Below, one piece after another: positions 1 to 64,000 of a stretch of 64,000 nucleotides of DNA. Position numbers and translations under genes: made by a program. Origin of the DNA: Pseudomonas sp. P5_109 (GTDB taxonomy: Bacteria; Pseudomonadota; Gammaproteobacteria; Pseudomonadales; Pseudomonadaceae); assembly GCF_034009455.1 (NCBI RefSeq), contig NZ_CP125380.1, positions 241,501 to 305,500 of the forward strand, given 5' to 3'. The notes beneath the pieces are model-generated. The model was not told where the DNA came from and made no database searches. It worked only from the letters and a program-made list of their open reading frames with translations. Numbering within the stretch: the stretch's first letter is position 1; each line of letters begins with the position of its first letter.

Positions 1-337
1 AGCAGGCTCGCAGGCGCGGAATAGGGCCTTCGCGAGTCTGGTTGAGCGGCCTGGCCAGCGCCGCTGCCTGGGTCAACAGGCATTGCGTTGACCCGTGAAA
101 TCGAACAATTACTGCTGACGCGATAAAAATAATTCGCGTCCGCCTGTAGTACCTGTCTGATGTTGCCTGACACAAAAGGCCGCGCATTATAACCAGCGTT
201 ACGGCATTCGGGGGCATCACGGATTGCCAGTGCAATGGCCGGTTTTCTGGCACTAAAGGAAAAATCTGCTAACAATGCACACGGTGCGTATAACGGCAGC
301 TACGCCATAATGCGCGCCGAGATCAAAGGAGCATCCA
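1..337. other. Leader region upstream of ompR, no gene seen
   Basis: I see no convincing coding region here on either strand. There is an 8-bp perfect inverted repeat (arms 70-77 and 87-94) without a T-run, so a hairpin rather than a clear terminator. In P. aeruginosa the gene on the far side of ompR is tex; no tex start is recognisable here. The stretch probably holds the ompR promoter, and an AAAGGAG ribosome binding site lies just before the ompR ATG. Confidence 0.5.
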
Positions 338-1078
338 ATGAGCAGCACTGCACAAACTGCTGAAGGCGAGAAAATTCTTATCGTTGACGACGATCCGGGG
401 CTGAGTAGCCTGCTGGAACGTTTTTTCGTCAGCAAGGGCTACCGCGCCCGCGCCGTACCGAACACCGAGCAAATGGATCGCCTGCTGGCACGCGAAGTGT
501 TCAACCTGGTCGTCCTCGACCTGATGTTGCCCGGCGAAGACGGCCTGACCGCCTGCCGCCGCCTGCGCAACGCGAACAACCAGATTCCGATCATCATGCT
601 CACCGCCAAGGGCGACGAGCTTAGCCGCATCAAGGGCCTGGAACTGGGCGCCGACGATTACCTGGCCAAGCCGTTCAACCCGGATGAGCTGATGGCTCGC
701 GTCAAGGCGGTCCTGCGTCGCCAGTCGGCTCCGGTGCCGGGCGCCCCGGGCAGCGAAGACGAAAGCGTGACCTTCGGTGACTACGAGTTGTCCCTGGCTA
801 CCCGCGAGCTCAAGCGCGGCGAAGAAGTGCACATGCTCACCACCGGCGAGTTCGCGGTACTCAAGGCCCTGGTAATGAACGCGCGTCAGCCGCTGACCCG
901 CGACAAACTGATGAACCTGGCCCGTGGCCGCGAGTGGGATGCCCTGGAGCGTTCAATCGATGTGCAGATTTCCCGTCTGCGCCGGATGATCGAGCCCGAT
1001 CCGTCCAAACCGCGTTACATCCAGACTGTCTGGGGCGTGGGTTACGTGTTTGTTCCAGATGGTACCGCCACCAAGTGA
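338..1078 (+). CDS. ompR: Response regulator OmpR/AmgR
   Basis: DNA-binding response regulator of an envelope-stress or osmotic two-component system, acting with the sensor encoded directly downstream. The 246-residue protein has an N-terminal receiver domain with the acidic cluster D17-D19, the phospho-acceptor D61 (VVLDLMLPGEDG) and the conserved K111 in the AKPF motif, then an OmpR/PhoB winged helix ending in the typical IQTVWGVGYVFVPDG wing. Length is normal for the family. The ATG follows a strong AAAGGAG site. The orthologous P. aeruginosa pair is called AmgR/AmgS and affects aminoglycoside tolerance (established knowledge). Transcription with envZ is likely, although a 115-bp spacer with a hairpin separates them. 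Confidence 0.93.
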   Translation: MSSTAQTAEGEKILIVDDDPGLSSLLERFFVSKGYRARAVPNTEQMDRLLAREVFNLVVLDLMLPGEDGLTACRRLRNANNQIPIIMLTAKGDELSRIKGLELGADDYLAKPFNPDELMARVKAVLRRQSAPVPGAPGSEDESVTFGDYELSLATRELKRGEEVHMLTTGEFAVLKALVMNARQPLTRDKLMNLARGREWDALERSIDVQISRLRRMIEPDPSKPRYIQTVWGVGYVFVPDGTATK

Positions 1079-1103
1079 TTGGCGATTTGTAGGAACGGGC
1101 CAT

Positions 1104-1133
1104 GCGGACAGCGGATCAATTGATCCTGTCCGC
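1104..1133. repeat. Near-perfect palindrome between ompR and envZ
   Basis: Arms GCGGACA (1104-1110) and TGTCCGC (1127-1133) enclose a second palindrome GGATCAATTGATCC, making a 30-nt hairpin with a two-base bulge. The flanking bases to about 1180 resemble decayed REP arms (gcgagcatcgctcgctcctgc). There is no T-run. It may modulate the ratio of sensor to regulator by partial attenuation or mRNA processing; that is inference. Confidence 0.5.
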
Positions 1134-1193
1134 AGACTCGCGATCCGCAATGTGCGAGCATCGCTCGCTCCTGCAAGTGTTTAACGGTTATCC

Positions 1194-2507
1194 ATGAAAA
1201 CCCCCGTTTGGTTCCCCCAGAGCTTCTTCTCCCGCACCCTTTGGCTGGTGCTCATCGTCGTTCTCTTCTCCAAGGCGCTGACCCTGGTTTATCTGCTGAT
1301 GAACGAAGATGTTCTGGTGGATCGCCAGTACAGCCATGGTGTCGCCCTGACGCTACGCGCCTATTGGGCTGCCGATGAAGAAAACCGTGACAAGATCGCT
1401 GGTGCCGTGCCCCTGATACGAGTGGTGGGGGCCGGGGTGCCGGAGGGCGAACAACACTGGCCCTACAGTGAGATCTATCAGCGGCAAATGCAGGCTGAGC
1501 TGGGGGCTGACACGGAAGTGCGATTGCGCATGCATGCGCCGCCAGCGTTATGGGTTCGAGCGCCAAGCCTGGGTGAAGGCTGGCTCAAGGTTCCGCTGTA
1601 TCCGCATCCACTGCGCGGTCAGAAAATCTGGAATGTGCTTGGCTGGTTCCTCGCTATTGGATTGCTGTCCACTGCGGCGGCATGGATCTTCGTCAGCCAG
1701 CTCAACCAGCCGCTAAAACGCCTGGTGTACGCCGCGCGGCAACTCGGTCAGGGTCGCAGCGTGCGCCTGCCGATCAGCGATACACCGAGTGAGATGACCG
1801 AGGTCTACCGCGCCTTCAACCAGATGGCCGAAGACGTCGAACAGGCCGGTCGCGAGCGTGAACTGATGCTGGCCGGGGTTTCCCATGACTTGCGCACGCC
1901 GTTGACCCGCTTGCGCCTGTCCCTGGAATTGATGGGCGATCGCACCGACCTGACCGACGACATGGTGCGCGACATCGAAGACATGGACGCGATTCTCGAT
2001 CAGTTCCTGGCGTTCATTCGCGACGGGCGCGACGAGTCGGTGGAAGAAGTTGACCTGAGCGACCTGGTCCGCGAGGTCGCTGCGCCCTACAACCAGAATG
2101 AAGAAAAAGTACGGCTGCGCCTGGAGCCGATCCAGCCGTTTCCGTTGCGTCGTGTGTCGATGAAACGACTGCTGAACAATCTGATCGGCAATGCGTTGCA
2201 TCACGCGGGCAGCGGTGTGGAAGTGGCGGCCTATGTCTCGGGTGACACCGCCGCGCCATACGTGGTGCTGAGCGTCATGGACCGTGGCGCCGGGATTGAT
2301 CCCTCGGAGCTGGAGGCGATTTTCAACCCGTTCACCCGTGGTGATCGTGCACGCGGTGGCAAGGGCACCGGGTTAGGGCTGGCGATCGTGAAGCGGATTG
2401 CTTCGATGCATGGCGGCAATGTTGAGTTGCGCAACCGTTCGGGTGGTGGGCTGGAGGCGCGGGTGCGCTTGCCTTTGGGGTTGATGTTGCCGCGGGATGC
2501 CGTTTAG
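1194..2507 (+). CDS. envZ: Sensor histidine kinase EnvZ/AmgS
   Basis: Inner-membrane sensor kinase that phosphorylates the OmpR-type regulator encoded just upstream. The 437-residue chain has a first membrane segment at about residues 14-36, a periplasmic sensor of roughly 110 residues, a second membrane segment at about 148-168, a HAMP linker, the phospho-accepting H231 in SHDLRTPLTRL, and a HATPase domain with the N box (LLNNLIGNALHHA), G1 (DRGAGID) and G2 (GKGTGLGLAI). All catalytic motifs are intact. The start has only a weak ribosome binding site, compatible with lower expression than the regulator. A REP pair follows the stop codon. Confidence 0.92.
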   Translation: MKTPVWFPQSFFSRTLWLVLIVVLFSKALTLVYLLMNEDVLVDRQYSHGVALTLRAYWAADEENRDKIAGAVPLIRVVGAGVPEGEQHWPYSEIYQRQMQAELGADTEVRLRMHAPPALWVRAPSLGEGWLKVPLYPHPLRGQKIWNVLGWFLAIGLLSTAAAWIFVSQLNQPLKRLVYAARQLGQGRSVRLPISDTPSEMTEVYRAFNQMAEDVEQAGRERELMLAGVSHDLRTPLTRLRLSLELMGDRTDLTDDMVRDIEDMDAILDQFLAFIRDGRDESVEEVDLSDLVREVAAPYNQNEEKVRLRLEPIQPFPLRRVSMKRLLNNLIGNALHHAGSGVEVAAYVSGDTAAPYVVLSVMDRGAGIDPSELEAIFNPFTRGDRARGGKGTGLGLAIVKRIASMHGGNVELRNRSGGGLEARVRLPLGLMLPRDAV

Positions 2508-2522
2508 AAAACACAGAGGCCT

Positions 2523-2661
2523 TTGTGGCGAGGGAGCTTGCTCCCGTTCGGCTGCGCAGCAGCCGCAAAACCAGACAACCGTGTCTGAAGTACAAGAACA
2601 CGATTGTGGGATTTGGGAGTCCTTCGGCCTCCAGCGGGAGCAAGCTCCCTCGCCACAGTAG
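2523..2661. repeat. REP doublet, gcgaggga-type
   Basis: Two inverted arms (tgtggcgagggagcttgctc and its reverse complement near 2636-2661) enclose a GC-rich spacer. This is a Pseudomonas REP/BIME between the convergent ends of envZ and rimK. Confidence 0.85.
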
Positions 2662-2668
2662 ATGAGCC

Positions 2669-3574
2669 TCAGCCCTTTCCCTTGGTCCGAGTCATATTCG
2701 GCCCACCATTCTTTTCCAGATGCTCAATGATGATCCCCGCCACATTCTTCCCGGTGGTGGTCTCAATCCCCTCAAGCCCCGGCGACGAGTTCACTTCCAT
2801 CACCAACGGCCCGTGATTGGAGCGCAGGATATCCACACCCGCCACCGCCAGGCCCATGACCTTCGCCGCACGCAACGCCGTCATACGCTCTTCCGGGGTG
2901 ATCTTGATCAGGCTCGCGCTGCCACCGCGATGCAGGTTGGAACGAAACTCACCGGGTTTGGCCTGGCGCTTCATGGCTGCAATCACCTTGTCACCGACGA
3001 CGAAGCAGCGAATGTCCGCACCACCGGCTTCCTTGATGTACTCCTGAACCATGATGTTCTGCTTGAGGCCCATGAACGCCTCGATCACCGACTCTGCCGC
3101 CGTCGCGGTTTCGCACAGCACCACGCCGATGCCCTGGGTGCCTTCCAGCACCTTGATCACCAACGGCGCGCCGTTGACCATTTCGATCAGGTCGGGAATA
3201 TCATCGGGGGAGTGGGCAAACCCGGTCACCGGCAAACCGATCCCCCGACGGGACAGCAATTGCAGCGAGCGCAGCTTGTCTCGCGAACGGGCAATGGCCA
3301 CCGATTCGTTGAGCGGGAACACCCCCATCATTTCGAACTGGCGCAGGACCGCGCAGCCATAGAACGTCACGGACGCGCCGATCCGTGGAATCACCGCATC
3401 GAAACCTTCCAGTGGCTTGCCGCGGTAGTGGATCTGCGGCTTGTGACTGGCGATGTTCATGTAGGCGCGCAGGGTATCGACCACCACCATTTCATGACCA
3501 CGTTCGGTACCGGCTTCGACCAGACGACGGGTGGAATACAGACGCGGATTCCGCGACAGCACAGCGATCTTCAT
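2669..3574 (-). CDS. rimK: Ribosomal protein S6 glutamate ligase RimK
   Basis: ATP-grasp ligase that adds glutamate residues to the C-terminus of ribosomal protein S6. At 301 residues it matches the usual length. An N-terminal pre-ATP-grasp domain ([20 protein letters not shown]) precedes ATP-grasp motifs [35 protein letters not shown] and the metal-binding [14 protein letters not shown]. Its ATG overlaps the rimB stop codon (ATGA), so the two are translationally coupled. In P. fluorescens the rimABK operon is reported to link S6 modification to proteome remodelling and niche colonisation (established knowledge, recalled). The C-terminal tail is basic and lies close to a REP pair. Confidence 0.95.
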
Positions 3575-4050
3575 GCAACACCTGTGGAGGAGGTAGATAC
3601 CGGGAACACCGGCTTGTCTTGTACATACTTGATGCCCGGATTGACCACCAACTGGCCGTCGATCAGGGCTTTGGAACCGAGCAGCAGGCGATAGCGCATG
3701 GATTTGCGGCAGGCGAGTGTGAACTCGACCCGCCAGACCCGATCACCAAGGGCCAGGGTGGTGCTGATCACATATCGCACCTGCGCGTGACCGTTAGAGC
3801 TTTTAATGGTTTTCATCGTCACCAGCGGTGCTTCGCAGCGTCGGTGGCGCAGTTGGACGACGGAACCCAGGTGGGCGGTAAAGCGCACCCACTGCTCACC
3901 ATCGCGCTCGAACGGCTCGATTTCAGTAGCGTGGAGGCTTGAGGTGCTGGCACCGGTGTCGATTTTTGCCCGAAGGCCCGCGACTCCCAGATCCGGGAGC
4001 GCTATCCACTCGCGCAGACCGACAACGGTCAAATGGTCAAATGTCTTCAA
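3571..4050 (-). CDS. rimB: RimB, putative retropepsin-like protease
   Basis: A 159-residue protein of the RimB/ATP-dependent zinc protease family (retropepsin-like fold). The motif [14 protein letters not shown] carries the aspartyl-protease-like D-T-G-A signature, and [10 protein letters not shown] resembles the second conserved block. The start is a TTG codon (4050-4048) whose last bases overlap the TGA of rimA, so translation probably depends on re-initiation; no ATG lies nearby in frame. The 3' end overlaps rimK by four bases. Neighbours make a role in S6 modification or RimK control very likely, but the chemistry cannot be read from sequence alone. Confidence 0.85.
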
Positions 4051-4187
4051 AAGTGCTCAACCGGTAGAAACCGCTCGGGCCGCACGCGGCCGGATTCGCG
4101 GTATTCACGCAGAATAATGATTAAAAGGCGACAGATATCTACGGCCCGGATTTCCAGCCCCGCCAGGAGGTTATGGAATGTCAGCAT
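4047..4187 (-). CDS. rimA: RimA, 46-residue operon leader protein
   Basis: Small first gene of the rimABK operon. The reading frame beginning MLTFHNLLAGLEIRAVDICR encodes 46 residues and stops in a TTGA overlap with rimB. A longer in-frame extension to 4295 exists, but it lacks a better start and runs antisense into hslR. The length and position agree with my memory of P. fluorescens RimA, a very small protein that modulates the operon. No convincing ribosome binding site precedes the ATG, and the protein is too short for domain assignment. It would be missed by gene callers with a 50-codon limit. Confidence 0.7.
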   Translation of the reverse strand: MLTFHNLLAGLEIRAVDICRLLIIILREYRESGRVRPERFLPVEHF

Positions 4188-4266
4188 TGTAGTCCGAGCC
4201 GGGGAAATTCTTGGTACGACAGAAACGGTAGTACAGTTCACCAATATTTCAGAATGAGGAAATTCC

Positions 4267-4674
4267 ATGGCACAAAAAAACGAAGAGGACGACAAAGTCC
4301 GCCTCGATAAATGGTTGTGGGCTGCGCGATTTTACAAAACCCGCGCCTTGGCCAAGGCGGCGATTGAAAGCGGCAAGGTGCATTGCCGGGGCGAACGCTG
4401 CAAGCCGGGCAAAGAGCCACGCGTCGGCGATGAGTTTGTGATCCGCACCGGTTTCGAAGAGCGCACGGTGGTGGTTCAGGCGTTGTCGATTGTACGTCGT
4501 GGCGCGCCGGAAGCGCAGACCTTGTATGCCGAGACCCAGGCCAGCATTGCCAAGCGCGAAGAGGCCGCGGCGCAAAGAAAGGCCGGGGCCCTGGGCGTGA
4601 GCACCGACGGCAAGCCGAGCAAGAAGCAGCGGCGGGATTTGTTCAAGTTTCGTGGCAGCAGCAATGACGAGTAA
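4267..4674 (+). CDS. hslR: Heat shock protein Hsp15, S4 RNA-binding
   Basis: Ribosome-associated Hsp15, which binds stalled 50S subunits carrying nascent chains and helps recycle them. An S4 domain fills residues 12-70 (VRLDKWLWAARFYKTRALAK), followed by a basic C-terminal extension rich in K and R (GKPSKKQRRDLFKFRG), as in E. coli HslR. Length is 135 residues. The gene is divergent from rimA with about 80 bp between, so promoters for both must lie in 4188-4266. hslO lies next downstream after a 445-bp gap, the common pairing of heat-shock genes. Confidence 0.93.
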   Translation: MAQKNEEDDKVRLDKWLWAARFYKTRALAKAAIESGKVHCRGERCKPGKEPRVGDEFVIRTGFEERTVVVQALSIVRRGAPEAQTLYAETQASIAKREEAAAQRKAGALGVSTDGKPSKKQRRDLFKFRGSSNDE

Positions 4675-5119
4675 GGCAGATATTGCTCGAGTGATTGGTA
4701 GGCCGTCTTCGCGGGCAAGCCCGCTCCCACAAGGGGTTGTACTTATCCTGTGGGAGCGTGGCTTGCCCGCGAACGAGTGCGCAGCACTCGCCAGGCCCCA
4801 CCGCATCTTCAGCTGAACACTTGCAATTGCTGGGGCGCGCACCCATATCGCGTGGATCGCCCGGGCCGCATCAAGTTGATCAAACCGCCGCTCGTCGAAA
4901 ATCACACACAGTCTTTGACCTGTAGGCCATAACCACATTGCCAGCAGTGCAGAGCGGGAAACGACCCGGACTCCGTCAGCGCTTGTTCCACCTTGCTTGG
5001 ATCAGGCCCGGATTGTTCATAAAATGCCTTTTATGGCTGAACATTGCGCACCCGCGGGGTGGCGCAAGGCAAATTTTTTGTTTCCTGTAACCATTTTCAC
5101 TACTTAGATACCCAGACCT
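4675..5119. other. Gap between hslR and hslO with a REP pair
   Basis: No gene is seen. A REP doublet occupies 4706-4772 (ttcgcgggcaagcccgctcc and its inverse). Near 5045-5084 an imperfect hairpin (ttgcgcaccc against gggtggcgcaa) is followed at a short distance by a T6 run, so it could terminate hslR transcription. The hslO promoter should lie after it, but no clear -35/-10 pair stands out. Confidence 0.5.
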
Positions 5120-6022
5120 ATGACCGATCATGCGGATAACGACTTCACCCAACGCTTCATCTTCGATGACAGCGACACCCGTGGCGAACTGGTCTCGCTG
5201 GAGCTCAGCTACGCCGAAGTCCTGGCCAAACACGCCTACCCGCAGCCGGTCGCGCAACTGCTCGGCGAGCTGATGGCGGCCGCATCGTTGCTGGTCGGCA
5301 CATTGAAGTTCGACGGCTTGCTGATCCTGCAGGCCCGCTCCGAAGGCCCGATCCCGCTGCTGATGATCGAATGCTCCAGCGAGCGCGACATCCGCGGCCT
5401 GGCCCGTTATGACGCGGACCGGATTGCCCCCGATGCTACCCTGGCGGACTTGATGCCGGATGGTTCGCTGACATTGACTGTCGACCCGAAACAGGGCCAG
5501 CGCTATCAGGGCGTCGTCGATCTGGATGGCGAAACATTGTCCGACTGCTTCACCAACTACTTCGTCATGTCCCAGCAGATTGGCACCCGCATCAAGCTCT
5601 GCGCCGACGGCCGTCGTGCCCGTGGCCTGTTGCTGCAACAACTGCCTGCCGACCGCTTGAAAGACGATGACGAGCGTGCCGCCAGCTGGCAGCACATCAC
5701 CACGCTGGGCAATACGCTGACCGCCGATGAGCTGTTGAGCCTGGACAACGAAACCGTGCTGCATCGCCTGTACCACGACGAGCAGGTTCGTCTGTTCGAT
5801 GTGCAGAAGTTGCGCTTCCGTTGCAGCTGCTCGCGCGAACGTTCGGCCAATGCGCTGGTCAGTCTGGGGATGGAAGATGCGCAACAATTGGTGGTCGAAC
5901 ACGGTGGAAACATCGAAGTCGATTGTCAGTTCTGCAACCAGCGCTATCTGTTCGACGCGGCCGATGTCACTCAATTGTTCGTTGGTGCGGGCATCGAGAC
6001 GCCGTCAGATACCCGTCACTAA
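5120..6022 (+). CDS. hslO: Redox-regulated chaperone Hsp33
   Basis: Cytoplasmic holdase activated by oxidation together with unfolding. The 300-residue length is typical. The zinc/redox switch is intact: C235 and C237 (CSC) with C269 and C272 (CQFC), a C-X-C-X31-C-X2-C arrangement in the C-terminal domain. The N-terminal chaperone domain ([20 protein letters not shown]) matches the family. The gene lies upstream of pckA, as in P. aeruginosa. Confidence 0.95.
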
Positions 6023-7744
<1,722 letters not shown>

Positions 7745-7766
7745 GTGCTGGATTGAGCTAACGAAG

Positions 7767-7793
7767 AAGCCGCCCCTTGGGGCGGCTTTTTTG
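7767..7793 (+). terminator. Rho-independent terminator of pckA
   Basis: Stem agccgcccc/ggggcggct with a two-base loop followed by T6. Confidence 0.9.
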
Positions 7794-7840
7794 TGCGCGA
7801 GATTCAGTTTTTCGCGGACAAGTCAGAATGCGTCGGGCCG

Positions 7841-8194
7841 TTACAGGCCTTCGAGTTCATCCGTGTCCCAGCGTTGGGCCTTGATAGCCCGGTAGAGCAT
7901 GCCGATGGTCAAAGGCATCTTCTCACCGCGCCCCTTGGCCTTGCGCTTTAGATTCACGTCAAAACCGTCGGGCTGGAAATAGCGATAACTGTCGAAATCC
8001 ACGAAGTCGATGGCGAAGTGGTCTTCCAGGGTTTCGATCAAATGCCGGGCGTCTGCACCGTTGCAGCCCAGGTCGAAGTTGATCGAGGTGCCGAGGTTGA
8101 TGGTTTTACGTTCGGGGAAGCCGAGTTCTTCATGCAACAGTTGCATGAGTTGCTGCATCAAGTGGTCGTCGGGGAGGTTGGGGGCGAGGTTCAT
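7841..8194 (-). CDS. DUF1493 family protein
   Basis: A 117-residue protein when started at the ATG at 8194 (MNLAPNLPDDHLMQQL); a 27-residue upstream extension is possible but looks non-native. The core INLGTSINFDLGCNGADARH and HFAIDFVDFDSYRYFQPDG fits the DUF1493 pattern, which resembles acyl-carrier-like helical proteins and has no firm function. The conserved carrier serine is not evident. It converges on pckA, sharing the short terminator region, and stands alone. The weak ribosome binding site makes the start uncertain. Confidence 0.65.
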   Translation of the reverse strand: MNLAPNLPDDHLMQQLMQLLHEELGFPERKTINLGTSINFDLGCNGADARHLIETLEDHFAIDFVDFDSYRYFQPDGFDVNLKRKAKGRGEKMPLTIGMLYRAIKAQRWDTDELEGL

Positions 8195-8279
8195 TGCGGG
8201 GTGTCCGGTTGGGCTTAGCCGAATCTTAGAGGTCGTCGGGTTTGGAGGAAAGACTTGGGGGGAGTGGCAGAGCACTGAA

Positions 8280-8378
8280 CCTGTGGCGAGGGAGCTTGCT
8301 CCCGTTGGACTGCGCAGCAGTCCTTGTTTTCAGGGTCGCTTCGCAACCCAGCGGGAGCAAGCTCCCTCGCCACAGTTA
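8280..8378. repeat. REP doublet, gcgaggga-type
   Basis: Inverted arms ctgtggcgagggagcttgct and its reverse complement around a spacer, the same type as at 2523-2661. Confidence 0.85.
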
Positions 8379-8484
8379 TGCTTTGTTTCCCTTTTCTTTT
8401 AACTGACCCAAGTAAAGGTCGCCCCCATGGATGCCACCAAGCCTGCACCCACGGAGAGTGCGGCTTGTCTATCGACGCCAGGCG

Positions 8485-8784
8485 TCAGGCTGGGGCTTTC
8501 CAGTTCAACATGCGTTGCTGGGCGACTTTGAGCAGGTCGCAGCCGTCCTGGGTCAGCAGGTAGAGGGCGTGGGTGATGTGCGGGATGTCTTCGAGGTCGC
8601 CGTGTTTGAAGCATTGGCAGTGCAGGGTTTGCAGCAATTCGCTGGAAGCCCGGATGCGCTGGAGGGCGGCTTCGAGGATGTCTTGGGGGTTGGCTTCTGT
8701 GTCGATGATCAGGGGCGGAGAATCGGTGAGGTTGGTGTGGAGTGGTAGATAGCGTTCGTTGGTGAACGGGTTCCATTTGTTCAT
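8485..8784 (-). CDS. Small uncharacterised Pseudomonas protein
   Basis: About 99 residues (MNKWNPFTNERYLPLHTN...). It is a clear paralogue of the product of 9194-9484: both share IDTEA-P--IL-AA-QRIRA-S-LL-TL-C-CFK and ALYLLTQDG-D-L--A-QR. I do not recognise a characterised domain. The pattern PL-(I/V)-D followed by an amphipathic ALxxAxxLL helix loosely resembles the DUF3077 protein at 37626-37907. A TTG nine bases further upstream is an alternative start; the ATG at 8784 is preferred. The interval upstream holds a C4-like RNA element, and the gene's ribosome binding region shows partial complementarity to it. Presumably cytoplasmic, with no signal or membrane segment. Confidence 0.7.
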   Translation of the reverse strand: MNKWNPFTNERYLPLHTNLTDSPPLIIDTEANPQDILEAALQRIRASSELLQTLHCQCFKHGDLEDIPHITHALYLLTQDGCDLLKVAQQRMLNWKAPA

Positions 8785-8841
8785 GATGTGCAATCTCGGA
8801 TGTGCCAGAAAGGACCGCCATCATCGTGACCAATCGATGGG

Positions 8842-8923
8842 AGGCGACTGTGTTCGGGTTGGTCAACCGGTGAGATCTACGCACAGAACCGGCATGCCCG
8901 AAGGCATCCCAAACACAGCCGCC
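8842..8923 (-). ncRNA. C4-like antisense RNA element, copy 1
   Basis: On the minus strand this folds into an outer stem (8843-8854 with 8911-8922) closing two arms, one with the hairpin gatgccttcgggcatgcc. Loop segments 8859-8865 (b') and 8872-8884 (a') are complementary to sites on both sides: 8827-8833 and 8991-8997 match b', 8974-8982 matches a', and 8788-8797, over the ribosome binding site of the small gene, matches a' with a three-base deletion. This is the architecture of the C4 antisense RNA of phages P1/P7. Identification is by pattern, not covariance search. A related copy sits at 38074-38152. Confidence 0.6.
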
Positions 8924-9009
8924 ATATAGCGTGCAGACACAAAAAAGCGTCGGCAGCATACAACGGGTGCGTACGTAGATCTAATTCGAGTGACCAAGCC
9001 CGAGTCGCT

Positions 9010-9036
9010 GATTTGGCAGCGACACTGCGGACTATA
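9010..9036 (-). promoter_or_regulatory. Possible -10 element and hairpin ahead of C4-like copy 1
   Basis: The minus strand reads TATAGT at about 9032-9037, followed by the hairpin tcgctgccaaatcagcga (9004-9021), which is conserved at copy 2. No good -35 is seen. It may be the promoter-proximal end of the C4-like transcript. Confidence 0.35.
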
Positions 9037-9151
9037 GGAGTGAGTTACTGGTGATCGATAGCCGACAAGTTGGCTTCTTTTGTAGGACCGTGCCGAAGCT
9101 TTTATAGGGCGTTGCTGACGGAGTTATCCACAGTGCACCGCATAATCGTTC

Positions 9152-9180
9152 ATCGCTGGCAAGCCAGCTCCTACAGGGGG
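9152..9180. repeat. Single REP unit
   Basis: One arm of the gctggcaagccagctcctac type, without a partner nearby. Confidence 0.6.
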
Positions 9181-9193
9181 AATGGGTGCGGCT

Positions 9194-9484
9194 TCAGAGG
9201 GTGAGTTTCGGCAAGCGCTGCCGGGCGATGTCGAGCATGTCGTTGCCGTCCTGGGTCAGCAGGTACAGGGCGCTGATAATCTTGGGGATGTCGCTCGCTT
9301 CGGCCTGTTTGAAGCATGTGCAATAAAGGGTTTCGAGCAGGTCGCTGGCGGCGCGGATGCGTTGTCGGGCGGCGTCGAGGATCTCGTAGGGGTCGGCCTC
9401 GGTATCAATGACCAGCACCGGGGTTTCGCTGTAGCGGGTCTTGAGTGGGTGGTAGCGGTTTGTCAGTGAGTCGGGTTTTTTCAT
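9194..9484 (-). CDS. Small uncharacterised Pseudomonas protein, paralogue
   Basis: A 96-residue protein begun at MKKPDSLTNRYHPL, chosen because AGGACT precedes this ATG at a good distance; a nine-residue upstream extension is less likely. It is a paralogue of 8485-8784. Here, unlike the other copy, the upstream 250 bp contain no C4-like element; instead a sigma-70-like pair TTGTTC-18 bp-TATAGT is seen on the minus strand near 9555-9584. The function is unknown. Two paralogues with and without the RNA module suggest independent regulation. Confidence 0.65.
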   Translation of the reverse strand: MKKPDSLTNRYHPLKTRYSETPVLVIDTEADPYEILDAARQRIRAASDLLETLYCTCFKQAEASDIPKIISALYLLTQDGNDMLDIARQRLPKLTL

Positions 9485-10027
9485 TGATTGAGTCCTGTGC
9501 GAAATCGGCAAGTGTTCCCGGCAGGCCGAGACACTGTTTTCAGCCGCGCTGGAAACTATAGGAGGGTATGGCGTTGCGGAACAAGACGGCTGAGATCGAC
9601 ACGCGTTGTAAGGGTTTTGTCATATTTTGAGGAAGGGGACTACACGTTGGAAGTGGGTTTTCAACGTGAAAGGGCGAGAGGTAAAAATGCCTACAGCGTT
9701 TTCAGTCGCTTCTCGCCAAGTCTCGGCAGAGGGGGGCTCGGACAATGTCGGGTGTTTCGAGTTTTGTGGTGGGTGTACTTGCTCTTCGCGGGCAAGCCCG
9801 CCCCCACAGATCTGAGTCGTACTCAAGTCTGTGGACGGCATAGATCCGTGTGGGAGCGGGCTTGCCCGCGAAGGCGATCTGACAGTCCCATCATCTCTGA
9901 AGCCGTGGATTGCCGTCCCGCCATTCGCTGTATCATCCAGTATCGTTTTTGCCCCCGACCTTTTCTCGATTCGCTGTGATTGCCGGCTAGGCTTTTGACT
10001 CCGCAGCGGTCAACGGAGTGACAGCTT
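9485..10027. other. Gap with a REP pair upstream of recQ
   Basis: No gene is recognisable. A REP doublet lies at 9783-9876 (ttcgcgggcaagcccgcccc and its inverse). The remainder probably holds the promoter of the small minus-strand gene at the left and of recQ at the right. Confidence 0.6.
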
Positions 10028-11962
10028 ATGCACAACACCCTGGAACAGGTTTTCGGTTATCCACAGTTTCGACCCGGTCAGGAGGCGGCCATCAGCGCTG
10101 TGCTGGCCGGGCGCTCGGCGGCGGCGATTTTTCCCACCGGATCCGGCAAATCCCTTTGCTACCAATTGCCGGCGCTGTTGCTGCCGCACCTGACGCTGGT
10201 GGTCTCACCCTTGCTGGCGTTGATGCAGGATCAACTGGCGTTCCTGCAACGCCACGGCATCTCGGCGGGCAGCATCGATTCGGCGCAGAGCCGCGATGAC
10301 GCCAGCGATGTCATGGCCCGTGCCAGGTCCGGCGAGTTGAAGATTCTGATGATCTCGGTGGAGCGCCTGAAGAACGAGCGGTTTCGCCATTTCTTGCAGC
10401 AAGTACCGATCTCGCTGCTGGTGGTGGACGAGGCGCACTGCATTTCCGAATGGGGGCACAACTTTCGCCCGGACTACCTCAAGCTTCCCGACTATCAACG
10501 CCAGTTCAACATCCCGCAGGTGTTGCTGCTGACCGCAACGGCGACGCCCAAGGTCATCGCCGACATGCAGGCGAAGTTCGCCATCGCCGCCGAGGATGTA
10601 GTGACCACCGGTTTCTATCGACCGAACCTGAATCTGCTGGTGGAGCCCGTTCGCGGAGCGGACAAACGCAGGCGCCTGGTCGAATGGATGAGCCAGCGTC
10701 CAGACCAGCCGAGCATCGTTTATGTCACCCTGCAGAAAACCGCAGAGCACATCGCCGAACACCTGAACCGCAACGGCATTCAGGCCGAGGCCTATCACGC
10801 GGGTTTGCCCCATGAGCAACGGGAAGCGATCCAGCGTCGCTTCATGGGCGGGCAGTCCAATTGCATCGTCGCCACCATCGCTTTCGGCATGGGCATCGAC
10901 AAAAGCGACATCCGCAATGTGGTGCACTTCGACCTGCCCAAATCCATCGAAAACTACAGCCAGGAAATCGGCCGCGCCGGGCGTGACGGGCAGCCGTCGG
11001 ACTGCCTGGTGCTGGCGAACCGCGACAGCCTCAATGTGTTGGAGAATTTCGTCTACGGCGACACGCCGGAGCTGGATGGCATCCGTTGCGTACTTGACGA
11101 GATGCAGGCCGCGGCACCCGAAGGGCAGTGGGAGTTTCTGCTGGGGCCATTGGCGGATCAAAGCAACATTCGTCAATTACCGCTCAAGACCTTGCTGGTG
11201 CAACTCGAATTGCGCGGGTTGATCGCCCCGCGCTACGCCTACTACGCCGAATACCGTTTCAAGTATGTGCAGGAACCAGAGGCGCTGCTGGCCCACTTCG
11301 AGGGCGAGCGCAAGGATTTCGTCGCCGCCATTATCCAGACCTCCAGCCGCGCCAGGACCTGGGCAACGGTGAATTTCGAGGCGCTGTACGAGCAGCATCA
11401 GGCCGAGCGCAGTCGGGTGGTCAAGGCGCTGGATTATTTTCAGGAGAAGGGCTGGGTGGAGCTCGAAAGCAAGCAGATGACCGAGGTCTACAGCGTGCTG
11501 CAAAGCGGTTTCGACAGCGTCGCGGTGAGCGAGGAGCTGCACGGTTATTTCACTCGGCATGAGCACACCGAGATCGCGCGGATTCACGCGATGCTGGATC
11601 TGTTCGCCACCGACCGATGCCTGGGTTATCGCCTCGCCGAGTACTTCGGCGATCACGATGCCCCGCAGCAATGTGGACATTGTTCGGTGTGTCACGGACA
11701 GGTGGCGCGGCTACCGGCACCACCGGAGTTGCCGGCGCTTGTGGATAAGAATTTCCAGGCGCTGGGTGGTGATTTTATCCACAGGCACGAGCAGCACACG
11801 GGCAACGTGCCCTCGGCTGAACGCGTGACACGGTTCCTGTGCGGGATCAGCGTGCCGTTGTTCACAAAACTCAAGGCACGCTCGATTTCCGGGTTTGCCG
11901 CGCTGGAAGATTATCCATATGCCTCGGTGCGGGAGTGGGCTGAACAACATCTGCCCGGTTGA
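10028..11962 (+). CDS. recQ: ATP-dependent DNA helicase RecQ family
   Basis: A 3'-5' SF2 DNA helicase used in recombination and fork repair. The 644-residue protein has the RecQ motif 0 region (FGYPQFRPGQEAAISAVL), Walker A FPTGSGKSLCYQLP, the DEAH box (LLVVDEAHCISEWGHNFRPDY), LTATATPKV, and motif VI QEIGRAGRDG. The RQC zinc region is represented by CLGYRLAEYFGDHD and CGHCSVC. A clear HRDC domain is not evident; the C-terminus carries about 90 residues unlike it. Start ATG follows a GGAG. Some Pseudomonas have a second, longer recQ elsewhere, so this may be the accessory paralogue. Confidence 0.88.
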   Translation: MHNTLEQVFGYPQFRPGQEAAISAVLAGRSAAAIFPTGSGKSLCYQLPALLLPHLTLVVSPLLALMQDQLAFLQRHGISAGSIDSAQSRDDASDVMARARSGELKILMISVERLKNERFRHFLQQVPISLLVVDEAHCISEWGHNFRPDYLKLPDYQRQFNIPQVLLLTATATPKVIADMQAKFAIAAEDVVTTGFYRPNLNLLVEPVRGADKRRRLVEWMSQRPDQPSIVYVTLQKTAEHIAEHLNRNGIQAEAYHAGLPHEQREAIQRRFMGGQSNCIVATIAFGMGIDKSDIRNVVHFDLPKSIENYSQEIGRAGRDGQPSDCLVLANRDSLNVLENFVYGDTPELDGIRCVLDEMQAAAPEGQWEFLLGPLADQSNIRQLPLKTLLVQLELRGLIAPRYAYYAEYRFKYVQEPEALLAHFEGERKDFVAAIIQTSSRARTWATVNFEALYEQHQAERSRVVKALDYFQEKGWVELESKQMTEVYSVLQSGFDSVAVSEELHGYFTRHEHTEIARIHAMLDLFATDRCLGYRLAEYFGDHDAPQQCGHCSVCHGQVARLPAPPELPALVDKNFQALGGDFIHRHEQHTGNVPSAERVTRFLCGISVPLFTKLKARSISGFAALEDYPYASVREWAEQHLPG

Positions 11963-11973
11963 AACACGGTCAA

Positions 11974-12064
11974 TGTGGGAGCGGGCTTGCTCGCGAAGGC
12001 GGTGGGTCAGGCACCATCACTGTTGAATGGTTGATTGCCTTCGCGAGCAAGCCCGCTCCCACAG
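11974..12064. repeat. REP doublet, gcgggctt-type
   Basis: tgtgggagcgggcttgctcg and its inverted copy around a 44-bp spacer, between recQ and the dehydrogenase gene. Confidence 0.88.
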
Positions 12065-12177
12065 GGGGGGCGGTGTACTCAAAGGGGCTACATCCATCCG
12101 CTGAATGTTGCTCATCACAGGAATAAATTTCAAAAAAGCCCGGTGGCTGACTATGGTGGTGGTGTCTTCGGATCGCC

Positions 12178-12193
12178 AACAAGAGAACAAAAC
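12178..12193 (+). promoter_or_regulatory. Candidate Hfq/Crc catabolite-repression motif
   Basis: The 16 bases before the dehydrogenase ATG, aacaagagaacaaaac, form an uninterrupted A-rich ARN-type track overlapping the ribosome binding site. Such CA motifs bind Hfq with Crc and block translation in Pseudomonas (established mechanism). Binding here is inference. Confidence 0.5.
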
Positions 12194-13420
12194 ATGAGCC
12201 AGACACCGTCGAATATTCAGCGCGCCGCCGTCATCGGCGCGGGCACCATGGGCCGTGGCATTGTCATGTGCCTGGCCAACGCCGGAGTGGCCGTGCAGTG
12301 GGTTGATAACAATCCGCAGATGCTTGAACAGGCACTGGCTACCGTCGCCGATACCTACGCGCATAACGTGCGCCAGGGTCGCATTGAACAGAGTGAAGCC
12401 GATGCCCGTATCGCGCGCGTAACGGCGGCAGATGGTTATGTGGCCATCCGCGATGTCGACCTGGTCATTGAAGCGGTGTACGAAAACCTTGAGCTCAAGC
12501 AGAGAATTTTCCGCGAGCTCGATGGCCTGCTCAAACCTGAAGCGATTCTGGCCAGCAATACCTCGGCGCTGGACATCGACGCCATTGCTGCGGTGACGCG
12601 GCGCCCGCAGCAGGTCCTGGGCCTGCACTTCTTCAGTCCGGCGCACATCATGAAGCTGCTGGAAGTCGTCCGTGGTGCGCAGACGGCTCCGGCCGTTCTC
12701 GACGCGGCACTGGCGCTCGGCCAGCGCATGGGCAAGGTCAGTGTGGTCGCGGGCAATTGCGATGGTTTCATCGGCAACCGCATGCTCAATACCTATGTGC
12801 TCGAAGCGCGAAAAATGCTGCTCGAAGGCGCGTATCCCTACCAGGTTGACGCGGCACTGCAAGGGTTCGGTTTTGCCATGGGGCCGTTTCGCATGTTCGA
12901 CGTGGTGGGCGTCGACCTGCAGTGGCGCGCCCGGCAGCTGTCCGGTGTCGGGCAGGACGCGCCAGAGGTTCAGGTGGACAATCGACTTTGCGAGATGGAG
13001 CGCTTTGGCCAGAAGAGTGGCAACGGCTTTTACCACTATGAACCGGGCAGCCGTCAGGCCGAACACGATCCTCAGGTAGATGCGCTGGTGCTGGAAGTCA
13101 GCGAAGGGTTGGGGTTTCAGCGCCGCGAGCTTGGGCCGGAAGAAATTCTCGAGCGCTGCTTGCTGGCATTGGTCAACGAGGGCGCGAAGATCCTTCAGGA
13201 AGGCATCGCCGGGTCAGCTCATGACATCGATCTGGTTTACCTCAACGGCTATGGTTTCCCGGCGGACAAGGGCGGCCCGATGGCCTGGGCGGATCAGCAA
13301 GGGTTGGCGGACATTCACCGGCGCTTGATGGAACTTGAGACGCGTCAGGGCGATCACTGGAAACCGGCGCGGTTGATCGGTGAACTGGCGGCGGCCGGCA
13401 AGGGCTTTGCTGACAAGTGA
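12194..13420 (+). CDS. 3-hydroxyacyl-CoA dehydrogenase
   Basis: NAD-dependent oxidation of L-3-hydroxyacyl-CoA to 3-ketoacyl-CoA in fatty acid or related acyl-CoA breakdown. The 408-residue protein has the N-terminal Rossmann motif VIGAGTMGRGI, the catalytic LGLHFFSPAHIMKLLEVV, and two tandem C-terminal dimerisation domains (GFIGNRMLNTYVLEA, then NEGAKILQEGIA and GYGFPADKGGP). It is about half the length of FadB and lacks the hydratase domain. An in-frame extension to 12035 crosses a REP and is rejected; the ATG at 12194 follows AAGAG. The overlapping A-rich track suggests catabolite repression. A thioesterase gene follows. Confidence 0.9.
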   Translation: MSQTPSNIQRAAVIGAGTMGRGIVMCLANAGVAVQWVDNNPQMLEQALATVADTYAHNVRQGRIEQSEADARIARVTAADGYVAIRDVDLVIEAVYENLELKQRIFRELDGLLKPEAILASNTSALDIDAIAAVTRRPQQVLGLHFFSPAHIMKLLEVVRGAQTAPAVLDAALALGQRMGKVSVVAGNCDGFIGNRMLNTYVLEARKMLLEGAYPYQVDAALQGFGFAMGPFRMFDVVGVDLQWRARQLSGVGQDAPEVQVDNRLCEMERFGQKSGNGFYHYEPGSRQAEHDPQVDALVLEVSEGLGFQRRELGPEEILERCLLALVNEGAKILQEGIAGSAHDIDLVYLNGYGFPADKGGPMAWADQQGLADIHRRLMELETRQGDHWKPARLIGELAAAGKGFADK

Positions 13421-13444
13421 TCGATGCGGCGCCTGTGAGGGCGC

Positions 13445-13520
13445 CTTCGCGAGCAAGCCCGCTCCCACACCTGACCGGGTTAAACCCCATCCAAATGTGG
13501 GAGCGGGCTTGCTCGCGAAG
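13445..13520. repeat. REP doublet, gcgggctt-type
   Basis: Inverted ttcgcgagcaagcccgctcc arms around a short spacer, between the dehydrogenase and thioesterase genes. Confidence 0.88.
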
Positions 13521-13576
13521 AACGATAACGCGGTTTTCGCCGTAGACTTGGCGAACCCACTCAGGAATCAACGCCA

Positions 13577-13999
13577 ATGCCCCAGCGCACCGACTACCCC
13601 CACTTCCAGCCCATCACCACCCGCTGGCACGACAACGACGTCTACGGTCACATCAACAACGTCACTTACTACAGCTTCTTCGATACGGCAGTGAACACTT
13701 ACCTGATCGAAGTCGGTGGCCTGGATATCCATGACGGTGAGGTAGTGGGATTCGTGGTGAGCTCGGCCTGTGATTACTTTGCCTCCATTGCTTTCCCGGA
13801 CCGTATCGAGATCGGTCTGCGGGTAGGCAAGCTGGGCAACAGCTCGGTGCAATACGAACTGGCCGTGTTCAAGCAAGGGGAAGACGAAGCCTGCGCGGCA
13901 GGGCGCTTTGTGCATGTGTTTGTCGATCGCGCATCGAATCGGCCCGTGGCGATTCCGGCAGGGTTGCGCGGGGCGCTGGAGCGTCTAGTGGCTCAGTAA
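13577..13999 (+). CDS. Hot-dog acyl-CoA thioesterase, YbgC/4HBT-like
   Basis: A 140-residue single-domain hot-dog protein. The motif [20 protein letters not shown] carries the catalytic Asp and the HxNN-type segment of the 4-hydroxybenzoyl-CoA thioesterase group. Expected activity is hydrolysis of a short or aromatic acyl-CoA in the cytosol; substrate not predictable. It follows the 3-hydroxyacyl-CoA dehydrogenase, separated by a REP, so a shared acyl-CoA pathway is plausible. AGGA precedes the ATG. Confidence 0.88.
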
Positions 14000-14000
14000 G

Positions 14001-14034
14001 AAAAAAAATCGCAGCCCAAGGGCTGCGATTTTTG
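14001..14034. terminator. Bidirectional terminator
   Basis: A-run, stem atcgcagccc/gggctgcgat, then a T-run. It serves the thioesterase on + and the glycine-zipper gene on -. Confidence 0.88.
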
Positions 14035-14063
14035 TTGTACCTGCCAGCGAGGCGCTCGAGGCC

Positions 14064-14549
14064 TTAGTCGCGGTAGTACTTGTGGTGCTTGCGATGGCCA
14101 TAGGCATGGCCGCGGTGACGGTGGTCGTCGCGGTAGTAGCGACGATCGTCATGGCCGCGATACGAACGGCGATCGCCGTCTTCATCATCGTACTCTTTGC
14201 CCATGTAGTTACCCAGCGCGCCACCGGCGCCGCCGCCTGCTGCAGCGCCGATCAGGCTGCCGGTGGTGCCGCCCATGTTGCGGCCGACCACGTTACCGCC
14301 CGCTGCACCCAACGCACCACCAAGGGCTGCTTCGCCACGGCTATGCTTGTTTGCGCCGACGGCGCTACCACCCGCGCCACCCAGGGCTGCGCCGATGGTG
14401 GAACCTGTACTGCCGCCTAACGACTGACCGACGACCGAGCCTAGAACCCCGCCCAATGCGCCGCCTACACCGGCTTCGGTAGTGCCGCCAGCAGACGCAA
14501 TACCGCTGACCAGGCCAAGGGACAACAAGAGAATCGAGGAGAACTTCAT
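14064..14549 (-). CDS. Secreted glycine-zipper protein, His/Arg-rich tail
   Basis: A 161-residue exported protein: signal peptide MKFSSILLLSLGLVSGIASA, then about 95 residues of tandem glycine-zipper segments (GGVLGSVVGQSLGGSTGS, GGALGAAGGNVVGR, AAGGGAGGALGNYMG), then an unusual charged tail rich in H, R, D and Y (DDRRYYRDDHRHRGHAYGHRKHHKYYRD). Glycine zippers usually insert in or associate with membranes; the family is often annotated as Gly-zipper_Omp. The His-rich tail could bind metals or nucleic acid. A possible promoter TTGCAA-16-TGTTAT lies on the minus strand near 14620-14650. Function unproven. Confidence 0.8.
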   Translation of the reverse strand: MKFSSILLLSLGLVSGIASAGGTTEAGVGGALGGVLGSVVGQSLGGSTGSTIGAALGGAGGSAVGANKHSRGEAALGGALGAAGGNVVGRNMGGTTGSLIGAAAGGGAGGALGNYMGKEYDDEDGDRRSYRGHDDRRYYRDDHRHRGHAYGHRKHHKYYRD

Positions 14550-14703
14550 GGGGGAACCTCAAGGGGATGACGGCGCGATCCTGAGGCTCTGGAATAGGCG
14601 TGACAATCGAAATCCGACGAATAACACGACCTGTATACAATATTGCAAGTTACTGTTTTTTGGGCGGAACTTAACGTTTTTTTGCCGGTCTTTTACTTAT
14701 TCG

Positions 14704-14740
14704 CAAAGGCCGTTTTCGTGAGGAAACGGCCTTTTTTGTG
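14704..14740 (+). terminator. Terminator-like hairpin without a + strand gene
   Basis: Stem aaaggccgtttt/aaacggcctttttt with the longer T-run on the + strand, although only minus-strand genes flank it. Confidence 0.7.
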
Positions 14741-14790
14741 GGCGAAAGAAAAGTACTGAATCTGGAATGTTTGTTGTTTGATCTACCGTA

Positions 14791-14855
14791 TTCGCGAGCA
14801 AGCCCGCTCCCACAGGGGAACGCATTCCGATGTGGGAGCGGGCTTACTCGCGAAG
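14791..14855. repeat. REP doublet, gcgggctt-type
   Basis: Inverted ttcgcgagcaagcccgctcc arms; the second arm has one change (ggcttactcg). Confidence 0.85.
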
Positions 14856-14878
14856 AGGCCAGTTCAGACGCTGAGAGT

Positions 14879-17223
<2,345 letters not shown>

Positions 17224-17227
<4 letters not shown>

Positions 17228-18063
17228 GCTTGTTTCTCCAACGTTGGGCTGTAGACCCGCGGCGCATTCTTCTGTGGCAGATGGATGAGGTTGAGGTTGT
17301 GGCGACGGGCCCATTGCACGGCAAGGCCCGTGGGGGACGACAGGCTGACCAGGGTCTGGATGCCGGCGCGCAGGACTTTCTGGATCAATTCAAGGCTGCA
17401 GCGGCTGGTGACAATCACCAGGCCACCCGCAGTCGGGATGTTTTGGCGCACAAGGCCACCGATCAGCTTGTCGAGGGCGTTATGCCGGCCGATGTCTTCG
17501 CGGCCCAGCAGTAACTCGCCCTGGTCGTTCATGAACACTGCCGCGTGCACCGCGCCGCTGTGCTGCCCCAGCGGCTGGAACGCGCCGATGCGCTGGCGCA
17601 GGCCTTCGAGCCAGGCGGCGGGCGGCAAAGGTGCGCCGGGCAACACCTTGAGGTCCGGCAGTGCCTGCTCGACCGCTTCCACGCCGCACAACCCGCAACC
17701 ACTGGTACCGGCCATTTGCCGACGTTGCTGCTTGAGGTTCCAGAAGGCGCGGTTGGCGATGGTCACTTGCGCGTACTGCGCCGACCCTGAGCCACTCAGT
17801 TGCAGGTCATAAATGTCCGTGGCGTCCTCGATGATGCCGCTGCCCAGGCTGAAACCGACAATGAAGTCTTCCAGGTCCGTCGGCGTCACCAGCATGACCG
17901 CCTGGCTGATGCCGTTATAGGCAATCGCCAGCGCGACTTCCTCGGCCAGCGCGGTGCTGTCCGATTCCAGGTATTCAAGGTTGCTATAGCTGTACGTCTG
18001 GCTGGCGGCGGGCGCGGGCGTTTCGAGGGCAGGCGCCGCGCAGGCAGGGCGCTTGGTGTTCAT
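17224..18063 (-). CDS. fdhD: FdhD sulfurtransferase
   Basis: Transfers sulfur from a cysteine desulfurase to the molybdenum bis-MGD cofactor of formate-dehydrogenase-like enzymes. The key motif GTSGCGLCGVEAVEQAL with the two functional cysteines is present near the middle of the roughly 279-residue chain. The family motif GREDIGRHNALDKLIGG is also intact. A GTG twelve bases upstream is an alternative start. Its stop overlaps the GTG start of the molybdoenzyme gene, strongly implying that the two are co-translated and that FdhD is dedicated to that enzyme. Confidence 0.93.
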
Positions 18064-18155
18064 GGCATCACCCACGGTTTGATCAGCTTTAAGACTAGGC
18101 GCGGCAAACGGTCGCGTCTAATTGCTATTACTGATCTACCGATAGATGCCGTCGA

Positions 18156-19043
18156 TCAAGAGTTCATTAGTGATTGTTGGTAAATCGCGAAACAGGCCTC
18201 CGCCAAGGCCGAGCGTGGCGCGCTGCGCCGCATGATCAGCCCCAGGCGGCCAAGGGTCTGGGCGTTCTCGATCGGTTGCAGGCGCAAGTGTTCGGTCAGT
18301 CCTTCGAGGCCGCCGTCCAACGGCATTACGGCGCAACACAGGCCGCCGTGCACCGCTTGCAACAGTTGATGGACTGCGTCGGTCTGCAGCAAGGGTTGTG
18401 GGGTCAGGCCACGGCTGTGGAAGTTATGGTCGATGGATTGGCGAAAGTGCATGCCGCTGGTGAGCATGCCCAGTGGCAGTTCGATCACTGACTCCCAGCT
18501 CAGCGGCGCCTCGCCAAAGGTGAAGAAGCGTTGATCGTAGAGCAGGCCCATGCGGGTTTCGCTGAAAGCCAGGGAGTCGAAATGGTCGGTGTCCAGGCGT
18601 TCCAGGTAGGAAACACCGAGGTCCAGGCGATTGTTTGCCAGTTGTTCGAGGATCTGCTCGGAGCTCAGTGCCGAGAGTTCGAAACGCAGGTTTGGATGCT
18701 CCCCATGCAGGCGTTGCAGCAGCGGCAGCGGATCGAAGCTCGACAGCGGCACCACGCCCAGGCGCAACGTACCGACCAGATTGCCACGACAGGCGGCGGC
18801 CTCGGCGTACAAGCCGTCGTAGGCCGCCAGTACCGTGCGCGCCCAGGCCAGCACCCGCTCGCCTGGCGCGGTGAAGCCTTCGAAGCGCTGGCCGCGATTG
18901 ACCAGCGGCAAGTCGAGTTCTTCTTCGAGGCTGCGCAGGCGCATGGACAGGGTCGGCTGGGTGATGTGGCAGCGTGCGGCGGCCTGGCCGAAATGGCGGG
19001 TTTCGTCGAGCGCGATGAGGAATTTCAGCTGCTTGATGTCCAT
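18156..19043 (-). CDS. LysR-type transcriptional regulator
   Basis: A 295-residue LysR regulator. The N-terminal winged helix-turn-helix (MDIKQLKFLIALDETRHFGQ, then AAARCHITQPTLSMRLRSLEEEL) precedes a periplasmic-binding-like effector domain (LVGTLRLGVVPLSSFDPLPLL). It lies upstream of fdhD on the same strand with 92 bp between, and conservation of this neighbourhood suggests control of fdhD and the molybdoenzyme, possibly in response to formate or a related anion. The effector is not predictable. It diverges from lysM, so the 128-bp spacer likely holds both promoters. Confidence 0.88.
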   Translation of the reverse strand: MDIKQLKFLIALDETRHFGQAAARCHITQPTLSMRLRSLEEELDLPLVNRGQRFEGFTAPGERVLAWARTVLAAYDGLYAEAAACRGNLVGTLRLGVVPLSSFDPLPLLQRLHGEHPNLRFELSALSSEQILEQLANNRLDLGVSYLERLDTDHFDSLAFSETRMGLLYDQRFFTFGEAPLSWESVIELPLGMLTSGMHFRQSIDHNFHSRGLTPQPLLQTDAVHQLLQAVHGGLCCAVMPLDGGLEGLTEHLRLQPIENAQTLGRLGLIMRRSAPRSALAEACFAIYQQSLMNS

Positions 19044-19171
19044 CTTCGCTCCTGGGCGCGGGAAGGGGCGGATTCTATCGCAAGCGGGGTCATTGGTCGG
19101 GTTGGATTCGCAAGTGACGGCCGTGGTCTAGGCTTTTGCGTCTGGAACCCAAAACCCAAGGAGAGTGCACC

Positions 19172-19612
19172 ATGAGTCTTTTGAGCTTTGTGAAAGAGGC
19201 AGGCGAAAAACTGCTGGATCTGCTGACGCCAGGCAACGCCAATGCCAGTGAGCAGTTGAAAGAACACATCAGCAAGGTCGGCCTGGGTAATCCGAATGTG
19301 CAGGCGACGGTCGATGGCGACAAGGTCACGGTGACCGGTGAAGTGGCGAGCCAGGAAGAGAAGGAAAAAATCCTGCTGGCGGTGGGCAATATTGCCGGGG
19401 TTGGTAGCGTTGATGATCAGATTACGGTGACCGGGCCGGTAGTCGCTGCTGCGGTGTTTGTCACCGTCGTGAAGGGCGACACCCTCAGCGCGATTTCCAA
19501 GCGCGTGTACGGCGATGCCAACAAGTACAACAAGATTTTCGAGGCCAACAAGCCGATGCTGTCGCACCCGGACAAGATCTATCCGGGGCAGTCGTTGCGG
19601 ATTCCTGAGTAA
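19172..19612 (+). CDS. lysM: LysM/BON protein, potassium-binding Kbp-like
   Basis: A 146-residue protein with an N-terminal BON domain ([20 protein letters not shown]) and a C-terminal LysM domain ([20 protein letters not shown], then [10 protein letters not shown]), the architecture of E. coli YgaU/Kbp, a cytoplasmic potassium sensor. No signal peptide is present. An excellent AAGGAG site precedes the ATG at 19172; an extension to 19136 lacks this. Length and order match P. aeruginosa lysM. Confidence 0.92.
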
Positions 19613-19620
19613 CACAAAAC

Positions 19621-19717
19621 CTGTGGCGAGGGGGCTTGCCCCCGTTCGGCTGCGCAGCAGTCGTAAAAAATTTGGGGCCGCTACGCGACCCAACGGGGGC
19701 AAGCCCCCTCGCCACAA
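19621..19717. repeat. REP doublet, gcgagggg-type
   Basis: tgtggcgagggggcttgccc and its inverse between convergent lysM and yrfG. Confidence 0.85.
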
Positions 19718-19732
19718 TGACCGCGCCGCGGT

Positions 19733-20395
19733 CTAGAGCCCTGCAGTCAAATCCCGGTAATCCCCGACCGCCGCAAACTCCGCCGTATCCTTCGGCCCCT
19801 TGCGACTGTCCGGCTCACGCACGGCCAGCAAATGCGCGACGCCAAAGTCCCGTGCGCTGCGCAGGATCGGCAAGGTGTCGTCGATGAACAGGCTGCGCGC
19901 CGGGTCGAAATCGATATCGGCTTGCAACGCATCCCAGAACTGCAGGTTTTCCTTGGGGAAGCCGTAGTCGTGGGAACTGATCAAACGCTCGAAGTACGGC
20001 GCCAGTTCGATTTTTTCCAGCTTCAACGACAACGCATCCCGATGGGCGTTGGTGATCAGCACCACGCGCTTGCCGGCCCGCTTGATCGCCGCCAGAAAGG
20101 TATCGGCATCCGGACGCAGGGCGATCAGATGCGCGGTCTCCAGTTTCAGTTCGCGCACCGACAGCTTCAGTTCGGCGCTCCAGAAGTCCAGGCAGTACCA
20201 CTGTAACTGGCCGGCATTGCGCTCGAACAACGGCTGCAATTCCATTTCGGCCATGGCCCGGCTGACCCCGTGCAGTTCGGCGTAACGCTGGGGCAGGTGC
20301 TCCATCCAGAAGTGGTTGTCGAAATGCAGGTCCAGCAGCGTGCCGTCCATGTCCAGCAGAACGGTATCGATGTCGGACCAGGGTAATGAAGGCAT
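19733..20395 (-). CDS. yrfG: HAD-family GMP/IMP nucleotidase YrfG
   Basis: A 220-residue haloacid dehalogenase-like hydrolase expected to dephosphorylate purine nucleoside monophosphates. Motif I is DTVLLDMDGTLLDLHFDN with nucleophile and acid Asp in DMDGT; motif II is VVLITNAHRD; motif IV is DPARSLFIDDTLPIL. The gene diverges from nudE, and the yrfG-nudE-cysQ cluster is a conserved nucleotide clean-up neighbourhood in gammaproteobacteria. Confidence 0.92.
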   Translation of the reverse strand: MPSLPWSDIDTVLLDMDGTLLDLHFDNHFWMEHLPQRYAELHGVSRAMAEMELQPLFERNAGQLQWYCLDFWSAELKLSVRELKLETAHLIALRPDADTFLAAIKRAGKRVVLITNAHRDALSLKLEKIELAPYFERLISSHDYGFPKENLQFWDALQADIDFDPARSLFIDDTLPILRSARDFGVAHLLAVREPDSRKGPKDTAEFAAVGDYRDLTAGL

Positions 20396-20483
20396 GGCAA
20401 CGTCTCGGGCAGTAGAAAGATTTCTGGCGTAAACAATCGGGGAAGCCGCGTTATAGTAGCGCGTTCACGCCAAGGAGCTTTGC

Positions 20484-21050
20484 ATGCGCCAGAAACCCAC
20501 GATACTCGCCCGCGAGATTGTCGCCACCAGTCGATTGTTCTGCGTCGAAGAGCTGAAGTTGCGCTTTTCCAATGGCGTGGAGCGCACCTATGAACGCCTG
20601 GTCGGCAAGGGTGCCGGGTACGGCGCGGTGATGATCGTGGCGATGCTCGATGCCGAGCATGCGGTGCTGGTCGAGGAATATTGTGGCGGCACGGATGAAT
20701 ATGAAATGTCGCTGCCCAAGGGCTTGATCGAACCGGGCGAAGACGTGCTGGCGGCCGCCGAGCGTGAACTCAAGGAAGAGGCCGGTTTCGGCGCGCGGCA
20801 ACTGGAGCACCTGACCGAGCTGTCGCTGTCCCCCGGTTACATGAGCCAGAAGATTCAAGTGGTGCTGGCCACCGACCTCTACGAAGCGAGTCTGGAAGGC
20901 GACGAGCCCGAGCCGATGCGGGTGGACAAGGTCAATCTGCGTGAACTCTCGGCGCTGGCGCAAAACCCGCAATTTACCGAAGGCCGTGCCTTGGCGGCGC
21001 TGTACCTGGCCCGAGACCTGTTGACTCAGCGCGGAGCGTTCCAGTCATGA
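20484..21050 (+). CDS. nudE: ADP compounds hydrolase NudE
   Basis: Nudix hydrolase of 188 residues acting on ADP-ribose, NADH and diadenosine polyphosphates. The Nudix box is intact: GLIEPGEDVLAAAERELKEE followed by AGF. An AAGGAG site precedes the ATG. The stop overlaps the start of cysQ by four bases (ATGA), so the two are translationally coupled. Confidence 0.94.
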   Translation: MRQKPTILAREIVATSRLFCVEELKLRFSNGVERTYERLVGKGAGYGAVMIVAMLDAEHAVLVEEYCGGTDEYEMSLPKGLIEPGEDVLAAAERELKEEAGFGARQLEHLTELSLSPGYMSQKIQVVLATDLYEASLEGDEPEPMRVDKVNLRELSALAQNPQFTEGRALAALYLARDLLTQRGAFQS

Positions 21051-21874
21051 ATTTCCCGCATCCGTTGATGGCGCCGGTCATCGAGCTGGCCTTGCAGGCG
21101 GGCGAGGCGATCCTGCCGTTCTGGCGCACAGGCACGGCCGTCACGGCGAAGGCTGATGATTCGCCGGTGACCGCTGCTGACCTGGCCGCGCACCACCTGA
21201 TTCTGGCCGGGCTGACGGCGCTCGATCCGAGCATCCCGGTGCTGTCCGAAGAGGACGCCAACATTCCCCAAAGCGTGCGGGCCGGATGGCAGCGCTGGTG
21301 GCTGGTCGATCCGCTGGACGGCACCAAGGAATTCATCAACGGCAGCGAAGAGTTCACCGTCAACATCGCCCTGATTGAAAATGGTCGAGTGGTGTTCGGT
21401 GTGGTGTCGATGCCGACCAACGGTCGTTTCTATGTCGGAGGCGCCGACCTCGGTGCCTGGCGTGGCGATAAAGGTGGCACGCCGGTGGCGATCAAGGTGC
21501 GTGATGCGCTGGTGCCAGGTGAGTCGTTCACCGTGGTCGCCAGCCGTCGCCATTCCAGCCCGGAGCAGGAGCGTTTGCTGGCGGGGCTGAGTGCAAGCCT
21601 TGGCGAGCTGCAACTGGCCAATATCGGCAGTTCGCTGAAGTTTTGCCTGCTGGCCGAAGGGGCGGCGGATTGCTATCCGCGCCTGGCTCCGACTTCGCAG
21701 TGGGACACGGCGGCGGCACAAGGCGTGCTGGAAGGTGCCGGCGGTGCGGTGCTGGAGTTGAGCGGTGAACCGTTCAGCTATCCGGCGCGGGAGTCGCTGT
21801 TGAATGCATTCTTCCTGGCGTTGCCGGCGAAGGCGGCGTGGCGGGATAAGCTGCTGGAATTGGCCCGCTCCTGA
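21047..21874 (+). CDS. cysQ: 3'(2'),5'-bisphosphate nucleotidase CysQ
   Basis: Lithium-sensitive phosphatase removing 3'-phosphoadenosine 5'-phosphate, a by-product of sulfate assimilation. The 275-residue protein has the metal-binding motifs SEED (residues about 67-70), DPLDGTKEF and the distal WDTAAAQGVLEGAGG. It starts within the nudE stop codon. Confidence 0.94.
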   Translation: MNFPHPLMAPVIELALQAGEAILPFWRTGTAVTAKADDSPVTAADLAAHHLILAGLTALDPSIPVLSEEDANIPQSVRAGWQRWWLVDPLDGTKEFINGSEEFTVNIALIENGRVVFGVVSMPTNGRFYVGGADLGAWRGDKGGTPVAIKVRDALVPGESFTVVASRRHSSPEQERLLAGLSASLGELQLANIGSSLKFCLLAEGAADCYPRLAPTSQWDTAAAQGVLEGAGGAVLELSGEPFSYPARESLLNAFFLALPAKAAWRDKLLELARS

Positions 21875-21888
21875 AATCACCTTAACTT

Positions 21889-22023
21889 TGTGGCGAGGGG
21901 GCTTGCCCCCGTTGGGCAGCGAAGCTGCCCCAAAAACATGCAATCTCATTGTGTCTGACACGCTGCGGACGCTGGACTTGGGAGTGCTGCGCACTCCAAC
22001 GGGGGCAAGCCCCCTCGCCACAG
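21889..22023. repeat. REP doublet, gcgagggg-type
   Basis: tgtggcgagggggcttgccc and its inverse with a longer spacer that itself repeats a degenerate inner palindrome. Confidence 0.83.
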
Positions 22024-22043
22024 GTTGTACAACACCCTCATAT

Positions 22044-22499
22044 TCAGCGGTGCAGCACATACTGCCCGACAAACCTCACCGCATCCTCATCACGGCCTTC
22101 ATTGACGACCCGCGTATGCAGGGTCAACCGCGCTCGGCTGTAGCGCTGGAAGGTGGTCAGGAATTTCTTCCAGATCACCGGATCCGGCGCCTGGCAAATG
22201 GCGTTGGCATCGCCCGTCACCGGCAGCGGATAGCTGATCTGCCCTTCCTGAATCACGATGTGCCCGTCGGTAATGCCTTCTTCCTTGAGGCGCAGATGCA
22301 GCCAGCCCCAACCGGCCAGGACCGCGCCGCAATACAGGCTGCCGCCGAACATGGTGCTCTTGTGGTTGACGTTGGCTTCCAGCGGCAAGTGCAGGCGCAG
22401 TTGCTGGTCATGCCAGTCGAGCACTTTGAGGCCCATGTCCCGGGTGAGGGGAATGTCGTGATGGAGGACTGATTCCAGTTGTCGACTGTCGCGGCTCAT
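22044..22499 (-). CDS. Thioesterase, YiiD C-terminal-like
   Basis: A 151-residue hot-dog protein. The segment LPLEANVNHKSTMFGGSLYC fits the putative-thioesterase domain found at the C-terminus of E. coli YiiD. The first residues MSRDSRQLESVLHHDIPLTR are helical and typical. It lies downstream of dctD on the same strand (41 bp), where P. aeruginosa has the dicarboxylate transporter dctP instead, so the local order differs. Substrate unknown. Confidence 0.78.
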   Translation of the reverse strand: MSRDSRQLESVLHHDIPLTRDMGLKVLDWHDQQLRLHLPLEANVNHKSTMFGGSLYCGAVLAGWGWLHLRLKEEGITDGHIVIQEGQISYPLPVTGDANAICQAPDPVIWKKFLTTFQRYSRARLTLHTRVVNEGRDEDAVRFVGQYVLHR

Positions 22500-22539
22500 T
22501 CAGGGGCCTCTAGCGTGAAGTGGATGATTGGACGTTAGC

Positions 22540-23934
22540 TCAGTCGAGGTCGTCAGGGTGGGCCGAGGCGCCACTGTCGGTGAAACTCAGACCGTGTTTG
22601 CGCAGTTTGTCGTGCAGGGTCTTGCGCGGAATGCCAAGGGCTTCGGCAACGCTGCGCACGGAGCTGTGCGAGCGTGCCAGTTCGGCGGCGATTAGGGTTC
22701 TTTCGAAGTTCTCCACTTGCTCGCTCAAACCGCCGCTGACGACTTCGACCCTGTTGTCAGCGCTGCCATCCGACGCGCTGTTGTCGAGGGCCAGTTCCAG
22801 CCCGAGGGCAAAACGTTCGGCGGCATTTTGCAGCTCGCGCACGTTGCCGGGCCAGGTGTGGCGCAGCAGCAAGGCACGTTGCCCCGGTTGCAGTTCATGG
22901 GGCGGCAAACCGTGGCGGGCACTGGCTTCATCGGCGAAATGCTGGAACAGCATCAGCGCATCTTCGCCCCGTTCGCGCAGTGGTGGAATCCGTAGCGGTG
23001 CGACGTTCAGGCGGTAATACAAGTCGGCACGGAAACGCCCTTGATCCGCCGCCTGGCGCAGGTCTTCCTTGGTCGCGGCGATGATGCGGATGTCCAGTGG
23101 GATCAGCTGGTTGCCGCCCAGGCGTTCGACCACCCGTTCTTGCAGCAAGCGCAACAGTTTTACCTGCACATCCAGGCTCATGCTTTCGATTTCATCGAGG
23201 AACAGCGTGCCGCCGTTGGCGAATTCGAACTTGCCGATACGGCGTTTCTGCGCGCCAGTGAAGGCGCCGGGCTCGTGGCCGAACAGCTCGCTCTCGACCA
23301 CCGATTCGGCCAGGGCACCGGCGTTGATCGCCACGAACGGTCCGTTGCGACGGTTCGATAAATCGTGCAGTGCCCGGGCCACGACTTCTTTGCCGGCGCC
23401 AGTTTCGCCGAGGATCAACACATCGGCCTTGGTCGCGGCCAGGGCGCCGATCTGCTCGCGTAGGCGCAGCATCGAAGGTGAGTGGCCAACCAGACGGGTG
23501 CTCAGTTCATTGCGGTCGCTCAAGGCCAGTCGCAGGCTGCGGTTGTCCAGCACCAGTCGGCGCAGGGCTAACGCGCGACGCACGCTGTCGAGCAGGGCGT
23601 CGCTGGCAAACGGCTTTTCCAAGAAATCATAGGCGCCGGCGCGCATGGCCTGCACGGCCAGCGGCACATCACCGTGGCCGGTGATAAGCAGCACCGGCAG
23701 CTCGGGGTCTTGGGCGTGCAGTTCGCTCAGCAGTTCCAGGCCATCCATGCCGGGCATGCGGATGTCGCTAACCACCACACCCGGCCAGTCACGCTCCAGT
23801 TGCGCGGCCAGGCCCTTGGCTTCGGCCAGCGGCAGGATTTTCAGGCCGGCCAGATCCAGCGTCTGGCTCAGGGCCTGGCGCAGATGGGGATCGTCGTCGA
23901 TCAACACGACCTGAATGCGGTTGTCGATGGTCAT
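22540..23934 (-). CDS. dctD: Sigma-54 response regulator DctD
   Basis: Enhancer-binding response regulator that activates C4-dicarboxylate transport genes with sigma-54. The 464-residue chain has a receiver domain with D57 (VVVSDIRMPGMDG), an AAA+ domain with Walker A ILGETGAGKEVVA, the sigma-54 contact loop GAFTGA and Walker B GGTLFLDEIES, and a Fis-type helix-turn-helix at the C-terminus (SVRSVAEALGIPRKTLHDKL). It overlaps dctB by four bases. Assignment to DctD rather than another family member rests on the neighbouring sensor and on synteny with rmlC. Confidence 0.9.
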   Translation of the reverse strand: MTIDNRIQVVLIDDDPHLRQALSQTLDLAGLKILPLAEAKGLAAQLERDWPGVVVSDIRMPGMDGLELLSELHAQDPELPVLLITGHGDVPLAVQAMRAGAYDFLEKPFASDALLDSVRRALALRRLVLDNRSLRLALSDRNELSTRLVGHSPSMLRLREQIGALAATKADVLILGETGAGKEVVARALHDLSNRRNGPFVAINAGALAESVVESELFGHEPGAFTGAQKRRIGKFEFANGGTLFLDEIESMSLDVQVKLLRLLQERVVERLGGNQLIPLDIRIIAATKEDLRQAADQGRFRADLYYRLNVAPLRIPPLRERGEDALMLFQHFADEASARHGLPPHELQPGQRALLLRHTWPGNVRELQNAAERFALGLELALDNSASDGSADNRVEVVSGGLSEQVENFERTLIAAELARSHSSVRSVAEALGIPRKTLHDKLRKHGLSFTDSGASAHPDDLD

Positions 23935-25745
23935 GCACTTCGGTCCTCGGACGGTTGCAGGCTCACGCCCGGTGCGCCTGGGCGCAGCTTCAGGGTAATC
24001 AGGGCGCCGCCCTCCTTGTGGTTGGCGAACGACAGTTCACCGCCGAAGGCGCGCATCAGGGTTTCGCAAATCGCCAGCCCCAACCCCAGGCCCTGGGTGC
24101 GGGTCTTGGTGGTGTAGAACGGCTCGCTGGCGCGCCCAAGGGCTTCCATGCAAAAGCCGGGGCCATTGTCGCGAATGTACAGGTTGACGCCATCGGCCGT
24201 GGATTGGGCACTTAGCCAGAGTTTACGTGGCGGGCCTTTTTCCGTCAGGGCATCCAGGGCGTTGGCCAGTAGATTACCGAGTACCTGGCGCAGGCGGGTT
24301 TCCCCGGCCTCGACCCACAGGGTGGCGGCTGGCAGATCTCGGATCAGCTCGACGTCCATGCTGCGTCGGCGCTTGGCCAGCAAGGCCAGGGCATCGTCTA
24401 GCGCCGGTTGCAGGGCGACGCTTTCCGGGGCGTGGCGGTCGCGTCGGGCGAAGGCGCGCAGGTGGGCGATGATCGAGGCCATGCGCCCGGTCAGTTCGCT
24501 GATCAATTTGAGGTTGCCGCGGGCATCGTCGGTGCGCTGGTGATCGAGCAGCACCTCGGCGTTTTCCGCGTAGCTGCGAATCGCTGCCAGCGGCTGATTG
24601 AGTTCGTGGCTGATGCTCGCCGACATCGTACCCAGTGCCGACAATTTGCCGGCCTGCACCAGGTCATCCTGGGCGCGTACCAGTTCCTGCTGGGCTTGTT
24701 CGCGTTCCAGCACTTCCTGTTTCAGGCGCCGGTTCAGGCCCTCGAGATCGCTGGTGCGCTCGGCGACCCGACCTTCCAGCTCGCGGCGGGCCTTGCCTTC
24801 AAAGGCAATGCGTTCGAGGTAATGGCGACGGCGCTGCATCATCAGGCCGAGCAGCAGCATCAACACCAGCAGCGTTGCACCGCCGATGGCCACCACCGTG
24901 CGCACCGGGCGGTCGATCAAGGTGCGCGGGGCGAGGATGCTGACGTCCCAGCCGGTTTCGGCGATTTGCTGGGTCTGGGTCAGCCAGGCATTGGGATTGA
25001 GCTTCAGCGGTTTTGGATCGCGGGTTGGATAGGGTTGGATCGCAGTGATGGCCTTGCTTTCTTCCTCGTTCAACGGGCGGGTCGAGCGGAATCGCCACTC
25101 TGGTCGCGAGGTGAGAATGACCACGCCGTTGTGGTCGGTCAGCAGCAGTTGTTCCGGGGTTTTGCCCCAGAGGCTTTCGGTGTGGTCGAGGTCGACCTTG
25201 ACCACCAGCACGCCGACGATTTTCTCGCCATCGCGTACGCCGGCGGCGAAGAAGTAACCGCGTTTGGCGGAGGTAGTGCCCAAACCGAAAAAACGCCCGA
25301 GTCGCCCGGCCATGGCTTCGCTGAAATACGGCCGGAAGGAAAAATTGCGCCCGACGAAACTGTCGTGCTTGTCCCAGTTGGAGGCGGCCAGGGTCTTGCC
25401 GGTGGCGTCCATCAGGTACATGACTTCGGCGCCGGTCTGGGTGGCGATGTTTTTCAGCAGGCGGTTGGCGTTGCCCTGGGTGACGCCATCGTCCGGTGCT
25501 CCGAGCACGGCGCGCAGGGCTGGCAGGTCGCCGAGGATCTGCGGCAGCACTTCATAGCGGTGCAGGGTACCCAGCAGGTTGGCGACATAGAGGTCGAGGG
25601 TCTGGCGATTCTGACTGGCCAACTCGCTACGGTAGTAACGCTCGGCCAGATGCTCCAGCGGCCACAGCAAGGGCGCCAGGCACAGTGCCAGCAGGGCCAG
25701 GCTGCGCCAACGGGGTCTGGGGGGAAGGGTCGGGGTCATGAGCAT
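23931..25745 (-). CDS. dctB: C4-dicarboxylate sensor kinase DctB
   Basis: Membrane sensor kinase for succinate, fumarate and malate. The 604-residue protein has a first membrane helix (about 14-32), a large periplasmic double PAS-like sensor (LDLYVANLLGTLHRYEVLPQ and GRNFSFRPYFSEAMAGRLGR), a second helix (VVAIGGATLLVLMLLLGLMM), a coiled-coil linker and a kinase core with SHELNQPLAAIRSY, N box RQVLGNLLANALDAL, DNGPGF and GLGLAIC. Two ATGs lie two codons apart at 25745 and 25739. A 20-nt hairpin (25748-25767) precedes the start. Confidence 0.92.
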   Translation of the reverse strand: MLMTPTLPPRPRWRSLALLALCLAPLLWPLEHLAERYYRSELASQNRQTLDLYVANLLGTLHRYEVLPQILGDLPALRAVLGAPDDGVTQGNANRLLKNIATQTGAEVMYLMDATGKTLAASNWDKHDSFVGRNFSFRPYFSEAMAGRLGRFFGLGTTSAKRGYFFAAGVRDGEKIVGVLVVKVDLDHTESLWGKTPEQLLLTDHNGVVILTSRPEWRFRSTRPLNEEESKAITAIQPYPTRDPKPLKLNPNAWLTQTQQIAETGWDVSILAPRTLIDRPVRTVVAIGGATLLVLMLLLGLMMQRRRHYLERIAFEGKARRELEGRVAERTSDLEGLNRRLKQEVLEREQAQQELVRAQDDLVQAGKLSALGTMSASISHELNQPLAAIRSYAENAEVLLDHQRTDDARGNLKLISELTGRMASIIAHLRAFARRDRHAPESVALQPALDDALALLAKRRRSMDVELIRDLPAATLWVEAGETRLRQVLGNLLANALDALTEKGPPRKLWLSAQSTADGVNLYIRDNGPGFCMEALGRASEPFYTTKTRTQGLGLGLAICETLMRAFGGELSFANHKEGGALITLKLRPGAPGVSLQPSEDRSA

Positions 25746-25747
25746 CA

Positions 25748-25767
25748 GGCGCCTGTGGGTACAGGCG
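25748..25767. promoter_or_regulatory. Hairpin upstream of dctB
   Basis: Perfect arms GCGCCTGT and ACAGGCGC with a four-base loop lie directly in front of the dctB start and after rmlC. No T-run follows on either strand, so it may affect dctB translation rather than terminate. Confidence 0.4.
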
Positions 25768-25820
25768 CATTATGCCTAGGCTTGCACGCCTTGGGTCAGC
25801 GGCATCTTGATGGGCGAGCG

Positions 25821-26366
25821 TCAGGCAAAGACGTCGGCATCCTTGAAAAATACCCCGGCCTGATCTTTCGCCGACAGCTGCGGCGTGCCTTGCAGTTGCC
25901 AGTCGATGGCCAGGTCCGGGTCGTCCCAGCGAATGCTGCGCTCGGCCGATGGCGTGTAGTAGTCGGTGGTTTTGTACAGGAACTCGGCAAATTCGCTCAA
26001 TACCACGAACCCGTGGGCGAAACCTTCCGGCACCCAGAGCTGACGATGATTGTCGGAGGACAGGCGCACGGCGACCCATTTACCGAAATGCGGCGAGCTG
26101 CGACGGATGTCTACGGCTACGTCCAGCACTTCACCGACCGTGACGCGGACCAGTTTTCCCTGGGTATTTTCCAGCTGGTAATGCAGGCCGCGCAGCACGC
26201 CCTTCTGCGAACGGGAGTGGTTGTCTTGAACGAATTCAGTGTCCAGTCCGGTGGCCTCCTTGAAGGCCCTGGCGTTGAAGCTTTCGTAGAAGAAACCACG
26301 TTCGTCACCAAAGACCTTGGGTTCGAGGATCAGAACACCGGGCAGGTCGGTGGTCACTACATTCAT
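25821..26366 (-). CDS. rmlC: dTDP-4-dehydrorhamnose 3,5-epimerase
   Basis: Cupin epimerase of dTDP-L-rhamnose synthesis, 181 residues. The core VFGDERGFFYESFN, GVLRGLHYQ with the catalytic His region, and the C-terminal AIDWQL block are present. The ATG at 26366 follows CTGGAGAGCC; the long extension to 26537 runs through a REP and is rejected. In P. aeruginosa rmlC ends the rmlBDAC operon directly before dctB. Here rmlB, rmlD and rmlA are not upstream, so the rhamnose genes are split and rmlC stands alone. Confidence 0.93.
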   Translation of the reverse strand: MNVVTTDLPGVLILEPKVFGDERGFFYESFNARAFKEATGLDTEFVQDNHSRSQKGVLRGLHYQLENTQGKLVRVTVGEVLDVAVDIRRSSPHFGKWVAVRLSSDNHRQLWVPEGFAHGFVVLSEFAEFLYKTTDYYTPSAERSIRWDDPDLAIDWQLQGTPQLSAKDQAGVFFKDADVFA

Positions 26367-26446
26367 GGTGGCTCTCCAGAAGCATGCGTTTAATGGCCGC
26401 CATTCTTGCGCAAAGTGCTGATCGAGGCGAGTACCAGAACAAAACC

Positions 26447-26530
26447 TGTGGGAGCGGGCTTGCTCGCGAAGGCGGTGTGTCAGCCGACATCGATGTTGCT
26501 GATACACCGCTTTCGCGAGCAAGCCCGCTT
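26447..26530. repeat. REP doublet with truncated second arm
   Basis: tgtgggagcgggcttgctcg followed by an inverted arm that ends at aagcccgctt without the usual cccaca. Confidence 0.8.
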
Positions 26531-26622
26531 TGACCAAATGGCGCCATGCGAGCCCCGGGGGGTTGCGTATCGCCCGAAGCGGTGGCGATATAGGCGCCTA
26601 ATAAAATTTCAGGGGTCGTTGT

Positions 26623-29535
26623 ATGCCGCTCGCCACGTTGATTCATCGCGCCAGTTTGCCTAGCCCGCAGGTGTCTGCGGAGCAGGCGCTAGAGCTGCTG
26701 GAAGAGCATTACGGGTTCAGCGGGCGGTTGCAGGCTCTCGGCAGCCAGCAAGACCTCAACTACCGCGTCGACAGCGAGCAGGGACGTTTCGTCCTGAAAA
26801 TCTGCCGTGGCGACTACGCGGTACTGGAGCTCCAGGCACAACATGCCGGGCTCAAGCACCTGGGCGCGCACCCCGATGTCCAAGTGCCGCGTGTTATCTC
26901 GGCGAAAAACGGCGCAGACCTGCTGTCTCTGGACGTGGGTGGCCAGGCGGTGCACGTTCGCCTGCTCGACTACATCGAAGGCCAGCCGCTGACCAGCCTC
27001 GATTATTTCACCCCGACGGTGGTGTCCGGCTTCGGTCGCCTGTGCGGCGAGATGGACCTGGCCCTGGCTGATTTCGACCATCCGGGCCTGGTGCGAACCC
27101 TGCAGTGGGACGCCCGCCATGCTCACGCCCTGATCGCGCACTTGCTGCCGGTGATCAAGGATGAAGCCCTGCGCAAACTGATCGTCGAAGCGTCCGAACA
27201 AGCCGAACGACATTTGCAGCCGCTGGAAGCCAAGCTGCCGGTGCAGGCCATTCACATGGACATCACCGACGACAACGTGGTTTGGCAGCGCGATGCGCAA
27301 CGCCATTGGCAGTTGCAAGGCGTGATCGATTTCGGCGACCTGGTGCGCACCTGGCGCATTACCGATCTGTCGGTGACCTGCGCCGCGCTGCTGCATCATG
27401 GCGAGGGCGATCCGTTCTGCATTTTGCCGGCAATCCAGGCCTATCACGCAGTCAACCCGTTGCAACACGAGGAGTTGCTGGCGCTGTGGCCGCTGATCGT
27501 CGCCCGCGCGGCGGTGCTGGTACTCAGTGGCGAACAGCAGGTCAGCATCGATCCGGGCAATGCCTACAGCCGCGATAACCTGGTCCATGAGTGGGAAATC
27601 TTCCGTGTGGCCACGTCGGTGCCGTTGGCGTTGATGGAAGCGGCGATCCTCACGGCCGTCGGCCACAACCTGCCCACCATCGGCAGCGAAGGCTTTGCAC
27701 CGCTGTTGCCGAGCCTGGTGGGACGTGAGTTCGCCTTGATCGACCTGGGTGTGCTCAGCCCGCATTTCGAGGCCGGGAACTGGGAACAGGAGGGAGTCGA
27801 TCAGCGCCTGCTGGATGAAGCGGCCGCGGCACACGGCCTGGCGGCCAGCCGCTACGGACAATACCGCCTGTCCCACACCCGCCCGGACAGCGCCACTGAA
27901 CCGGACACTTGCCCGTTGCACGTCGAGTTGCGCGTGCCTCAGGGCACGGCGGTCGAAGCGCCGTTTGCCGGGGTGGTGCATCACCCGTTGGCGGGTGTGT
28001 TGCAGCTGGACGGCCCGCAATTGAGTGTGCGGCTTTGGGGCGTCACGCCGTCGCTGCACAGCGGCGCGGCACTGGTCAAAGGCCAGGTATTGGGTTCGGT
28101 CAGCGGGCCTTTGCTCGTGCAGTTGTGCCGTGGCGCGTCGATCGATGCGCCGTTGTTCTGTGCACCTTCGCGCGCAGCGGCCTGGCAAGTGTTGTGCCCA
28201 TCACCGGCAGCCATGTTGGGCTTGGCCTGTGATGCCGAAGCCGAGCTCGATGGACCGACCTTGCTGGCCCGGCGCGATGCCAGCTTCGCCCGCACGCAAA
28301 AACACTATTACGTCGACCCGCCGCGCATCGAGCGTGGCTGGCGCAACCATTTGATCGACATGCAGGGCCGTTCCTACCTCGACATGCTCAACAACGTCGC
28401 GGTGTTGGGTCACGGCCATCCACGCATGGCGGCGGTCGCCAGTCGCCAGTGGTCATTGCTCAACACCAACTCGCGCTTCAACTACGCAGCCGTGGCTGAG
28501 TTCTCCGAACGGTTGCTGAAGTTGTCCCCTGACGGCATGGACCGCGTGTTCCTGGTCAACAGCGGCAGCGAGGCCAATGACCTGGCGATTCGACTGGCGT
28601 GGGCCTACAGCGGCGGGCGCGACGTGCTCAGCGTGCTGGAGGCCTATCACGGCTGGACGGTTGGCGCGGACTCGGTGTCGACCTCGATCGCCGACAACCC
28701 CAAGGCCTTGAGCAGCCGCCCGGACTGGGTGCACCCGGTAACAGCGCCGAACACCTATCGCGGTGAGTTCCGTGGACCTGACAGTGCGCCGGACTACGTA
28801 CGCAGCGTCGAACACAACCTGGCGAAAATCGCCGGGCAGAAACGCCAGCTGGCCGGTTTCATCTGCGAACCGGTGTACGGCAATGCCGGCGGTATCTCGC
28901 TGCCACCGGGCTACTTGCAGCAGGTCTATGGCATGGTCCGGGCGCAGGGCGGCGTGTGCATCGCCGACGAAGTGCAGGTCGGCTACGGGCGCATGGGCGA
29001 TTTTTTCTGGGGCTTCGAAGAGCAGGGCGTGGTGCCGGATATCATCACCATGGCCAAGGGCATGGGCAACGGCCAGCCACTGGGCGCGGTCATCACTCGC
29101 CGGGAGATCGCCGAGGCGCTGGAGGCCGAGGGTTACTTCTTCTCGTCCGCCGGCGGCAGCCCGGTCAGTTGCCAGGTCGGCATGGCCGTGCTGGATGTAA
29201 TGGAAGAGGAAAAACTCTGGGAGAACGCCCAGGTCGTTGGCGGGCACTTCAAGAAGCGCCTCGAAGCGTTGATCGATATTCATCCGTTAGTGGGCGCGGT
29301 GCACGGTTCCGGTTTCTACCTGGGTGTCGAACTGATCCGCAACCGCGAAACCCTGGAGCCGGCCACCGAAGAAACCACCGCGCTGTGCGATCGCTTGCGT
29401 GAACTGGGGATCTTCATGCAGCCGACCGGCGATTACCTGAACATCCTCAAGATCAAGCCACCGATGGTCACTTCGCGCCAGAGCGTGGATTTCTTCGTGG
29501 ACATGCTGTCGAAGGTGCTCACAGAGGGGTTGTAA
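26623..29535 (+). CDS. Kinase/M23-like/class III aminotransferase fusion
   Basis: A 970-residue three-part enzyme. Residues about 20-330 form an aminoglycoside/choline-kinase-like domain with HMDITDDNVVW and VIDFGD. Residues about 410-550 resemble an M23/lipoyl-like beta domain (GTAVEAPFAGVVHHPLAGVL) without the metal-binding histidines. Residues about 560-970 are a PLP class III aminotransferase (NSGSEANDLAIRLAW, DEVQVGYGRMGDFFWGFE, MAKGMGNG with the PLP lysine). The human counterparts of the two ends, hydroxylysine kinase and ETNPPL/PHYKPL, act as kinase then phospholyase, so sequential phosphorylation and elimination on an amino alcohol is a good hypothesis. Agmatine deiminase lies downstream. 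Confidence 0.85.
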   Translation: MPLATLIHRASLPSPQVSAEQALELLEEHYGFSGRLQALGSQQDLNYRVDSEQGRFVLKICRGDYAVLELQAQHAGLKHLGAHPDVQVPRVISAKNGADLLSLDVGGQAVHVRLLDYIEGQPLTSLDYFTPTVVSGFGRLCGEMDLALADFDHPGLVRTLQWDARHAHALIAHLLPVIKDEALRKLIVEASEQAERHLQPLEAKLPVQAIHMDITDDNVVWQRDAQRHWQLQGVIDFGDLVRTWRITDLSVTCAALLHHGEGDPFCILPAIQAYHAVNPLQHEELLALWPLIVARAAVLVLSGEQQVSIDPGNAYSRDNLVHEWEIFRVATSVPLALMEAAILTAVGHNLPTIGSEGFAPLLPSLVGREFALIDLGVLSPHFEAGNWEQEGVDQRLLDEAAAAHGLAASRYGQYRLSHTRPDSATEPDTCPLHVELRVPQGTAVEAPFAGVVHHPLAGVLQLDGPQLSVRLWGVTPSLHSGAALVKGQVLGSVSGPLLVQLCRGASIDAPLFCAPSRAAAWQVLCPSPAAMLGLACDAEAELDGPTLLARRDASFARTQKHYYVDPPRIERGWRNHLIDMQGRSYLDMLNNVAVLGHGHPRMAAVASRQWSLLNTNSRFNYAAVAEFSERLLKLSPDGMDRVFLVNSGSEANDLAIRLAWAYSGGRDVLSVLEAYHGWTVGADSVSTSIADNPKALSSRPDWVHPVTAPNTYRGEFRGPDSAPDYVRSVEHNLAKIAGQKRQLAGFICEPVYGNAGGISLPPGYLQQVYGMVRAQGGVCIADEVQVGYGRMGDFFWGFEEQGVVPDIITMAKGMGNGQPLGAVITRREIAEALEAEGYFFSSAGGSPVSCQVGMAVLDVMEEEKLWENAQVVGGHFKKRLEALIDIHPLVGAVHGSGFYLGVELIRNRETLEPATEETTALCDRLRELGIFMQPTGDYLNILKIKPPMVTSRQSVDFFVDMLSKVLTEGL

Positions 29536-29562
29536 CTACATCCCCCTGTAAATGCGGGCCAA

Positions 29563-29655
29563 TGTGGGAGCGGGCTTGCTCGCGAAGAGGCCGGTACATC
29601 CGACGCAAATATTGCGTCTGGAATGCCGCTTTCGCGAGCAAGCCCGCTCCCACAG
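29563..29655. repeat. REP doublet, gcgggctt-type
   Basis: Inverted tgtgggagcgggcttgctcg arms between the fusion gene and aguA. Confidence 0.88.
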
Positions 29656-29733
29656 GGACAGTGGTGTTAATTCGATTGTTATCGGCTTTTTATTGATTGT
29701 TTTTGTATTGCTGGATGTATGGTGCTTTAAAAG

Positions 29734-29747
29734 CCGATATTTATCGG
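29734..29747. promoter_or_regulatory. Palindromic operator candidate upstream of aguA
   Basis: Perfect arms CCGATA and TATCGG with two central bases in an AT-rich stretch 84 bp before aguA. Position and symmetry fit a repressor site; no regulator gene is adjacent. Confidence 0.35.
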
Positions 29748-29830
29748 ATATAAAGTGACACAGTCCACGGCGTGTACCACTGCGCTTTCCATTTCTGTCA
29801 GGTATCAATGCCACTCCGGAGTCCTGAGCC

Positions 29831-30937
29831 ATGACCACGTTGAACAGCACCCCTCGCGCCGACGGCTTCTACATGCCGGCCGAATGGGCACCCCAAACCC
29901 AGACCTGGATGATCTGGCCCGAGCGCCCGGACAACTGGCGCCTGGGTGGCAAGCCGGCGCAAGCCGCGCACGTGGCAGTGGCCAAGGCCATCGCCCGTTT
30001 CGAACCGGTGACCGTGGCGGTTTCCGCCGGCCAGTACGAAAACGCCCGTGCCCGCCTGGACGTGCCGAATATTCGTGTGGTGGAAATGTCCAGCGACGAC
30101 GCCTGGGTCCGCGACACCGGCCCGACTTTCGTCATCAACAACAATGGCGAAGTCCGTGGCGTGAACTGGGACTTCAATTCGTGGGGCGGTTTCGACGGCG
30201 GCCTGTATTCGCCGTGGAACCGTGACTCCCAGGTCGGTGGCAAGATCCTCGAGATCGAGCGCAGCCCGCGCTACCGCACCGAAGGTTTCGTGCTGGAAGG
30301 CGGCTCGATTCACGTCGATGGCGAAGGCACCCTGATCACCACCGAAGAATGCCTGCTCAACCGCAATCGCAACCCGCACATGAACCGCGCGGAAATCGAA
30401 GCGGTCCTGAGTGCGAACCTGGCTGTGGATAAAATCATCTGGCTGCCGGACGGCTTGTTCAACGACGAAACCGACGGCCATGTGGATAACTTCTGCTGCT
30501 ACGTGCGCCCGGGTGAAGTGCTGCTGGCCTGGACAGATGATCCGCAGGACCCGAACTACCCACGTTGCCAGGCCGCGATGAAAGTGCTGCAAAGCAGCAC
30601 CGACGCCAAGGGTCGCCCGTTCACGGTGCACAAGATGCCGATTCCGGGTCCGTTGTTTGCGACTGAAGAAGAGTGCGCCGGTGTCGATCCGGTCGATGGC
30701 ACTCAGGAACGTAACCCGACGGTTCGTCTGGCCGGTTCCTACGTGAACTTCCTGATCGTCAACGGCGGCATCATCGCGCCGTGCTTCGACGACCCGCAGG
30801 ACGGCCCGGCCAGGGAGATCCTGCAGAACCTGTTCCCACAGCATGAAGTGGTGATGGTGCCTGGTCGCGAACTGTTACTGGGGGGCGGCAATATTCACTG
30901 CCTTACCCAGCAGCAACCCGCGCCACACAAGGAGTGA
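29831..30937 (+). CDS. aguA: Agmatine deiminase
   Basis: Hydrolyses agmatine to N-carbamoylputrescine and ammonia in arginine decarboxylase-derived polyamine breakdown. The 368-residue length is typical. The substrate-binding [13 protein letters not shown], the active-site region [10 protein letters not shown] and [12 protein letters not shown], and the nucleophilic C357 in [10 protein letters not shown] are all present. The usual partner aguB (N-carbamoylputrescine amidase) is not adjacent in this window. A terminator follows. Confidence 0.95.
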
Positions 30938-31006
30938 GTGAGGTTGTAACAGCTTGAGTTGATTGCAAAATCCCACAAGCTGTCGATCAGCCTGCTGCTT
31001 TGCACA

Positions 31007-31041
31007 GAGCCCGCAGCCCTCAAGGGTTGCGGGCTTTTTTG
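31007..31041 (+). terminator. Terminator of aguA
   Basis: Stem agcccgcaaccc-like (agcccgcagccct/agggttgcgggct) followed by T6. Confidence 0.85.
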
Positions 31042-31180
31042 TATCCACTTGCCCACACTTCCGAAACCTTGGCACAGCTCTTGTATCTCTGCTGTTGTAA
31101 CTCGGGGAGGGGAGGACTTCGATGTTCTGTCATAAACCTTGGATAAGTTAGCCGCTCACAAACCGGGAGAGAGCGCTGAA

Positions 31181-31393
31181 ATGAACGCCGAAGTGAACGT
31201 AGTGAGCGACAAGGCGTTGCATCCCCTGGCAGTAAATAGCGAATCGCTCCAGATTCTGGCGCACTGGTTCAAGTCCAATGGAATGCGTCAGATCAGCGAA
31301 ACTGATCCGCGCCGGACGATGATCGAGCGTTACCCTGCTGGCTTGTTCAGCGAGGCGGAACTGGATGCGTTGTGGGATGTGATGGAAGGATAA
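31181..31393 (+). CDS. Small uncharacterised protein, 70 residues
   Basis: Starts at the ATG at 31181 (MNAEVNVVSDKALHPLAVNS), which follows GGGAGAG; a 14-residue upstream extension is possible. The conserved-looking core LQILAHWFKSNGMRQISETD followed by PRRTMIERYPAGLFSEAELDALWDVMEG suggests a small helical protein. It has its own terminator, and ribosome binding site and codon use look like a real gene. I do not recognise a family or function. Confidence 0.7.
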   Translation: MNAEVNVVSDKALHPLAVNSESLQILAHWFKSNGMRQISETDPRRTMIERYPAGLFSEAELDALWDVMEG

Positions 31394-31417
31394 GAAGAAT
31401 AACAACGGATTGATCAG

Positions 31418-31453
31418 AAAAAGCGCTGCCGGGATGGCAGCGCTTTTTTTTTC
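31418..31453 (+). terminator. Terminator of the 70-residue protein gene
   Basis: Stem aaagcgctgcc/ggcagcgctttt with a long T-run. Confidence 0.9.
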
Positions 31454-31468
31454 AACGCGCTAAACCTT

Positions 31469-31557
31469 GTGGGAGCGGGCTTGCTCGCGAAAGCGGTGTA
31501 TCAGCAAAGTTGATATCGGCTGACACGACGCCTTCGCGAGCAAGCCCGCTCCCACAG
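31469..31557. repeat. REP doublet, gcgggctt-type
   Basis: Inverted tgtgggagcgggcttgctcg arms, next to the 3' end of the receptor gene. Confidence 0.88.
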
Positions 31558-31572
31558 GTTTTTGTGTTGCGG

Positions 31573-33678
31573 TCAGAAACTGTAGGTCCCCGTCACCACC
31601 AGGCTACGCGGTGCCCCCGGCTGGATCTGGAATGCACTGGTCGCCGAGGAGTAATAGGTCTTGTCAGTGATATTGTTCAGCGCCGCGCGCACATCCCAAT
31701 CTTTCTGACGGAAACCGGCCAACGCATCCCAGCGGCCATAGCCCGGCAACACGGTGGTGTTGAGGTTGTCGGCATAGCGGTCGCCGACCAGGGTCAGCCC
31801 GGTTTCGGCGTACCAGCCCATTTCCGGTTTCCAGGTCAGGAACAGGCTGGCGTTGTGCTTGGCCACGTTGTTGATGCGCTTGCCTTCCAGGCCGTTGTTG
31901 TCCTTCTCGATCGTCGCGTCCTGCAGACCCACGCCACCGCGCATGTACCAGTTGCCGATAATCTTTCCGGCAGCAGTCAGCTCGATCCCGCGAGAGCGTT
32001 GCAGCCCGGACAGCAGGGTAATGTTCGGGTTGTTCGGGTCGCTGGTGCGGCGGTTGTAGAGTTCCAACTCATAGATCGCCAGCGTGGTGCTCAAGCGATC
32101 GTCGAGCCAATCACTCTTCACGCCGATTTCCTTCTGCTTGGTCAGCTCGGGGCTCAGGTCGTTACTGTTGCCGGCCGCACCCGGGGTGATGCCGATCAAG
32201 CCACCGCCGACCGGCGAGAATGTCTTGCTCCAGGAGGCGTAGAAGGAGTGATTTTGCAGCGGTGTCCAGACCACGCCAACGCGGGGGCTGGTGCTGTGGC
32301 TGTCACTGTCTTCGGAAATATTGCGCACCTTGTTGGTCGACTCGATATCGAACGTGTCGTAGCGCAGGCCGGCGAGCAATTGCCATTGGTCGTTCAGGCG
32401 CAGTTGATCCTGCACATACACCGCGCGGCTCTCGACCTCGGTGTGGGTGTTGCTCGACACCACCATGCGCCCGGTATGGCGCAAATTGCGGTCGGGGGTG
32501 TACAGGTCCAGTGCTGGCACCGCTGAACTGCCCGGCCCGGAAGTGGCGGCGTTGTACAGCAGCGGGTCGCGGCGCTGGCTGCCGATTTCGATGCCGGTGA
32601 GCAGGCGGTGCTCCAGGCCGAAGGTATCGAAGCCACCTTCGAGCTCGACGTTGTTGTAGACGTTGCGGGTGTTCAGGTCCTGCTGCCAGTGCTGGCGTGT
32701 GACCTTGTTGGTGGCCGGGACGTAGCCGGTCAGGTAGGTATTGTCGAAATCGCTGTCGAGCTTGAATACGCCCAGGGTCTGGCGCAGTTGCCAGTTGTCG
32801 CTCAGTTCATAAGTGAGTTTCGAGCGCAGGGATTGCGCCTTGTCGTCGATGAAATCGTTTTCGCTGCCGTAGGTGGTATCACGTCCCACGTCGGCCGGGC
32901 GACCGTTTACGCCGGGGATGCCACGATCAGGCGTGCGGTTGTAGCGGCTGTATTCGTACTGCACCAACCAGTTCAGGTCGGGTGTCAGCTGCCAGCTCAT
33001 GGAGGGTGCGAACAATTGGCGATTGCCGCTCACGCCATCGCGGAAGCTGTTCTCGTCCATGTTGCCCATGTTCAGGCGCAGGCTGATGTTCTCAGTGGGG
33101 TCGGTGCTGAGGTCGGCATAGAGGCTGCGTAAGTCTTCGCTGCCACCTTGGGCTTCGATGGTCGAGCGGCGACCGAACTCGGGCAGCTTGCTCACTCGGT
33201 TGACGATCCCGCCCTGGCTGCCACGGCCATACAACACGGCGGCGGGGCCTTTTAAAACGTCGATGCGTTCGATGTTGTGCAGGTCGCGCACGTACTGGCT
33301 GTCGTCGCGGATACCATCGAGATAGAAGTCGTTGCTGGCGTCGAAACCACGGATGCGCAAGCTATCGAAGCGAGTGTCGGCGCCGCTGCTGACGTTGGGG
33401 ATGCCACTGAGTGCGGTGCCCAGATCGTTGCTGCCGTAATCCATCACGTTCGAGGTTTTGATCGAGTCGATGGCTTGTGGCACGTAGCGCACCGGTGTAG
33501 CAGTCCGGGTCGCCGTGCTGGTTTGGGTCACGCGCGGGTCGTCGGCTTCAGCTTCGGCGCTGATCGATGTGGCAGGTAGGGTGGTCGGTGCAGCGTAGGA
33601 AAAACCGGCAGACAACAAGGCAGAGAGCCCAAGACTGTAGGGCGCAAGGCGAAAAGGGGCAGGCATTGAAGAGCGCAT
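31573..33678 (-). CDS. TonB-dependent siderophore receptor
   Basis: Outer-membrane receptor of about 701 residues that imports a ferric siderophore using TonB energy. A signal peptide (MPAPFRLAPYSLGLSALLSA, from a possible second start at residue 5) is followed by a plug domain (VPQAIDSIKTSNVMDYGS, FDSLRIRGFDASNDFYLDGI, VLKGPAAVLYGRGSQGGIVN) and a 22-strand barrel ending in the aromatic terminus GTYSF. The TonB box is presumably near the mature N-terminus. No signalling (STN) extension is present, so it should not act through an ECF sigma factor. The plug resembles the catecholate/Fiu-PiuA type; the ligand is not certain. A Fur-like site lies upstream. Confidence 0.9.
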   Translation of the reverse strand: MRSSMPAPFRLAPYSLGLSALLSAGFSYAAPTTLPATSISAEAEADDPRVTQTSTATRTATPVRYVPQAIDSIKTSNVMDYGSNDLGTALSGIPNVSSGADTRFDSLRIRGFDASNDFYLDGIRDDSQYVRDLHNIERIDVLKGPAAVLYGRGSQGGIVNRVSKLPEFGRRSTIEAQGGSEDLRSLYADLSTDPTENISLRLNMGNMDENSFRDGVSGNRQLFAPSMSWQLTPDLNWLVQYEYSRYNRTPDRGIPGVNGRPADVGRDTTYGSENDFIDDKAQSLRSKLTYELSDNWQLRQTLGVFKLDSDFDNTYLTGYVPATNKVTRQHWQQDLNTRNVYNNVELEGGFDTFGLEHRLLTGIEIGSQRRDPLLYNAATSGPGSSAVPALDLYTPDRNLRHTGRMVVSSNTHTEVESRAVYVQDQLRLNDQWQLLAGLRYDTFDIESTNKVRNISEDSDSHSTSPRVGVVWTPLQNHSFYASWSKTFSPVGGGLIGITPGAAGNSNDLSPELTKQKEIGVKSDWLDDRLSTTLAIYELELYNRRTSDPNNPNITLLSGLQRSRGIELTAAGKIIGNWYMRGGVGLQDATIEKDNNGLEGKRINNVAKHNASLFLTWKPEMGWYAETGLTLVGDRYADNLNTTVLPGYGRWDALAGFRQKDWDVRAALNNITDKTYYSSATSAFQIQPGAPRSLVVTGTYSF

Positions 33679-33752
33679 CCGTTGGATTTTTAGGTTGAAA
33701 CGTGCAGGAGGCGCGAATAGTAATGCTTGTCATTTGCCGTCGTTAGTTGTTA

Positions 33753-33771
33753 TTGATAATTAGTCTCATTT
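33753..33771 (-). promoter_or_regulatory. Candidate Fur box
   Basis: ttgataattagtctcattt matches the GATAAT-type repeat of the Fur consensus in two of three hexamers and lies about 80 bp upstream of the TonB receptor start. Iron repression is expected for such a gene. Confidence 0.55.
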
Positions 33772-33929
33772 GATTGTTTCGATTTGTGTCTGAATCAATA
33801 CAAAGGGTTTACGCAATCATTCGACCGATTCAAGCAACAGACTGAAAGCCAATCCGGCGTTTTTCCAGGACCGCTGTGGCACTAATCTGCCGACATCGAA
33901 TTTTTCCCAATTTCTGTCGGAGCTTTCCC

Positions 33930-34601
33930 ATGATCCTGCATTACATCTACGACCCCTTGTGCGGTTGGTGCTACGGCGCAAAACCGCTGGTGCAAGCCGC
34001 CCAGACAGTACTGCCCGTGATTGCCCATGGCGGCGGCATGATGACCGGTGCCAATCGGCAAAAGGTTTCGCCGCAACTGCGCAGCTACGTCATCCCTCAT
34101 GACCGGCGCATTGCCGAATACAGCGGGCAGCCGTTCGGCGAGGCCTATTTCGAAGGTTTGCTGCGTGATCACACCGCCGTGTTCGACTCGGCGCCACCCA
34201 TCGCCGCGGTGCTGGCTGCCGAGCAAATGGCAGGTCGCGGGCTGGAGTTATTGGGGCGTTTGCAAAGTGCTCACTACGTGGAAGGGCGCCGCATTGCCGA
34301 CGAATCGGTCCTGTTTGAACTGGCCCACGGCATGGCGCTGGACCCTCAAGCGTTCGAAAGCGCCTTCAGGGCGGCCGACACCGAAGGTCATATCAGGAAC
34401 AGCCGGGCTTTCCTGGCAAAAGTGGGCGGTCAGGGTTTTCCGACCCTGGTGCTGGAGCACAATGACCAATTCACCCTGGTCGATATCGGGCCATGGCTGG
34501 ACAAACCCCAGGCATTTGCACAGTGGCTGGGTCAGTCGCTTGCGGATCGGGACTCATCCAGTTCCGTAGTGGCCTGCGGGCTCGAAGGGTGCGTCGATTG
34601 A
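33930..34601 (+). CDS. DsbA-family thioredoxin-like protein
   Basis: A 223-residue cytosolic DsbA-like protein with an N-terminal CGWC active site (MILHYIYDPLCGWCYGAKPL) and the family's central helical insertion. No signal peptide is visible, so unlike DsbA it should act in the cytoplasm, as FrnE-type oxidoreductases do. The ATG at 33930 follows GGAGCTTTCCC; an 18-residue upstream extension lacks that. It is divergent from the TonB receptor and monocistronic. Confidence 0.85.
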   Translation: MILHYIYDPLCGWCYGAKPLVQAAQTVLPVIAHGGGMMTGANRQKVSPQLRSYVIPHDRRIAEYSGQPFGEAYFEGLLRDHTAVFDSAPPIAAVLAAEQMAGRGLELLGRLQSAHYVEGRRIADESVLFELAHGMALDPQAFESAFRAADTEGHIRNSRAFLAKVGGQGFPTLVLEHNDQFTLVDIGPWLDKPQAFAQWLGQSLADRDSSSSVVACGLEGCVD

Positions 34602-34738
34602 ATATTCCTGCCGCGTAAAGCAGATTCTTAGACGTTTTTTGCCTATTTGTAGAAGATTCATGAAATTGACACACCGTTAAGGGCGCGGCTACGATTCGGC
34701 CCAACGCCTGTGGCCGACCGCCACGACTCAAAAACAAT

Positions 34739-34776
34739 AAAAGGCCCGCCGCGAGAAATCGTGGGCGGGCCTTTTT
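34739..34776 (+). terminator. Terminator between DsbA-like gene and OprD porin
   Basis: Stem aaggcccgcc/gggcgggcctt followed by T5. Confidence 0.88.
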
Positions 34777-34846
34777 GTTTTCGCTTTGAAATAAGAGCGC
34801 GATAGCGCCATTTCGGCCGTTCGACACAGCGCGTATCAACCGTATT

Positions 34847-34864
34847 AAGGAAAAAAACAAAATG
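34847..34864 (+). promoter_or_regulatory. A-rich Hfq/Crc-like track at the porin start
   Basis: aaggaaaaaaacaaaatg combines the ribosome binding site with an A-rich track next to the start codon, a common target for Hfq/Crc in Pseudomonas uptake genes. Inference only. Confidence 0.35.
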
Positions 34865-36148
34865 TTGAACAAGCGAATCAGCCTGATCGCTCTGGGGATT
34901 TTGAGCGCTTCACAGGCCATGGCGAACGACCAGGCCGAATCCAAGGGTTTTGTTGAAGACAGCAGCCTCAAAGTGCTGCTGCGCAATGCCTACATGAACC
35001 GTGATTACAAAGACGGCAACCCGGACAAATCCGAGTGGGGCCAGGCGGCCATCGGTACGTTCTCGTCCGGCTTCACCCAAGGCACCGTGGGTGTGGGTGT
35101 GGACGCTTTCGGCCTGTACGCGCTGAACCTGGAGCGCAGCGAAGACCGTAGCGGCGCCCAAGGCATCGACTTCTTCAAGAAGGGCGACAGCGGCCAGCCG
35201 GCTGACGACCTGTCCAAGGGCGGCGCGGCGATCAAGTTCCGCCTGTCCAGCACCACCCTGACCTACGGCGACCAGATGCCGGCCCTGCCGGTGCTGAACT
35301 ACGACAACTCGCGCCTGCTGCCGGAAAGCTACACCGGTACTTTGATCACCTCCAAGGAAATCAAAGGCCTGCAACTGGACGCCGGTCGCTTCACCGCCGA
35401 ATCGCGCAAAAGCGCTGAAGGCCGTGACAGCGGTGGCTTGAAGTCGATCAACGTATTGGGCGGTAGCTACCAGTTCACCGAACAATTCAAGGCCGCGCTG
35501 TACGCTTCCGACGTCGAAGACGTGCTGAAGAAGCAATACGTGAACGCCAACTACGTGTTCCCGATCGACAAGGATCAGTCCCTGACCCTGGACTTCAACG
35601 GCTACCGCACCAAGCTGGACGATTCCTACGTCCGCGACAACGGTATCACCGGCGACGACAACAAGATCTGGAGCCTGGCCGCCACCTTCATCACCGGCCC
35701 GCACTCGTTCACCCTCGCGCACCAACGCAGCACCGGCGACAGCAACCTGGGCTACGCCTACGGCGGCTACCAGAAAGATCAAGGTCGCGTCGGCGACGGT
35801 GGCAACACCATCTACCTGGCGAACTCCTACTGGTCCGACTTCAACGCCGAAGACGAACGCAGCTGGCAGCTCGGCTACGGCCTGGACTTCAGCACCTTCG
35901 GTGTGCCGGGCCTGAGCTACAACTTCGCCTACGTGCGCGGTGACAACATCACCACCTCCACCAGCGAAGGCGGCACCGAACGCGAGATCTTCAACCAGAT
36001 CAAATACGTCGTCCAAAGCGGCCCGGCCAAAGACCTCAGCGTGAAACTGCGCAGCTCGGTCCTGCGCGTGTCGCAGAAGTCGAGCGAGTACAACGTCAGC
36101 GGTAACGAAGTGCGTGTGTTTGTGGATTACCCGATCAATATTTTCTGA
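34862..36148 (+). CDS. OprD-family outer membrane porin
   Basis: A 428-residue substrate-selective porin. The signal peptide (MLNKRISLIALGILSASQAM, cut after MANDQA) precedes an 18-strand barrel with family blocks FVEDSSLKVLLRNAYMNRDY, GLYALNLERSEDRSGAQGI, RFTAESRKSAEGRDSG and the C-terminal EVRVFVDYPINIF. It belongs to the OprD/OprE/OprQ superfamily; substrate cannot be told from sequence. Terminators flank the gene, so it is monocistronic. Confidence 0.92.
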   Translation: MLNKRISLIALGILSASQAMANDQAESKGFVEDSSLKVLLRNAYMNRDYKDGNPDKSEWGQAAIGTFSSGFTQGTVGVGVDAFGLYALNLERSEDRSGAQGIDFFKKGDSGQPADDLSKGGAAIKFRLSSTTLTYGDQMPALPVLNYDNSRLLPESYTGTLITSKEIKGLQLDAGRFTAESRKSAEGRDSGGLKSINVLGGSYQFTEQFKAALYASDVEDVLKKQYVNANYVFPIDKDQSLTLDFNGYRTKLDDSYVRDNGITGDDNKIWSLAATFITGPHSFTLAHQRSTGDSNLGYAYGGYQKDQGRVGDGGNTIYLANSYWSDFNAEDERSWQLGYGLDFSTFGVPGLSYNFAYVRGDNITTSTSEGGTEREIFNQIKYVVQSGPAKDLSVKLRSSVLRVSQKSSEYNVSGNEVRVFVDYPINIF

Positions 36149-36198
36149 TGATGGGTTGCGGGGTTGAGGCCTGATGCAAGGCTGAGAAAAAAGAAGAA

Positions 36199-36223
36199 GC
36201 CCCGACTGGTTCGGGGCATTTTT
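36199..36223 (+). terminator. Terminator of the OprD-family gene
   Basis: Stem gccccga/tcggggc followed by a T-run. Confidence 0.85.
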
Positions 36224-36239
36224 GTGCTATTGATTTTCT

Positions 36240-36370
36240 CATGTCGCCGAAAATCGATTTCGGTAACACGTCTTTTGAACGTGTCGTCCGCGGCGACATG
36301 TTCGGAAGACGTGTCGCAAAAAGTGAAAAATTGCGACACGTTAAGGCCTCATGTCTACACTAGCGACATG
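36240..36370. promoter_or_regulatory. Repeated CRTGTCGC operator-like region before fic
   Basis: Six copies of CRTGTCGY or its complement lie at 36240, 36280, 36293, 36310, 36333 and 36363. The pair at 36310 and 36333 extends to a perfect 10-bp inverted repeat (cgtgtcgcaa/ttgcgacacg). The array covers the only promoter space for the Fic gene and ends about 50 bp before its start, suggesting cooperative repression. Confidence 0.6.
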
Positions 36371-36422
36371 AGAGAAGCCTTCTTCTGCTCAAAAAACATA
36401 CAAAATGATCAGGGTCGCATCC

Positions 36423-37547
36423 ATGAATGAACCGCTGCTGCCATGGCAGGCTGACAGGCCATATAACCAACTTCCGCTGCTGCCACCAGGAACTGAGCTG
36501 GAAACACGTGCAGTTCTCAAGAAATGTATTGAGGCACGCACCGCATTGGCCGAGTTGAAACAGGCAGCAGAGTTGATTCCGAACCAGACGGTCTTGATCA
36601 ATACAATTCCCCTGCTGGAAGCCAAAGACAGCTCGGAAATAGAAAGCATCGTTACCACCACGGATTTGCTGTTTCAGCATGCCCAAGACACGGAAAACCA
36701 TGCAGACCCTGCGACCAAGGAAGCGTTGCGCTATCGAACAGCGCTCAATCAAGGCTTCCGGTCTCTAACGGAAAGACCGCTATCGACTAACACCGCTGTA
36801 GAAATCTGCCGCACGCTGAAAGGGGCGCAACTGGATATCCGCCGTACGCCGGGAACACAGCTTGCGAATGACCGAACGGGTGAAGTCATCTACACCCCGC
36901 CTGAAGGGGAAGAACATCTGCGTAACCTCCTGGCCAACTGGGAGCGTTTTCTGCACAACGAAACCGATCTCGACCCCCTCGTTCGTATGGCAGTCGGACA
37001 CTACCAATTTGAGGCCATTCATCCTTTTGTCGACGGCAACGGCCGGACGGGGCGGGTCCTCAATACTTTGTTCTTGATCCAGGAAGGTCTGCTGAACCTG
37101 CCGATCCTCTACCTCAGTCGCTACATCATTGCCCAGCGTGCTGATTACTACCGGCTCCTGCTGGAGGTGACGACTAAACAGGCGTGGGAGCCATGGTTGC
37201 TGTTTATGTTGAGTGCAGTAGAAGAAACTGCTCGGTGGACCACAGCCAAGATTGCCGCAATCCGAGCATTGTCTGAACACACCACTCAATTCGTACGTGA
37301 TCAGCTACCCAAAACCTATTCGCGCGAGTTGGTAGATGTCATCTTCGAGCAGCCCTACTGCCGCATCAGTAACGTGGTCGACAAGAAAGTTGCACAACGG
37401 CAGGCTGCATCACGTCACCTCAAAGAACTGGTCGCCATTGGAGTTCTGGAAGAGATTCAGGTGGGCAAGGAGAAACTTTTCATTCATCCGAAGCTGATGC
37501 GGTTACTCACACGTGACGATAATGAATTCAAACACTACGTCGGCTAA
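36423..37547 (+). CDS. Fic family protein (AMPylase-type)
   Basis: A 374-residue Fic-domain protein that probably transfers AMP or another NMP to a target. The catalytic motif HPFVDGNGRTGR is intact. An N-terminal inhibitory-helix segment resembling the class II motif is visible (DSSEIESIVTTTDLLF), with S where G or N follows the inhibitory glutamate. The C-terminal 90 residues are a winged-helix type (VDVIFEQPYCRISNVVDKKV) common in Fic/DOC_N proteins. I chose MNEPLLPWQADRPY because CAGGG precedes it; an ATG 18 bases earlier is possible. No antitoxin gene is adjacent. Host or mobile origin is unclear, but the unusual promoter hints at tight control. Confidence 0.88.
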   Translation: MNEPLLPWQADRPYNQLPLLPPGTELETRAVLKKCIEARTALAELKQAAELIPNQTVLINTIPLLEAKDSSEIESIVTTTDLLFQHAQDTENHADPATKEALRYRTALNQGFRSLTERPLSTNTAVEICRTLKGAQLDIRRTPGTQLANDRTGEVIYTPPEGEEHLRNLLANWERFLHNETDLDPLVRMAVGHYQFEAIHPFVDGNGRTGRVLNTLFLIQEGLLNLPILYLSRYIIAQRADYYRLLLEVTTKQAWEPWLLFMLSAVEETARWTTAKIAAIRALSEHTTQFVRDQLPKTYSRELVDVIFEQPYCRISNVVDKKVAQRQAASRHLKELVAIGVLEEIQVGKEKLFIHPKLMRLLTRDDNEFKHYVG

Positions 37548-37567
37548 AGCACGTGAGCCGATACGAG

Positions 37568-37595
37568 AAAGCCCCGAACGAATCGGGGCTTTTTC
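37568..37595 (+). terminator. Terminator of the Fic gene
   Basis: Stem aaagccccga/tcggggcttt followed by T-rich sequence. Confidence 0.88.
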
Positions 37596-37625
37596 TTTTT
37601 CGCGCACCGGGTTTTCGTGACGACG

Positions 37626-37907
37626 TTACTGACAGCGATTGTTCACCGGCGCATCCAACACCTTCACCACATCATCGATGATCGCCTTACTCATATCCTG
37701 CAAAAAATGCGACGCCCAGGCGTGCCGATCAGTATCGCGAACCATGGCCGCGTCTGATGCGAGCAGCTTGGCAACGTGGAGTAGATCGGAAGCGTGGTAG
37801 AGAGCCTGGATAACCGGAACGCCAGCGTTGACGCGAAACAGCGGTTCGTTGGCGTGGAAGGAGAAGTGGGTGAGGCCGATGGTTTTCAGATCTTGGGGAT
37901 TGGTCAT
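37626..37907 (-). CDS. DUF3077 family protein
   Basis: A 93-residue protein with the DUF3077-like core LFRVNAGVPVIQALYHASDL followed by LHVAKLLASDAAM. The function of the family is unknown; proteins of this type are abundant in Pseudomonas. Its ATG overlaps the stop codon of a 38-residue upstream reading frame (ATGA), and its GGAGGT ribosome binding site lies inside that frame, so translation is coupled to the leader. The leader in turn lies under a C4-like antisense RNA element. This regulatory layout recalls the icd-ant genes of phage P1. Confidence 0.72.
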   Translation of the reverse strand: MTNPQDLKTIGLTHFSFHANEPLFRVNAGVPVIQALYHASDLLHVAKLLASDAAMVRDTDRHAWASHFLQDMSKAIIDDVVKVLDAPVNNRCQ

Positions 37908-38020
37908 TGGGCACCTCCGCTGATTGGGAGGAATTGAGTATTTGCATGCCTTCGAAGAAGGGGCGGCGTTGATACAAAGAACGTGAAAACACAGATTTTG
38001 GACGAATCAATTTTATACAT
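37904..38020 (-). CDS. Leader peptide coupled to DUF3077 gene
   Basis: A 38-residue reading frame starting MYKIDSSKICVFTFFV and ending in an ATGA overlap with the DUF3077 gene. It has a good ribosome binding site (AACGATAGGAGCTCGACC before ATG). That site is complementary to a loop of the C4-like RNA: 38029-38037 against 38106-38114, nine pairs with one G-U. A leader with this position and coupling corresponds to icd of phage P1, whose translation C4 RNA blocks. The peptide sequence itself may be irrelevant. Too short for most gene callers. Confidence 0.6.
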   Translation of the reverse strand: MYKIDSSKICVFTFFVSTPPLLRRHANTQFLPISGGAQ

Positions 38021-38073
38021 GGTCGAGCTCCTATCGTTGAGGAACTGCCACGAACCGTCGCCAAACGATTATG

Positions 38074-38152
38074 GGTGGCAGCTGTGCGCAGGTTGGCGAA
38101 CCGGGACAATAGGAACCCGGCAGACCCGAAGGTCTCCCGCGCACAGCTACCA
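38074..38152 (-). ncRNA. C4-like antisense RNA element, copy 2
   Basis: The minus strand folds into an outer stem (38075-38089 with 38139-38152) closing two arms, one with gggagaccttcgggtctgcc. Loop b' (38093-38099) is complementary to 38058-38064 and to 38229-38235; loop a' (38106-38114) is complementary to the leader ribosome binding site and to 38211-38218. The upstream T8 tract near 38174-38180, within a hairpin-T context, marks a probable boundary. The match to phage C4 RNA is by structure and layout; no covariance search was run. Confidence 0.65.
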
Positions 38153-38261
38153 TAACGGGAAAATACGAGCGAAAAAAAACGCCAGCAATCGTTATGGTGG
38201 CGCCTGTGCGCCTATTGTTTGGGTCGGGTCGCCAAACCCGGTCGCTGATTTTGCAGCGATG

Positions 38262-38292
38262 TGGGCAGCCTAGCGTGGGGCAGGGCGATTCG
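38262..38292 (-). promoter_or_regulatory. Candidate promoter of C4-like copy 2
   Basis: On the minus strand TTGCGA, a 17-bp spacer and TAGGCT lie just ahead of the conserved hairpin tcgctgcaaaatcagcga and the C4-like unit. Confidence 0.4.
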
Positions 38293-38448
38293 CAACCTAG
38301 GATCTTGGCCAACAGGGCTTGTCAACTCATTACACCACGTAACGAATGAAGTTCCCGCCCCCACCTTTATCCCCTCCCGCCAACCCCATACATTCATCTC
38401 CAACGCCTCTCCCATCATCCCGACGGGAAGGTCACTGGAGTTTCCCTC

Positions 38449-38670
38449 ATGCCTTTCGTAACCGTACGCATCACCCGCGATGGTGTTACCACTGAGCAGA
38501 AAGCTCAGGTGATTGCCGAAATCACAGAAACACTGGAGCGCGTCCTCAATAAACGCCCTGACCTGACCCACATCGTGATCGAGGAAGTCGACACCGATAA
38601 CTGGGGCTACGCCGGGATCACCACCACCCAGTACCGCAAGCAACTGGCCGAGGCGGAGGGGAAGTCATGA
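38449..38670 (+). CDS. 4-oxalocrotonate tautomerase-like enzyme
   Basis: A 73-residue tautomerase with the catalytic amino-terminal proline directly after Met (MPFVTVRITRDGVTTEQKAQ). Length is a little over the classic 62 residues because of a C-terminal tail. Its stop overlaps the next gene's start (ATGA), so it is translationally coupled to a DsbA-like oxidoreductase. A TGGAG ribosome binding site precedes it. The substrate is unknown; such enzymes also act on unsaturated acids in detoxification. Confidence 0.88.
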   Translation: MPFVTVRITRDGVTTEQKAQVIAEITETLERVLNKRPDLTHIVIEEVDTDNWGYAGITTTQYRKQLAEAEGKS

Positions 38671-39311
38671 CGTCCTCCGTCACCATCGATTTCATTTCCG
38701 ATGTGGTGTGCCCCTGGTGCGCGCTGGGAGCGACGGCGCTGGAGCAGGCGATCGAGAATGTTGCCGGGGAAGTCTCGGTCGAGCTGACCTACAAGCCGTT
38801 CGAATTGAACCCGAACATGCCGGCCGAAGGTGAGCAAGCGGTCGAGCACCTGATGCGCAAGTACGGGAGAACCGCCGACGAAGTCGCCGCTGGCAAGGCC
38901 ATGCAAATCGCTCGCGGCGAGGCCATCGGCTTCAAGTTCGATCTGGAGAAGCGCACGCACTTCTACAACACCTTCGATGCGCACCGTTTGTTGCTGTGGG
39001 CGTTGCAGGAAGGCCGGCAAGTCGAGCTGAAGAAGGTGCTGCTTCGGGGCTATTTCAGCGAAGGCCAGAACCCGAGTGATCACCAGGCGCTGGTGCGTCT
39101 GGCGACTGACGCGGGGCTGGATGGGGCAAGTGCACAAGAGGTGCTGGCATCCGGTGCGTTCGCCGATGAGGTTCGGGAACTTGAAACCTACTACCAGCAG
39201 CACGGCATCAACTCGGTCCCGGCCATGGTGCTGAACGGTCGCCACCTGGTGTCCGGTTCGCAATCGGTCGAGTACTACGAACAGATGTTGCGACAAATGG
39301 CGAACGCCTGA
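38667..39311 (+). CDS. DsbA-family oxidoreductase, FrnE-like
   Basis: A 214-residue cytosolic thioredoxin-fold protein. The active site CPWC lies in FISDVVCPWCALGATALEQ, and the C-terminal cis-proline region is NSVPAMVLNGRHLVSG. FrnE-type proteins act as disulfide isomerases or in polyketide and stress pathways. Coupled to the tautomerase upstream and followed by an SDR gene at 45 bp, it probably belongs to a three-gene redox/detoxification operon. Confidence 0.9.
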   Translation: MTSSVTIDFISDVVCPWCALGATALEQAIENVAGEVSVELTYKPFELNPNMPAEGEQAVEHLMRKYGRTADEVAAGKAMQIARGEAIGFKFDLEKRTHFYNTFDAHRLLLWALQEGRQVELKKVLLRGYFSEGQNPSDHQALVRLATDAGLDGASAQEVLASGAFADEVRELETYYQQHGINSVPAMVLNGRHLVSGSQSVEYYEQMLRQMANA

Positions 39312-39355
39312 TTACAGATTTCCTACCCCATTCTTTATTGTCAGAGGTCTTCATC

Positions 39356-40066
39356 ATGAGCATTTCGAAAAAAGTCATCGTAATCACCGGCGCATCCCAA
39401 GGTCTCGGCGACGGAATGGTCAAAGCCTTTCGTGAGCTCGGTTACCGGATCGTCGCCACTTCGCGCTCGATCAAACCATCCACCGATCCGGACATCCACA
39501 CCGTTGCCGGTGACATCGGCGAGCCGGAAACCGCCCAGCGTGTCATCCGTGAAGCGATGTCCCGCTTCGGTCGCATCGACACCCTGGTCAACAATGCAGG
39601 AATCTTCATCGCCAAGCCGTTCACTGCGTACACAGCAGAAGACTACGCCAATGTGTTGTCGGTGAACGTCAATGGCTTCTTCTACATCACCCAACTCGCC
39701 ATCGCCGAGATGGAAAAGCAAGGCAGCGGCCACGTCGTCAACATCACTACCAGTCTGGTAGACCATGCCATCGACGGCGTGCCATCGGTGCTGGCTTCGC
39801 TGACCAAAGGCGGCCTCAACGCAGCAACCAAATCCCTGGCCATCGAATACGCCAAGCGCGGGATCCGGGTGAATGCGGTCAGCCCGGGCATCATCAAGAC
39901 CCCGATGCACGGCGAAGAAACCCACGCAGCACTGGGCAATCTGCACCCGGTCGGGCACATGGGCGAGATCGATGATATTGCGCAAGCGGTCGTGTATCTG
40001 GACGGCGCCAAGTTCGTGACCGGCGAAATCCTGCACGTGGATGGTGGGCAGAGCGCGGGACATTAA
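39356..40066 (+). CDS. Short-chain dehydrogenase/reductase
   Basis: A 236-residue classical SDR with the glycine motif TGASQGLGDGMVKAF, the NNAG motif (LVNNAGIFIAKP), and the C-terminal block VSPGIIKTPM. In the catalytic region the usual YxxxK tyrosine is not where expected: the sequence reads SVLASLTKGGLNAATKSLAI, so the Tyr of Y-x-x-x-K appears replaced by S or L next to the lysine. If so, normal alcohol oxidation chemistry is doubtful. The ATG at 39356 follows AGAGG. Confidence 0.85.
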   Translation: MSISKKVIVITGASQGLGDGMVKAFRELGYRIVATSRSIKPSTDPDIHTVAGDIGEPETAQRVIREAMSRFGRIDTLVNNAGIFIAKPFTAYTAEDYANVLSVNVNGFFYITQLAIAEMEKQGSGHVVNITTSLVDHAIDGVPSVLASLTKGGLNAATKSLAIEYAKRGIRVNAVSPGIIKTPMHGEETHAALGNLHPVGHMGEIDDIAQAVVYLDGAKFVTGEILHVDGGQSAGH

Positions 40067-40093
40067 AAGCGCTTTTCCAGACCACGGAAACAA

Positions 40094-40126
40094 CAAAGCC
40101 CCTGCATTCTGCAGGGGCTTTGTTTT
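40094..40126 (+). terminator. Terminator of the tautomerase-DsbA-SDR operon
   Basis: Stem caaagcccctgca/tgcaggggctttg with a following T-run. It lies immediately before the island boundary. Confidence 0.88.
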
Positions 40127-40129
40127 GTA

Positions 40130-40146
40130 GGCACCAGGAATCGAAC
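40130..40146. other. att site, distal end of the tRNA-Thr island
   Basis: ggcaccaggaatcgaac repeats exactly the 3' part of the tRNA-Thr gene at 48816-48832. A 17-bp tRNA-derived direct repeat at the far end of an integrase-bearing segment is a standard attachment site signature. Confidence 0.85.
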
Positions 40147-40348
40147 GATTTCATAAGTTATTGAATTAGCTAATTAATACTTAAAGGCCTGTGCGATTCT
40201 ACCTCTAAAACTACCTCAAGGTCCTCGTACGCCTGAGGATCTTGCTTGAAGTGACTAACCGCGAAGGGCCGGAGTTGCCCCCACAGCGGTCGGTTATTCG
40301 TCTATGAGAGTTGGGCCGTTGATGTGTCAACTGTCAACCACGTTAGAA

Positions 40349-42721
40349 TTAGAGTAGGTCCATGGTGGTCATGGAATCAGCCATGCGGTAGCCCATCGCT
40401 TTGTAACCCGCCTGGCGCTTATCCCACATCCTCATCAGCGCGACATTACCCTCGTCAACAAAGTCGATCACTCGCACGTCGGCCTTATCGGCATGTGATC
40501 GATGCAACCGCCCCGCATATTGCTGAAGGATTCCCTTCCATGAGATGGGCATTGCCAGCACCAGCGTGTCCAACGGTGGATGATCGAAGCCTTCACCTAC
40601 TAGTTTTCCTGTTGCCAACAGCACTCGTGGAGCATCGGGGGGAAGGGACTCAAGCTCATGCATACGGGAAATCCGCTGCTTCTTAGGCACTCGCCCATGA
40701 AGCGTGAAAAGGTTATGCACGCGCTGCTTCAATTCTAATTCGAGGGCATCCACATGTTCCGTCCGCTCTGTTAGCACTAGGATTTTCCTACCCTCGTTGT
40801 ACGCCAGCTCAATCTCCGAGACGATTTTGGCTGTCCGCTCAGAGTCGTCGACTAGACGCCGAAAAACGTCCTGAATCCCAAAGCCGTCGGGGACCACTAT
40901 TGGTTTGGGCAGCAATCGAGGCACGACAGATAGGTCATGGGGCGCACTCGCTGGTCGAGCAGCAGAATGTCGGATCGGTCCGCACTGCATGAAAATAATA
41001 GGCTGCTGCCCATCTCGGCGTACTGGGGTTGCTGTGAGTCCCAATACGTACCGCGCGGTCGCGCTCCTCAGTAGTGCCTCGAATGACACTGCTGATAGGT
41101 GATGACACTCATCAACGATGATCTGGCCGTAGTTTTTCACCTGATCGCTGATCTCGCCTTTTCGCGATAACGACTGCATTACGGCAATGTCGATGATGCC
41201 TGTAAGCTTCGCTTTTCCGCCCCCAAGAGTTCCAACGACACCATTCCCGACTCCCAAGAACACCTGCAAGCGCTCTTGCCACTGCCTTAACAGTTCCGTC
41301 CGATGCACAAGCACCAACGTGTTAATGCCACGTGCGGCAATCAACGCAGCAGCACTCACCGTTTTACCGAAAGCTGTCGGTGCGCAGAGGATACCGGTGT
41401 CATGACTTAGCATTGCGCTGACAGCAGCCTCTTGGTCAGAACGCAGGGTCCCGAGAAAGCTCACGTCGATGGGGTCGCCCGCGAAGCGTTCGTCTTTAAG
41501 AATAGGGGTAACCCCGTTTTCCTCTAAAAGCTCCAGCGCAGCATCCAAACAGCCACGTGGTAACGCAATATGTTTGGGGAAGTTCTGGGCACAGCCGATA
41601 ATCCTTGGCTTGTTCCACACTGACATGCGCATGGCCTGAGCTTTGTAGAACTCAGGATTTTGAAAGGCAGCGAGCCGGACAAGCTGGTTTGCCAATGGCT
41701 GTGGCAATTCCGACTTTTCAAAGTAAATTAAGTTAGCCAGCGTGATGTTGACAGCAGCAGGCAACGGGCATGTCAATTTACGTGATCTCGATTCACGATC
41801 TTTCCAAGGTTCTGCATCACCTTCGTCATCGACATAGGCGACCCCTAGAGGGTCCCGATTACCCATCGCCTGGATAATAACGGGCTGGATATCTTCTGGA
41901 CTCATGCGCTGAATCGATGCCAGGAAGGCCCATTGATCAGGATGAGGCTCAAGCGAGTCGTCTACAAAAACGCTATTGTTTTGGGCCCTGGCCCGCTTTT
42001 GTAAAGGGAGCGCGATGAGATTTCCAAAGCCGCCTTTGGGCATATAGTCCTGGTTTGGAAACAGTCGATCATAGGAGCTGAGCGCCAACTGGCGGGTGCG
42101 CTCACAGGCATGACTGATGATTGCAGCACCGAGGCGGCGCGCATCGCAGGCAGGAACATTACGCTTAAAGAAAATCCAGCCATGAGCCCCTTGGCCTGAG
42201 CGCGATATTTCCAGCGCCACCGGGACGTTCAGCTCATGGCATGACTGCACAAAAGCTTTGGAATCATCACGCCATTCGGCCTCATCGAAGTCGACTGCCA
42301 AAAAATAACAAGTGTCATCAGAGAGTAGGGGGTAGATACCAACGACCACTTCGCCCGCCAGATGGCGATAGACCACCTCATCGGTCAGCGGAAGCAGCTG
42401 GCGGTTACCGCAGTCGCCACATTTAATTCGTGGCTTCTCACAAACGCCAGGCCTCCATTCGTTTGCGCAAGCGGGTGCGTATCCTGATTTGCCTGCCTTG
42501 CTTTCCCAGCGGATGGGATAAACGTCCGTCCTACCACGAAACAAGCTTCGGAATAGGGCAAGCTTTCCATCAGTATCGAGTTGCTGTGATTGTTCTGCTT
42601 GGACAATCACTATCTTGACTGGCTCAGCAGGCGGGCGCCATTCGATGCCATGAGCATCCAGCAAGGCAACCAATCTTGCATTCTCAGCCCTTAGCTTCGC
42701 CACCAGACTAGTGTCTATCAC
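40349..42721 (-). CDS. AEP primase-like/SF2 helicase (TOTE-type) protein
   Basis: A 790-residue protein with a GTG start (AAGG upstream). Residues 85-104 hold a cysteine cluster (C85, C94, C101, C104) and residues 125-190 an archaeo-eukaryotic primase-like fold with the catalytic D144-x-D146 (FLAVDFDEAEW) and SGQGAHGWIFF with H180. The second half is an SF2 helicase: Walker A APTAFGKT, DECHH, LTATPVRRDG and QYAGRLHR. This architecture is the one Pfam labels the TOTE conflict system primase domain, which suggests a nucleic-acid-sensing defence or conflict role. No nuclease domain is apparent in the chain. It sits alone at the distal end of the island. Confidence 0.8.
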   Translation of the reverse strand: MIDTSLVAKLRAENARLVALLDAHGIEWRPPAEPVKIVIVQAEQSQQLDTDGKLALFRSLFRGRTDVYPIRWESKAGKSGYAPACANEWRPGVCEKPRIKCGDCGNRQLLPLTDEVVYRHLAGEVVVGIYPLLSDDTCYFLAVDFDEAEWRDDSKAFVQSCHELNVPVALEISRSGQGAHGWIFFKRNVPACDARRLGAAIISHACERTRQLALSSYDRLFPNQDYMPKGGFGNLIALPLQKRARAQNNSVFVDDSLEPHPDQWAFLASIQRMSPEDIQPVIIQAMGNRDPLGVAYVDDEGDAEPWKDRESRSRKLTCPLPAAVNITLANLIYFEKSELPQPLANQLVRLAAFQNPEFYKAQAMRMSVWNKPRIIGCAQNFPKHIALPRGCLDAALELLEENGVTPILKDERFAGDPIDVSFLGTLRSDQEAAVSAMLSHDTGILCAPTAFGKTVSAAALIAARGINTLVLVHRTELLRQWQERLQVFLGVGNGVVGTLGGGKAKLTGIIDIAVMQSLSRKGEISDQVKNYGQIIVDECHHLSAVSFEALLRSATARYVLGLTATPVRRDGQQPIIFMQCGPIRHSAARPASAPHDLSVVPRLLPKPIVVPDGFGIQDVFRRLVDDSERTAKIVSEIELAYNEGRKILVLTERTEHVDALELELKQRVHNLFTLHGRVPKKQRISRMHELESLPPDAPRVLLATGKLVGEGFDHPPLDTLVLAMPISWKGILQQYAGRLHRSHADKADVRVIDFVDEGNVALMRMWDKRQAGYKAMGYRMADSMTTMDLL

Positions 42722-42917
42722 CGCCTTCAGCCTCTACGTCTCAGGTGAAGCCTGTAGCCTCGAGCTACAACCCTCAGTCCATCAGTAAAACATAGAGGTT
42801 ATCAAACAACAGAGGTTAGGTTCAGGGGCTCAAGAGGCCCGCCCTAATCCCAATCAAATCGTTGGCTGGCTCAATCTGCCAGTTAGGGATACAGAGCGCG
42901 CGGTTGCTGGCATTTGG

Positions 42918-43193
42918 CTAACGTTGAAAATTCCAGGATTTTCCTAGGCGCAGAGTGATCAGGCTTGTGGTCAGCAGGTAGTAGTAGCGCGTCGATTTCG
43001 AGTTTGAGTTCATGTGGTGGTTCAAAAACCAAACGAGATGCTTTCTTTGCCATGTCCATGGATTATCTCGGTTCCAGCGTTCAGAAATGGCTGCTTGAAT
43101 AGTCTTGGCCTGGCGGATGTGACGTTCGCGTGTGGCATGTGCTCCAGTCAGTGCCCCAGCCAAGAAGATCTCCATATCGAATGGTTTATTCAT
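42918..43193 (-). CDS. Small partner of tyrosine recombinase
   Basis: A 91-residue basic protein (MNKPFDMEIFLAGALTGAHA, then TRERHIRQAKTIQAAISERW). Its ATG overlaps the recombinase stop codon (ATGA). Coupling and conserved pairing suggest a recombination accessory or directionality role, but I do not recognise a domain and the function is inferred only from position. Confidence 0.6.
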   Translation of the reverse strand: MNKPFDMEIFLAGALTGAHATRERHIRQAKTIQAAISERWNRDNPWTWQRKHLVWFLNHHMNSNSKSTRYYYLLTTSLITLRLGKSWNFQR

Positions 43194-44170
43194 ACCCGAC
43201 CACCGATGTACGCCGATACCACGTCGATTCGACCGTGTCCCAGCTCATAGCTGATTTGTAAGCGTGCCTCTCGATCAAGGCGTGGATCGAGGCGCCTGCA
43301 CCTGCCACCGTTGATGGGCGCTAGGTGATGGGTGATCTGCTCATAGCGTTCGCATGCATAAGCCGCGCGCAATTCGTGGAAGCCTTTGAGGTTGTGCTGA
43401 TGGAGGATGCTCCGTGCGGGGCGGACGATTCCCTGTTGGAAATCAAGGTAGCTTTCGTTCGGAGCAAGCAGGTTGCGGCTACCGTCGGGCGAGGCCTGTT
43501 CGGCAAACCTCAGTGCGTCACGAACATGATCATCTACCGTAATCCAACGAGGTCCCGATGCACCTGAGCGGCCACCTTTGGTGCCATCCTGGATGTTAAC
43601 TCTGCCAAGTTGCTCTGTTTCACGTTGCAATCGAGGCAGGTCGGCCAAAATGGCCTCGCGCATACGCATGCCGGTGGCTCGCGCCAACTGCGCGATGGCC
43701 GCGGCGCGCGGCATTTGGTGTTCGCAGAGCACGTCGACGATCCGCTTCACGTGTTCGGGGTCTTGGCCTTGTGGCTGCGAGCGACGAACACTGGTGCGCC
43801 GCATTCCCAGCGCCTTGCTCGGGCTAGGCACTTTCACATACTGATCACCGCGAAGCGCCGCCATTGTTCGGTTCACGCTGGACAATCGGTTTTGCGCGGT
43901 GGCGATGCAAATAGCGCCTTGTTCAACCTGGTGACGCAGATGTCCGGCATAGTTCAGCAACGTCTGCCGATCAATCTGCCGCGCATCGTTAAGCCCTGGC
44001 CCATCTTCCGACCGACACCACCGTACAAACGCCTGCCATCGATCACTGTGCGCTTTGACCGTACCGTAATGCCCGCCGCCAAACAGGTCCCGCAATGCCT
44101 GCGGCCCGGCATAGCTCAGTTGCCGACCATAGCCAAAATTGCGTCCATCTCGCCTGCCCACCAGTGCCAT
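43190..44170 (-). CDS. Tyrosine recombinase, ICE-type
   Basis: A 326-residue tyrosine recombinase of the integrase-domain type found in Pseudomonas islands. A SAM-like N-terminal domain (TVKAHSDRWQAFVRWCRSED) is followed by catalytic residues: Arg in ATGMRMREAI, H-x-x-R in HELRAAYACERY, and H plus the nucleophile Tyr in YELGHGRIDVVSAYIGG. The start at 44170 follows GGGAGGAG; the longer frame to 44347 lacks it. It is not next to the tRNA, so it belongs to an older or nested element rather than driving the present boundaries. Confidence 0.85.
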   Translation of the reverse strand: MALVGRRDGRNFGYGRQLSYAGPQALRDLFGGGHYGTVKAHSDRWQAFVRWCRSEDGPGLNDARQIDRQTLLNYAGHLRHQVEQGAICIATAQNRLSSVNRTMAALRGDQYVKVPSPSKALGMRRTSVRRSQPQGQDPEHVKRIVDVLCEHQMPRAAAIAQLARATGMRMREAILADLPRLQRETEQLGRVNIQDGTKGGRSGASGPRWITVDDHVRDALRFAEQASPDGSRNLLAPNESYLDFQQGIVRPARSILHQHNLKGFHELRAAYACERYEQITHHLAPINGGRCRRLDPRLDREARLQISYELGHGRIDVVSAYIGGRV

Positions 44171-44599
44171 GATCAAACTCCTCCCGAAGCCAAACCTTTG
44201 AAACTTCCCCACGTCATCCCGCCACGAATGTTGAGTGCTATCAGGGATCAAGGCCCCTGCGACCTGTGAGGTTTGTCCACTAACGCGGGATTGGCGGCTC
44301 CTTACGACCGGGAGCTTGGGCATCTCATGATCTGGCCTCCTGAGCACTTCCGAAGAAGTGGGCGGGTGGAGGCTGCACTGGCTGACGAGACCAATGCCGC
44401 GAGATCCTGAGTCGGGTGAAGGCAGCGATGCGATGACCGGGGCGTGCCTGACTGTCAGTCAGGTGCAGTCCATTCCCTGGGTTGCGGCACCATCATCTGC
44501 ATCGCTGTTGCTGGTGATCATTCGGTGTTTGTCACGCCGATTGTCACGAGGGGAAATGCCGCAATGCCTTGTACGAGTTGGGCTGCAGCAGCGATAGGA

Positions 44600-44634
44600 G
44601 CGCCCGTCTCTTTCCGGGAGAAAGAGACGGGCGC
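44600..44634. repeat. Hairpin with 14-bp perfect arms
   Basis: gcgcccgtctcttt (44600-44613) against aaagagacgggcgc (44621-44634). No T-run follows. Confidence 0.75.
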
Positions 44635-44995
44635 AGGTTGGCGCAATGAAATGGCCAAGCGGATAGGTTGCTGCAGGACAGCTACGAAGGGGTGTGAGTT
44701 GCCGCATTGGGCACACTGGTAAAAGTAGGCATCCATCACATCGCTGTGACCGTGCGAGCCGCCGGACGCTAATCGCACTTTGGGGGAACCACCATGGTGT
44801 GGCGTAGCCTTAAAGGTTCTGGCTACCTGGGTTGCTGTCAACGACAGCGCTTGCCCGATCTTTTCTACGCCTGTGGATAATTTGGGTCAAGGCTCGAATT
44901 ATCGGGAGTTCTGCGGCTGTGGATGAAATTATCCACCAGAGGAAATCAGTAGTTTTCCACAGACAGTTTGCGTGGGCTTTAGATTTTTTAAATGA

Positions 44996-45040
44996 GGTCC
45001 ATCCAAACAGGGCGGCTTTGCCGCCCTGTTTGGATGGACC
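44996..45040. repeat. 45-nt perfect palindrome
   Basis: Two 21-nt perfectly complementary arms (starting ggtccatccaaacagg) with a three-base loop, in an otherwise AT-richer gap. Confidence 0.85.
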
Positions 45041-45081
45041 CGCGTGGACAAGCGGATCATCGAGATTTCGAGAACGTACGC

Positions 45082-45212
45082 TTACTTTGCTGCGCCGCGA
45101 TTGGCTTTTGTCGGTGTGACGTTCTGTGCAAAGTCGTGAGGAGTGACATCCTCCTGCTGATTGGTGACTGGAAATCGGCTCCACCAGTTCATGATCAGTC
45201 TCCGCTCGTCGA
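45082..45212 (-). pseudogene. 3' remnant of a P4-type integrase
   Basis: The minus strand reads in frame DERRLIMNWWSRFPVTNQQE, then DVTPHDFAQ and on to a TAA at 45084-45082. This parallels the C-terminus of the intact integrase at 47314-48636 (ERRLIMNWWSRYLEANRQEH) but is clearly diverged. Similarity stops near 45212, so only about 43 codons remain. Confidence 0.75.
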
Positions 45213-45315
45213 GTTGCGTGCGACTATGGAAGACTGAGTACAATCCTCGCACGTATGTCTTTTCTTCGACCTTTTGCAGCTACTTGAAGCAGGCTGATCA
45301 TTTAGGAAGTCTTTG

Positions 45316-47304
45316 ATGTCACTCAATCCCCACACCCTTGAAGACCTGCCCTCGCTGGTTGAATCTGTCGAGCTCGAATGCAAGCTCGCTCAGGGGCAGG
45401 ATGGGAAGGGAGAGTTGCCTAAGGATTTCTGGTTAACCTACTCCGCTTTTGCTAACACTCAGGGTGGGGTAGTACTGCTTGGCGTGCGCGAGAAGGATGG
45501 GCAGTTCAGCGTTGCAGGCCTATCAAATATCGAGAAAGTACGTACTGACCTGTTCAATACCCTCAACAATCCGGCCAAGGTCAGTGTCAATCTGCTGACT
45601 GACCGGGAGGTGGTCGTCAGAGAGCTGGAGGGCAAGCAGGTACTTGAAGTGAAAATCCCGGCGGCTTCGCGTAAGCAGAAGCCGGTATTTCTCAATGGTC
45701 AGCCGCTAGGTAACACTTATCGTCGATTACATGAGGGTGATCGGCGTTGCTCTGAGGAAGATGTTCGCCGCATGTTCGCAGAGCAAGTGGAGGACTGTCG
45801 GGACGAGCGGATTTTGCCGAATTACGACTTCGCGGACATTGATCCGGACAGTCTGCGTATCTACCGCCAGATGCTTAGCGACATAAAGCCAGGCCATCCA
45901 GCGCTGGAGCACCAAGGGATTGAGTTTCTCCGACAGATAGGAGGTTGGCGTAAGGACCGCGCGAACGGAGTCGAAGGGCTGACTCTGGCAGGTTTACTAA
46001 TGTTCGGACGCTGGCTTTCGATCCAAGAGAGTGTGCCGCATTACTTTGTGGACTATCAGGAGCGGCCGCACGCCAAAACAGAACTACGTTGGGTGGATAG
46101 ACTCGTCCCTGATGGAACCTGGTCAGGAAATCTGTTTGATTTCTACCGGCGGGTTTATCGCAAGTTGGTTGAGGACCTAAAGGTACCGTTCGCTCTCAAA
46201 GGTGATCAGCGCCAGGATGACACACCGGTACATGAAGCTCTGCGCGAGGCTTTGGTTAATACCTTGGTCCATGCCGACTATACCGGGCGGGTTTCTGTGT
46301 TAGTCGTGAAGCGTCCTGACTTGTTTGGCTTTCGCAATCCTGGCGGCTTACGTTTACCCCTTGAGCAAGTGTTGCAAGGTGGTACCAGCGATTGCCGGAA
46401 CAGGCTAATGCACCAAATGTTTCTTCTTATCGGTCTTGGCGAGCGTGGTGGTTCTGGGGTTCCAAAAATCTACAGCGGGTGGCGCAGCCAGCATTGGCGA
46501 CCTCCAGCCCTTTATGAAAAGCCCGAGCCCGAGCAAACCCTTCTTGAGCTTCGCATGTTGGACTTGCTTCCTGAAGGGGTGGTGGAGCAGTTACGAGAGC
46601 GATTTGGGGTTCGTTTCGAGAGCTTGGAACATACTGCCAGGTTGATTTTGGCCACGGCCGCGATTGAGCGGGTGGTCAGCCATAATCGTCTCCTTGAGAT
46701 TTGTGATACTCATGCTCATGACTTGAGCCAACTGCTTGCGCGGTTGGTACGCGAGGGATTCCTTGTGCCCGACGGGCGCTCACGGGGCATGATTTATCAC
46801 CTGCCAGGTGAGCAACTGCCTACGCCGGAGCAAGTGTTCGCAGGTCCGCTACAGAGCTCCGAACATTACGCCGGCAGCTCCGAACATAACAGGGCTAGCT
46901 CCGAACATAACGCAGGTAGCTCCGAACATAAGGTCGAGCTGGATATGCAGCGAAACGATGATGGCTGCTTGTTGAGCGATCATATTGACGCGCCGCTGAT
47001 CGATGCTTTGGACAGGCTTGATACAGGGTTTCGAGAAAAGCTCGAAATACTGGCTGAGGAGCCGCGCAATCGAGAGCGCATGCAAAAGGATCGTATGCAA
47101 CAGGTGATTATCACCCTATGCAAGGAGCACTATCTGACGCTCAACGTGTTGGCTAATTTGGTAAAGCGCAGTCCAGATGCCCTCCGTCAGCAGTACCTGA
47201 ATGGAATGGTGAAAAGTAGGCAGATTCAGTTGGCATTTCCGTCCAAGCCGACTCATGAAAGGCAGGCGTACAAAGCGTACATTGGTGGGCAGGACGAGGA
47301 GTAG
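45316..47304 (+). CDS. Schlafen AlbA_2 domain protein
   Basis: A 662-residue protein. The N-terminal Schlafen/AlbA_2 domain (VELECKLAQGQDGKGELPKD, then FWLTYSAFANTQGGVVLLGV) is followed by an ATPase-like GHKL-derived module (REALVNTLVHADYTG, GFRNPGGL, GLGERGGSG) typical of the AlbA_2/HATPase_c_4 family, then winged-helix segments. Residues near 515-540 are a 7-residue repeat (SSEHNAG-like, four copies). Such proteins act as DNA- or RNA-binding regulators and appear in defence islands. The ATG follows TTAGGAAG. No neighbour forms an obvious operon with it. Confidence 0.82.
   Translation: MSLNPHTLEDLPSLVESVELECKLAQGQDGKGELPKDFWLTYSAFANTQGGVVLLGVREKDGQFSVAGLSNIEKVRTDLFNTLNNPAKVSVNLLTDREVVVRELEGKQVLEVKIPAASRKQKPVFLNGQPLGNTYRRLHEGDRRCSEEDVRRMFAEQVEDCRDERILPNYDFADIDPDSLRIYRQMLSDIKPGHPALEHQGIEFLRQIGGWRKDRANGVEGLTLAGLLMFGRWLSIQESVPHYFVDYQERPHAKTELRWVDRLVPDGTWSGNLFDFYRRVYRKLVEDLKVPFALKGDQRQDDTPVHEALREALVNTLVHADYTGRVSVLVVKRPDLFGFRNPGGLRLPLEQVLQGGTSDCRNRLMHQMFLLIGLGERGGSGVPKIYSGWRSQHWRPPALYEKPEPEQTLLELRMLDLLPEGVVEQLRERFGVRFESLEHTARLILATAAIERVVSHNRLLEICDTHAHDLSQLLARLVREGFLVPDGRSRGMIYHLPGEQLPTPEQVFAGPLQSSEHYAGSSEHNRASSEHNAGSSEHKVELDMQRNDDGCLLSDHIDAPLIDALDRLDTGFREKLEILAEEPRNRERMQKDRMQQVIITLCKEHYLTLNVLANLVKRSPDALRQQYLNGMVKSRQIQLAFPSKPTHERQAYKAYIGGQDEE
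46855..46938 (+). repeat. Tandem 21-bp repeat inside AlbA_2 gene
   Basis: Four units beginning agctccgaacat at 46855, 46876, 46897 and 46918, exactly 21 bp apart, encoding SSEH-(Y/N/K) heptapeptides in frame. Length changes would keep the frame. Confidence 0.9.
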
Positions 47305-47313
47305 GCTAACGGC

Positions 47314-48636
47314 CTACTCCCTCAAGCGGCTTTTCGCCTTGAGCCGCGTGACGTTCGTCCCGGTCTGGTTTGCAAACTCGTGTGGAGTGACATGCTCCTG
47401 CCGGTTGGCCTCTAGGTACCGGCTCCACCAGTTCATGATCAGCCTACGCTCCTCGATGAACTCAGCCTTGTGAATGTAGGCGGCGCGGACGTTGTTGCGT
47501 TCCTTGTGGCTCATCTGCCTTTCAATGGCGGTCTCCGACCACAATCCTGACTCGATCAGTGCGCTGCAGGCCATCGAACGAAACCCATGCCCGCAGATTT
47601 CGGTTTTGGTGTCGTAGCCCATCTTTCGAAGCGCGCTGTTCACAGTGTTTTCAGACATGGGTTTCCAGGGCTTGGTATCGCCTGCAAACACCAGGTCGAA
47701 TTTACCGGTGAGGAAGTGGATCTGTTCAAGCAGGGCCACGGCTTGCGGCGATAAGGGTACAAGATGGATATCCCCGGCCATTTTTGTACCCCTTGTGGAA
47801 AAGGGGACGCCGTCCAACGCGGGACGGGTGTCGGGTATCTCCCAGGTGCCGCGCTTGAGGTCGAATTCGTTCCAACGGGCAAAGCGCAGTTCACTGGAGC
47901 GGACAAACACATGCAGCGAGAGCATGGCCGTCAGCCGGGTAAGTACGCGGCCGTTATAACCCTCAATGCGCTCCTGCAATTCAGGCAGACGCGATAAGGG
48001 TAACGCTGGGCGGTGAACAACCCTCGGGGCTTTGATCAAACCTTCAAGGTCGGAGGCAGGGTTTGCCGCGATCTGTCGAGCACGCTTCGCCTCGCGCATG
48101 ATGCTTTGCAGGTAGTTTTGTACCCTTAAAGCTACGTCAATTGTGCCGCGCTCCTGGATCGCTTCCAGAGGTTGCATCAGGTCATGGGTGTCCAGATCGA
48201 CAATAGAGCGAGCGCCGATCAGTGGAAAGACATGGGTTTTGAGGCGGCTCAGAACCGTCTTGGCATGGCCTGGTGCCCATTTGGCAGACATCGCTTTGTG
48301 CCAGTCCAGGGCCGCGCTTTCAAAGGTTCGGCCTTGGATTGCAGCCTGCGTCTTAGCTTGGTGTTTGGACTCTATTGGATCGATGCCATCCACCAGCATC
48401 CGCTTGACCTCCAGCCGCTTCTTGCGCGCATCGGCGAGGCCGACCACGGGGTAGTTGCCAAACGAGGTCAGTCCTTCACGACCATCAGGTTTTACATACC
48501 TGAAACGCCAGCCTTTGCGGCCATTGGGTTGGACTAAAAGGTAGAGGCCGTCGCCGTCGAAAAGCTTGTAGGCGCGGTCGGTGGGCTTGGCTGAACGGCA
48601 AGCCGAATCAGAGAGCGGGGCAGTGGTGCGCGACAT
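47314..48636 (-). CDS. P4-type tyrosine integrase
   Basis: A 440-residue phage-type integrase with the N-terminal DUF4102 arm-binding domain (LYLLVQPNGRKGWRFRYVKP), core-binding helix and catalytic domain with Arg (VRSSELRFARWNE), HGFRSMACSAL and the Tyr in NNVRAAYIHKAE. It begins 173 bp from the tRNA-Thr 3' end and transcribes away from it, the expected position for the recombinase that inserted the island at the tRNA. All catalytic residues look intact, so the element may still excise. Confidence 0.93.
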   Translation of the reverse strand: MSRTTAPLSDSACRSAKPTDRAYKLFDGDGLYLLVQPNGRKGWRFRYVKPDGREGLTSFGNYPVVGLADARKKRLEVKRMLVDGIDPIESKHQAKTQAAIQGRTFESAALDWHKAMSAKWAPGHAKTVLSRLKTHVFPLIGARSIVDLDTHDLMQPLEAIQERGTIDVALRVQNYLQSIMREAKRARQIAANPASDLEGLIKAPRVVHRPALPLSRLPELQERIEGYNGRVLTRLTAMLSLHVFVRSSELRFARWNEFDLKRGTWEIPDTRPALDGVPFSTRGTKMAGDIHLVPLSPQAVALLEQIHFLTGKFDLVFAGDTKPWKPMSENTVNSALRKMGYDTKTEICGHGFRSMACSALIESGLWSETAIERQMSHKERNNVRAAYIHKAEFIEERRLIMNWWSRYLEANRQEHVTPHEFANQTGTNVTRLKAKSRLRE

Positions 48637-48739
48637 AAGGGTACTCCTCCCTTTATCGAATGACCTTACCCCTATCTTTATCCTTAAAACGGCTGGTATC
48701 CATAAGATTTTGGCGGAATCCGACAGAACCCCAAAACGA

Positions 48740-48766
48740 AAAAACCCGCCAGAAGGCGGGTTTTTC
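48740..48766 (-). terminator. Terminator of tRNA-Thr
   Basis: On the minus strand stem aacccgcc/ggcgggtt is followed by T6. Confidence 0.8.
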
Positions 48767-48808
48767 GGGGGTTCCAGAGATTTTGAAAGCTTTCTATGGA
48801 ACCTTGTA

Positions 48809-48884
<76 letters not shown>

Positions 48885-48962
48885 GTGTCAGGGCGACGAT
48901 TATAGCGATTGGATAGGTTCTGTAAACCCCTGAATTCTGACTATTTTTGCGTGAGCTTCAGG

Positions 48963-49787
48963 TCAGGCGCGCAGTAGGGTTTTCTTGAGTTTCTGAATGG
49001 CTTGCCAGGTACGGCTGTTTTGCATTGCGCGCAGCTGTGCTTCGGCCTGTTCGGCGCGTTGCAGGGCAGCGGCGAGCTGGTGTTCGGCGTCGCTGACGGG
49101 GTGGCTGAAGTTGTGGCCTTTGCAGAACTGGAACTCGTCCAGGTTGCATGGCGGGATGTCGAAGGCGGGTTTGAGGTTCAGGTGTTCTTCGGCGAGGTAA
49201 TAGGTGTTGATGCCGTCGAACAGGATCGAGTGGTAGCCGGCGTCGGTGACGAGGGTTTCCCAGGCCTGGTCGCGGGCCCAGGGGGTTTCGATGAGGATTA
49301 CCCATGGCCGCCATTGGTTGAAGTCCATGCCGCGCAGGACGGTTTCTTCGTGGCCTTCCACGTCGATTTTCAGGAAGTGGATGGCGCGGTCCCGGGCGTG
49401 TTCTTCGCAGATGGAGCTCAGGGTGCGGGACTTGATCGTCTGGCTGCGCACGTCCATGCCGGCGTCTTTGTGCATTTTCGCCATGGCCGGGTCGAGGGTC
49501 GAGAGGCCGGTGTCGGCGATGCCGTAGAAGGTCAGTTCGTCCGCACTTTCCCCGGCCGCACATTGCAGGTTGGTGTCTTTGGGGCGTTGCTGGCACAGGG
49601 CTTCGAAGTAGTTGGGCATCGGTTCGACGTTGATGCCGGTCCAGCCGTTGTCGTAGAACGCCTTGGTGACCGAGTCATGCGTGGGATCGTTGGCCCCGAC
49701 GTCGATGTAGAAGCCGTTCTCGACGGTTTTGAGGGCGCGCCACAGGCGTATGTCTTCAAAATTCTGTGCGTAAGAAATGAACGTCAC
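48963..49787 (-). CDS. FkbM family methyltransferase
   Basis: A 274-residue S-adenosylmethionine methyltransferase of the FkbM family. Motif I is FYIDVGANDPTHDSVTKAFY, and the family hallmark FLKIDVEGHEETVLRGM is present. The C-terminus carries a predicted coiled coil (QLAAALQRAEQAEAQLRAMQ). I chose the GTG at 49787, preceded by AGGAT; the 24-residue extension to 49859 lacks support. FkbM enzymes methylate sugars or small molecules on polysaccharides and natural products. It is isolated from other surface genes here. Confidence 0.85.
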   Translation of the reverse strand: MTFISYAQNFEDIRLWRALKTVENGFYIDVGANDPTHDSVTKAFYDNGWTGINVEPMPNYFEALCQQRPKDTNLQCAAGESADELTFYGIADTGLSTLDPAMAKMHKDAGMDVRSQTIKSRTLSSICEEHARDRAIHFLKIDVEGHEETVLRGMDFNQWRPWVILIETPWARDQAWETLVTDAGYHSILFDGINTYYLAEEHLNLKPAFDIPPCNLDEFQFCKGHNFSHPVSDAEHQLAAALQRAEQAEAQLRAMQNSRTWQAIQKLKKTLLRA

Positions 49788-50129
49788 TGGCGCATCCTGT
49801 CGGAAGAATGTTCTTGTTCGTGGCCGCACTGCTGGCGCCCTGGCGTTTGTGTATATCAAGAGAAGTGCGGCGGTGCAATTTCCCCCGTCAGCGGTCCCGG
49901 ATTAGGCGTTTATGTCGTTTTCATTAAATGCTTATGCACAATGCCATTGGCCGCGCACTGGGTTTAGGCCGAAATTGTGGATCCGTTCTCATTTGTTCGC
50001 AAATGCCTGTTTTTTCGATTTTTTATGCTCTGTACAAAAATTGAACAGTTTGCTTTCGCCCATGAAACAGGCGTGGATATTGGATCCACGATAATTTCAT
50101 CAACAGAGTTATCCACAGGCTGGGTGTGT
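49788..50129. other. AT-rich gap with one DnaA-box-like site
   Basis: No gene is seen. A perfect ttatccaca occurs near 50110-50118, but a single DnaA-box-like sequence without neighbours does not indicate an origin. The FkbM gene promoter must lie here. Confidence 0.5.
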
Positions 50130-51332
50130 TTAAGCGCGTTCGGCCAAGAGCAGGAAATTACGCGGCGTGAGCGGCGTTTCGCAGAAAGTACCGACTCGGA
50201 CGCTGTAGCCCTGCTCGGCGAGGAAAAGTGCCCGGTCAAGGACCAGCCAAAGCTCCAGCGGACGTCGGAAAAGTCCGCGTAGCAGCTCAAGGTTGCGCAC
50301 CTCGGCCAGTCGCTGCCAGCCGGCGGCTTCCAGGGCTGGCCAATCTTGCGGGCCGATTGTGGATAACTCTTTGAGTGCGGCCAGGTGATGGCAGTAGTCG
50401 GCGAAGGATTTGTCCAGCCAGGCGCTGGGCAGGGACGGGGTTGGCAGGTACTCGTCCATGCCGCGCAGTTGCCGTTGCAGCAAGTCGAAGCCCAGGCGCC
50501 GGGCCATGGAGGTGTCACGTTGCCGCCGCACACGGGCGCCGGCTGTGACCGTTTCGCTCATTGGCAGCGCAAGATCGTCGAGGGAAAGCTGTAAGCCGGA
50601 GCCTTGGGCGGCCGAGGAAATCGGCGAGTATTGGGCAAGACTGATCCGGTTGTAGCAACACGGCGCAATGGCGAGTTGTTTGCAGCCTGTGGCGCTGGCG
50701 AGTTGAATCAGCCGCACATGCAAATCACCGCAGGCGTGAAGCGCGACGGGTGTGTGATGCGCACTTAGTAAAGTGGCTGCGTCCGCCGCGAGCACATCCT
50801 GTTCGATATGCAGCGCATGCAGGTGATGACGCTGGCTGAGTGCCTGGCCGCTGGTAACCAGAGCCGGGTCGTACTCCAGGCACGTCAGTTGCTGCCCCGG
50901 TTGCAGCAGGCGGCGCCCCAGATGTCCCTTGCCCGAGCACCAGTCCAGCCAATGCCGCGGTGCCTCGGTAAACTGCAATCGGCTGGAGAAGGCTTCGATC
51001 TGCTGCCATTTACGCCCCGGTACATCGACGTTCAATCGATGGCCGGGCGCTTCGAGCGTGCGGGCGGGCAATTCATCCACGGCACTCAAGGCAATGGACA
51101 TCATTGCCAAGGAAGCAAAGGGTTCTGGTGCATTGAGAAGGGCAGGCTGGTTGTGAGCGTTTTCTGCGTCTTCCAGTGTCCGCTCACGTAGCCATGCGGC
51201 CAGCTCCGGGTAGGAAGCTTCCCAGGGAAGCCGCAGATGAGTGAACGGCCGAGGTTTCCACAGGACCTGATGCCTTGTCAGAAAAGCATCCAGCGCGGTG
51301 AAACGGGCGAGTAGGGCCTCGCCCGTCAACAC
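50130..51332 (-). CDS. Class I SAM methyltransferase, METTL25-like
   Basis: About 400 residues. The motif LDWCSGKGHLGRRLL is a Rossmann SAM-binding loop, and LACCYNRI-like APCCYNRISL with the preceding LHACGDLHVRL matches the methyltransferase-domain proteins related to METTL25. The GTG at 51332 follows GAGGATTGC; an ATG at 51359 inside the permease gene has no ribosome binding site. It overlaps or abuts the ABC transporter operon and may be co-transcribed. Substrate unknown. Confidence 0.78.
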   Translation of the reverse strand: MLTGEALLARFTALDAFLTRHQVLWKPRPFTHLRLPWEASYPELAAWLRERTLEDAENAHNQPALLNAPEPFASLAMMSIALSAVDELPARTLEAPGHRLNVDVPGRKWQQIEAFSSRLQFTEAPRHWLDWCSGKGHLGRRLLQPGQQLTCLEYDPALVTSGQALSQRHHLHALHIEQDVLAADAATLLSAHHTPVALHACGDLHVRLIQLASATGCKQLAIAPCCYNRISLAQYSPISSAAQGSGLQLSLDDLALPMSETVTAGARVRRQRDTSMARRLGFDLLQRQLRGMDEYLPTPSLPSAWLDKSFADYCHHLAALKELSTIGPQDWPALEAAGWQRLAEVRNLELLRGLFRRPLELWLVLDRALFLAEQGYSVRVGTFCETPLTPRNFLLLAERA

Positions 51333-51339
51333 GCAATCC

Positions 51340-52029
51340 TCAACGCCCTTGGCAGGCATCGACGCGCAACCAGCGCTCCAGCAGCTTGAAGCCGCGTACC
51401 AGCACGTAGGCCATCACCAGGTAGAACATGCCCGCGGCGAAGAAGATCTCCACCGGCAGGTAGGTCCGGGCAATGATGGTGCGGGCCATGCCGGTCAGTT
51501 CCAGCAAGGTCACGGTGCTGGCCAGGGCACTGGCCTTGAGCATCAGGATCACTTCGTTGCTGTAGGCCGGCAAGCCGATGCGCGCGGCGCGCGGCAGCAT
51601 GATGTAGAACAGCGCCTTGGGTTTGGACATGCCCAGTGCTCGCGCCGCCTCAATCTCGCCCGGTGGAATCGCCTGGATGGCGCCCCGCAGGATCTCCGCG
51701 ATGTAGGCCGCCGTGTGCAGGGTCATGGTCGCCGTGGCGCACCAGAACGGATCGCGCAGGTATGGCCACATCGAGCTGTTACGGATCGCGTCGAACTGTG
51801 CCAGGCCGTAGTAGACCAGGAACAGTTGAACCAGCAACGGCGTGCCACGGAAAAAGAAGATGTAGCCGTAGGGAAATGCCCGCACCCACCACAGGCGCGA
51901 TGAACGGGCGATGCCCAGCGGAATGGCCAGCAGCAAACCGGCGATCACGGCGATGGCCACCAGTTCCAGGGTCAGGGTCGCGCCCTGGGCCAGTTTCGGC
52001 AGCCACTTGATGATGACTTCCCAGTTCAT
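51340..52029 (-). CDS. Amino acid ABC transporter permease, HisM-like
   Basis: Inner-membrane permease of 229 residues with the typical EAA loop (EIEAARALGMSKPKALFYIM) and at least five membrane helices. The start ATG overlaps the stop of the second permease (ATGA). The extension to 52311 lies inside that gene and is rejected. Part of a polar amino acid uptake system of the histidine/lysine/arginine type. Confidence 0.92.
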   Translation of the reverse strand: MNWEVIIKWLPKLAQGATLTLELVAIAVIAGLLLAIPLGIARSSRLWWVRAFPYGYIFFFRGTPLLVQLFLVYYGLAQFDAIRNSSMWPYLRDPFWCATATMTLHTAAYIAEILRGAIQAIPPGEIEAARALGMSKPKALFYIMLPRAARIGLPAYSNEVILMLKASALASTVTLLELTGMARTIIARTYLPVEIFFAAGMFYLVMAYVLVRGFKLLERWLRVDACQGR

Positions 52030-52721
52030 TGGGTGCTCCTCGCGAAGCCGCGAGCGGCGCGTTTTTCCAGGAAGTACATGCCAGTCATCGCCAGCACCGT
52101 CAGGCCCAGGTACATGAACGCGGCGACCATATAGAAGGTGAACGGCTGTTTGGAGACGGTCACGCCGATTTGCGCGTGACGCATGATTTCTTCCAGGCCG
52201 ATCACCGACACCAGCGCGGTGTCTTTCATCAGGATCATGAACAGGTTGCCCAGACCCGGCAGGGCGATGCGCCACATCTGCGGCATGATCAATTTGGTGA
52301 AGATGCGCCATTTCGACATGCCCAGGGCCACGCCGGCTTCACGATGGCCTTTTGGAATGGCGAGGATCGCACCGCGAAACACTTCCGTGGCGTAGGCACC
52401 GAAGCACAGGCCCAGCGCAATCACGCCGGCGGCGAAAGCGCTGAGTTCGAGGTCGGGGTTGCCGAAAAACTCGCCCAGGGCACGCATCAGGTTGACCGTA
52501 CCGAAGTAGATCAACAGCACCCAGAGCAATTCCGGGATGCCGCGAACCAGGGTCGAATAGGTGCCGCCAAGCCATTGCAGCGGCTTGTATGGGGAAGTCT
52601 TGGCCAAGGCGCCGAGCAGACCGAGCACCAGCCCCAGGCACAAGGCCGAGAGTGCCAGTTTCACAGTCATCAGCGCGCCAGCGGCGAGCGCCGGGCCGAA
52701 TCCGTAGAGGTCGATAATCAT
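52026..52721 (-). CDS. Amino acid ABC transporter permease, HisQ-like
   Basis: A 231-residue permease pairing with the HisM-like one; it has the EAA loop HREAGVALGMSKWRIFTKLI. It lies between the binding-protein gene and the other permease in the usual order. The pair forms the heterodimeric channel. Confidence 0.92.
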   Translation of the reverse strand: MIIDLYGFGPALAAGALMTVKLALSALCLGLVLGLLGALAKTSPYKPLQWLGGTYSTLVRGIPELLWVLLIYFGTVNLMRALGEFFGNPDLELSAFAAGVIALGLCFGAYATEVFRGAILAIPKGHREAGVALGMSKWRIFTKLIMPQMWRIALPGLGNLFMILMKDTALVSVIGLEEIMRHAQIGVTVSKQPFTFYMVAAFMYLGLTVLAMTGMYFLEKRAARGFARSTQ

Positions 52722-52799
52722 GGATTTCTTTTCAAATCGCGGCAGGCAAGGCCGGGGACCGGCGCCGTCAGAGGAGGGCGTCGGTCCGGCAGGTCAGAA

Positions 52800-53549
52800 T
52801 CAGTAGATGCTGAACGGGAAGTACTTGTCGTTGATCTTCTTGTAGGTGCCATCAGCGACGATTTCTTTCAGCGCGCTGTTCAGCTTCGCGCGGATCGGAT
52901 CGTTTTTACGTACGGCGATACCGATCTTGTCGCTTTCTTCCACTGGGTCGCCCTTGAATTCGTAAGGACGGCCGGCGTCGCTTTTGAGCCACTCGTAGTT
53001 GACGTACTTGTCGGCCAGGATGCCGTCCAGACGGCCGGAAGTCAGGTCGAGGTAGGCGTTTTCCTGGGTGTCGTAGAGCTTGATGGTGATGTCGTCACCA
53101 TAGTTGTCTTCCAGGAAGGTACCGGCCAGGGTCGCGCGCTGGGCGCCGATGATCTTGCCTTTGACCGAGTCCTTGTCGGTTTTGAAGTCGACGTCTTTCT
53201 TGGCGATGAACTGCAGCTTGTTGGAGTAGTACGGGTCGGTGAAGTCCACCGCTTGCTTGCGCTCGTCGGTGATCGACATCGAGGAGATCAGGAAGTCGAA
53301 CTTCTTGGCGTTCAGGGCCGGGATGATGCCGTCCCAGTCGGAGGTCACGACGGTGCACTCGACTTTCATCTTGGCGCACAGGGCGTCGCCGATCTCTTTG
53401 TCGAAGCCGACGACATTGCCACTGGCATCTTTATTGTTGAACGGCGGGTAAGCCGCTTCGATGCCCATCTTCAGGGTTTCGGCCATGGCACCGGCGCTGA
53501 ACGCCAGGGTGACGGCGGCAGCCAGGAAGACCTTTTTGTAGTTCTGCAT
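52800..53549 (-). CDS. Periplasmic amino acid-binding protein
   Basis: A 249-residue solute-binding protein of the HisJ/ArgT class. The signal peptide is MQNYKKVFLAAAVTLAFSAG with cleavage after AMAE. Ligand-fold blocks GIEAAYPPFNNKDASGNVVG, FDFLISSMSITDERKQAVDF and GRLDGILADKYVNYEWL are typical of basic-amino-acid binders. The ATG at 53549 follows GGAGCTACCC; the extension to 53615 is not used. The exact ligand (Arg, Lys, His, ornithine) cannot be chosen from sequence. Confidence 0.92.
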   Translation of the reverse strand: MQNYKKVFLAAAVTLAFSAGAMAETLKMGIEAAYPPFNNKDASGNVVGFDKEIGDALCAKMKVECTVVTSDWDGIIPALNAKKFDFLISSMSITDERKQAVDFTDPYYSNKLQFIAKKDVDFKTDKDSVKGKIIGAQRATLAGTFLEDNYGDDITIKLYDTQENAYLDLTSGRLDGILADKYVNYEWLKSDAGRPYEFKGDPVEESDKIGIAVRKNDPIRAKLNSALKEIVADGTYKKINDKYFPFSIY

Positions 53550-53562
53550 GTGGGTAGCTCCG

Positions 53563-54336
53563 TTAGCGGTTGCTGGACATGAATTGTTTGCAGCGCGCCG
53601 AAAGCGGGTTTTCAAATACCTGCTGTGGCGATCCTTGCTCTTCTACCAAGCCCTGGTGAAGGAACACCACTTCGCTGGAGACCTGACGGGCGAAGCCCAT
53701 TTCATGGGTCACGAGCAGCATGGTGCGGCCTTCTTCGGCCAGTGCGCGGATGACATTAAGTACTTCCTGGACCATTTCCGGGTCAAGCGCCGAGGTGGGC
53801 TCGTCGAACAGGATGACCTTGGGCTGCATGGCCAGGGTGCGGGCGATGGCTGCCCGTTGTTGCTGACCGCCGGACAACTGCGCCGGATAGGCATGGCGTT
53901 TGTCGGCGATGCCGACCTTGGCCAGCAGGGCTTCGGCGACTTCGATGGCTTCGGCCTTGCTCTGGCCGAGTACGCGGCGCGGGGCTTCGATGATGTTGTC
54001 GAGCACGCTCATGTGCGGCCACAGGTTAAAGTTTTGAAACACAAAACCGATTTCGCTGCGCAGGCGATTGATCTGCTTGCCATCGGCGGCAACCAGTTCA
54101 CCGTTCTTCGCGGCCTTGAGCTTGAGTTCTTCGCCGGCGACCAGGATCTGGCCCTGGTGCGGGTTTTCCAGCAGGTTGATGCAACGCAGGAACGTGGACT
54201 TGCCGGAACCGGAAGAACCCAGGATCGAGATCACGTCGCCGTCGCGGGCGGTCAGCGAGATACCTTTGAGCACCTCCAGCGAACCGTAGCGTTTGTGCAA
54301 GTTGCGGATTTCAAGCGCGGGCGTGGCCTCAGCCAT
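53563..54336 (-). CDS. Amino acid ABC transporter ATPase, HisP-like
   Basis: A 257-residue ABC ATPase with Walker A GSSGSGKSTFLRCINLLE, the signature LSGGQQQRAAIARTLA and Walker B VILFDEPTSALDPEM. First gene of the four-gene operon with the binding protein and two permeases (only 13 bp to the next gene). GAGGAAC precedes the start. The promoter lies in the divergent gap to gabP. Confidence 0.94.
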   Translation of the reverse strand: MAEATPALEIRNLHKRYGSLEVLKGISLTARDGDVISILGSSGSGKSTFLRCINLLENPHQGQILVAGEELKLKAAKNGELVAADGKQINRLRSEIGFVFQNFNLWPHMSVLDNIIEAPRRVLGQSKAEAIEVAEALLAKVGIADKRHAYPAQLSGGQQQRAAIARTLAMQPKVILFDEPTSALDPEMVQEVLNVIRALAEEGRTMLLVTHEMGFARQVSSEVVFLHQGLVEEQGSPQQVFENPLSARCKQFMSSNR

Positions 54337-54900
54337 GTGCGTTCCTCATATATGTTGCGCTCCTGCTGTTGGTGGCCTTCCTGGCGAGGCGGCCAACCTA
54401 GCATAGCGTTTCAATGGCAGCCAACAGCGCTACGGGCGGTAAACGGCTGGCGTGTGGCAGGTTGTCGCATCGGCGCAGCAGACTGTCGCCCCATCAACAA
54501 CCGAACAGCCGTTTGAACCTTGCCTGTCGATAAAAATCGCGGTGGCTGTCGCAAAAAAAGGCGCGATGTTGCCAGCTTTGACAGGGTGTTGGAAGCGCTA
54601 TCCGGCCAAATGCACTGGTTGTGCACTTTTAATGTGCGCAGAGCCATTTTCAAGTGTGTTTCCAGTGCGCGGATTTGCCCCGCAATGTGGGTCGCAGGGT
54701 AACGCTCTGGCAAAGTGCCATTAAATTCAATGGGTTGCGATGACCATCCGGTCAAAGCGAGATCGCCGGACTAGAGGGATTTGAAACATTTTGGCGCAAT
54801 TATTGCGTGCAGAATCCAGAACGCCCCGTTGGCTTCTTTTTACGAGAAGGATCGCCGAACGGGATGCATGCATTCGCTTCTCCTTACAAAGGTAGTTTCA
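54337..54900. other. Divergent gap between ABC operon and GabP-like gene
   Basis: About 560 bp without a gene. A sigma-54-like site at 54792-54807 faces gabP. Several short AT-rich patches near 54500-54650 could hold promoters for the minus-strand operon; no strong sigma-70 pair is clear. Confidence 0.55.
54792..54807 (+). promoter_or_regulatory. Sigma-54-like promoter of the permease gene
   Basis: TGGCGCAATTATTGCG has GG and GC separated by exactly ten bases, close to the TGGCAC-N5-TTGCA consensus, 94 bp before the start. Nitrogen or CbrB-type control of a GABA permease is biologically sensible. Confidence 0.5.
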
Positions 54901-56292
54901 ATGAGCAGTACCCAAAGCTCTAATGGCCTCGAACAGGGGCTCAAACCGCGCCACGTGACCATGCTGTCGATTGCCGGGGTTATCGGCGCCGGCTTGTTCG
55001 TTGGCTCGGGTCACGCCATCGCCGCCGCAGGTCCGGCTGTACTGTTGGCTTACGCCGCCGCCGGCATGTTGGTGGTATTGGTCATGCGCATGCTCGGCGA
55101 AATGGCCGTTGCCTCGCCGGACACCGGTTCGTTTTCGACTTACGCCGACCGCGCGATCGGTCACTGGGCCGGTTTCACCATCGGCTGGCTGTACTGGTGG
55201 TTCTGGGTGCTGGTGATTCCGCTGGAAGCCAACGCCGCCGCGACCATCCTGCATGCCTGGTTCCCGGGTGTGGACATCTGGGCCTTCGCCCTGGTCATCA
55301 CGATGCTGCTGACCGTGACCAACCTGTTCAGCGTGAAGAACTACGGTGAGTTCGAGTTCTGGTTCGCGCTGATCAAGGTTCTCGCGATCATCGGTTTCAT
55401 TGTGCTCGGCGTCATGGCGATCTTCGGCTTCCTGCCTGGCAGCCAGGTCAGCGGCGTTTCACACCTGTTCGACACCCAAGGCTTCCTGCCAAACGGCATG
55501 GGCGCGGTGCTGGGTGCCATTCTGACCACCATGTTCTCTTTCATGGGCACCGAGATCGTGACCATCGCGGCCGCGGAATCGAAAGACCCGGGCAAGCAAA
55601 TCTCCAAGGCCACCAATTCGGTGATCTGGCGGATCGGCTTGTTCTACCTCGTATCGATCTTCATCGTCGTGGCCCTGGTACCTTGGAACGACCCGGTACT
55701 GGCAAGCCTGGGTTCCTACCAGACAGTGCTTGAGCGCATGGGCATCCCGAACGCCAAGATGATCGTCGACATTGTGGTACTGGTTGCTGTGACCAGCTGC
55801 CTGAACTCGGCGCTCTACACGTCGTCGCGGATGTTGTTCTCCCTGGGCAAGCGCGGCGATGCGCCGGCCATGTCCACCCGCACGAACAAACGCGGTACGC
55901 CGTACTGGGCGGTGATGTTGTCCACTGGCGCTGCGTTCCTGGCAACATTCGCCAACTACGTGGCTCCGGCTGCCGTGTTCGAATTCCTGCTAGCCAGCTC
56001 CGGCGCCATCGCATTGCTGGTGTACCTGGTGATTGCGATCTCGCAACTGCGCATGCGTAAGCAGCGTATTGCACGCGGAGAAAAAATCGCCTTCAGCATG
56101 TGGCTGTTCCCGGGCCTGACCTACGCGGTGATCGTCTTCATCGTTGCGGCCCTGACCATCATGCTGTTCCAGGATGCCCATCGCGTGGAAATTCTCGCGA
56201 CCGGCTTGCTCAGTGCCCTGGTAGTAGCGACCGGCTTGCTGGTGGCTCGCCGTCGCAAGCTGGAAAAACGTGGCGCGGCAGTGCTGAACTGA
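54901..56292 (+). CDS. gabP: Amino acid permease, GabP-like
   Basis: APC-superfamily permease of 463 residues with about 12 membrane helices. The N-terminal conserved segment HVTMLSIAGVIGAGLFVGSG and the AAT-family block MFSFMGTEIVTIAAAESKDP fit the E. coli GabP/AnsP group. The extension to 54781 is rejected because the ATG at 54901 starts the conserved MSSTQSSNGLEQGLKPRH and has AAAGG upstream. Expected cargo is gamma-aminobutyrate, though other amino acids are possible. A terminator and REP array follow. Confidence 0.82.
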   Translation: MSSTQSSNGLEQGLKPRHVTMLSIAGVIGAGLFVGSGHAIAAAGPAVLLAYAAAGMLVVLVMRMLGEMAVASPDTGSFSTYADRAIGHWAGFTIGWLYWWFWVLVIPLEANAAATILHAWFPGVDIWAFALVITMLLTVTNLFSVKNYGEFEFWFALIKVLAIIGFIVLGVMAIFGFLPGSQVSGVSHLFDTQGFLPNGMGAVLGAILTTMFSFMGTEIVTIAAAESKDPGKQISKATNSVIWRIGLFYLVSIFIVVALVPWNDPVLASLGSYQTVLERMGIPNAKMIVDIVVLVAVTSCLNSALYTSSRMLFSLGKRGDAPAMSTRTNKRGTPYWAVMLSTGAAFLATFANYVAPAAVFEFLLASSGAIALLVYLVIAISQLRMRKQRIARGEKIAFSMWLFPGLTYAVIVFIVAALTIMLFQDAHRVEILATGLLSALVVATGLLVARRRKLEKRGAAVLN

Positions 56293-56310
56293 TCCATATC
56301 GCGTAACGCA

Positions 56311-56351
56311 AAACGGCCGCTGTCAGTGATGACAAGCGGCCGTTTTTGTTT
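56311..56351 (+). terminator. Terminator of gabP, first copy
   Basis: Stem aacggccgct.../agcggccgtt followed by T5. Its core (56315-56351) recurs base for base at 57096-57132 beyond the REP array. Confidence 0.88.
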
Positions 56352-56401
56352 CTATCAAAAAGGTTCTTCACGCAATTCCGGGAAACCCCGATAACGCAAT
56401 A

Positions 56402-57062
56402 CCTGTAGGAGCCGGCTTGCCGGCGATGGACTCCAGTGCGCCGCGTTTATCCAGTCCACACGCGTTATCGTTAACGACCATCGCTGGCAAGCCAGCTCCT
56501 ACAGGAGACCGCGTCCAAGTCGAAATGATGTGAACGCCAATCTGTAGGAGCCGGCTTGCTGGCGATGGGCTCTAGTGCGCTGCGTTTATCCAGTTTGTAC
56601 GCGTCATCGTTAACGACCATCGCTGGCAAGCCAGCTCCTACAAGGGACCGCGTCCTGGTCGAAATGATGTGAACGCCAAACTGTAGGAGCCGGCTTGCTG
56701 GCGATAGACTCAAGGGCGCCGGGTTTATTCGGTTCGTACGCGTTATCGTTAACGACCATCGCTGGCAAGCCAGCTCCTACAGGAGACCGCGTCCAAGTCG
56801 AAATGATGTGAACACCAATCTGTAGGAGCCGGCTTGCTGGCGATGGGCTCTAGTGCGCTGCGTTTATCCAGTTTGTACGCGTCATCGTTAACGATCATCG
56901 CTGGCAAGCCAGCTCCTACAGGAGACCGCGTCCAAGTCGAAATGATGTGAACGCCAATCTGTAGGAGCCGGCTTGCTGGCGATAGAGGGCGCCGGGTTTA
57001 TTCGGTTTACACGCGTTATCGTTGACGATCATCGCTGGCAAGCCAGCTCCTACAAGGGACCG
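56402..57062. repeat. Tandem array of five REP doublets
   Basis: Five tgtaggagccggcttgctgg units begin near 56404, 56542, 56681, 56820 and 56959, each paired with an inverted tcgctggcaagccagctcct. The period is about 139 bp and the linkers (ccgcgtccaagtcgaaatga) are also conserved, so whole BIME units have been duplicated in tandem. It separates gabP from the convergent small-protein genes. Confidence 0.92.
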
Positions 57063-57090
57063 CGTGGCCGCCAAACCAGTGAAAGACCAA

Positions 57091-57132
57091 AAAAAGGCCG
57101 CTGTCAGTGATGACAAGCGGCCGTTTTTGTTT
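57091..57132 (-). terminator. Terminator of the minus-strand small gene, second copy
   Basis: The 37-nt core equals the gabP terminator at 56315-56351. Here the T7 run on the minus strand terminates the gene at 57145-57600. Confidence 0.85.
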
Positions 57133-57144
57133 GAGTCGTAACCG

Positions 57145-57600
57145 TTACTCGGCTTTTTCTTCCGGCACTTCCAGCGATTCGCGGTAGACGTCCAGCGCAG
57201 CGCCGAAATCGGTGATGAACTGCGGCTCGCTCAGCCATGCCTGGGCGGCGTCGCGGTCCATGCCGTCGGCCCACATGCGGTAGTCGATCAGCATGTCGGC
57301 GGCCAGGTGGGTGGCGGCCATGCCTTCGTCGTCGGCGTTTTCCATGTCCAGCAGTTCTGGATGGTCGATGATGATAAAGGCGAGGTTCGTCAGCAACACC
57401 GAGAGCATTTCGCTGCGGCTGACGGCTTCCGCATCACGCATTTTGCTGAACATCGCCAGGGTGTATTCCGGGATCGGTTCGGCGAGGTGGCCCAGGTCAT
57501 CATCGTCCAGCACGGCGGGTTTGCGACCGTGGATGTTGATCTGCTTGGCTTTGGCTTTTGCGCGCTTGGCGCGTTTCTGTTGCTTGTTCAGGGAGGCCAT
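57145..57600 (-). CDS. Uncharacterised protein with basic N-terminal helix
   Basis: A 151-residue protein. The first 24 residues (MASLNKQQKRAKRAKAKAKQ) are very basic and probably bind nucleic acid or acidic partners; the rest is acidic and helical (EPIPEYTLAMFSKMRDAEAV, LLDMENADDEGMAATHLAAD). It is a tandem paralogue of the gene directly upstream, 57607-58023. Family not recognised. Confidence 0.75.
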   Translation of the reverse strand: MASLNKQQKRAKRAKAKAKQINIHGRKPAVLDDDDLGHLAEPIPEYTLAMFSKMRDAEAVSRSEMLSVLLTNLAFIIIDHPELLDMENADDEGMAATHLAADMLIDYRMWADGMDRDAAQAWLSEPQFITDFGAALDVYRESLEVPEEKAE

Positions 57601-57606
57601 GGGAAC

Positions 57607-58023
57607 TCAGTTCGGTTTCTGTTGGGTTTGCGCGGCAATGGCGTCGGACGCCGCCACGTAGTCAGCCTGGAAGGCCGGTGATTCGATCCACGCCAGGGCG
57701 CCGGCCTCGTCGGTTTCGGTCGCCCATTGGCGATATTCGATCAGCGCGGCAAGGATGAAGTCCATCGCGCCTTCTTCGCCTTCCTGCTCGTACACCAGTT
57801 CCAGCAAAGGGTCTTCGAGGAAGACCGTGCACAGGGCTTGCTGGCTGATTTTTTCGGCGTCGATCATTTTCTTGAACAGTTCGGTCAGGTCCACCGATTC
57901 GAAGTCGATGCGATCGTCGTTCGGATCCAGCTCGACCGGCGCGGCAGCCCGCTGGGTGCGGTTCTGCTTGGCCTTGGCCTTGGCGCGGGAGGCGCGTTTT
58001 TGCTGCTTGTTGGCGGAGGCCAT
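57607..58023 (-). CDS. Uncharacterised protein, paralogue of the next gene
   Basis: A 138-residue protein with the same layout: a basic N-terminus (MASANKQQKRASRAKAKAKQ) then an acidic helical body (ESVDLTELFKKMIDAEKISQ, ALIEYRQWATETDEAGALAW). Only six bases separate it from its paralogue, so both are in one operon, probably with the hydrolase gene 36 bp upstream. No domain is recognised. Confidence 0.75.
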   Translation of the reverse strand: MASANKQQKRASRAKAKAKQNRTQRAAAPVELDPNDDRIDFESVDLTELFKKMIDAEKISQQALCTVFLEDPLLELVYEQEGEEGAMDFILAALIEYRQWATETDEAGALAWIESPAFQADYVAASDAIAAQTQQKPN

Positions 58024-58059
58024 GGGCGTCGTTCCGTGTTCGTTGAAAGGGCAAAAGGC

Positions 58060-59034
58060 CTAGTTGCGTGGCACTCGCCGCCCGGGGGTATCGGGGGCCA
58101 GTTCGCCGTTTTGCAGCCAGGCCAATGCAATGGGCCATAGTGTGGCTTGGTATGGGCTGCGAAAAAAGGCGAAATGTCCGACTTCTTCTTCGCCGATGTC
58201 TTCGGGGTGGATGCGCAGATGAGAGTTTGTGCTGCCGGTGAAGTAGCCGAGCAGGCGTTCGATGGCCGGGACCGTGCCGTAGGGATCGTCGCTGATGCTG
58301 ATGGCCAGGGTTTGCGCGGTGACGCTGGCAAAGGGCAGATGCCCGGAGGTTGTGCTGATCGCGCGGCCGCTGGAGCGTTTTTCGAAGCGGGCAGTGGAGA
58401 GGCTCCAGTCACGGACCACGCCGGCGGGTGTGTCTTCCAGCCAGCCAAGGCGTTTGCCAGGAAAGTAGCCGTAGATCATCGTCACCAGTGGCATCAGCAC
58501 ATGCCACTTGGCGAACATGCGCCAGCGATGGGCAGGTGCATAGTCGCGCCAGTAGGCGAATTGCGCACCGACTGTCACCAGGCGCCGGATCAGGTGCCCG
58601 GACGCCCCCAGGCCCGCGGCACAGCCGCCAAAGCTGTGGCCGACCACATCGATAGGCTGCCCGGGGAACTCACGCTGTGCGCGCTTGAGCATCGCCTCGA
58701 AATCCAGTGCTCCCCAATCGGTCCATGAAGCCTTGAGGCCTTTGAGCGATGCCGGCCGCGACTCGCCGATGCCGCGGTAGTCATAGGTGATGACATCGAA
58801 GCCATGGTCGAGCAGATAGTCGGCGAAGCGCGAGTAATGGCGACAACGGACCGAAGTGGCGGCATTGATGATAACGACCGGACGAGCGGCGTCCGGGGAG
58901 GGGTGTCGCCAGGTGAAACCACCGAGGATAAAACCGTCTGCAGCGGTTTCCTTGAACGGTTCACCGGACGCAACGCGTTGCAACGGCAACTCGATTTGAG
59001 CTGGGGCGAGTGAAGGCGTTTCCTGCAAATTCAT
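58060..59034 (-). CDS. Alpha/beta hydrolase
   Basis: A 324-residue alpha/beta-hydrolase-fold protein with the nucleophile elbow VGHSFGG, an N-terminal HG-type oxyanion region (IINAATSVRCRHYSRFADYL) and catalytic His near EVGHFAFF. The ATG at 59034 begins MNLQETPSLAPAQIELP; the longer frame lacks support. Substrate not predictable; it may be an esterase or lipase-like enzyme. It is likely the first gene of an operon with the two basic small proteins. Confidence 0.85.
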   Translation of the reverse strand: MNLQETPSLAPAQIELPLQRVASGEPFKETAADGFILGGFTWRHPSPDAARPVVIINAATSVRCRHYSRFADYLLDHGFDVITYDYRGIGESRPASLKGLKASWTDWGALDFEAMLKRAQREFPGQPIDVVGHSFGGCAAGLGASGHLIRRLVTVGAQFAYWRDYAPAHRWRMFAKWHVLMPLVTMIYGYFPGKRLGWLEDTPAGVVRDWSLSTARFEKRSSGRAISTTSGHLPFASVTAQTLAISISDDPYGTVPAIERLLGYFTGSTNSHLRIHPEDIGEEEVGHFAFFRSPYQATLWPIALAWLQNGELAPDTPGRRVPRN

Positions 59035-59102
59035 CGGCGTCGGACCTTTGCGGGTAGCTGCCAACAATAGTCTTGATGCCGTTGATGAACAATCCATTGA
59101 CC

Positions 59103-60161
59103 TCAACGCATTGGTTGATCGAGCAGTCGTTCTTCAAGTGCCGCCTGCTCCCGATCCAGTGCGTTACGGAGTTCCTCTTCGCTCGGCAGGACAAGCCTGT
59201 ACTTGCTGGCGAGCAGTTGCTCGTTGCCTTCCTGCACTGAGTAACGCACCTCGGATTCATCCTTTTGCGCACAGAGAATGATGCCGACAGTGGGGCCTTC
59301 TTCCACGCCGCGTTTCAGGTCGTCGTACATGCGCACGTACATGTCCATCTGTCCCACATCCTGATGGGTCAGTTCGCCGCGCTTGATATCGAAGATGACG
59401 AAACACTTGAGCAAGTAGTTGTAGAACACCAGGTCGATGTAGAAGTCTTTGCTGTCGGTACTGATGCGTTGCTGGCGGGCAATGAACGCGAAGCCCTTGC
59501 CCAGTTCCAGCAGGAAGCCTTGCAGTTGTTCGATCAACGCTTGTTCGATCTCGCTTTCCTGAAGCTTGCCGGCATTGGGTAAACCAAGAAACTCCAGCAC
59601 TACCGGATCTCGGATGAAATCCCGGGGGCTGGCCTTCATGTTCTGAATATTGGTGGCGGCCTCCTGCTTGAGGCTGCCGCGATCGCGGCTTGCCAGCAGG
59701 CGTTCGTAGTACAACGTATTGATCTGGCGTTCCAGGGCGCGGCTCGACCAGTTTTGGGTGGCTGATTCGTTCATGTACCAGAGACGAGCGCTGTCGTTGT
59801 CTACCCGAAGCAGGCGGCGGTAGTGGGTCCAGCTCAATTCGTGACGCAGTGCGTCACGAATTGGAAAGGCTTGATAGAACAGACGCATGTACAGAAGGTT
59901 GGAAGCGTCAAATCCCTTTCCGAATTCCGCCGTCAGCACGTTGGCCAAAGTCAACGGTAACTCTTTGCCATACCTCGCCCGTCGCGCGCCGTTCTGTTCG
60001 AACTCAACGATGTGTCGCCCAATCTGCCAACAGGTTTGCACCTGGACGGTATCGACCGCCCGCAGCACTTTCTGACGTGCCTGATGGATCAGTTTGCCAA
60101 GGTTGCCAAGCAGTGAAGCCAGATAGGGGTCGTGAGGGGCGTTGGGTGTGGGGGCCGTCAT
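59103..60161 (-). CDS. DUF1016/YhcG-type PD-(D/E)XK nuclease
   Basis: A 352-residue protein. The N-terminal DUF1016_N region (NLGKLIHQARQKVLRAVDTV) and the C-terminal PD-(D/E)xK core (DFYIDLVFYNYLLKCFVIFD then IKRGELTHQDVGQM) with D and E/K-like residues fit the YhcG family. These proteins are found in defence contexts and beside phage genes, but their targets are poorly known. MTAPTPNAPHDPYL at 60161 is the chosen start because GGAAGACCTC precedes it. It is not inside the tRNA-Thr island. Confidence 0.85.
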   Translation of the reverse strand: MTAPTPNAPHDPYLASLLGNLGKLIHQARQKVLRAVDTVQVQTCWQIGRHIVEFEQNGARRARYGKELPLTLANVLTAEFGKGFDASNLLYMRLFYQAFPIRDALRHELSWTHYRRLLRVDNDSARLWYMNESATQNWSSRALERQINTLYYERLLASRDRGSLKQEAATNIQNMKASPRDFIRDPVVLEFLGLPNAGKLQESEIEQALIEQLQGFLLELGKGFAFIARQQRISTDSKDFYIDLVFYNYLLKCFVIFDIKRGELTHQDVGQMDMYVRMYDDLKRGVEEGPTVGIILCAQKDESEVRYSVQEGNEQLLASKYRLVLPSEEELRNALDREQAALEERLLDQPMR

Positions 60162-60415
60162 GAGGTCTTCCGCTGCAGTTTGGACAGCGAAAGAGCATGA
60201 CAAGCGAGCAGCCTTTGAAGATGCCGGGAGTTACTGAAAAACGGGCAGGAAATACCGGGTTAGCTGGCAGGACATGTCGCAGGGCAGGCGAGGGCTGAGG
60301 AACAAATGGCGTAGTACGTTTCGTACTCAGGCCAAATCAATCTAAAACACCTCCCTGCGACTGGGAATCCAAAGGATGTAACGATTGGGTTCTGCAGAAC
60401 CCGGGAGTCGTCATC

Positions 60416-60865
60416 ATGAAGTACCTCCATTCACTCCTGTTGCCACTCACCGCCGTCGGCGTGTTGATGTTTCCATCGATGTCGCCCGCCGCCAGCCTTG
60501 ATCCAATCGACAACGCTGGCGTGCAGGTGCAACGCCAGGAGCAAAACGGCATCGCCTACCTGTCCGGTGGTATCGGCGAGGATGAGTCCAAGGCCATCCA
60601 ACAGACCACCGGCTATAACCTGCACATGACGTTCTCTGTCGGGACGGAAAATGAATACATTCCTGATGTGAACGTCGTTATTCAGAAAGCCCCCGGGCAA
60701 ACCGTGCTGACGCTCAGTGACGCCGGTCCGCTGGTTTACGTGAAACTGCCTGCTGGTAAATACACGGTCATTGCGACGCGCAATGGCGAAACACGGCATG
60801 ACGTTGCCGATGTTGGCAGTGGTGCAGCGCGCAACCTGGTTTTCCACTGGAATGACGCGAGTTAA
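60416..60865 (+). CDS. Exported protein of unknown function
   Basis: A 149-residue protein with signal peptide MKYLHSLLLPLTAVGVLMFP and cleavage near PAAS. The mature part is a small beta-rich domain (YNLHMTFSVGTENEYIPDVN, VYVKLPAGKYTVIATRNGE) resembling carboxypeptidase-regulatory or transthyretin-like folds in the last half. Likely periplasmic. It ends before a terminator and has no evident partner. Confidence 0.75.
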   Translation: MKYLHSLLLPLTAVGVLMFPSMSPAASLDPIDNAGVQVQRQEQNGIAYLSGGIGEDESKAIQQTTGYNLHMTFSVGTENEYIPDVNVVIQKAPGQTVLTLSDAGPLVYVKLPAGKYTVIATRNGETRHDVADVGSGAARNLVFHWNDAS

Positions 60866-60895
60866 CCAGAAGCTCTAGACCATGGATCGGAAATA

Positions 60896-60926
60896 AACCC
60901 TGAATCATGCGATTCAGGGTTTTTGG
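60896..60926 (+). terminator. Terminator of the exported-protein gene
   Basis: Stem aaaccctgaatc/gattcagggttt with T5. Confidence 0.88.
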
Positions 60927-60970
60927 TTTTTATCGCCTGCGTAAGTCTGGCGTTGAAGGTTTGTAGCGCA

Positions 60971-61153
60971 ATGAAAGATACCCTGCTGCTGAGCTTTCAA
61001 GAGCATTACGATGACTTGTTGAGCGTCCTCACCCGGCGCATGAGTGACCGGCAGCGCGCCGCCGACGTGGCGCAGGAAACCTATCTGAAGCTATTGAATG
61101 TTGATGAGTCGGTGGCGGTGCTCAATGACCGCAGTTTTATTTTTCGCCTGTTA
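60971..61153 (+). pseudogene. Truncated ECF sigma factor, FecI-like fragment
   Basis: MKDTLLLSFQEHYDDLLSVL, then TRRMSDRQRAADVAQETYLK is the N-terminal region 2 of a FecI-type sigma factor. After about 60 codons (FIFRL) homology ends abruptly where the terminator of the RTX gene begins. Region 4, needed for -35 recognition, is absent, and no anti-sigma gene is adjacent. The remaining frame to 61351 runs antisense into the RTX gene and is not real. Confidence 0.75.
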
Positions 61154-61162
61154 TCGCAGAAA

Positions 61163-61195
61163 AACAAAAGGCTACCCAAGGCAGCCTTTTGTCAT
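61163..61195 (-). terminator. Terminator of the RTX gene
   Basis: On the minus strand, stem aaaaggctgcctt/gggtagccttttg with a T5 run, at the truncation point of the sigma factor. Confidence 0.85.
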
Positions 61196-61214
61196 GCCGG
61201 TACGATCACCCCTA

Positions 61215-64000
61215 TCAGGCAATCAGGTCGGCAGTTTGCAAGTTGCTCACACCCAGCAACTGGATTTCGAACTCGGCGGCGGTGTCGGCGTCGGTGCTGC
61301 CGTAGAGAATGCCATCGGCGAACCGTACCTGCCCTGTGGCATTGCTGCTGAATGCACTGGAGCCAATGAAGCTGAACGCATCGTTGGCCGCCGTCAGCAA
61401 GTTGGCGTCCAGGGTCGACAGGTCGATCTTGTCGCCTTCGCTGCTCTTGAAATCGCCAATGACATCGCGCAGGGCGGCGCCCAGGCCCATTTCATTCAAG
61501 GCATTGAAGTCGAATTTGTCGGCCCCGGCGCCACCATAAAGCTTGTCCAGGCCCGTGCCACCGATCAGCAGGTCATTGCCGGCGCCACCGGTGAGCGTGT
61601 CGTTGCCGGCACCGCCGTTGAGGGTGTTGGCAAGCGCATTGCCGGTCAGCGTGTCGTGATAGTTGCTGCCCGTGAGGTTCTCGAAGTTCAACAGGGTGTC
61701 GGAACCGGAACCACCGGTGGCTTGCGCAGTGGTCAGCCCCAGGTTGGCCGTGACCGCTGCCGTGGCATAGGCATAGGACGCGGTATCGATACCGGCGCCG
61801 CCATTGAGGACGTTGTTGCCGGCCCCGGCGTCGATGACGTTGTTGAGGCCGTTACCGGTGCCGTTGGCAGCGCCGGTCGACAGCAGGCGCAGGTTCTCGA
61901 CATTGTCAGTCAGGGTGTAGGCGCCGAGGAAGCTGTAGACGGTATCGATGCCACCGGTGCTGGCGACAGCATTGGTTTCACTGACGACATCGCCGGCATT
62001 GTCGACGTAGTAGAGGTCGGAGCCATCGCCGCCGATCAGGCGGTCGGCACCGGCGGCGCCGTTGAGTTGGTCGCTGCCCAGGCCGCCGCTGAGGGTGTTG
62101 GCGGCCGCGTTGCCGGTCAGCTTGTCGTTATAGTTGCTGCCCGTGAGGTTCTCGAAATTCAACAGGGTGTCGGAACCGGAACCACCGGTGGCTTGCGCGG
62201 TAGTCAGCCCCAGGTTGGCCGTGACCGCTGCCGTGGCATAGGCATAGGACGCGGTATCGATACCGGCGCCGCCATTGAGGACGTTGTTGCCGGCCCCGGC
62301 ATCGATGACGTTGTTGAGGCCGTTACCGGTGCCGTTGGCAGCGCCGGTCGACAGCAGGCGCAGGTTCTCGACATTGTCACCCAGGGTGTAGGCGCCGAGG
62401 AAGCTGTAGACGGTATCGATGCCACCGGTGCTGGCGACAGCATTGGTTTCGCTGACGACATCGCCGGCATTGTCGACGTAGTAGAGGTCGGAACCATCGC
62501 CGCCGATCAGGCGGTCGGCACCGGCGGCGCCGTTGAGTTGGTCGCTGCCCAGGCCGCCGCTGAGGGTGTTGGCGGCCGCGTTGCCGGTCAGCTTGTCGTT
62601 ATAGTTGCTGCCCGTGAGGTTCTCGAAATTCAACAGGGTGTCGGAACCGGAACCACCGGTGGCTTGCGCGGTGGTCAGCCCCAGGTTGACCGTGACCGCC
62701 GCGGTGGCATAGGCATAGGACGCGGTATCGATACCGGCGTCACCATTGAGGACGTTGTTGCCAGCCCCGGCGTCGATGATGTTGTTGAGGCTGTTGCCGG
62801 TGCCGTTGGCAGCGCCGGTCGACAGCAGGCGCAGGTTCTCGACGTTGTTTCCCAGGGTGTAGGCGCCGAGGTAGCTATAGACGCTATCGGTGCCGCCAGT
62901 GCTGGCCGTGGCATTGGTCTCGCTGACGATATCGTCGACATTGTCGACATTGTCGACGTAGTAGATGTCAGAGCCATCGCCGCCAGTCATCCGGTCGGCG
63001 CCACTGCCGCCATCGAGGGTGTCGTTGCCGCCACCGCCATTGAGGGTGTCGTTGTCCGCGCCACCGTAAAGGATATTGGCCAAGGCATTACCGGTTAGTG
63101 TATCGGAGTCATCCGTACCGATGACGCCCTCGATAGACACGAAAGTATCGTAGCCTTGGGAGGTATATTGCGAGCCGGTGTTGGACAGATCGACGGTGAC
63201 ACCATAGTTGGAATAGGCATACGAAACAAAGTCGGTGCCCCCCGCGCCATTGAAAATATTGTTGTACGAGTTGCCGACAAAGGTGTTGTTCAGTGCGTTA
63301 CCTGTGCCGTTGATACTGCTATTCCCGGTCAGAATCAGGTTCTCCAGGTTATCACCGAGCGTATAGCTGATTTGTGCCTGAACGACGTCGGTACCCTGGT
63401 TGGCTAGTTCAACAAGCGTATCCAGTGCATCCACGATATAGGTGTCGTCTCCCAGGCCACCCAAGAGCCTGTCGCTGCCCGCTGCGCCGTAAAGTACGTC
63501 ATTGCCGGCATAACCATTGATGATGTCATTGCCGGATGAACCATAGAGCGAGTCATTCCCGGCAGTTCCTTGCATGTTGTCATTGCCGGATGTACCGCTG
63601 ACGATGCTGAATTTGTAATAACCGGCGACCCCTGTGTTACCGGGGGTGGTTTCCAGCCCGAGAATGGCGGATTCATTGCCCGATTGCGGCAGTTCATACC
63701 AGGAGGAGCCGTCGCCAGTCGAGTAACCGGCACGGGCAACGGTTCCTCCCAGGCCATCGGTGCCGCCACTGGCGCTACCGGTCGTCCAGTTGACGGTTTC
63801 ATATCTGAAGATGACATCGAAGTTGCCGTTGCCCTTTCCAACCAGCTGGAGTTGGAAGGCATTGAGCTTATCTACCTTGCTGTTGTAGTAACCGACGTCA
63901 TCCCAGGTAACGGTCAGCGTGCCATTACCTGCGGAATTGAAGTCGTAATAGACCAGGTTGCTGCCCGTCGATGTGCCACCCGGCGTGGCACTGACCGTTC
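61215..64000 (-). CDS. RTX calcium-binding protein with NIDO domain, partial
   Basis: The visible 3' portion (928 residues) continues past the right edge, so the start is not seen. From 64000 inward: a nidogen-like region (DFNSAGNGTLTVTWDDVGYY, FDVIFRYETVNWTTGSASGG, GYSTGDGSSWYELPQSGNES), then RTX nonapeptide blocks (GNDSLYGSSGNDIINGYAGN), three near-identical 157-residue units, and a C-terminal type I secretion-like end (FADGILYGSTDADTAAEFEI). Aspartate- and glycine-rich nonapeptides bind calcium. Likely a type I-secreted adhesin or toxin-like protein. A long + strand open frame over the same repeats is an artefact. Export genes are not seen. Confidence 0.9.
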   Translation of the reverse strand, partial: TVSATPGGTSTGSNLVYYDFNSAGNGTLTVTWDDVGYYNSKVDKLNAFQLQLVGKGNGNFDVIFRYETVNWTTGSASGGTDGLGGTVARAGYSTGDGSSWYELPQSGNESAILGLETTPGNTGVAGYYKFSIVSGTSGNDNMQGTAGNDSLYGSSGNDIINGYAGNDVLYGAAGSDRLLGGLGDDTYIVDALDTLVELANQGTDVVQAQISYTLGDNLENLILTGNSSINGTGNALNNTFVGNSYNNIFNGAGGTDFVSYAYSNYGVTVDLSNTGSQYTSQGYDTFVSIEGVIGTDDSDTLTGNALANILYGGADNDTLNGGGGNDTLDGGSGADRMTGGDGSDIYYVDNVDNVDDIVSETNATASTGGTDSVYSYLGAYTLGNNVENLRLLSTGAANGTGNSLNNIIDAGAGNNVLNGDAGIDTASYAYATAAVTVNLGLTTAQATGGSGSDTLLNFENLTGSNYNDKLTGNAAANTLSGGLGSDQLNGAAGADRLIGGDGSDLYYVDNAGDVVSETNAVASTGGIDTVYSFLGAYTLGDNVENLRLLSTGAANGTGNGLNNVIDAGAGNNVLNGGAGIDTASYAYATAAVTANLGLTTAQATGGSGSDTLLNFENLTGSNYNDKLTGNAAANTLSGGLGSDQLNGAAGADRLIGGDGSDLYYVDNAGDVVSETNAVASTGGIDTVYSFLGAYTLTDNVENLRLLSTGAANGTGNGLNNVIDAGAGNNVLNGGAGIDTASYAYATAAVTANLGLTTAQATGGSGSDTLLNFENLTGSNYHDTLTGNALANTLNGGAGNDTLTGGAGNDLLIGGTGLDKLYGGAGADKFDFNALNEMGLGAALRDVIGDFKSSEGDKIDLSTLDANLLTAANDAFSFIGSSAFSSNATGQVRFADGILYGSTDADTAAEFEIQLLGVSNLQTADLIA
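61670..63080 (-). repeat. Three near-identical 471-bp repeats in the RTX gene
   Basis: cccgtgaggttctcgaa recurs near 61670, 62141 and 62612, each 471 bp apart, inside units encoding AYATAAVTANLGLTTAQATG, GSGSDTLLNFENLTGSNY and the downstream RTX block. The first two units are nearly identical and the third slightly diverged. Confidence 0.88.

Follow-up and report, generated by a model that had tools for sequence, protein, structure and literature searches.

A predicted C4 antisense switch upstream of a DUF3077 gene, one of about 28 chromosomal cassettes in Pseudomonas sp. P5_109

The chromosome of Pseudomonas sp. P5_109 carries what is probably a genuine C4 antisense switch, located in a stretch of 64,000 nucleotides that we refer to as the window, in which a C4 RNA would block the ribosome site of a short leader and, by coupling, a DUF3077 gene, and in which an IsrK-like decoy may relieve the block. 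C4 RNAs are known chiefly from phage immunity and belong to the P1/P7 immunity system. The C4 family has been described before, as has its presence in many copies in one bacterium. What appears to be new, within the searched literature, is the presence of tens of chromosomal C4s matched to small genes of their own, with pairing codes that change together.

Results

The C4 cassette of the window

The initial annotation had proposed a structured minus-strand RNA at 38074-38152 and, as a check, a search with the Rfam C4 model. When this search was run on the minus strand, we obtained a RF01695 match at 38157-38071 that encloses the proposed RNA; it scored 88.0 bits, where the gathering score is 45, with an E value of 4.7e-16 in the window. 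The 87-nt element folded with -50.4 kcal/mol (z -6.1), and 0 of 200 shuffles were equally good. It has the closing stem and the two hairpins of the family, with covariation, as well as two unpaired segments complementary to downstream sites, one of which lies over a ribosome site. Our own covariance model, R1, gave 98.4 bits for the window C4, which is a member of its training set.

In the P1 record, the hairpin loop directed at the ribosome site is called b′ and the unpaired strand after it a′, so that the two names had been reversed in the initial annotation; hereafter, "proximal" stands for P1 a and "ribosome-site" for P1 b. The hairpin loop of the window C4 (38106-38115, P1 b′) is complementary to the leader ribosome site: as claimed initially, 38106-38114 forms nine pairs, one of them G-U, with the minus-strand target at 38029-38037 (ACGATAGGA, P1 b2), and when G-U pairs were tolerated the run grew to 13 (38025-38037) and covered AGGAG. 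The unpaired strand (38093-38099, P1 a′) forms the seven exact Watson-Crick pairs that had been predicted with the proximal target TTGGCGA at 38058-38064 (P1 a2), a 7-nt site that L072, a close relative, has as well. With its own target, the window C4 had a joint pairing energy of -30.4, which was reached by 0 of 756 non-cognate C4/target pairs from the same genome.

Upstream of the C4 lie features that the initial annotation had not mentioned. A c4-a1b1 element was found on the same strand at 38221-38273 (RF03163, 54.6 bits, cut-off 46.7), and each of the two target sites has a copy there. The proximal copy (P1 a1, TTTGGCGA, 38229-38236) stands in a hairpin loop and holds the exact complement of C4 38093-38099. 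The ribosome-site copy (P1 b1, ACAATAGG, 38211-38218) was assigned by position; in the relatives L072, L076, L109, L113 and L114 this copy forms 8 Watson-Crick pairs with the same loop. An isrK match at 38260-38172 is marginal (RF01394, 51.9 bits, cut-off 50) and includes a predicted intrinsic terminator with a run of 8 T (38172-38204), at which a short IsrK-like RNA would end; the consensus terminator scan did not list 38204-38172. The predicted promoter at 38267-38295, also on the minus strand, consists of TTGCGA (38295-38290) and TAGGCT (38272-38267) separated by 17 nt and fits TTGNNN-16..18-TANNNT, and a stricter consensus promoter scan gave none at 38267-38295.

Downstream of the C4, a leader of 38 codons in an icd/orf45-like position (38020-37904) starts 50 nt past the C4 match, and its stop overlaps the DUF3077 start as ATGA, in agreement with the initial description. 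The minus-strand DUF3077 gene (37626-37907) has 93 codons, and its product, searched without the first Met, matched PF11275 with 113.2 bits. The scanned neighbours were Fic, tautomerase, DsbA-like, SDR and OprD genes, with no phage genes among them. A TOTE conflict-system type primase-helicase gene lies near the cassette (40349-42721, minus strand; PF22548, 343.5 bits).

Collectively, the family assignment, the pairings with both downstream sites, a leader coupled to DUF3077 and the layout of P1 immI support, at the sequence level, the phage-type C4 antisense control of DUF3077 that had been put forward, and we infer that C4 would repress the leader and DUF3077. Since the controlled gene is DUF3077 and not an antirepressor, the cassette is assigned to the C4 RNA family and not to the antirepressor operons; antirepressor-type genes follow the C4 at two other cassettes of the genome.

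In type I toxin-antitoxin systems, the antitoxin RNA is encoded opposite to or divergent from the toxin mRNA. This class was considered for the window cassette and rejected, as the C4 lies upstream on the same strand.

The window contains a second C4, also absent from the initial annotation (8837-8929, minus strand; RF01695, 70.7 bits), followed after 52 nt by the start of a small ORF of 99 codons without Pfam family (8485-8784, minus strand). Just upstream of that cassette, a further small minus-strand ORF (9194-9511) resembles the 8485-8784 ORF by eye and is without a C4 match of its own. Other Rfam matches in the window were the Pseudomonas sRNA P34 (14449-14846, 176.6 bits) and the radC RNA motif (44862-44729, 76.1 bits).

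C4 cassettes across the genome

In the 6.96 Mb genome (one contig), we found 29 C4 matches, 28 of them over the cut-off, and 30 c4-a1b1 matches, 12 of them over the cut-off; an a1b1 lies 39-65 nt upstream of 26 of the 29 C4s. DUF6124 had 22 matches and DUF3077 had 5, with one place common to both, which makes 26 distinct places, 3 of them without C4. A DUF6124 (20) or DUF3077 (3) domain is located 89-205 nt downstream on the same strand for 23 of the 29 C4s. The suggestion that a small host gene family is under C4 control understated the extent, with 29 C4 matches and DUF6124 commoner than DUF3077 downstream of them.

Start codons, which were picked manually as those behind the ribosome site, lie 46-56 nt past the C4 match in all 28 copies over the cut-off (26 ATG, one GTG and one TTG, L028 at 52). 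Five of these 28 lack a DUF domain downstream: one (L009) precedes a Bro-N protein (PF02498, 44 bits; anti-repressor in PHROG), and the other four precede small ORFs without Pfam family that align only weakly with other cassette ORFs. A second Bro-N gene (38.3 bits) comes after a divergent C4 (L243) whose 26.5 bits fall within the range of REP-like false positives and which was accepted only for matching sites visible by eye.

The C4 structure is preserved among the 28 paralogs: 97.8% of cells are paired and 15 of the 27 pairs have changes in both partners, and neither value was reached in any of 500 shuffles. The GG that opens the closing stem is invariant in the 28 copies, and a GG-type start motif is given for C4 processing in P1/P7 and Acinetobacter baumannii (PMC5320573). 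The promoter pattern TTGNNN-16..18-TANNNT was present upstream of 22 of the 28 C4s, compared with a mean of 1.5 and a maximum of 4 in mononucleotide shuffles.

Structured repeats such as REP-like palindromes might score as C4 by chance. A palindrome of this kind in the window (31468-31556) had 28.3 bits with R1 and shows that false positives can arise at scores under about 30 bits, and L129 had 26 bits. The 28 copies, with Rfam scores of 52.9-88 bits, the start codon at 46-56 nt and matching sites, leave virtually no chance for this explanation, which is refuted for the matches over 50 bits.

Some cassettes of the genome are decayed: in L242 a truncated C4 is fused to the end of the gene, L245 and L247 are gene copies that have lost C4, and L244 is a lone a1b1 remnant beside an apparent tRNA gene.

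Private pairing codes

We compared the pairing segments of the 28 C4s, which were delimited by simple offsets relative to the ends of each match and not by structural alignment. Scaffold columns were 78% identical on average between copies, compared with 37% for the hairpin loop; where scaffold identity was at least 90% (20 pairs), the loop was 46% and the proximal segment 71% identical. The hairpin loops are all different, and there are 20 different proximal segments.

Cognate pairs had lower mean duplex energies than non-cognate ones both at the ribosome site (-14.5 vs -9.2) and at the proximal site (-10.2 vs -5.7), and the cognate means of four single pairing measures were each reached by 0 of 20000 permutations. 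The joint pairing energy was -24.7 for cognate and -14.9 for non-cognate pairs (sd 3.6). By this measure, 23 C4s had their own target as the best of 28, the exceptions being L004, L010, L013, L014, which has lost most of the proximal pairing, and L028; from the target side, the own C4 was best for 21 of 28. Single energies ranked the own target first in 14 of 28 (ribosome-site) and 13 of 28 (proximal), which is probably due to shared AGGAG cores and shared proximal segments.

Run lengths were compared as well. A proximal run of at least 7 was found in 25 of 28 cognate and 80 of 756 non-cognate pairs of the genome, and in 38 of 39 cognate and 468 of 1482 non-cognate pairs from other genomes of the genus. 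For ribosome-site runs of at least 8, the figures were 16 of 28 vs 118 of 756 in the own genome, and 37 of 39 vs 313 of 1482 in the other genomes. As most copies have a pairing code and a small gene of their own, largely separate channels would be expected, and cross-talk is possible since some copies have proximal segments in common.

Code changes, leaders and loss of C4 at DUF3077 loci

A total of 66 named DUF3077 loci were found, all titled Pseudomonas, and 44 of them have a C4 upstream on the same strand, four weak reverse-strand echoes being ignored in this count. The proximal segment of the 44 falls into four 7-nt cores (in 5, 11, 25 and 3 loci). At every one of the 44 loci it forms a run of at least 7 nt with the downstream site, and at 43 of them it does so with the upstream site. 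The right-hand flank of the window cassette (tautomerase side) is common to 25 of the 66 loci; the 17 of those that have a C4 carry three different cores, each of them matched.

A leader of 20-38 codons is present in 40 of the 44 loci, with its start behind the ribosome-site target. It overlaps DUF3077 in 29 loci and stops 5-7 nt ahead of it in 11; in the 4 loci without leader, the target is on the DUF3077 ribosome site itself. Among related loci, the leader sequence is poorly kept while its position and stop are kept, a pattern that fits a leader working by being translated.

The other 22 of the 66 loci have no C4 by R1. In 12 of them we read 330 nt upstream, the remaining ten (L083, L088 and L130-L137) being partial gene matches or having little upstream DNA. 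The promoter pattern and the first upstream hairpin are kept in 11 of these 12, which indicates that the DUF3077 gene can persist without C4; the exception, L126, retains the 3′ half of C4. Seven loci (L073, L085, L086, L089, L092, L094 and L105, upstream of 3001) keep the leader and ATGA, and C4 is missing. In these, GAGAACUC, the upstream segment left behind, is able to base-pair with GAGUUCU(C/U) at the ribosome site, and the three that were folded had z -2.9 to -3.2. This looks like a switch from an antisense RNA to a cis-acting hairpin.

These data also bear on the idea that IsrK-like structural switching of the long transcript is the main event, with the processed C4 being a by-product or acting as a termination factor like P4 CI. 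The RF01394 match at the window cassette would suit such a mechanism, as would the activation by a short RNA reported for Salmonella, where the stable downstream RNA was likened to P4 CI (PMC4825925). We nevertheless consider it unlikely, as the complementarity between C4 and the downstream sites is itself the conserved feature, and T-runs ahead of C4 were found in a minority of cassettes (28 of 67). With T-runs in this minority only, the decoy step of the C4 antisense switch that we favour may not be general.

C4 in other genomes and in viral contigs

Counts of C4 in 39 genus-mates, which are lower bounds with 82 candidates scored per genome, ranged from 0 to at least 42 (median at least 13), and at least 25 of the 39 had 10 or more copies. 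DUF6124 counts in the same genomes were 0-43 and correlated with those of C4 (Spearman 0.85). Some genomes of the genus combine many C4s with few DUF6124 (38 and 2), and there other small genes come after C4. In 39 C4 loci from 21 genus-mates, the first ORF passing the filter starts 44-56 nt past C4, and in 17 of these loci it is a leader of 28-57 codons with a second small ORF directly after it. A C4-linked leader of 52-54 codons ending in GG-A/T-Q/K recurs in L202, L213, L217, L223, L225, L226, L235, L239 and L240; it overlaps a second small gene and its sequence looks conserved, unlike that of the DUF3077 leader.

Outside the genus, C4 was detected in at least 11 of 186 genomes of the class (1-4 copies each, with 22 candidates scored per genome) and in 6 of 36 genomes of the order (1-6 copies), one genome being common to both samples. 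A proximal run of at least 7 was present in 27 of 28 C4 loci outside the genus, a figure for cognate pairs only, with no non-cognate control. Six first ORFs outside the genus, chosen as phage-regulator-like, encode Bro-N (3), Rha (2) and P22_AR_N (1) proteins. C4 thus generally matches a site just downstream, within the genus as well as beyond it; a large C4 expansion was seen, within these samples, only in this genus.

Because C4 belongs to the P1/P7 immunity system, these RNAs could instead act mainly in trans on incoming phages with matching immunity regions, as a superinfection barrier in which the adjacent gene is secondary. Targeting of incoming phages is one of the options offered by the authors of the A. 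baumannii study (PMC5320573). Such a role seems very unlikely to be the main one here, given that C4s are matched to the site just downstream both inside and outside the genus.

The cassette might also be a prophage relic, that is, the remains of a phage immunity region that is recognisable and inactive in the host. Several observations are in keeping with this: two cassettes (L009 and L243) precede Bro-N antirepressor-type proteins, the genome has the decayed copies L242, L244, L245 and L247, C4 accompanies DUF6124 or DUF3077 at 36 of 45 viral-contig loci (a count that takes phage cargo and host flanks together), and DUF3077 matches the PHROG family phrog_36471 (no function given) with 1.8e-11. 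However, the 29 C4 matches are dispersed with a median gap of 142 kb, the scanned neighbours of the window cassette are not phage genes, complementarity has outlasted the code changes at all 44 loci, and searches of annotated phage records gave no match for DUF3077 and one for DUF6124, with none for DUF6124 in plasmid records. On balance, an inactive relic is quite unlikely. In the viral contigs L161 and L157, C4 is followed by DUF6124-like ORFs, two in a row in L161, and these are possibly phage-carried cassettes.

DUF3077 and DUF6124 proteins

The model of the DUF3077 protein shows a helical hairpin together with a short pair of strands; its mean pLDDT is 80, and values across the five models ran from 54.8 to 80.0. 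DUF6124 was modelled as a helical hairpin (pLDDT 85). Structure searches gave no outstanding match. The initial annotation knew of no description of DUF3077 genes under C4, and this holds in the searched literature, where DUF6124 has no mention. The single paper there that names DUF3077 lists a DUF3077 pseudogene among the mutated genes of evolved P. putida (PMC9630843), in a passage that is not about C4.

Discussion

In the mechanism that we propose, one promoter upstream of 38267 would drive the whole transcript, from which C4 would be cut out, probably by RNase P at the GG of the closing stem as suggested by P1 and A. baumannii. Through its two segments, whose complementarity is seen in the sequence, C4 would pair with the two sites just downstream and cover the leader ribosome site. 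The leader would then go untranslated and DUF3077, whose start overlaps the leader stop, would stay silent. Transcripts ending at the predicted terminator before C4 would be short IsrK-like RNAs carrying both target-site copies, and by analogy with IsrK of Salmonella Gifsy-1 they could sequester C4 and so switch on the gene. The window cassette would be one of about 28, most of them with a pairing code and a small gene of their own, which may operate as largely separate channels.

If this is true, DUF6124, DUF3077 and other unnamed small protein families would come under one regulatory logic, and a phage antisense module would have been turned into tens of parallel host switches that form a natural set of largely insulated translation regulators. 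Code changes are, moreover, kept together at three sites. The cassettes also offer a candidate, directly testable answer to the question of C4 targets, namely the gene about 50 nt downstream, mostly with one code per copy, in the genus and beyond. A more speculative reading, which we regard as rather improbable, is that the cassettes are some 30-40 mutually insulated barcoded RNA switches sensing phage-type RNA, in which a matching phage or foreign decoy or C4 releases the small helical protein of that channel, and selection diversifies the codes so that channels stay separate and phages are tracked.

Among the closest known arrangements is that of P1 immI (AF234172), which has the same order as the window: promoters, a1, b1, C4, a2, b2, a first ORF and an ATGA overlap with a second ORF. 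The P1 C4 scored 68.8 bits in Rfam and 49.5 bits with R1, and the P1 c4-a1b1 had 51 bits, both Rfam scores being over the cut-off. Nucleotides 51-57 of P1 C4 (unpaired strand) match a2, and nucleotides 37-44 (hairpin loop) match b2. P1 icd starts 50 nt past the annotated C4 (47 past the model end), as the window leader starts 50 nt past the C4 match, and icd overlaps ant1 by ATGA as the leader overlaps DUF3077. The two differ in that the gene controlled in P1 encodes an antirepressor and the phage has a C1 operator, whereas the window cassette has DUF3077, is chromosomal and is one of about 28. C4, icd and ant of P1 are treated in PMC8198154.

A second counterpart is isrK-orf45-anrP of Salmonella Gifsy-1, which, as published, has IsrK and a terminator upstream, a stable processed RNA (STnc1160) and a short ORF coupled to the gene (PMC4825925). 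In that work, short IsrK activates the translationally silent isrK-orf45-anrP mRNA through the coupled ORF, and plasmid-borne IsrK increased the output of an anrP translation fusion 139-fold, an effect that required the upstream ORF. STnc1160 and IsrK are among the highly transcribed Gifsy-1 RNAs according to PMC7067206. Unlike the window cassette, Gifsy-1 is a prophage, its gene encodes the antirepressor-like AnrP, and its processed RNA was compared with P4 CI (PMC4825925).

The window C4 and c4-a1b1 belong to the same covariance families as the motifs of Weinberg et al. 2010 (PMC2864571), whose motif lists, in the passages considered, name Proteobacteria or Gammaproteobacteria and phages but give no gene-level targets; PMC5320573 cites that study for predicted C4s in several groups, Pseudomonadales included. 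In further reports, isrK and C4 appear next to each other in a set of small RNA candidates from Burkholderia cenocepacia (PMC4603805), both are mentioned in Xylella (PMC12189769), and both are covered by a review (PMC12197685). A multi-copy case is Group 1 of A. baumannii AB5075, described as 21 C4-like RNAs with a variable pairing loop that are highly expressed, apparently processed, start at GGW and have far more reads than the upstream part (PMC5320573). The portion of that paper considered here names no targets and suggests phage or bacterial RNAs, whereas in the genome of the window most C4s have a matched gene downstream.
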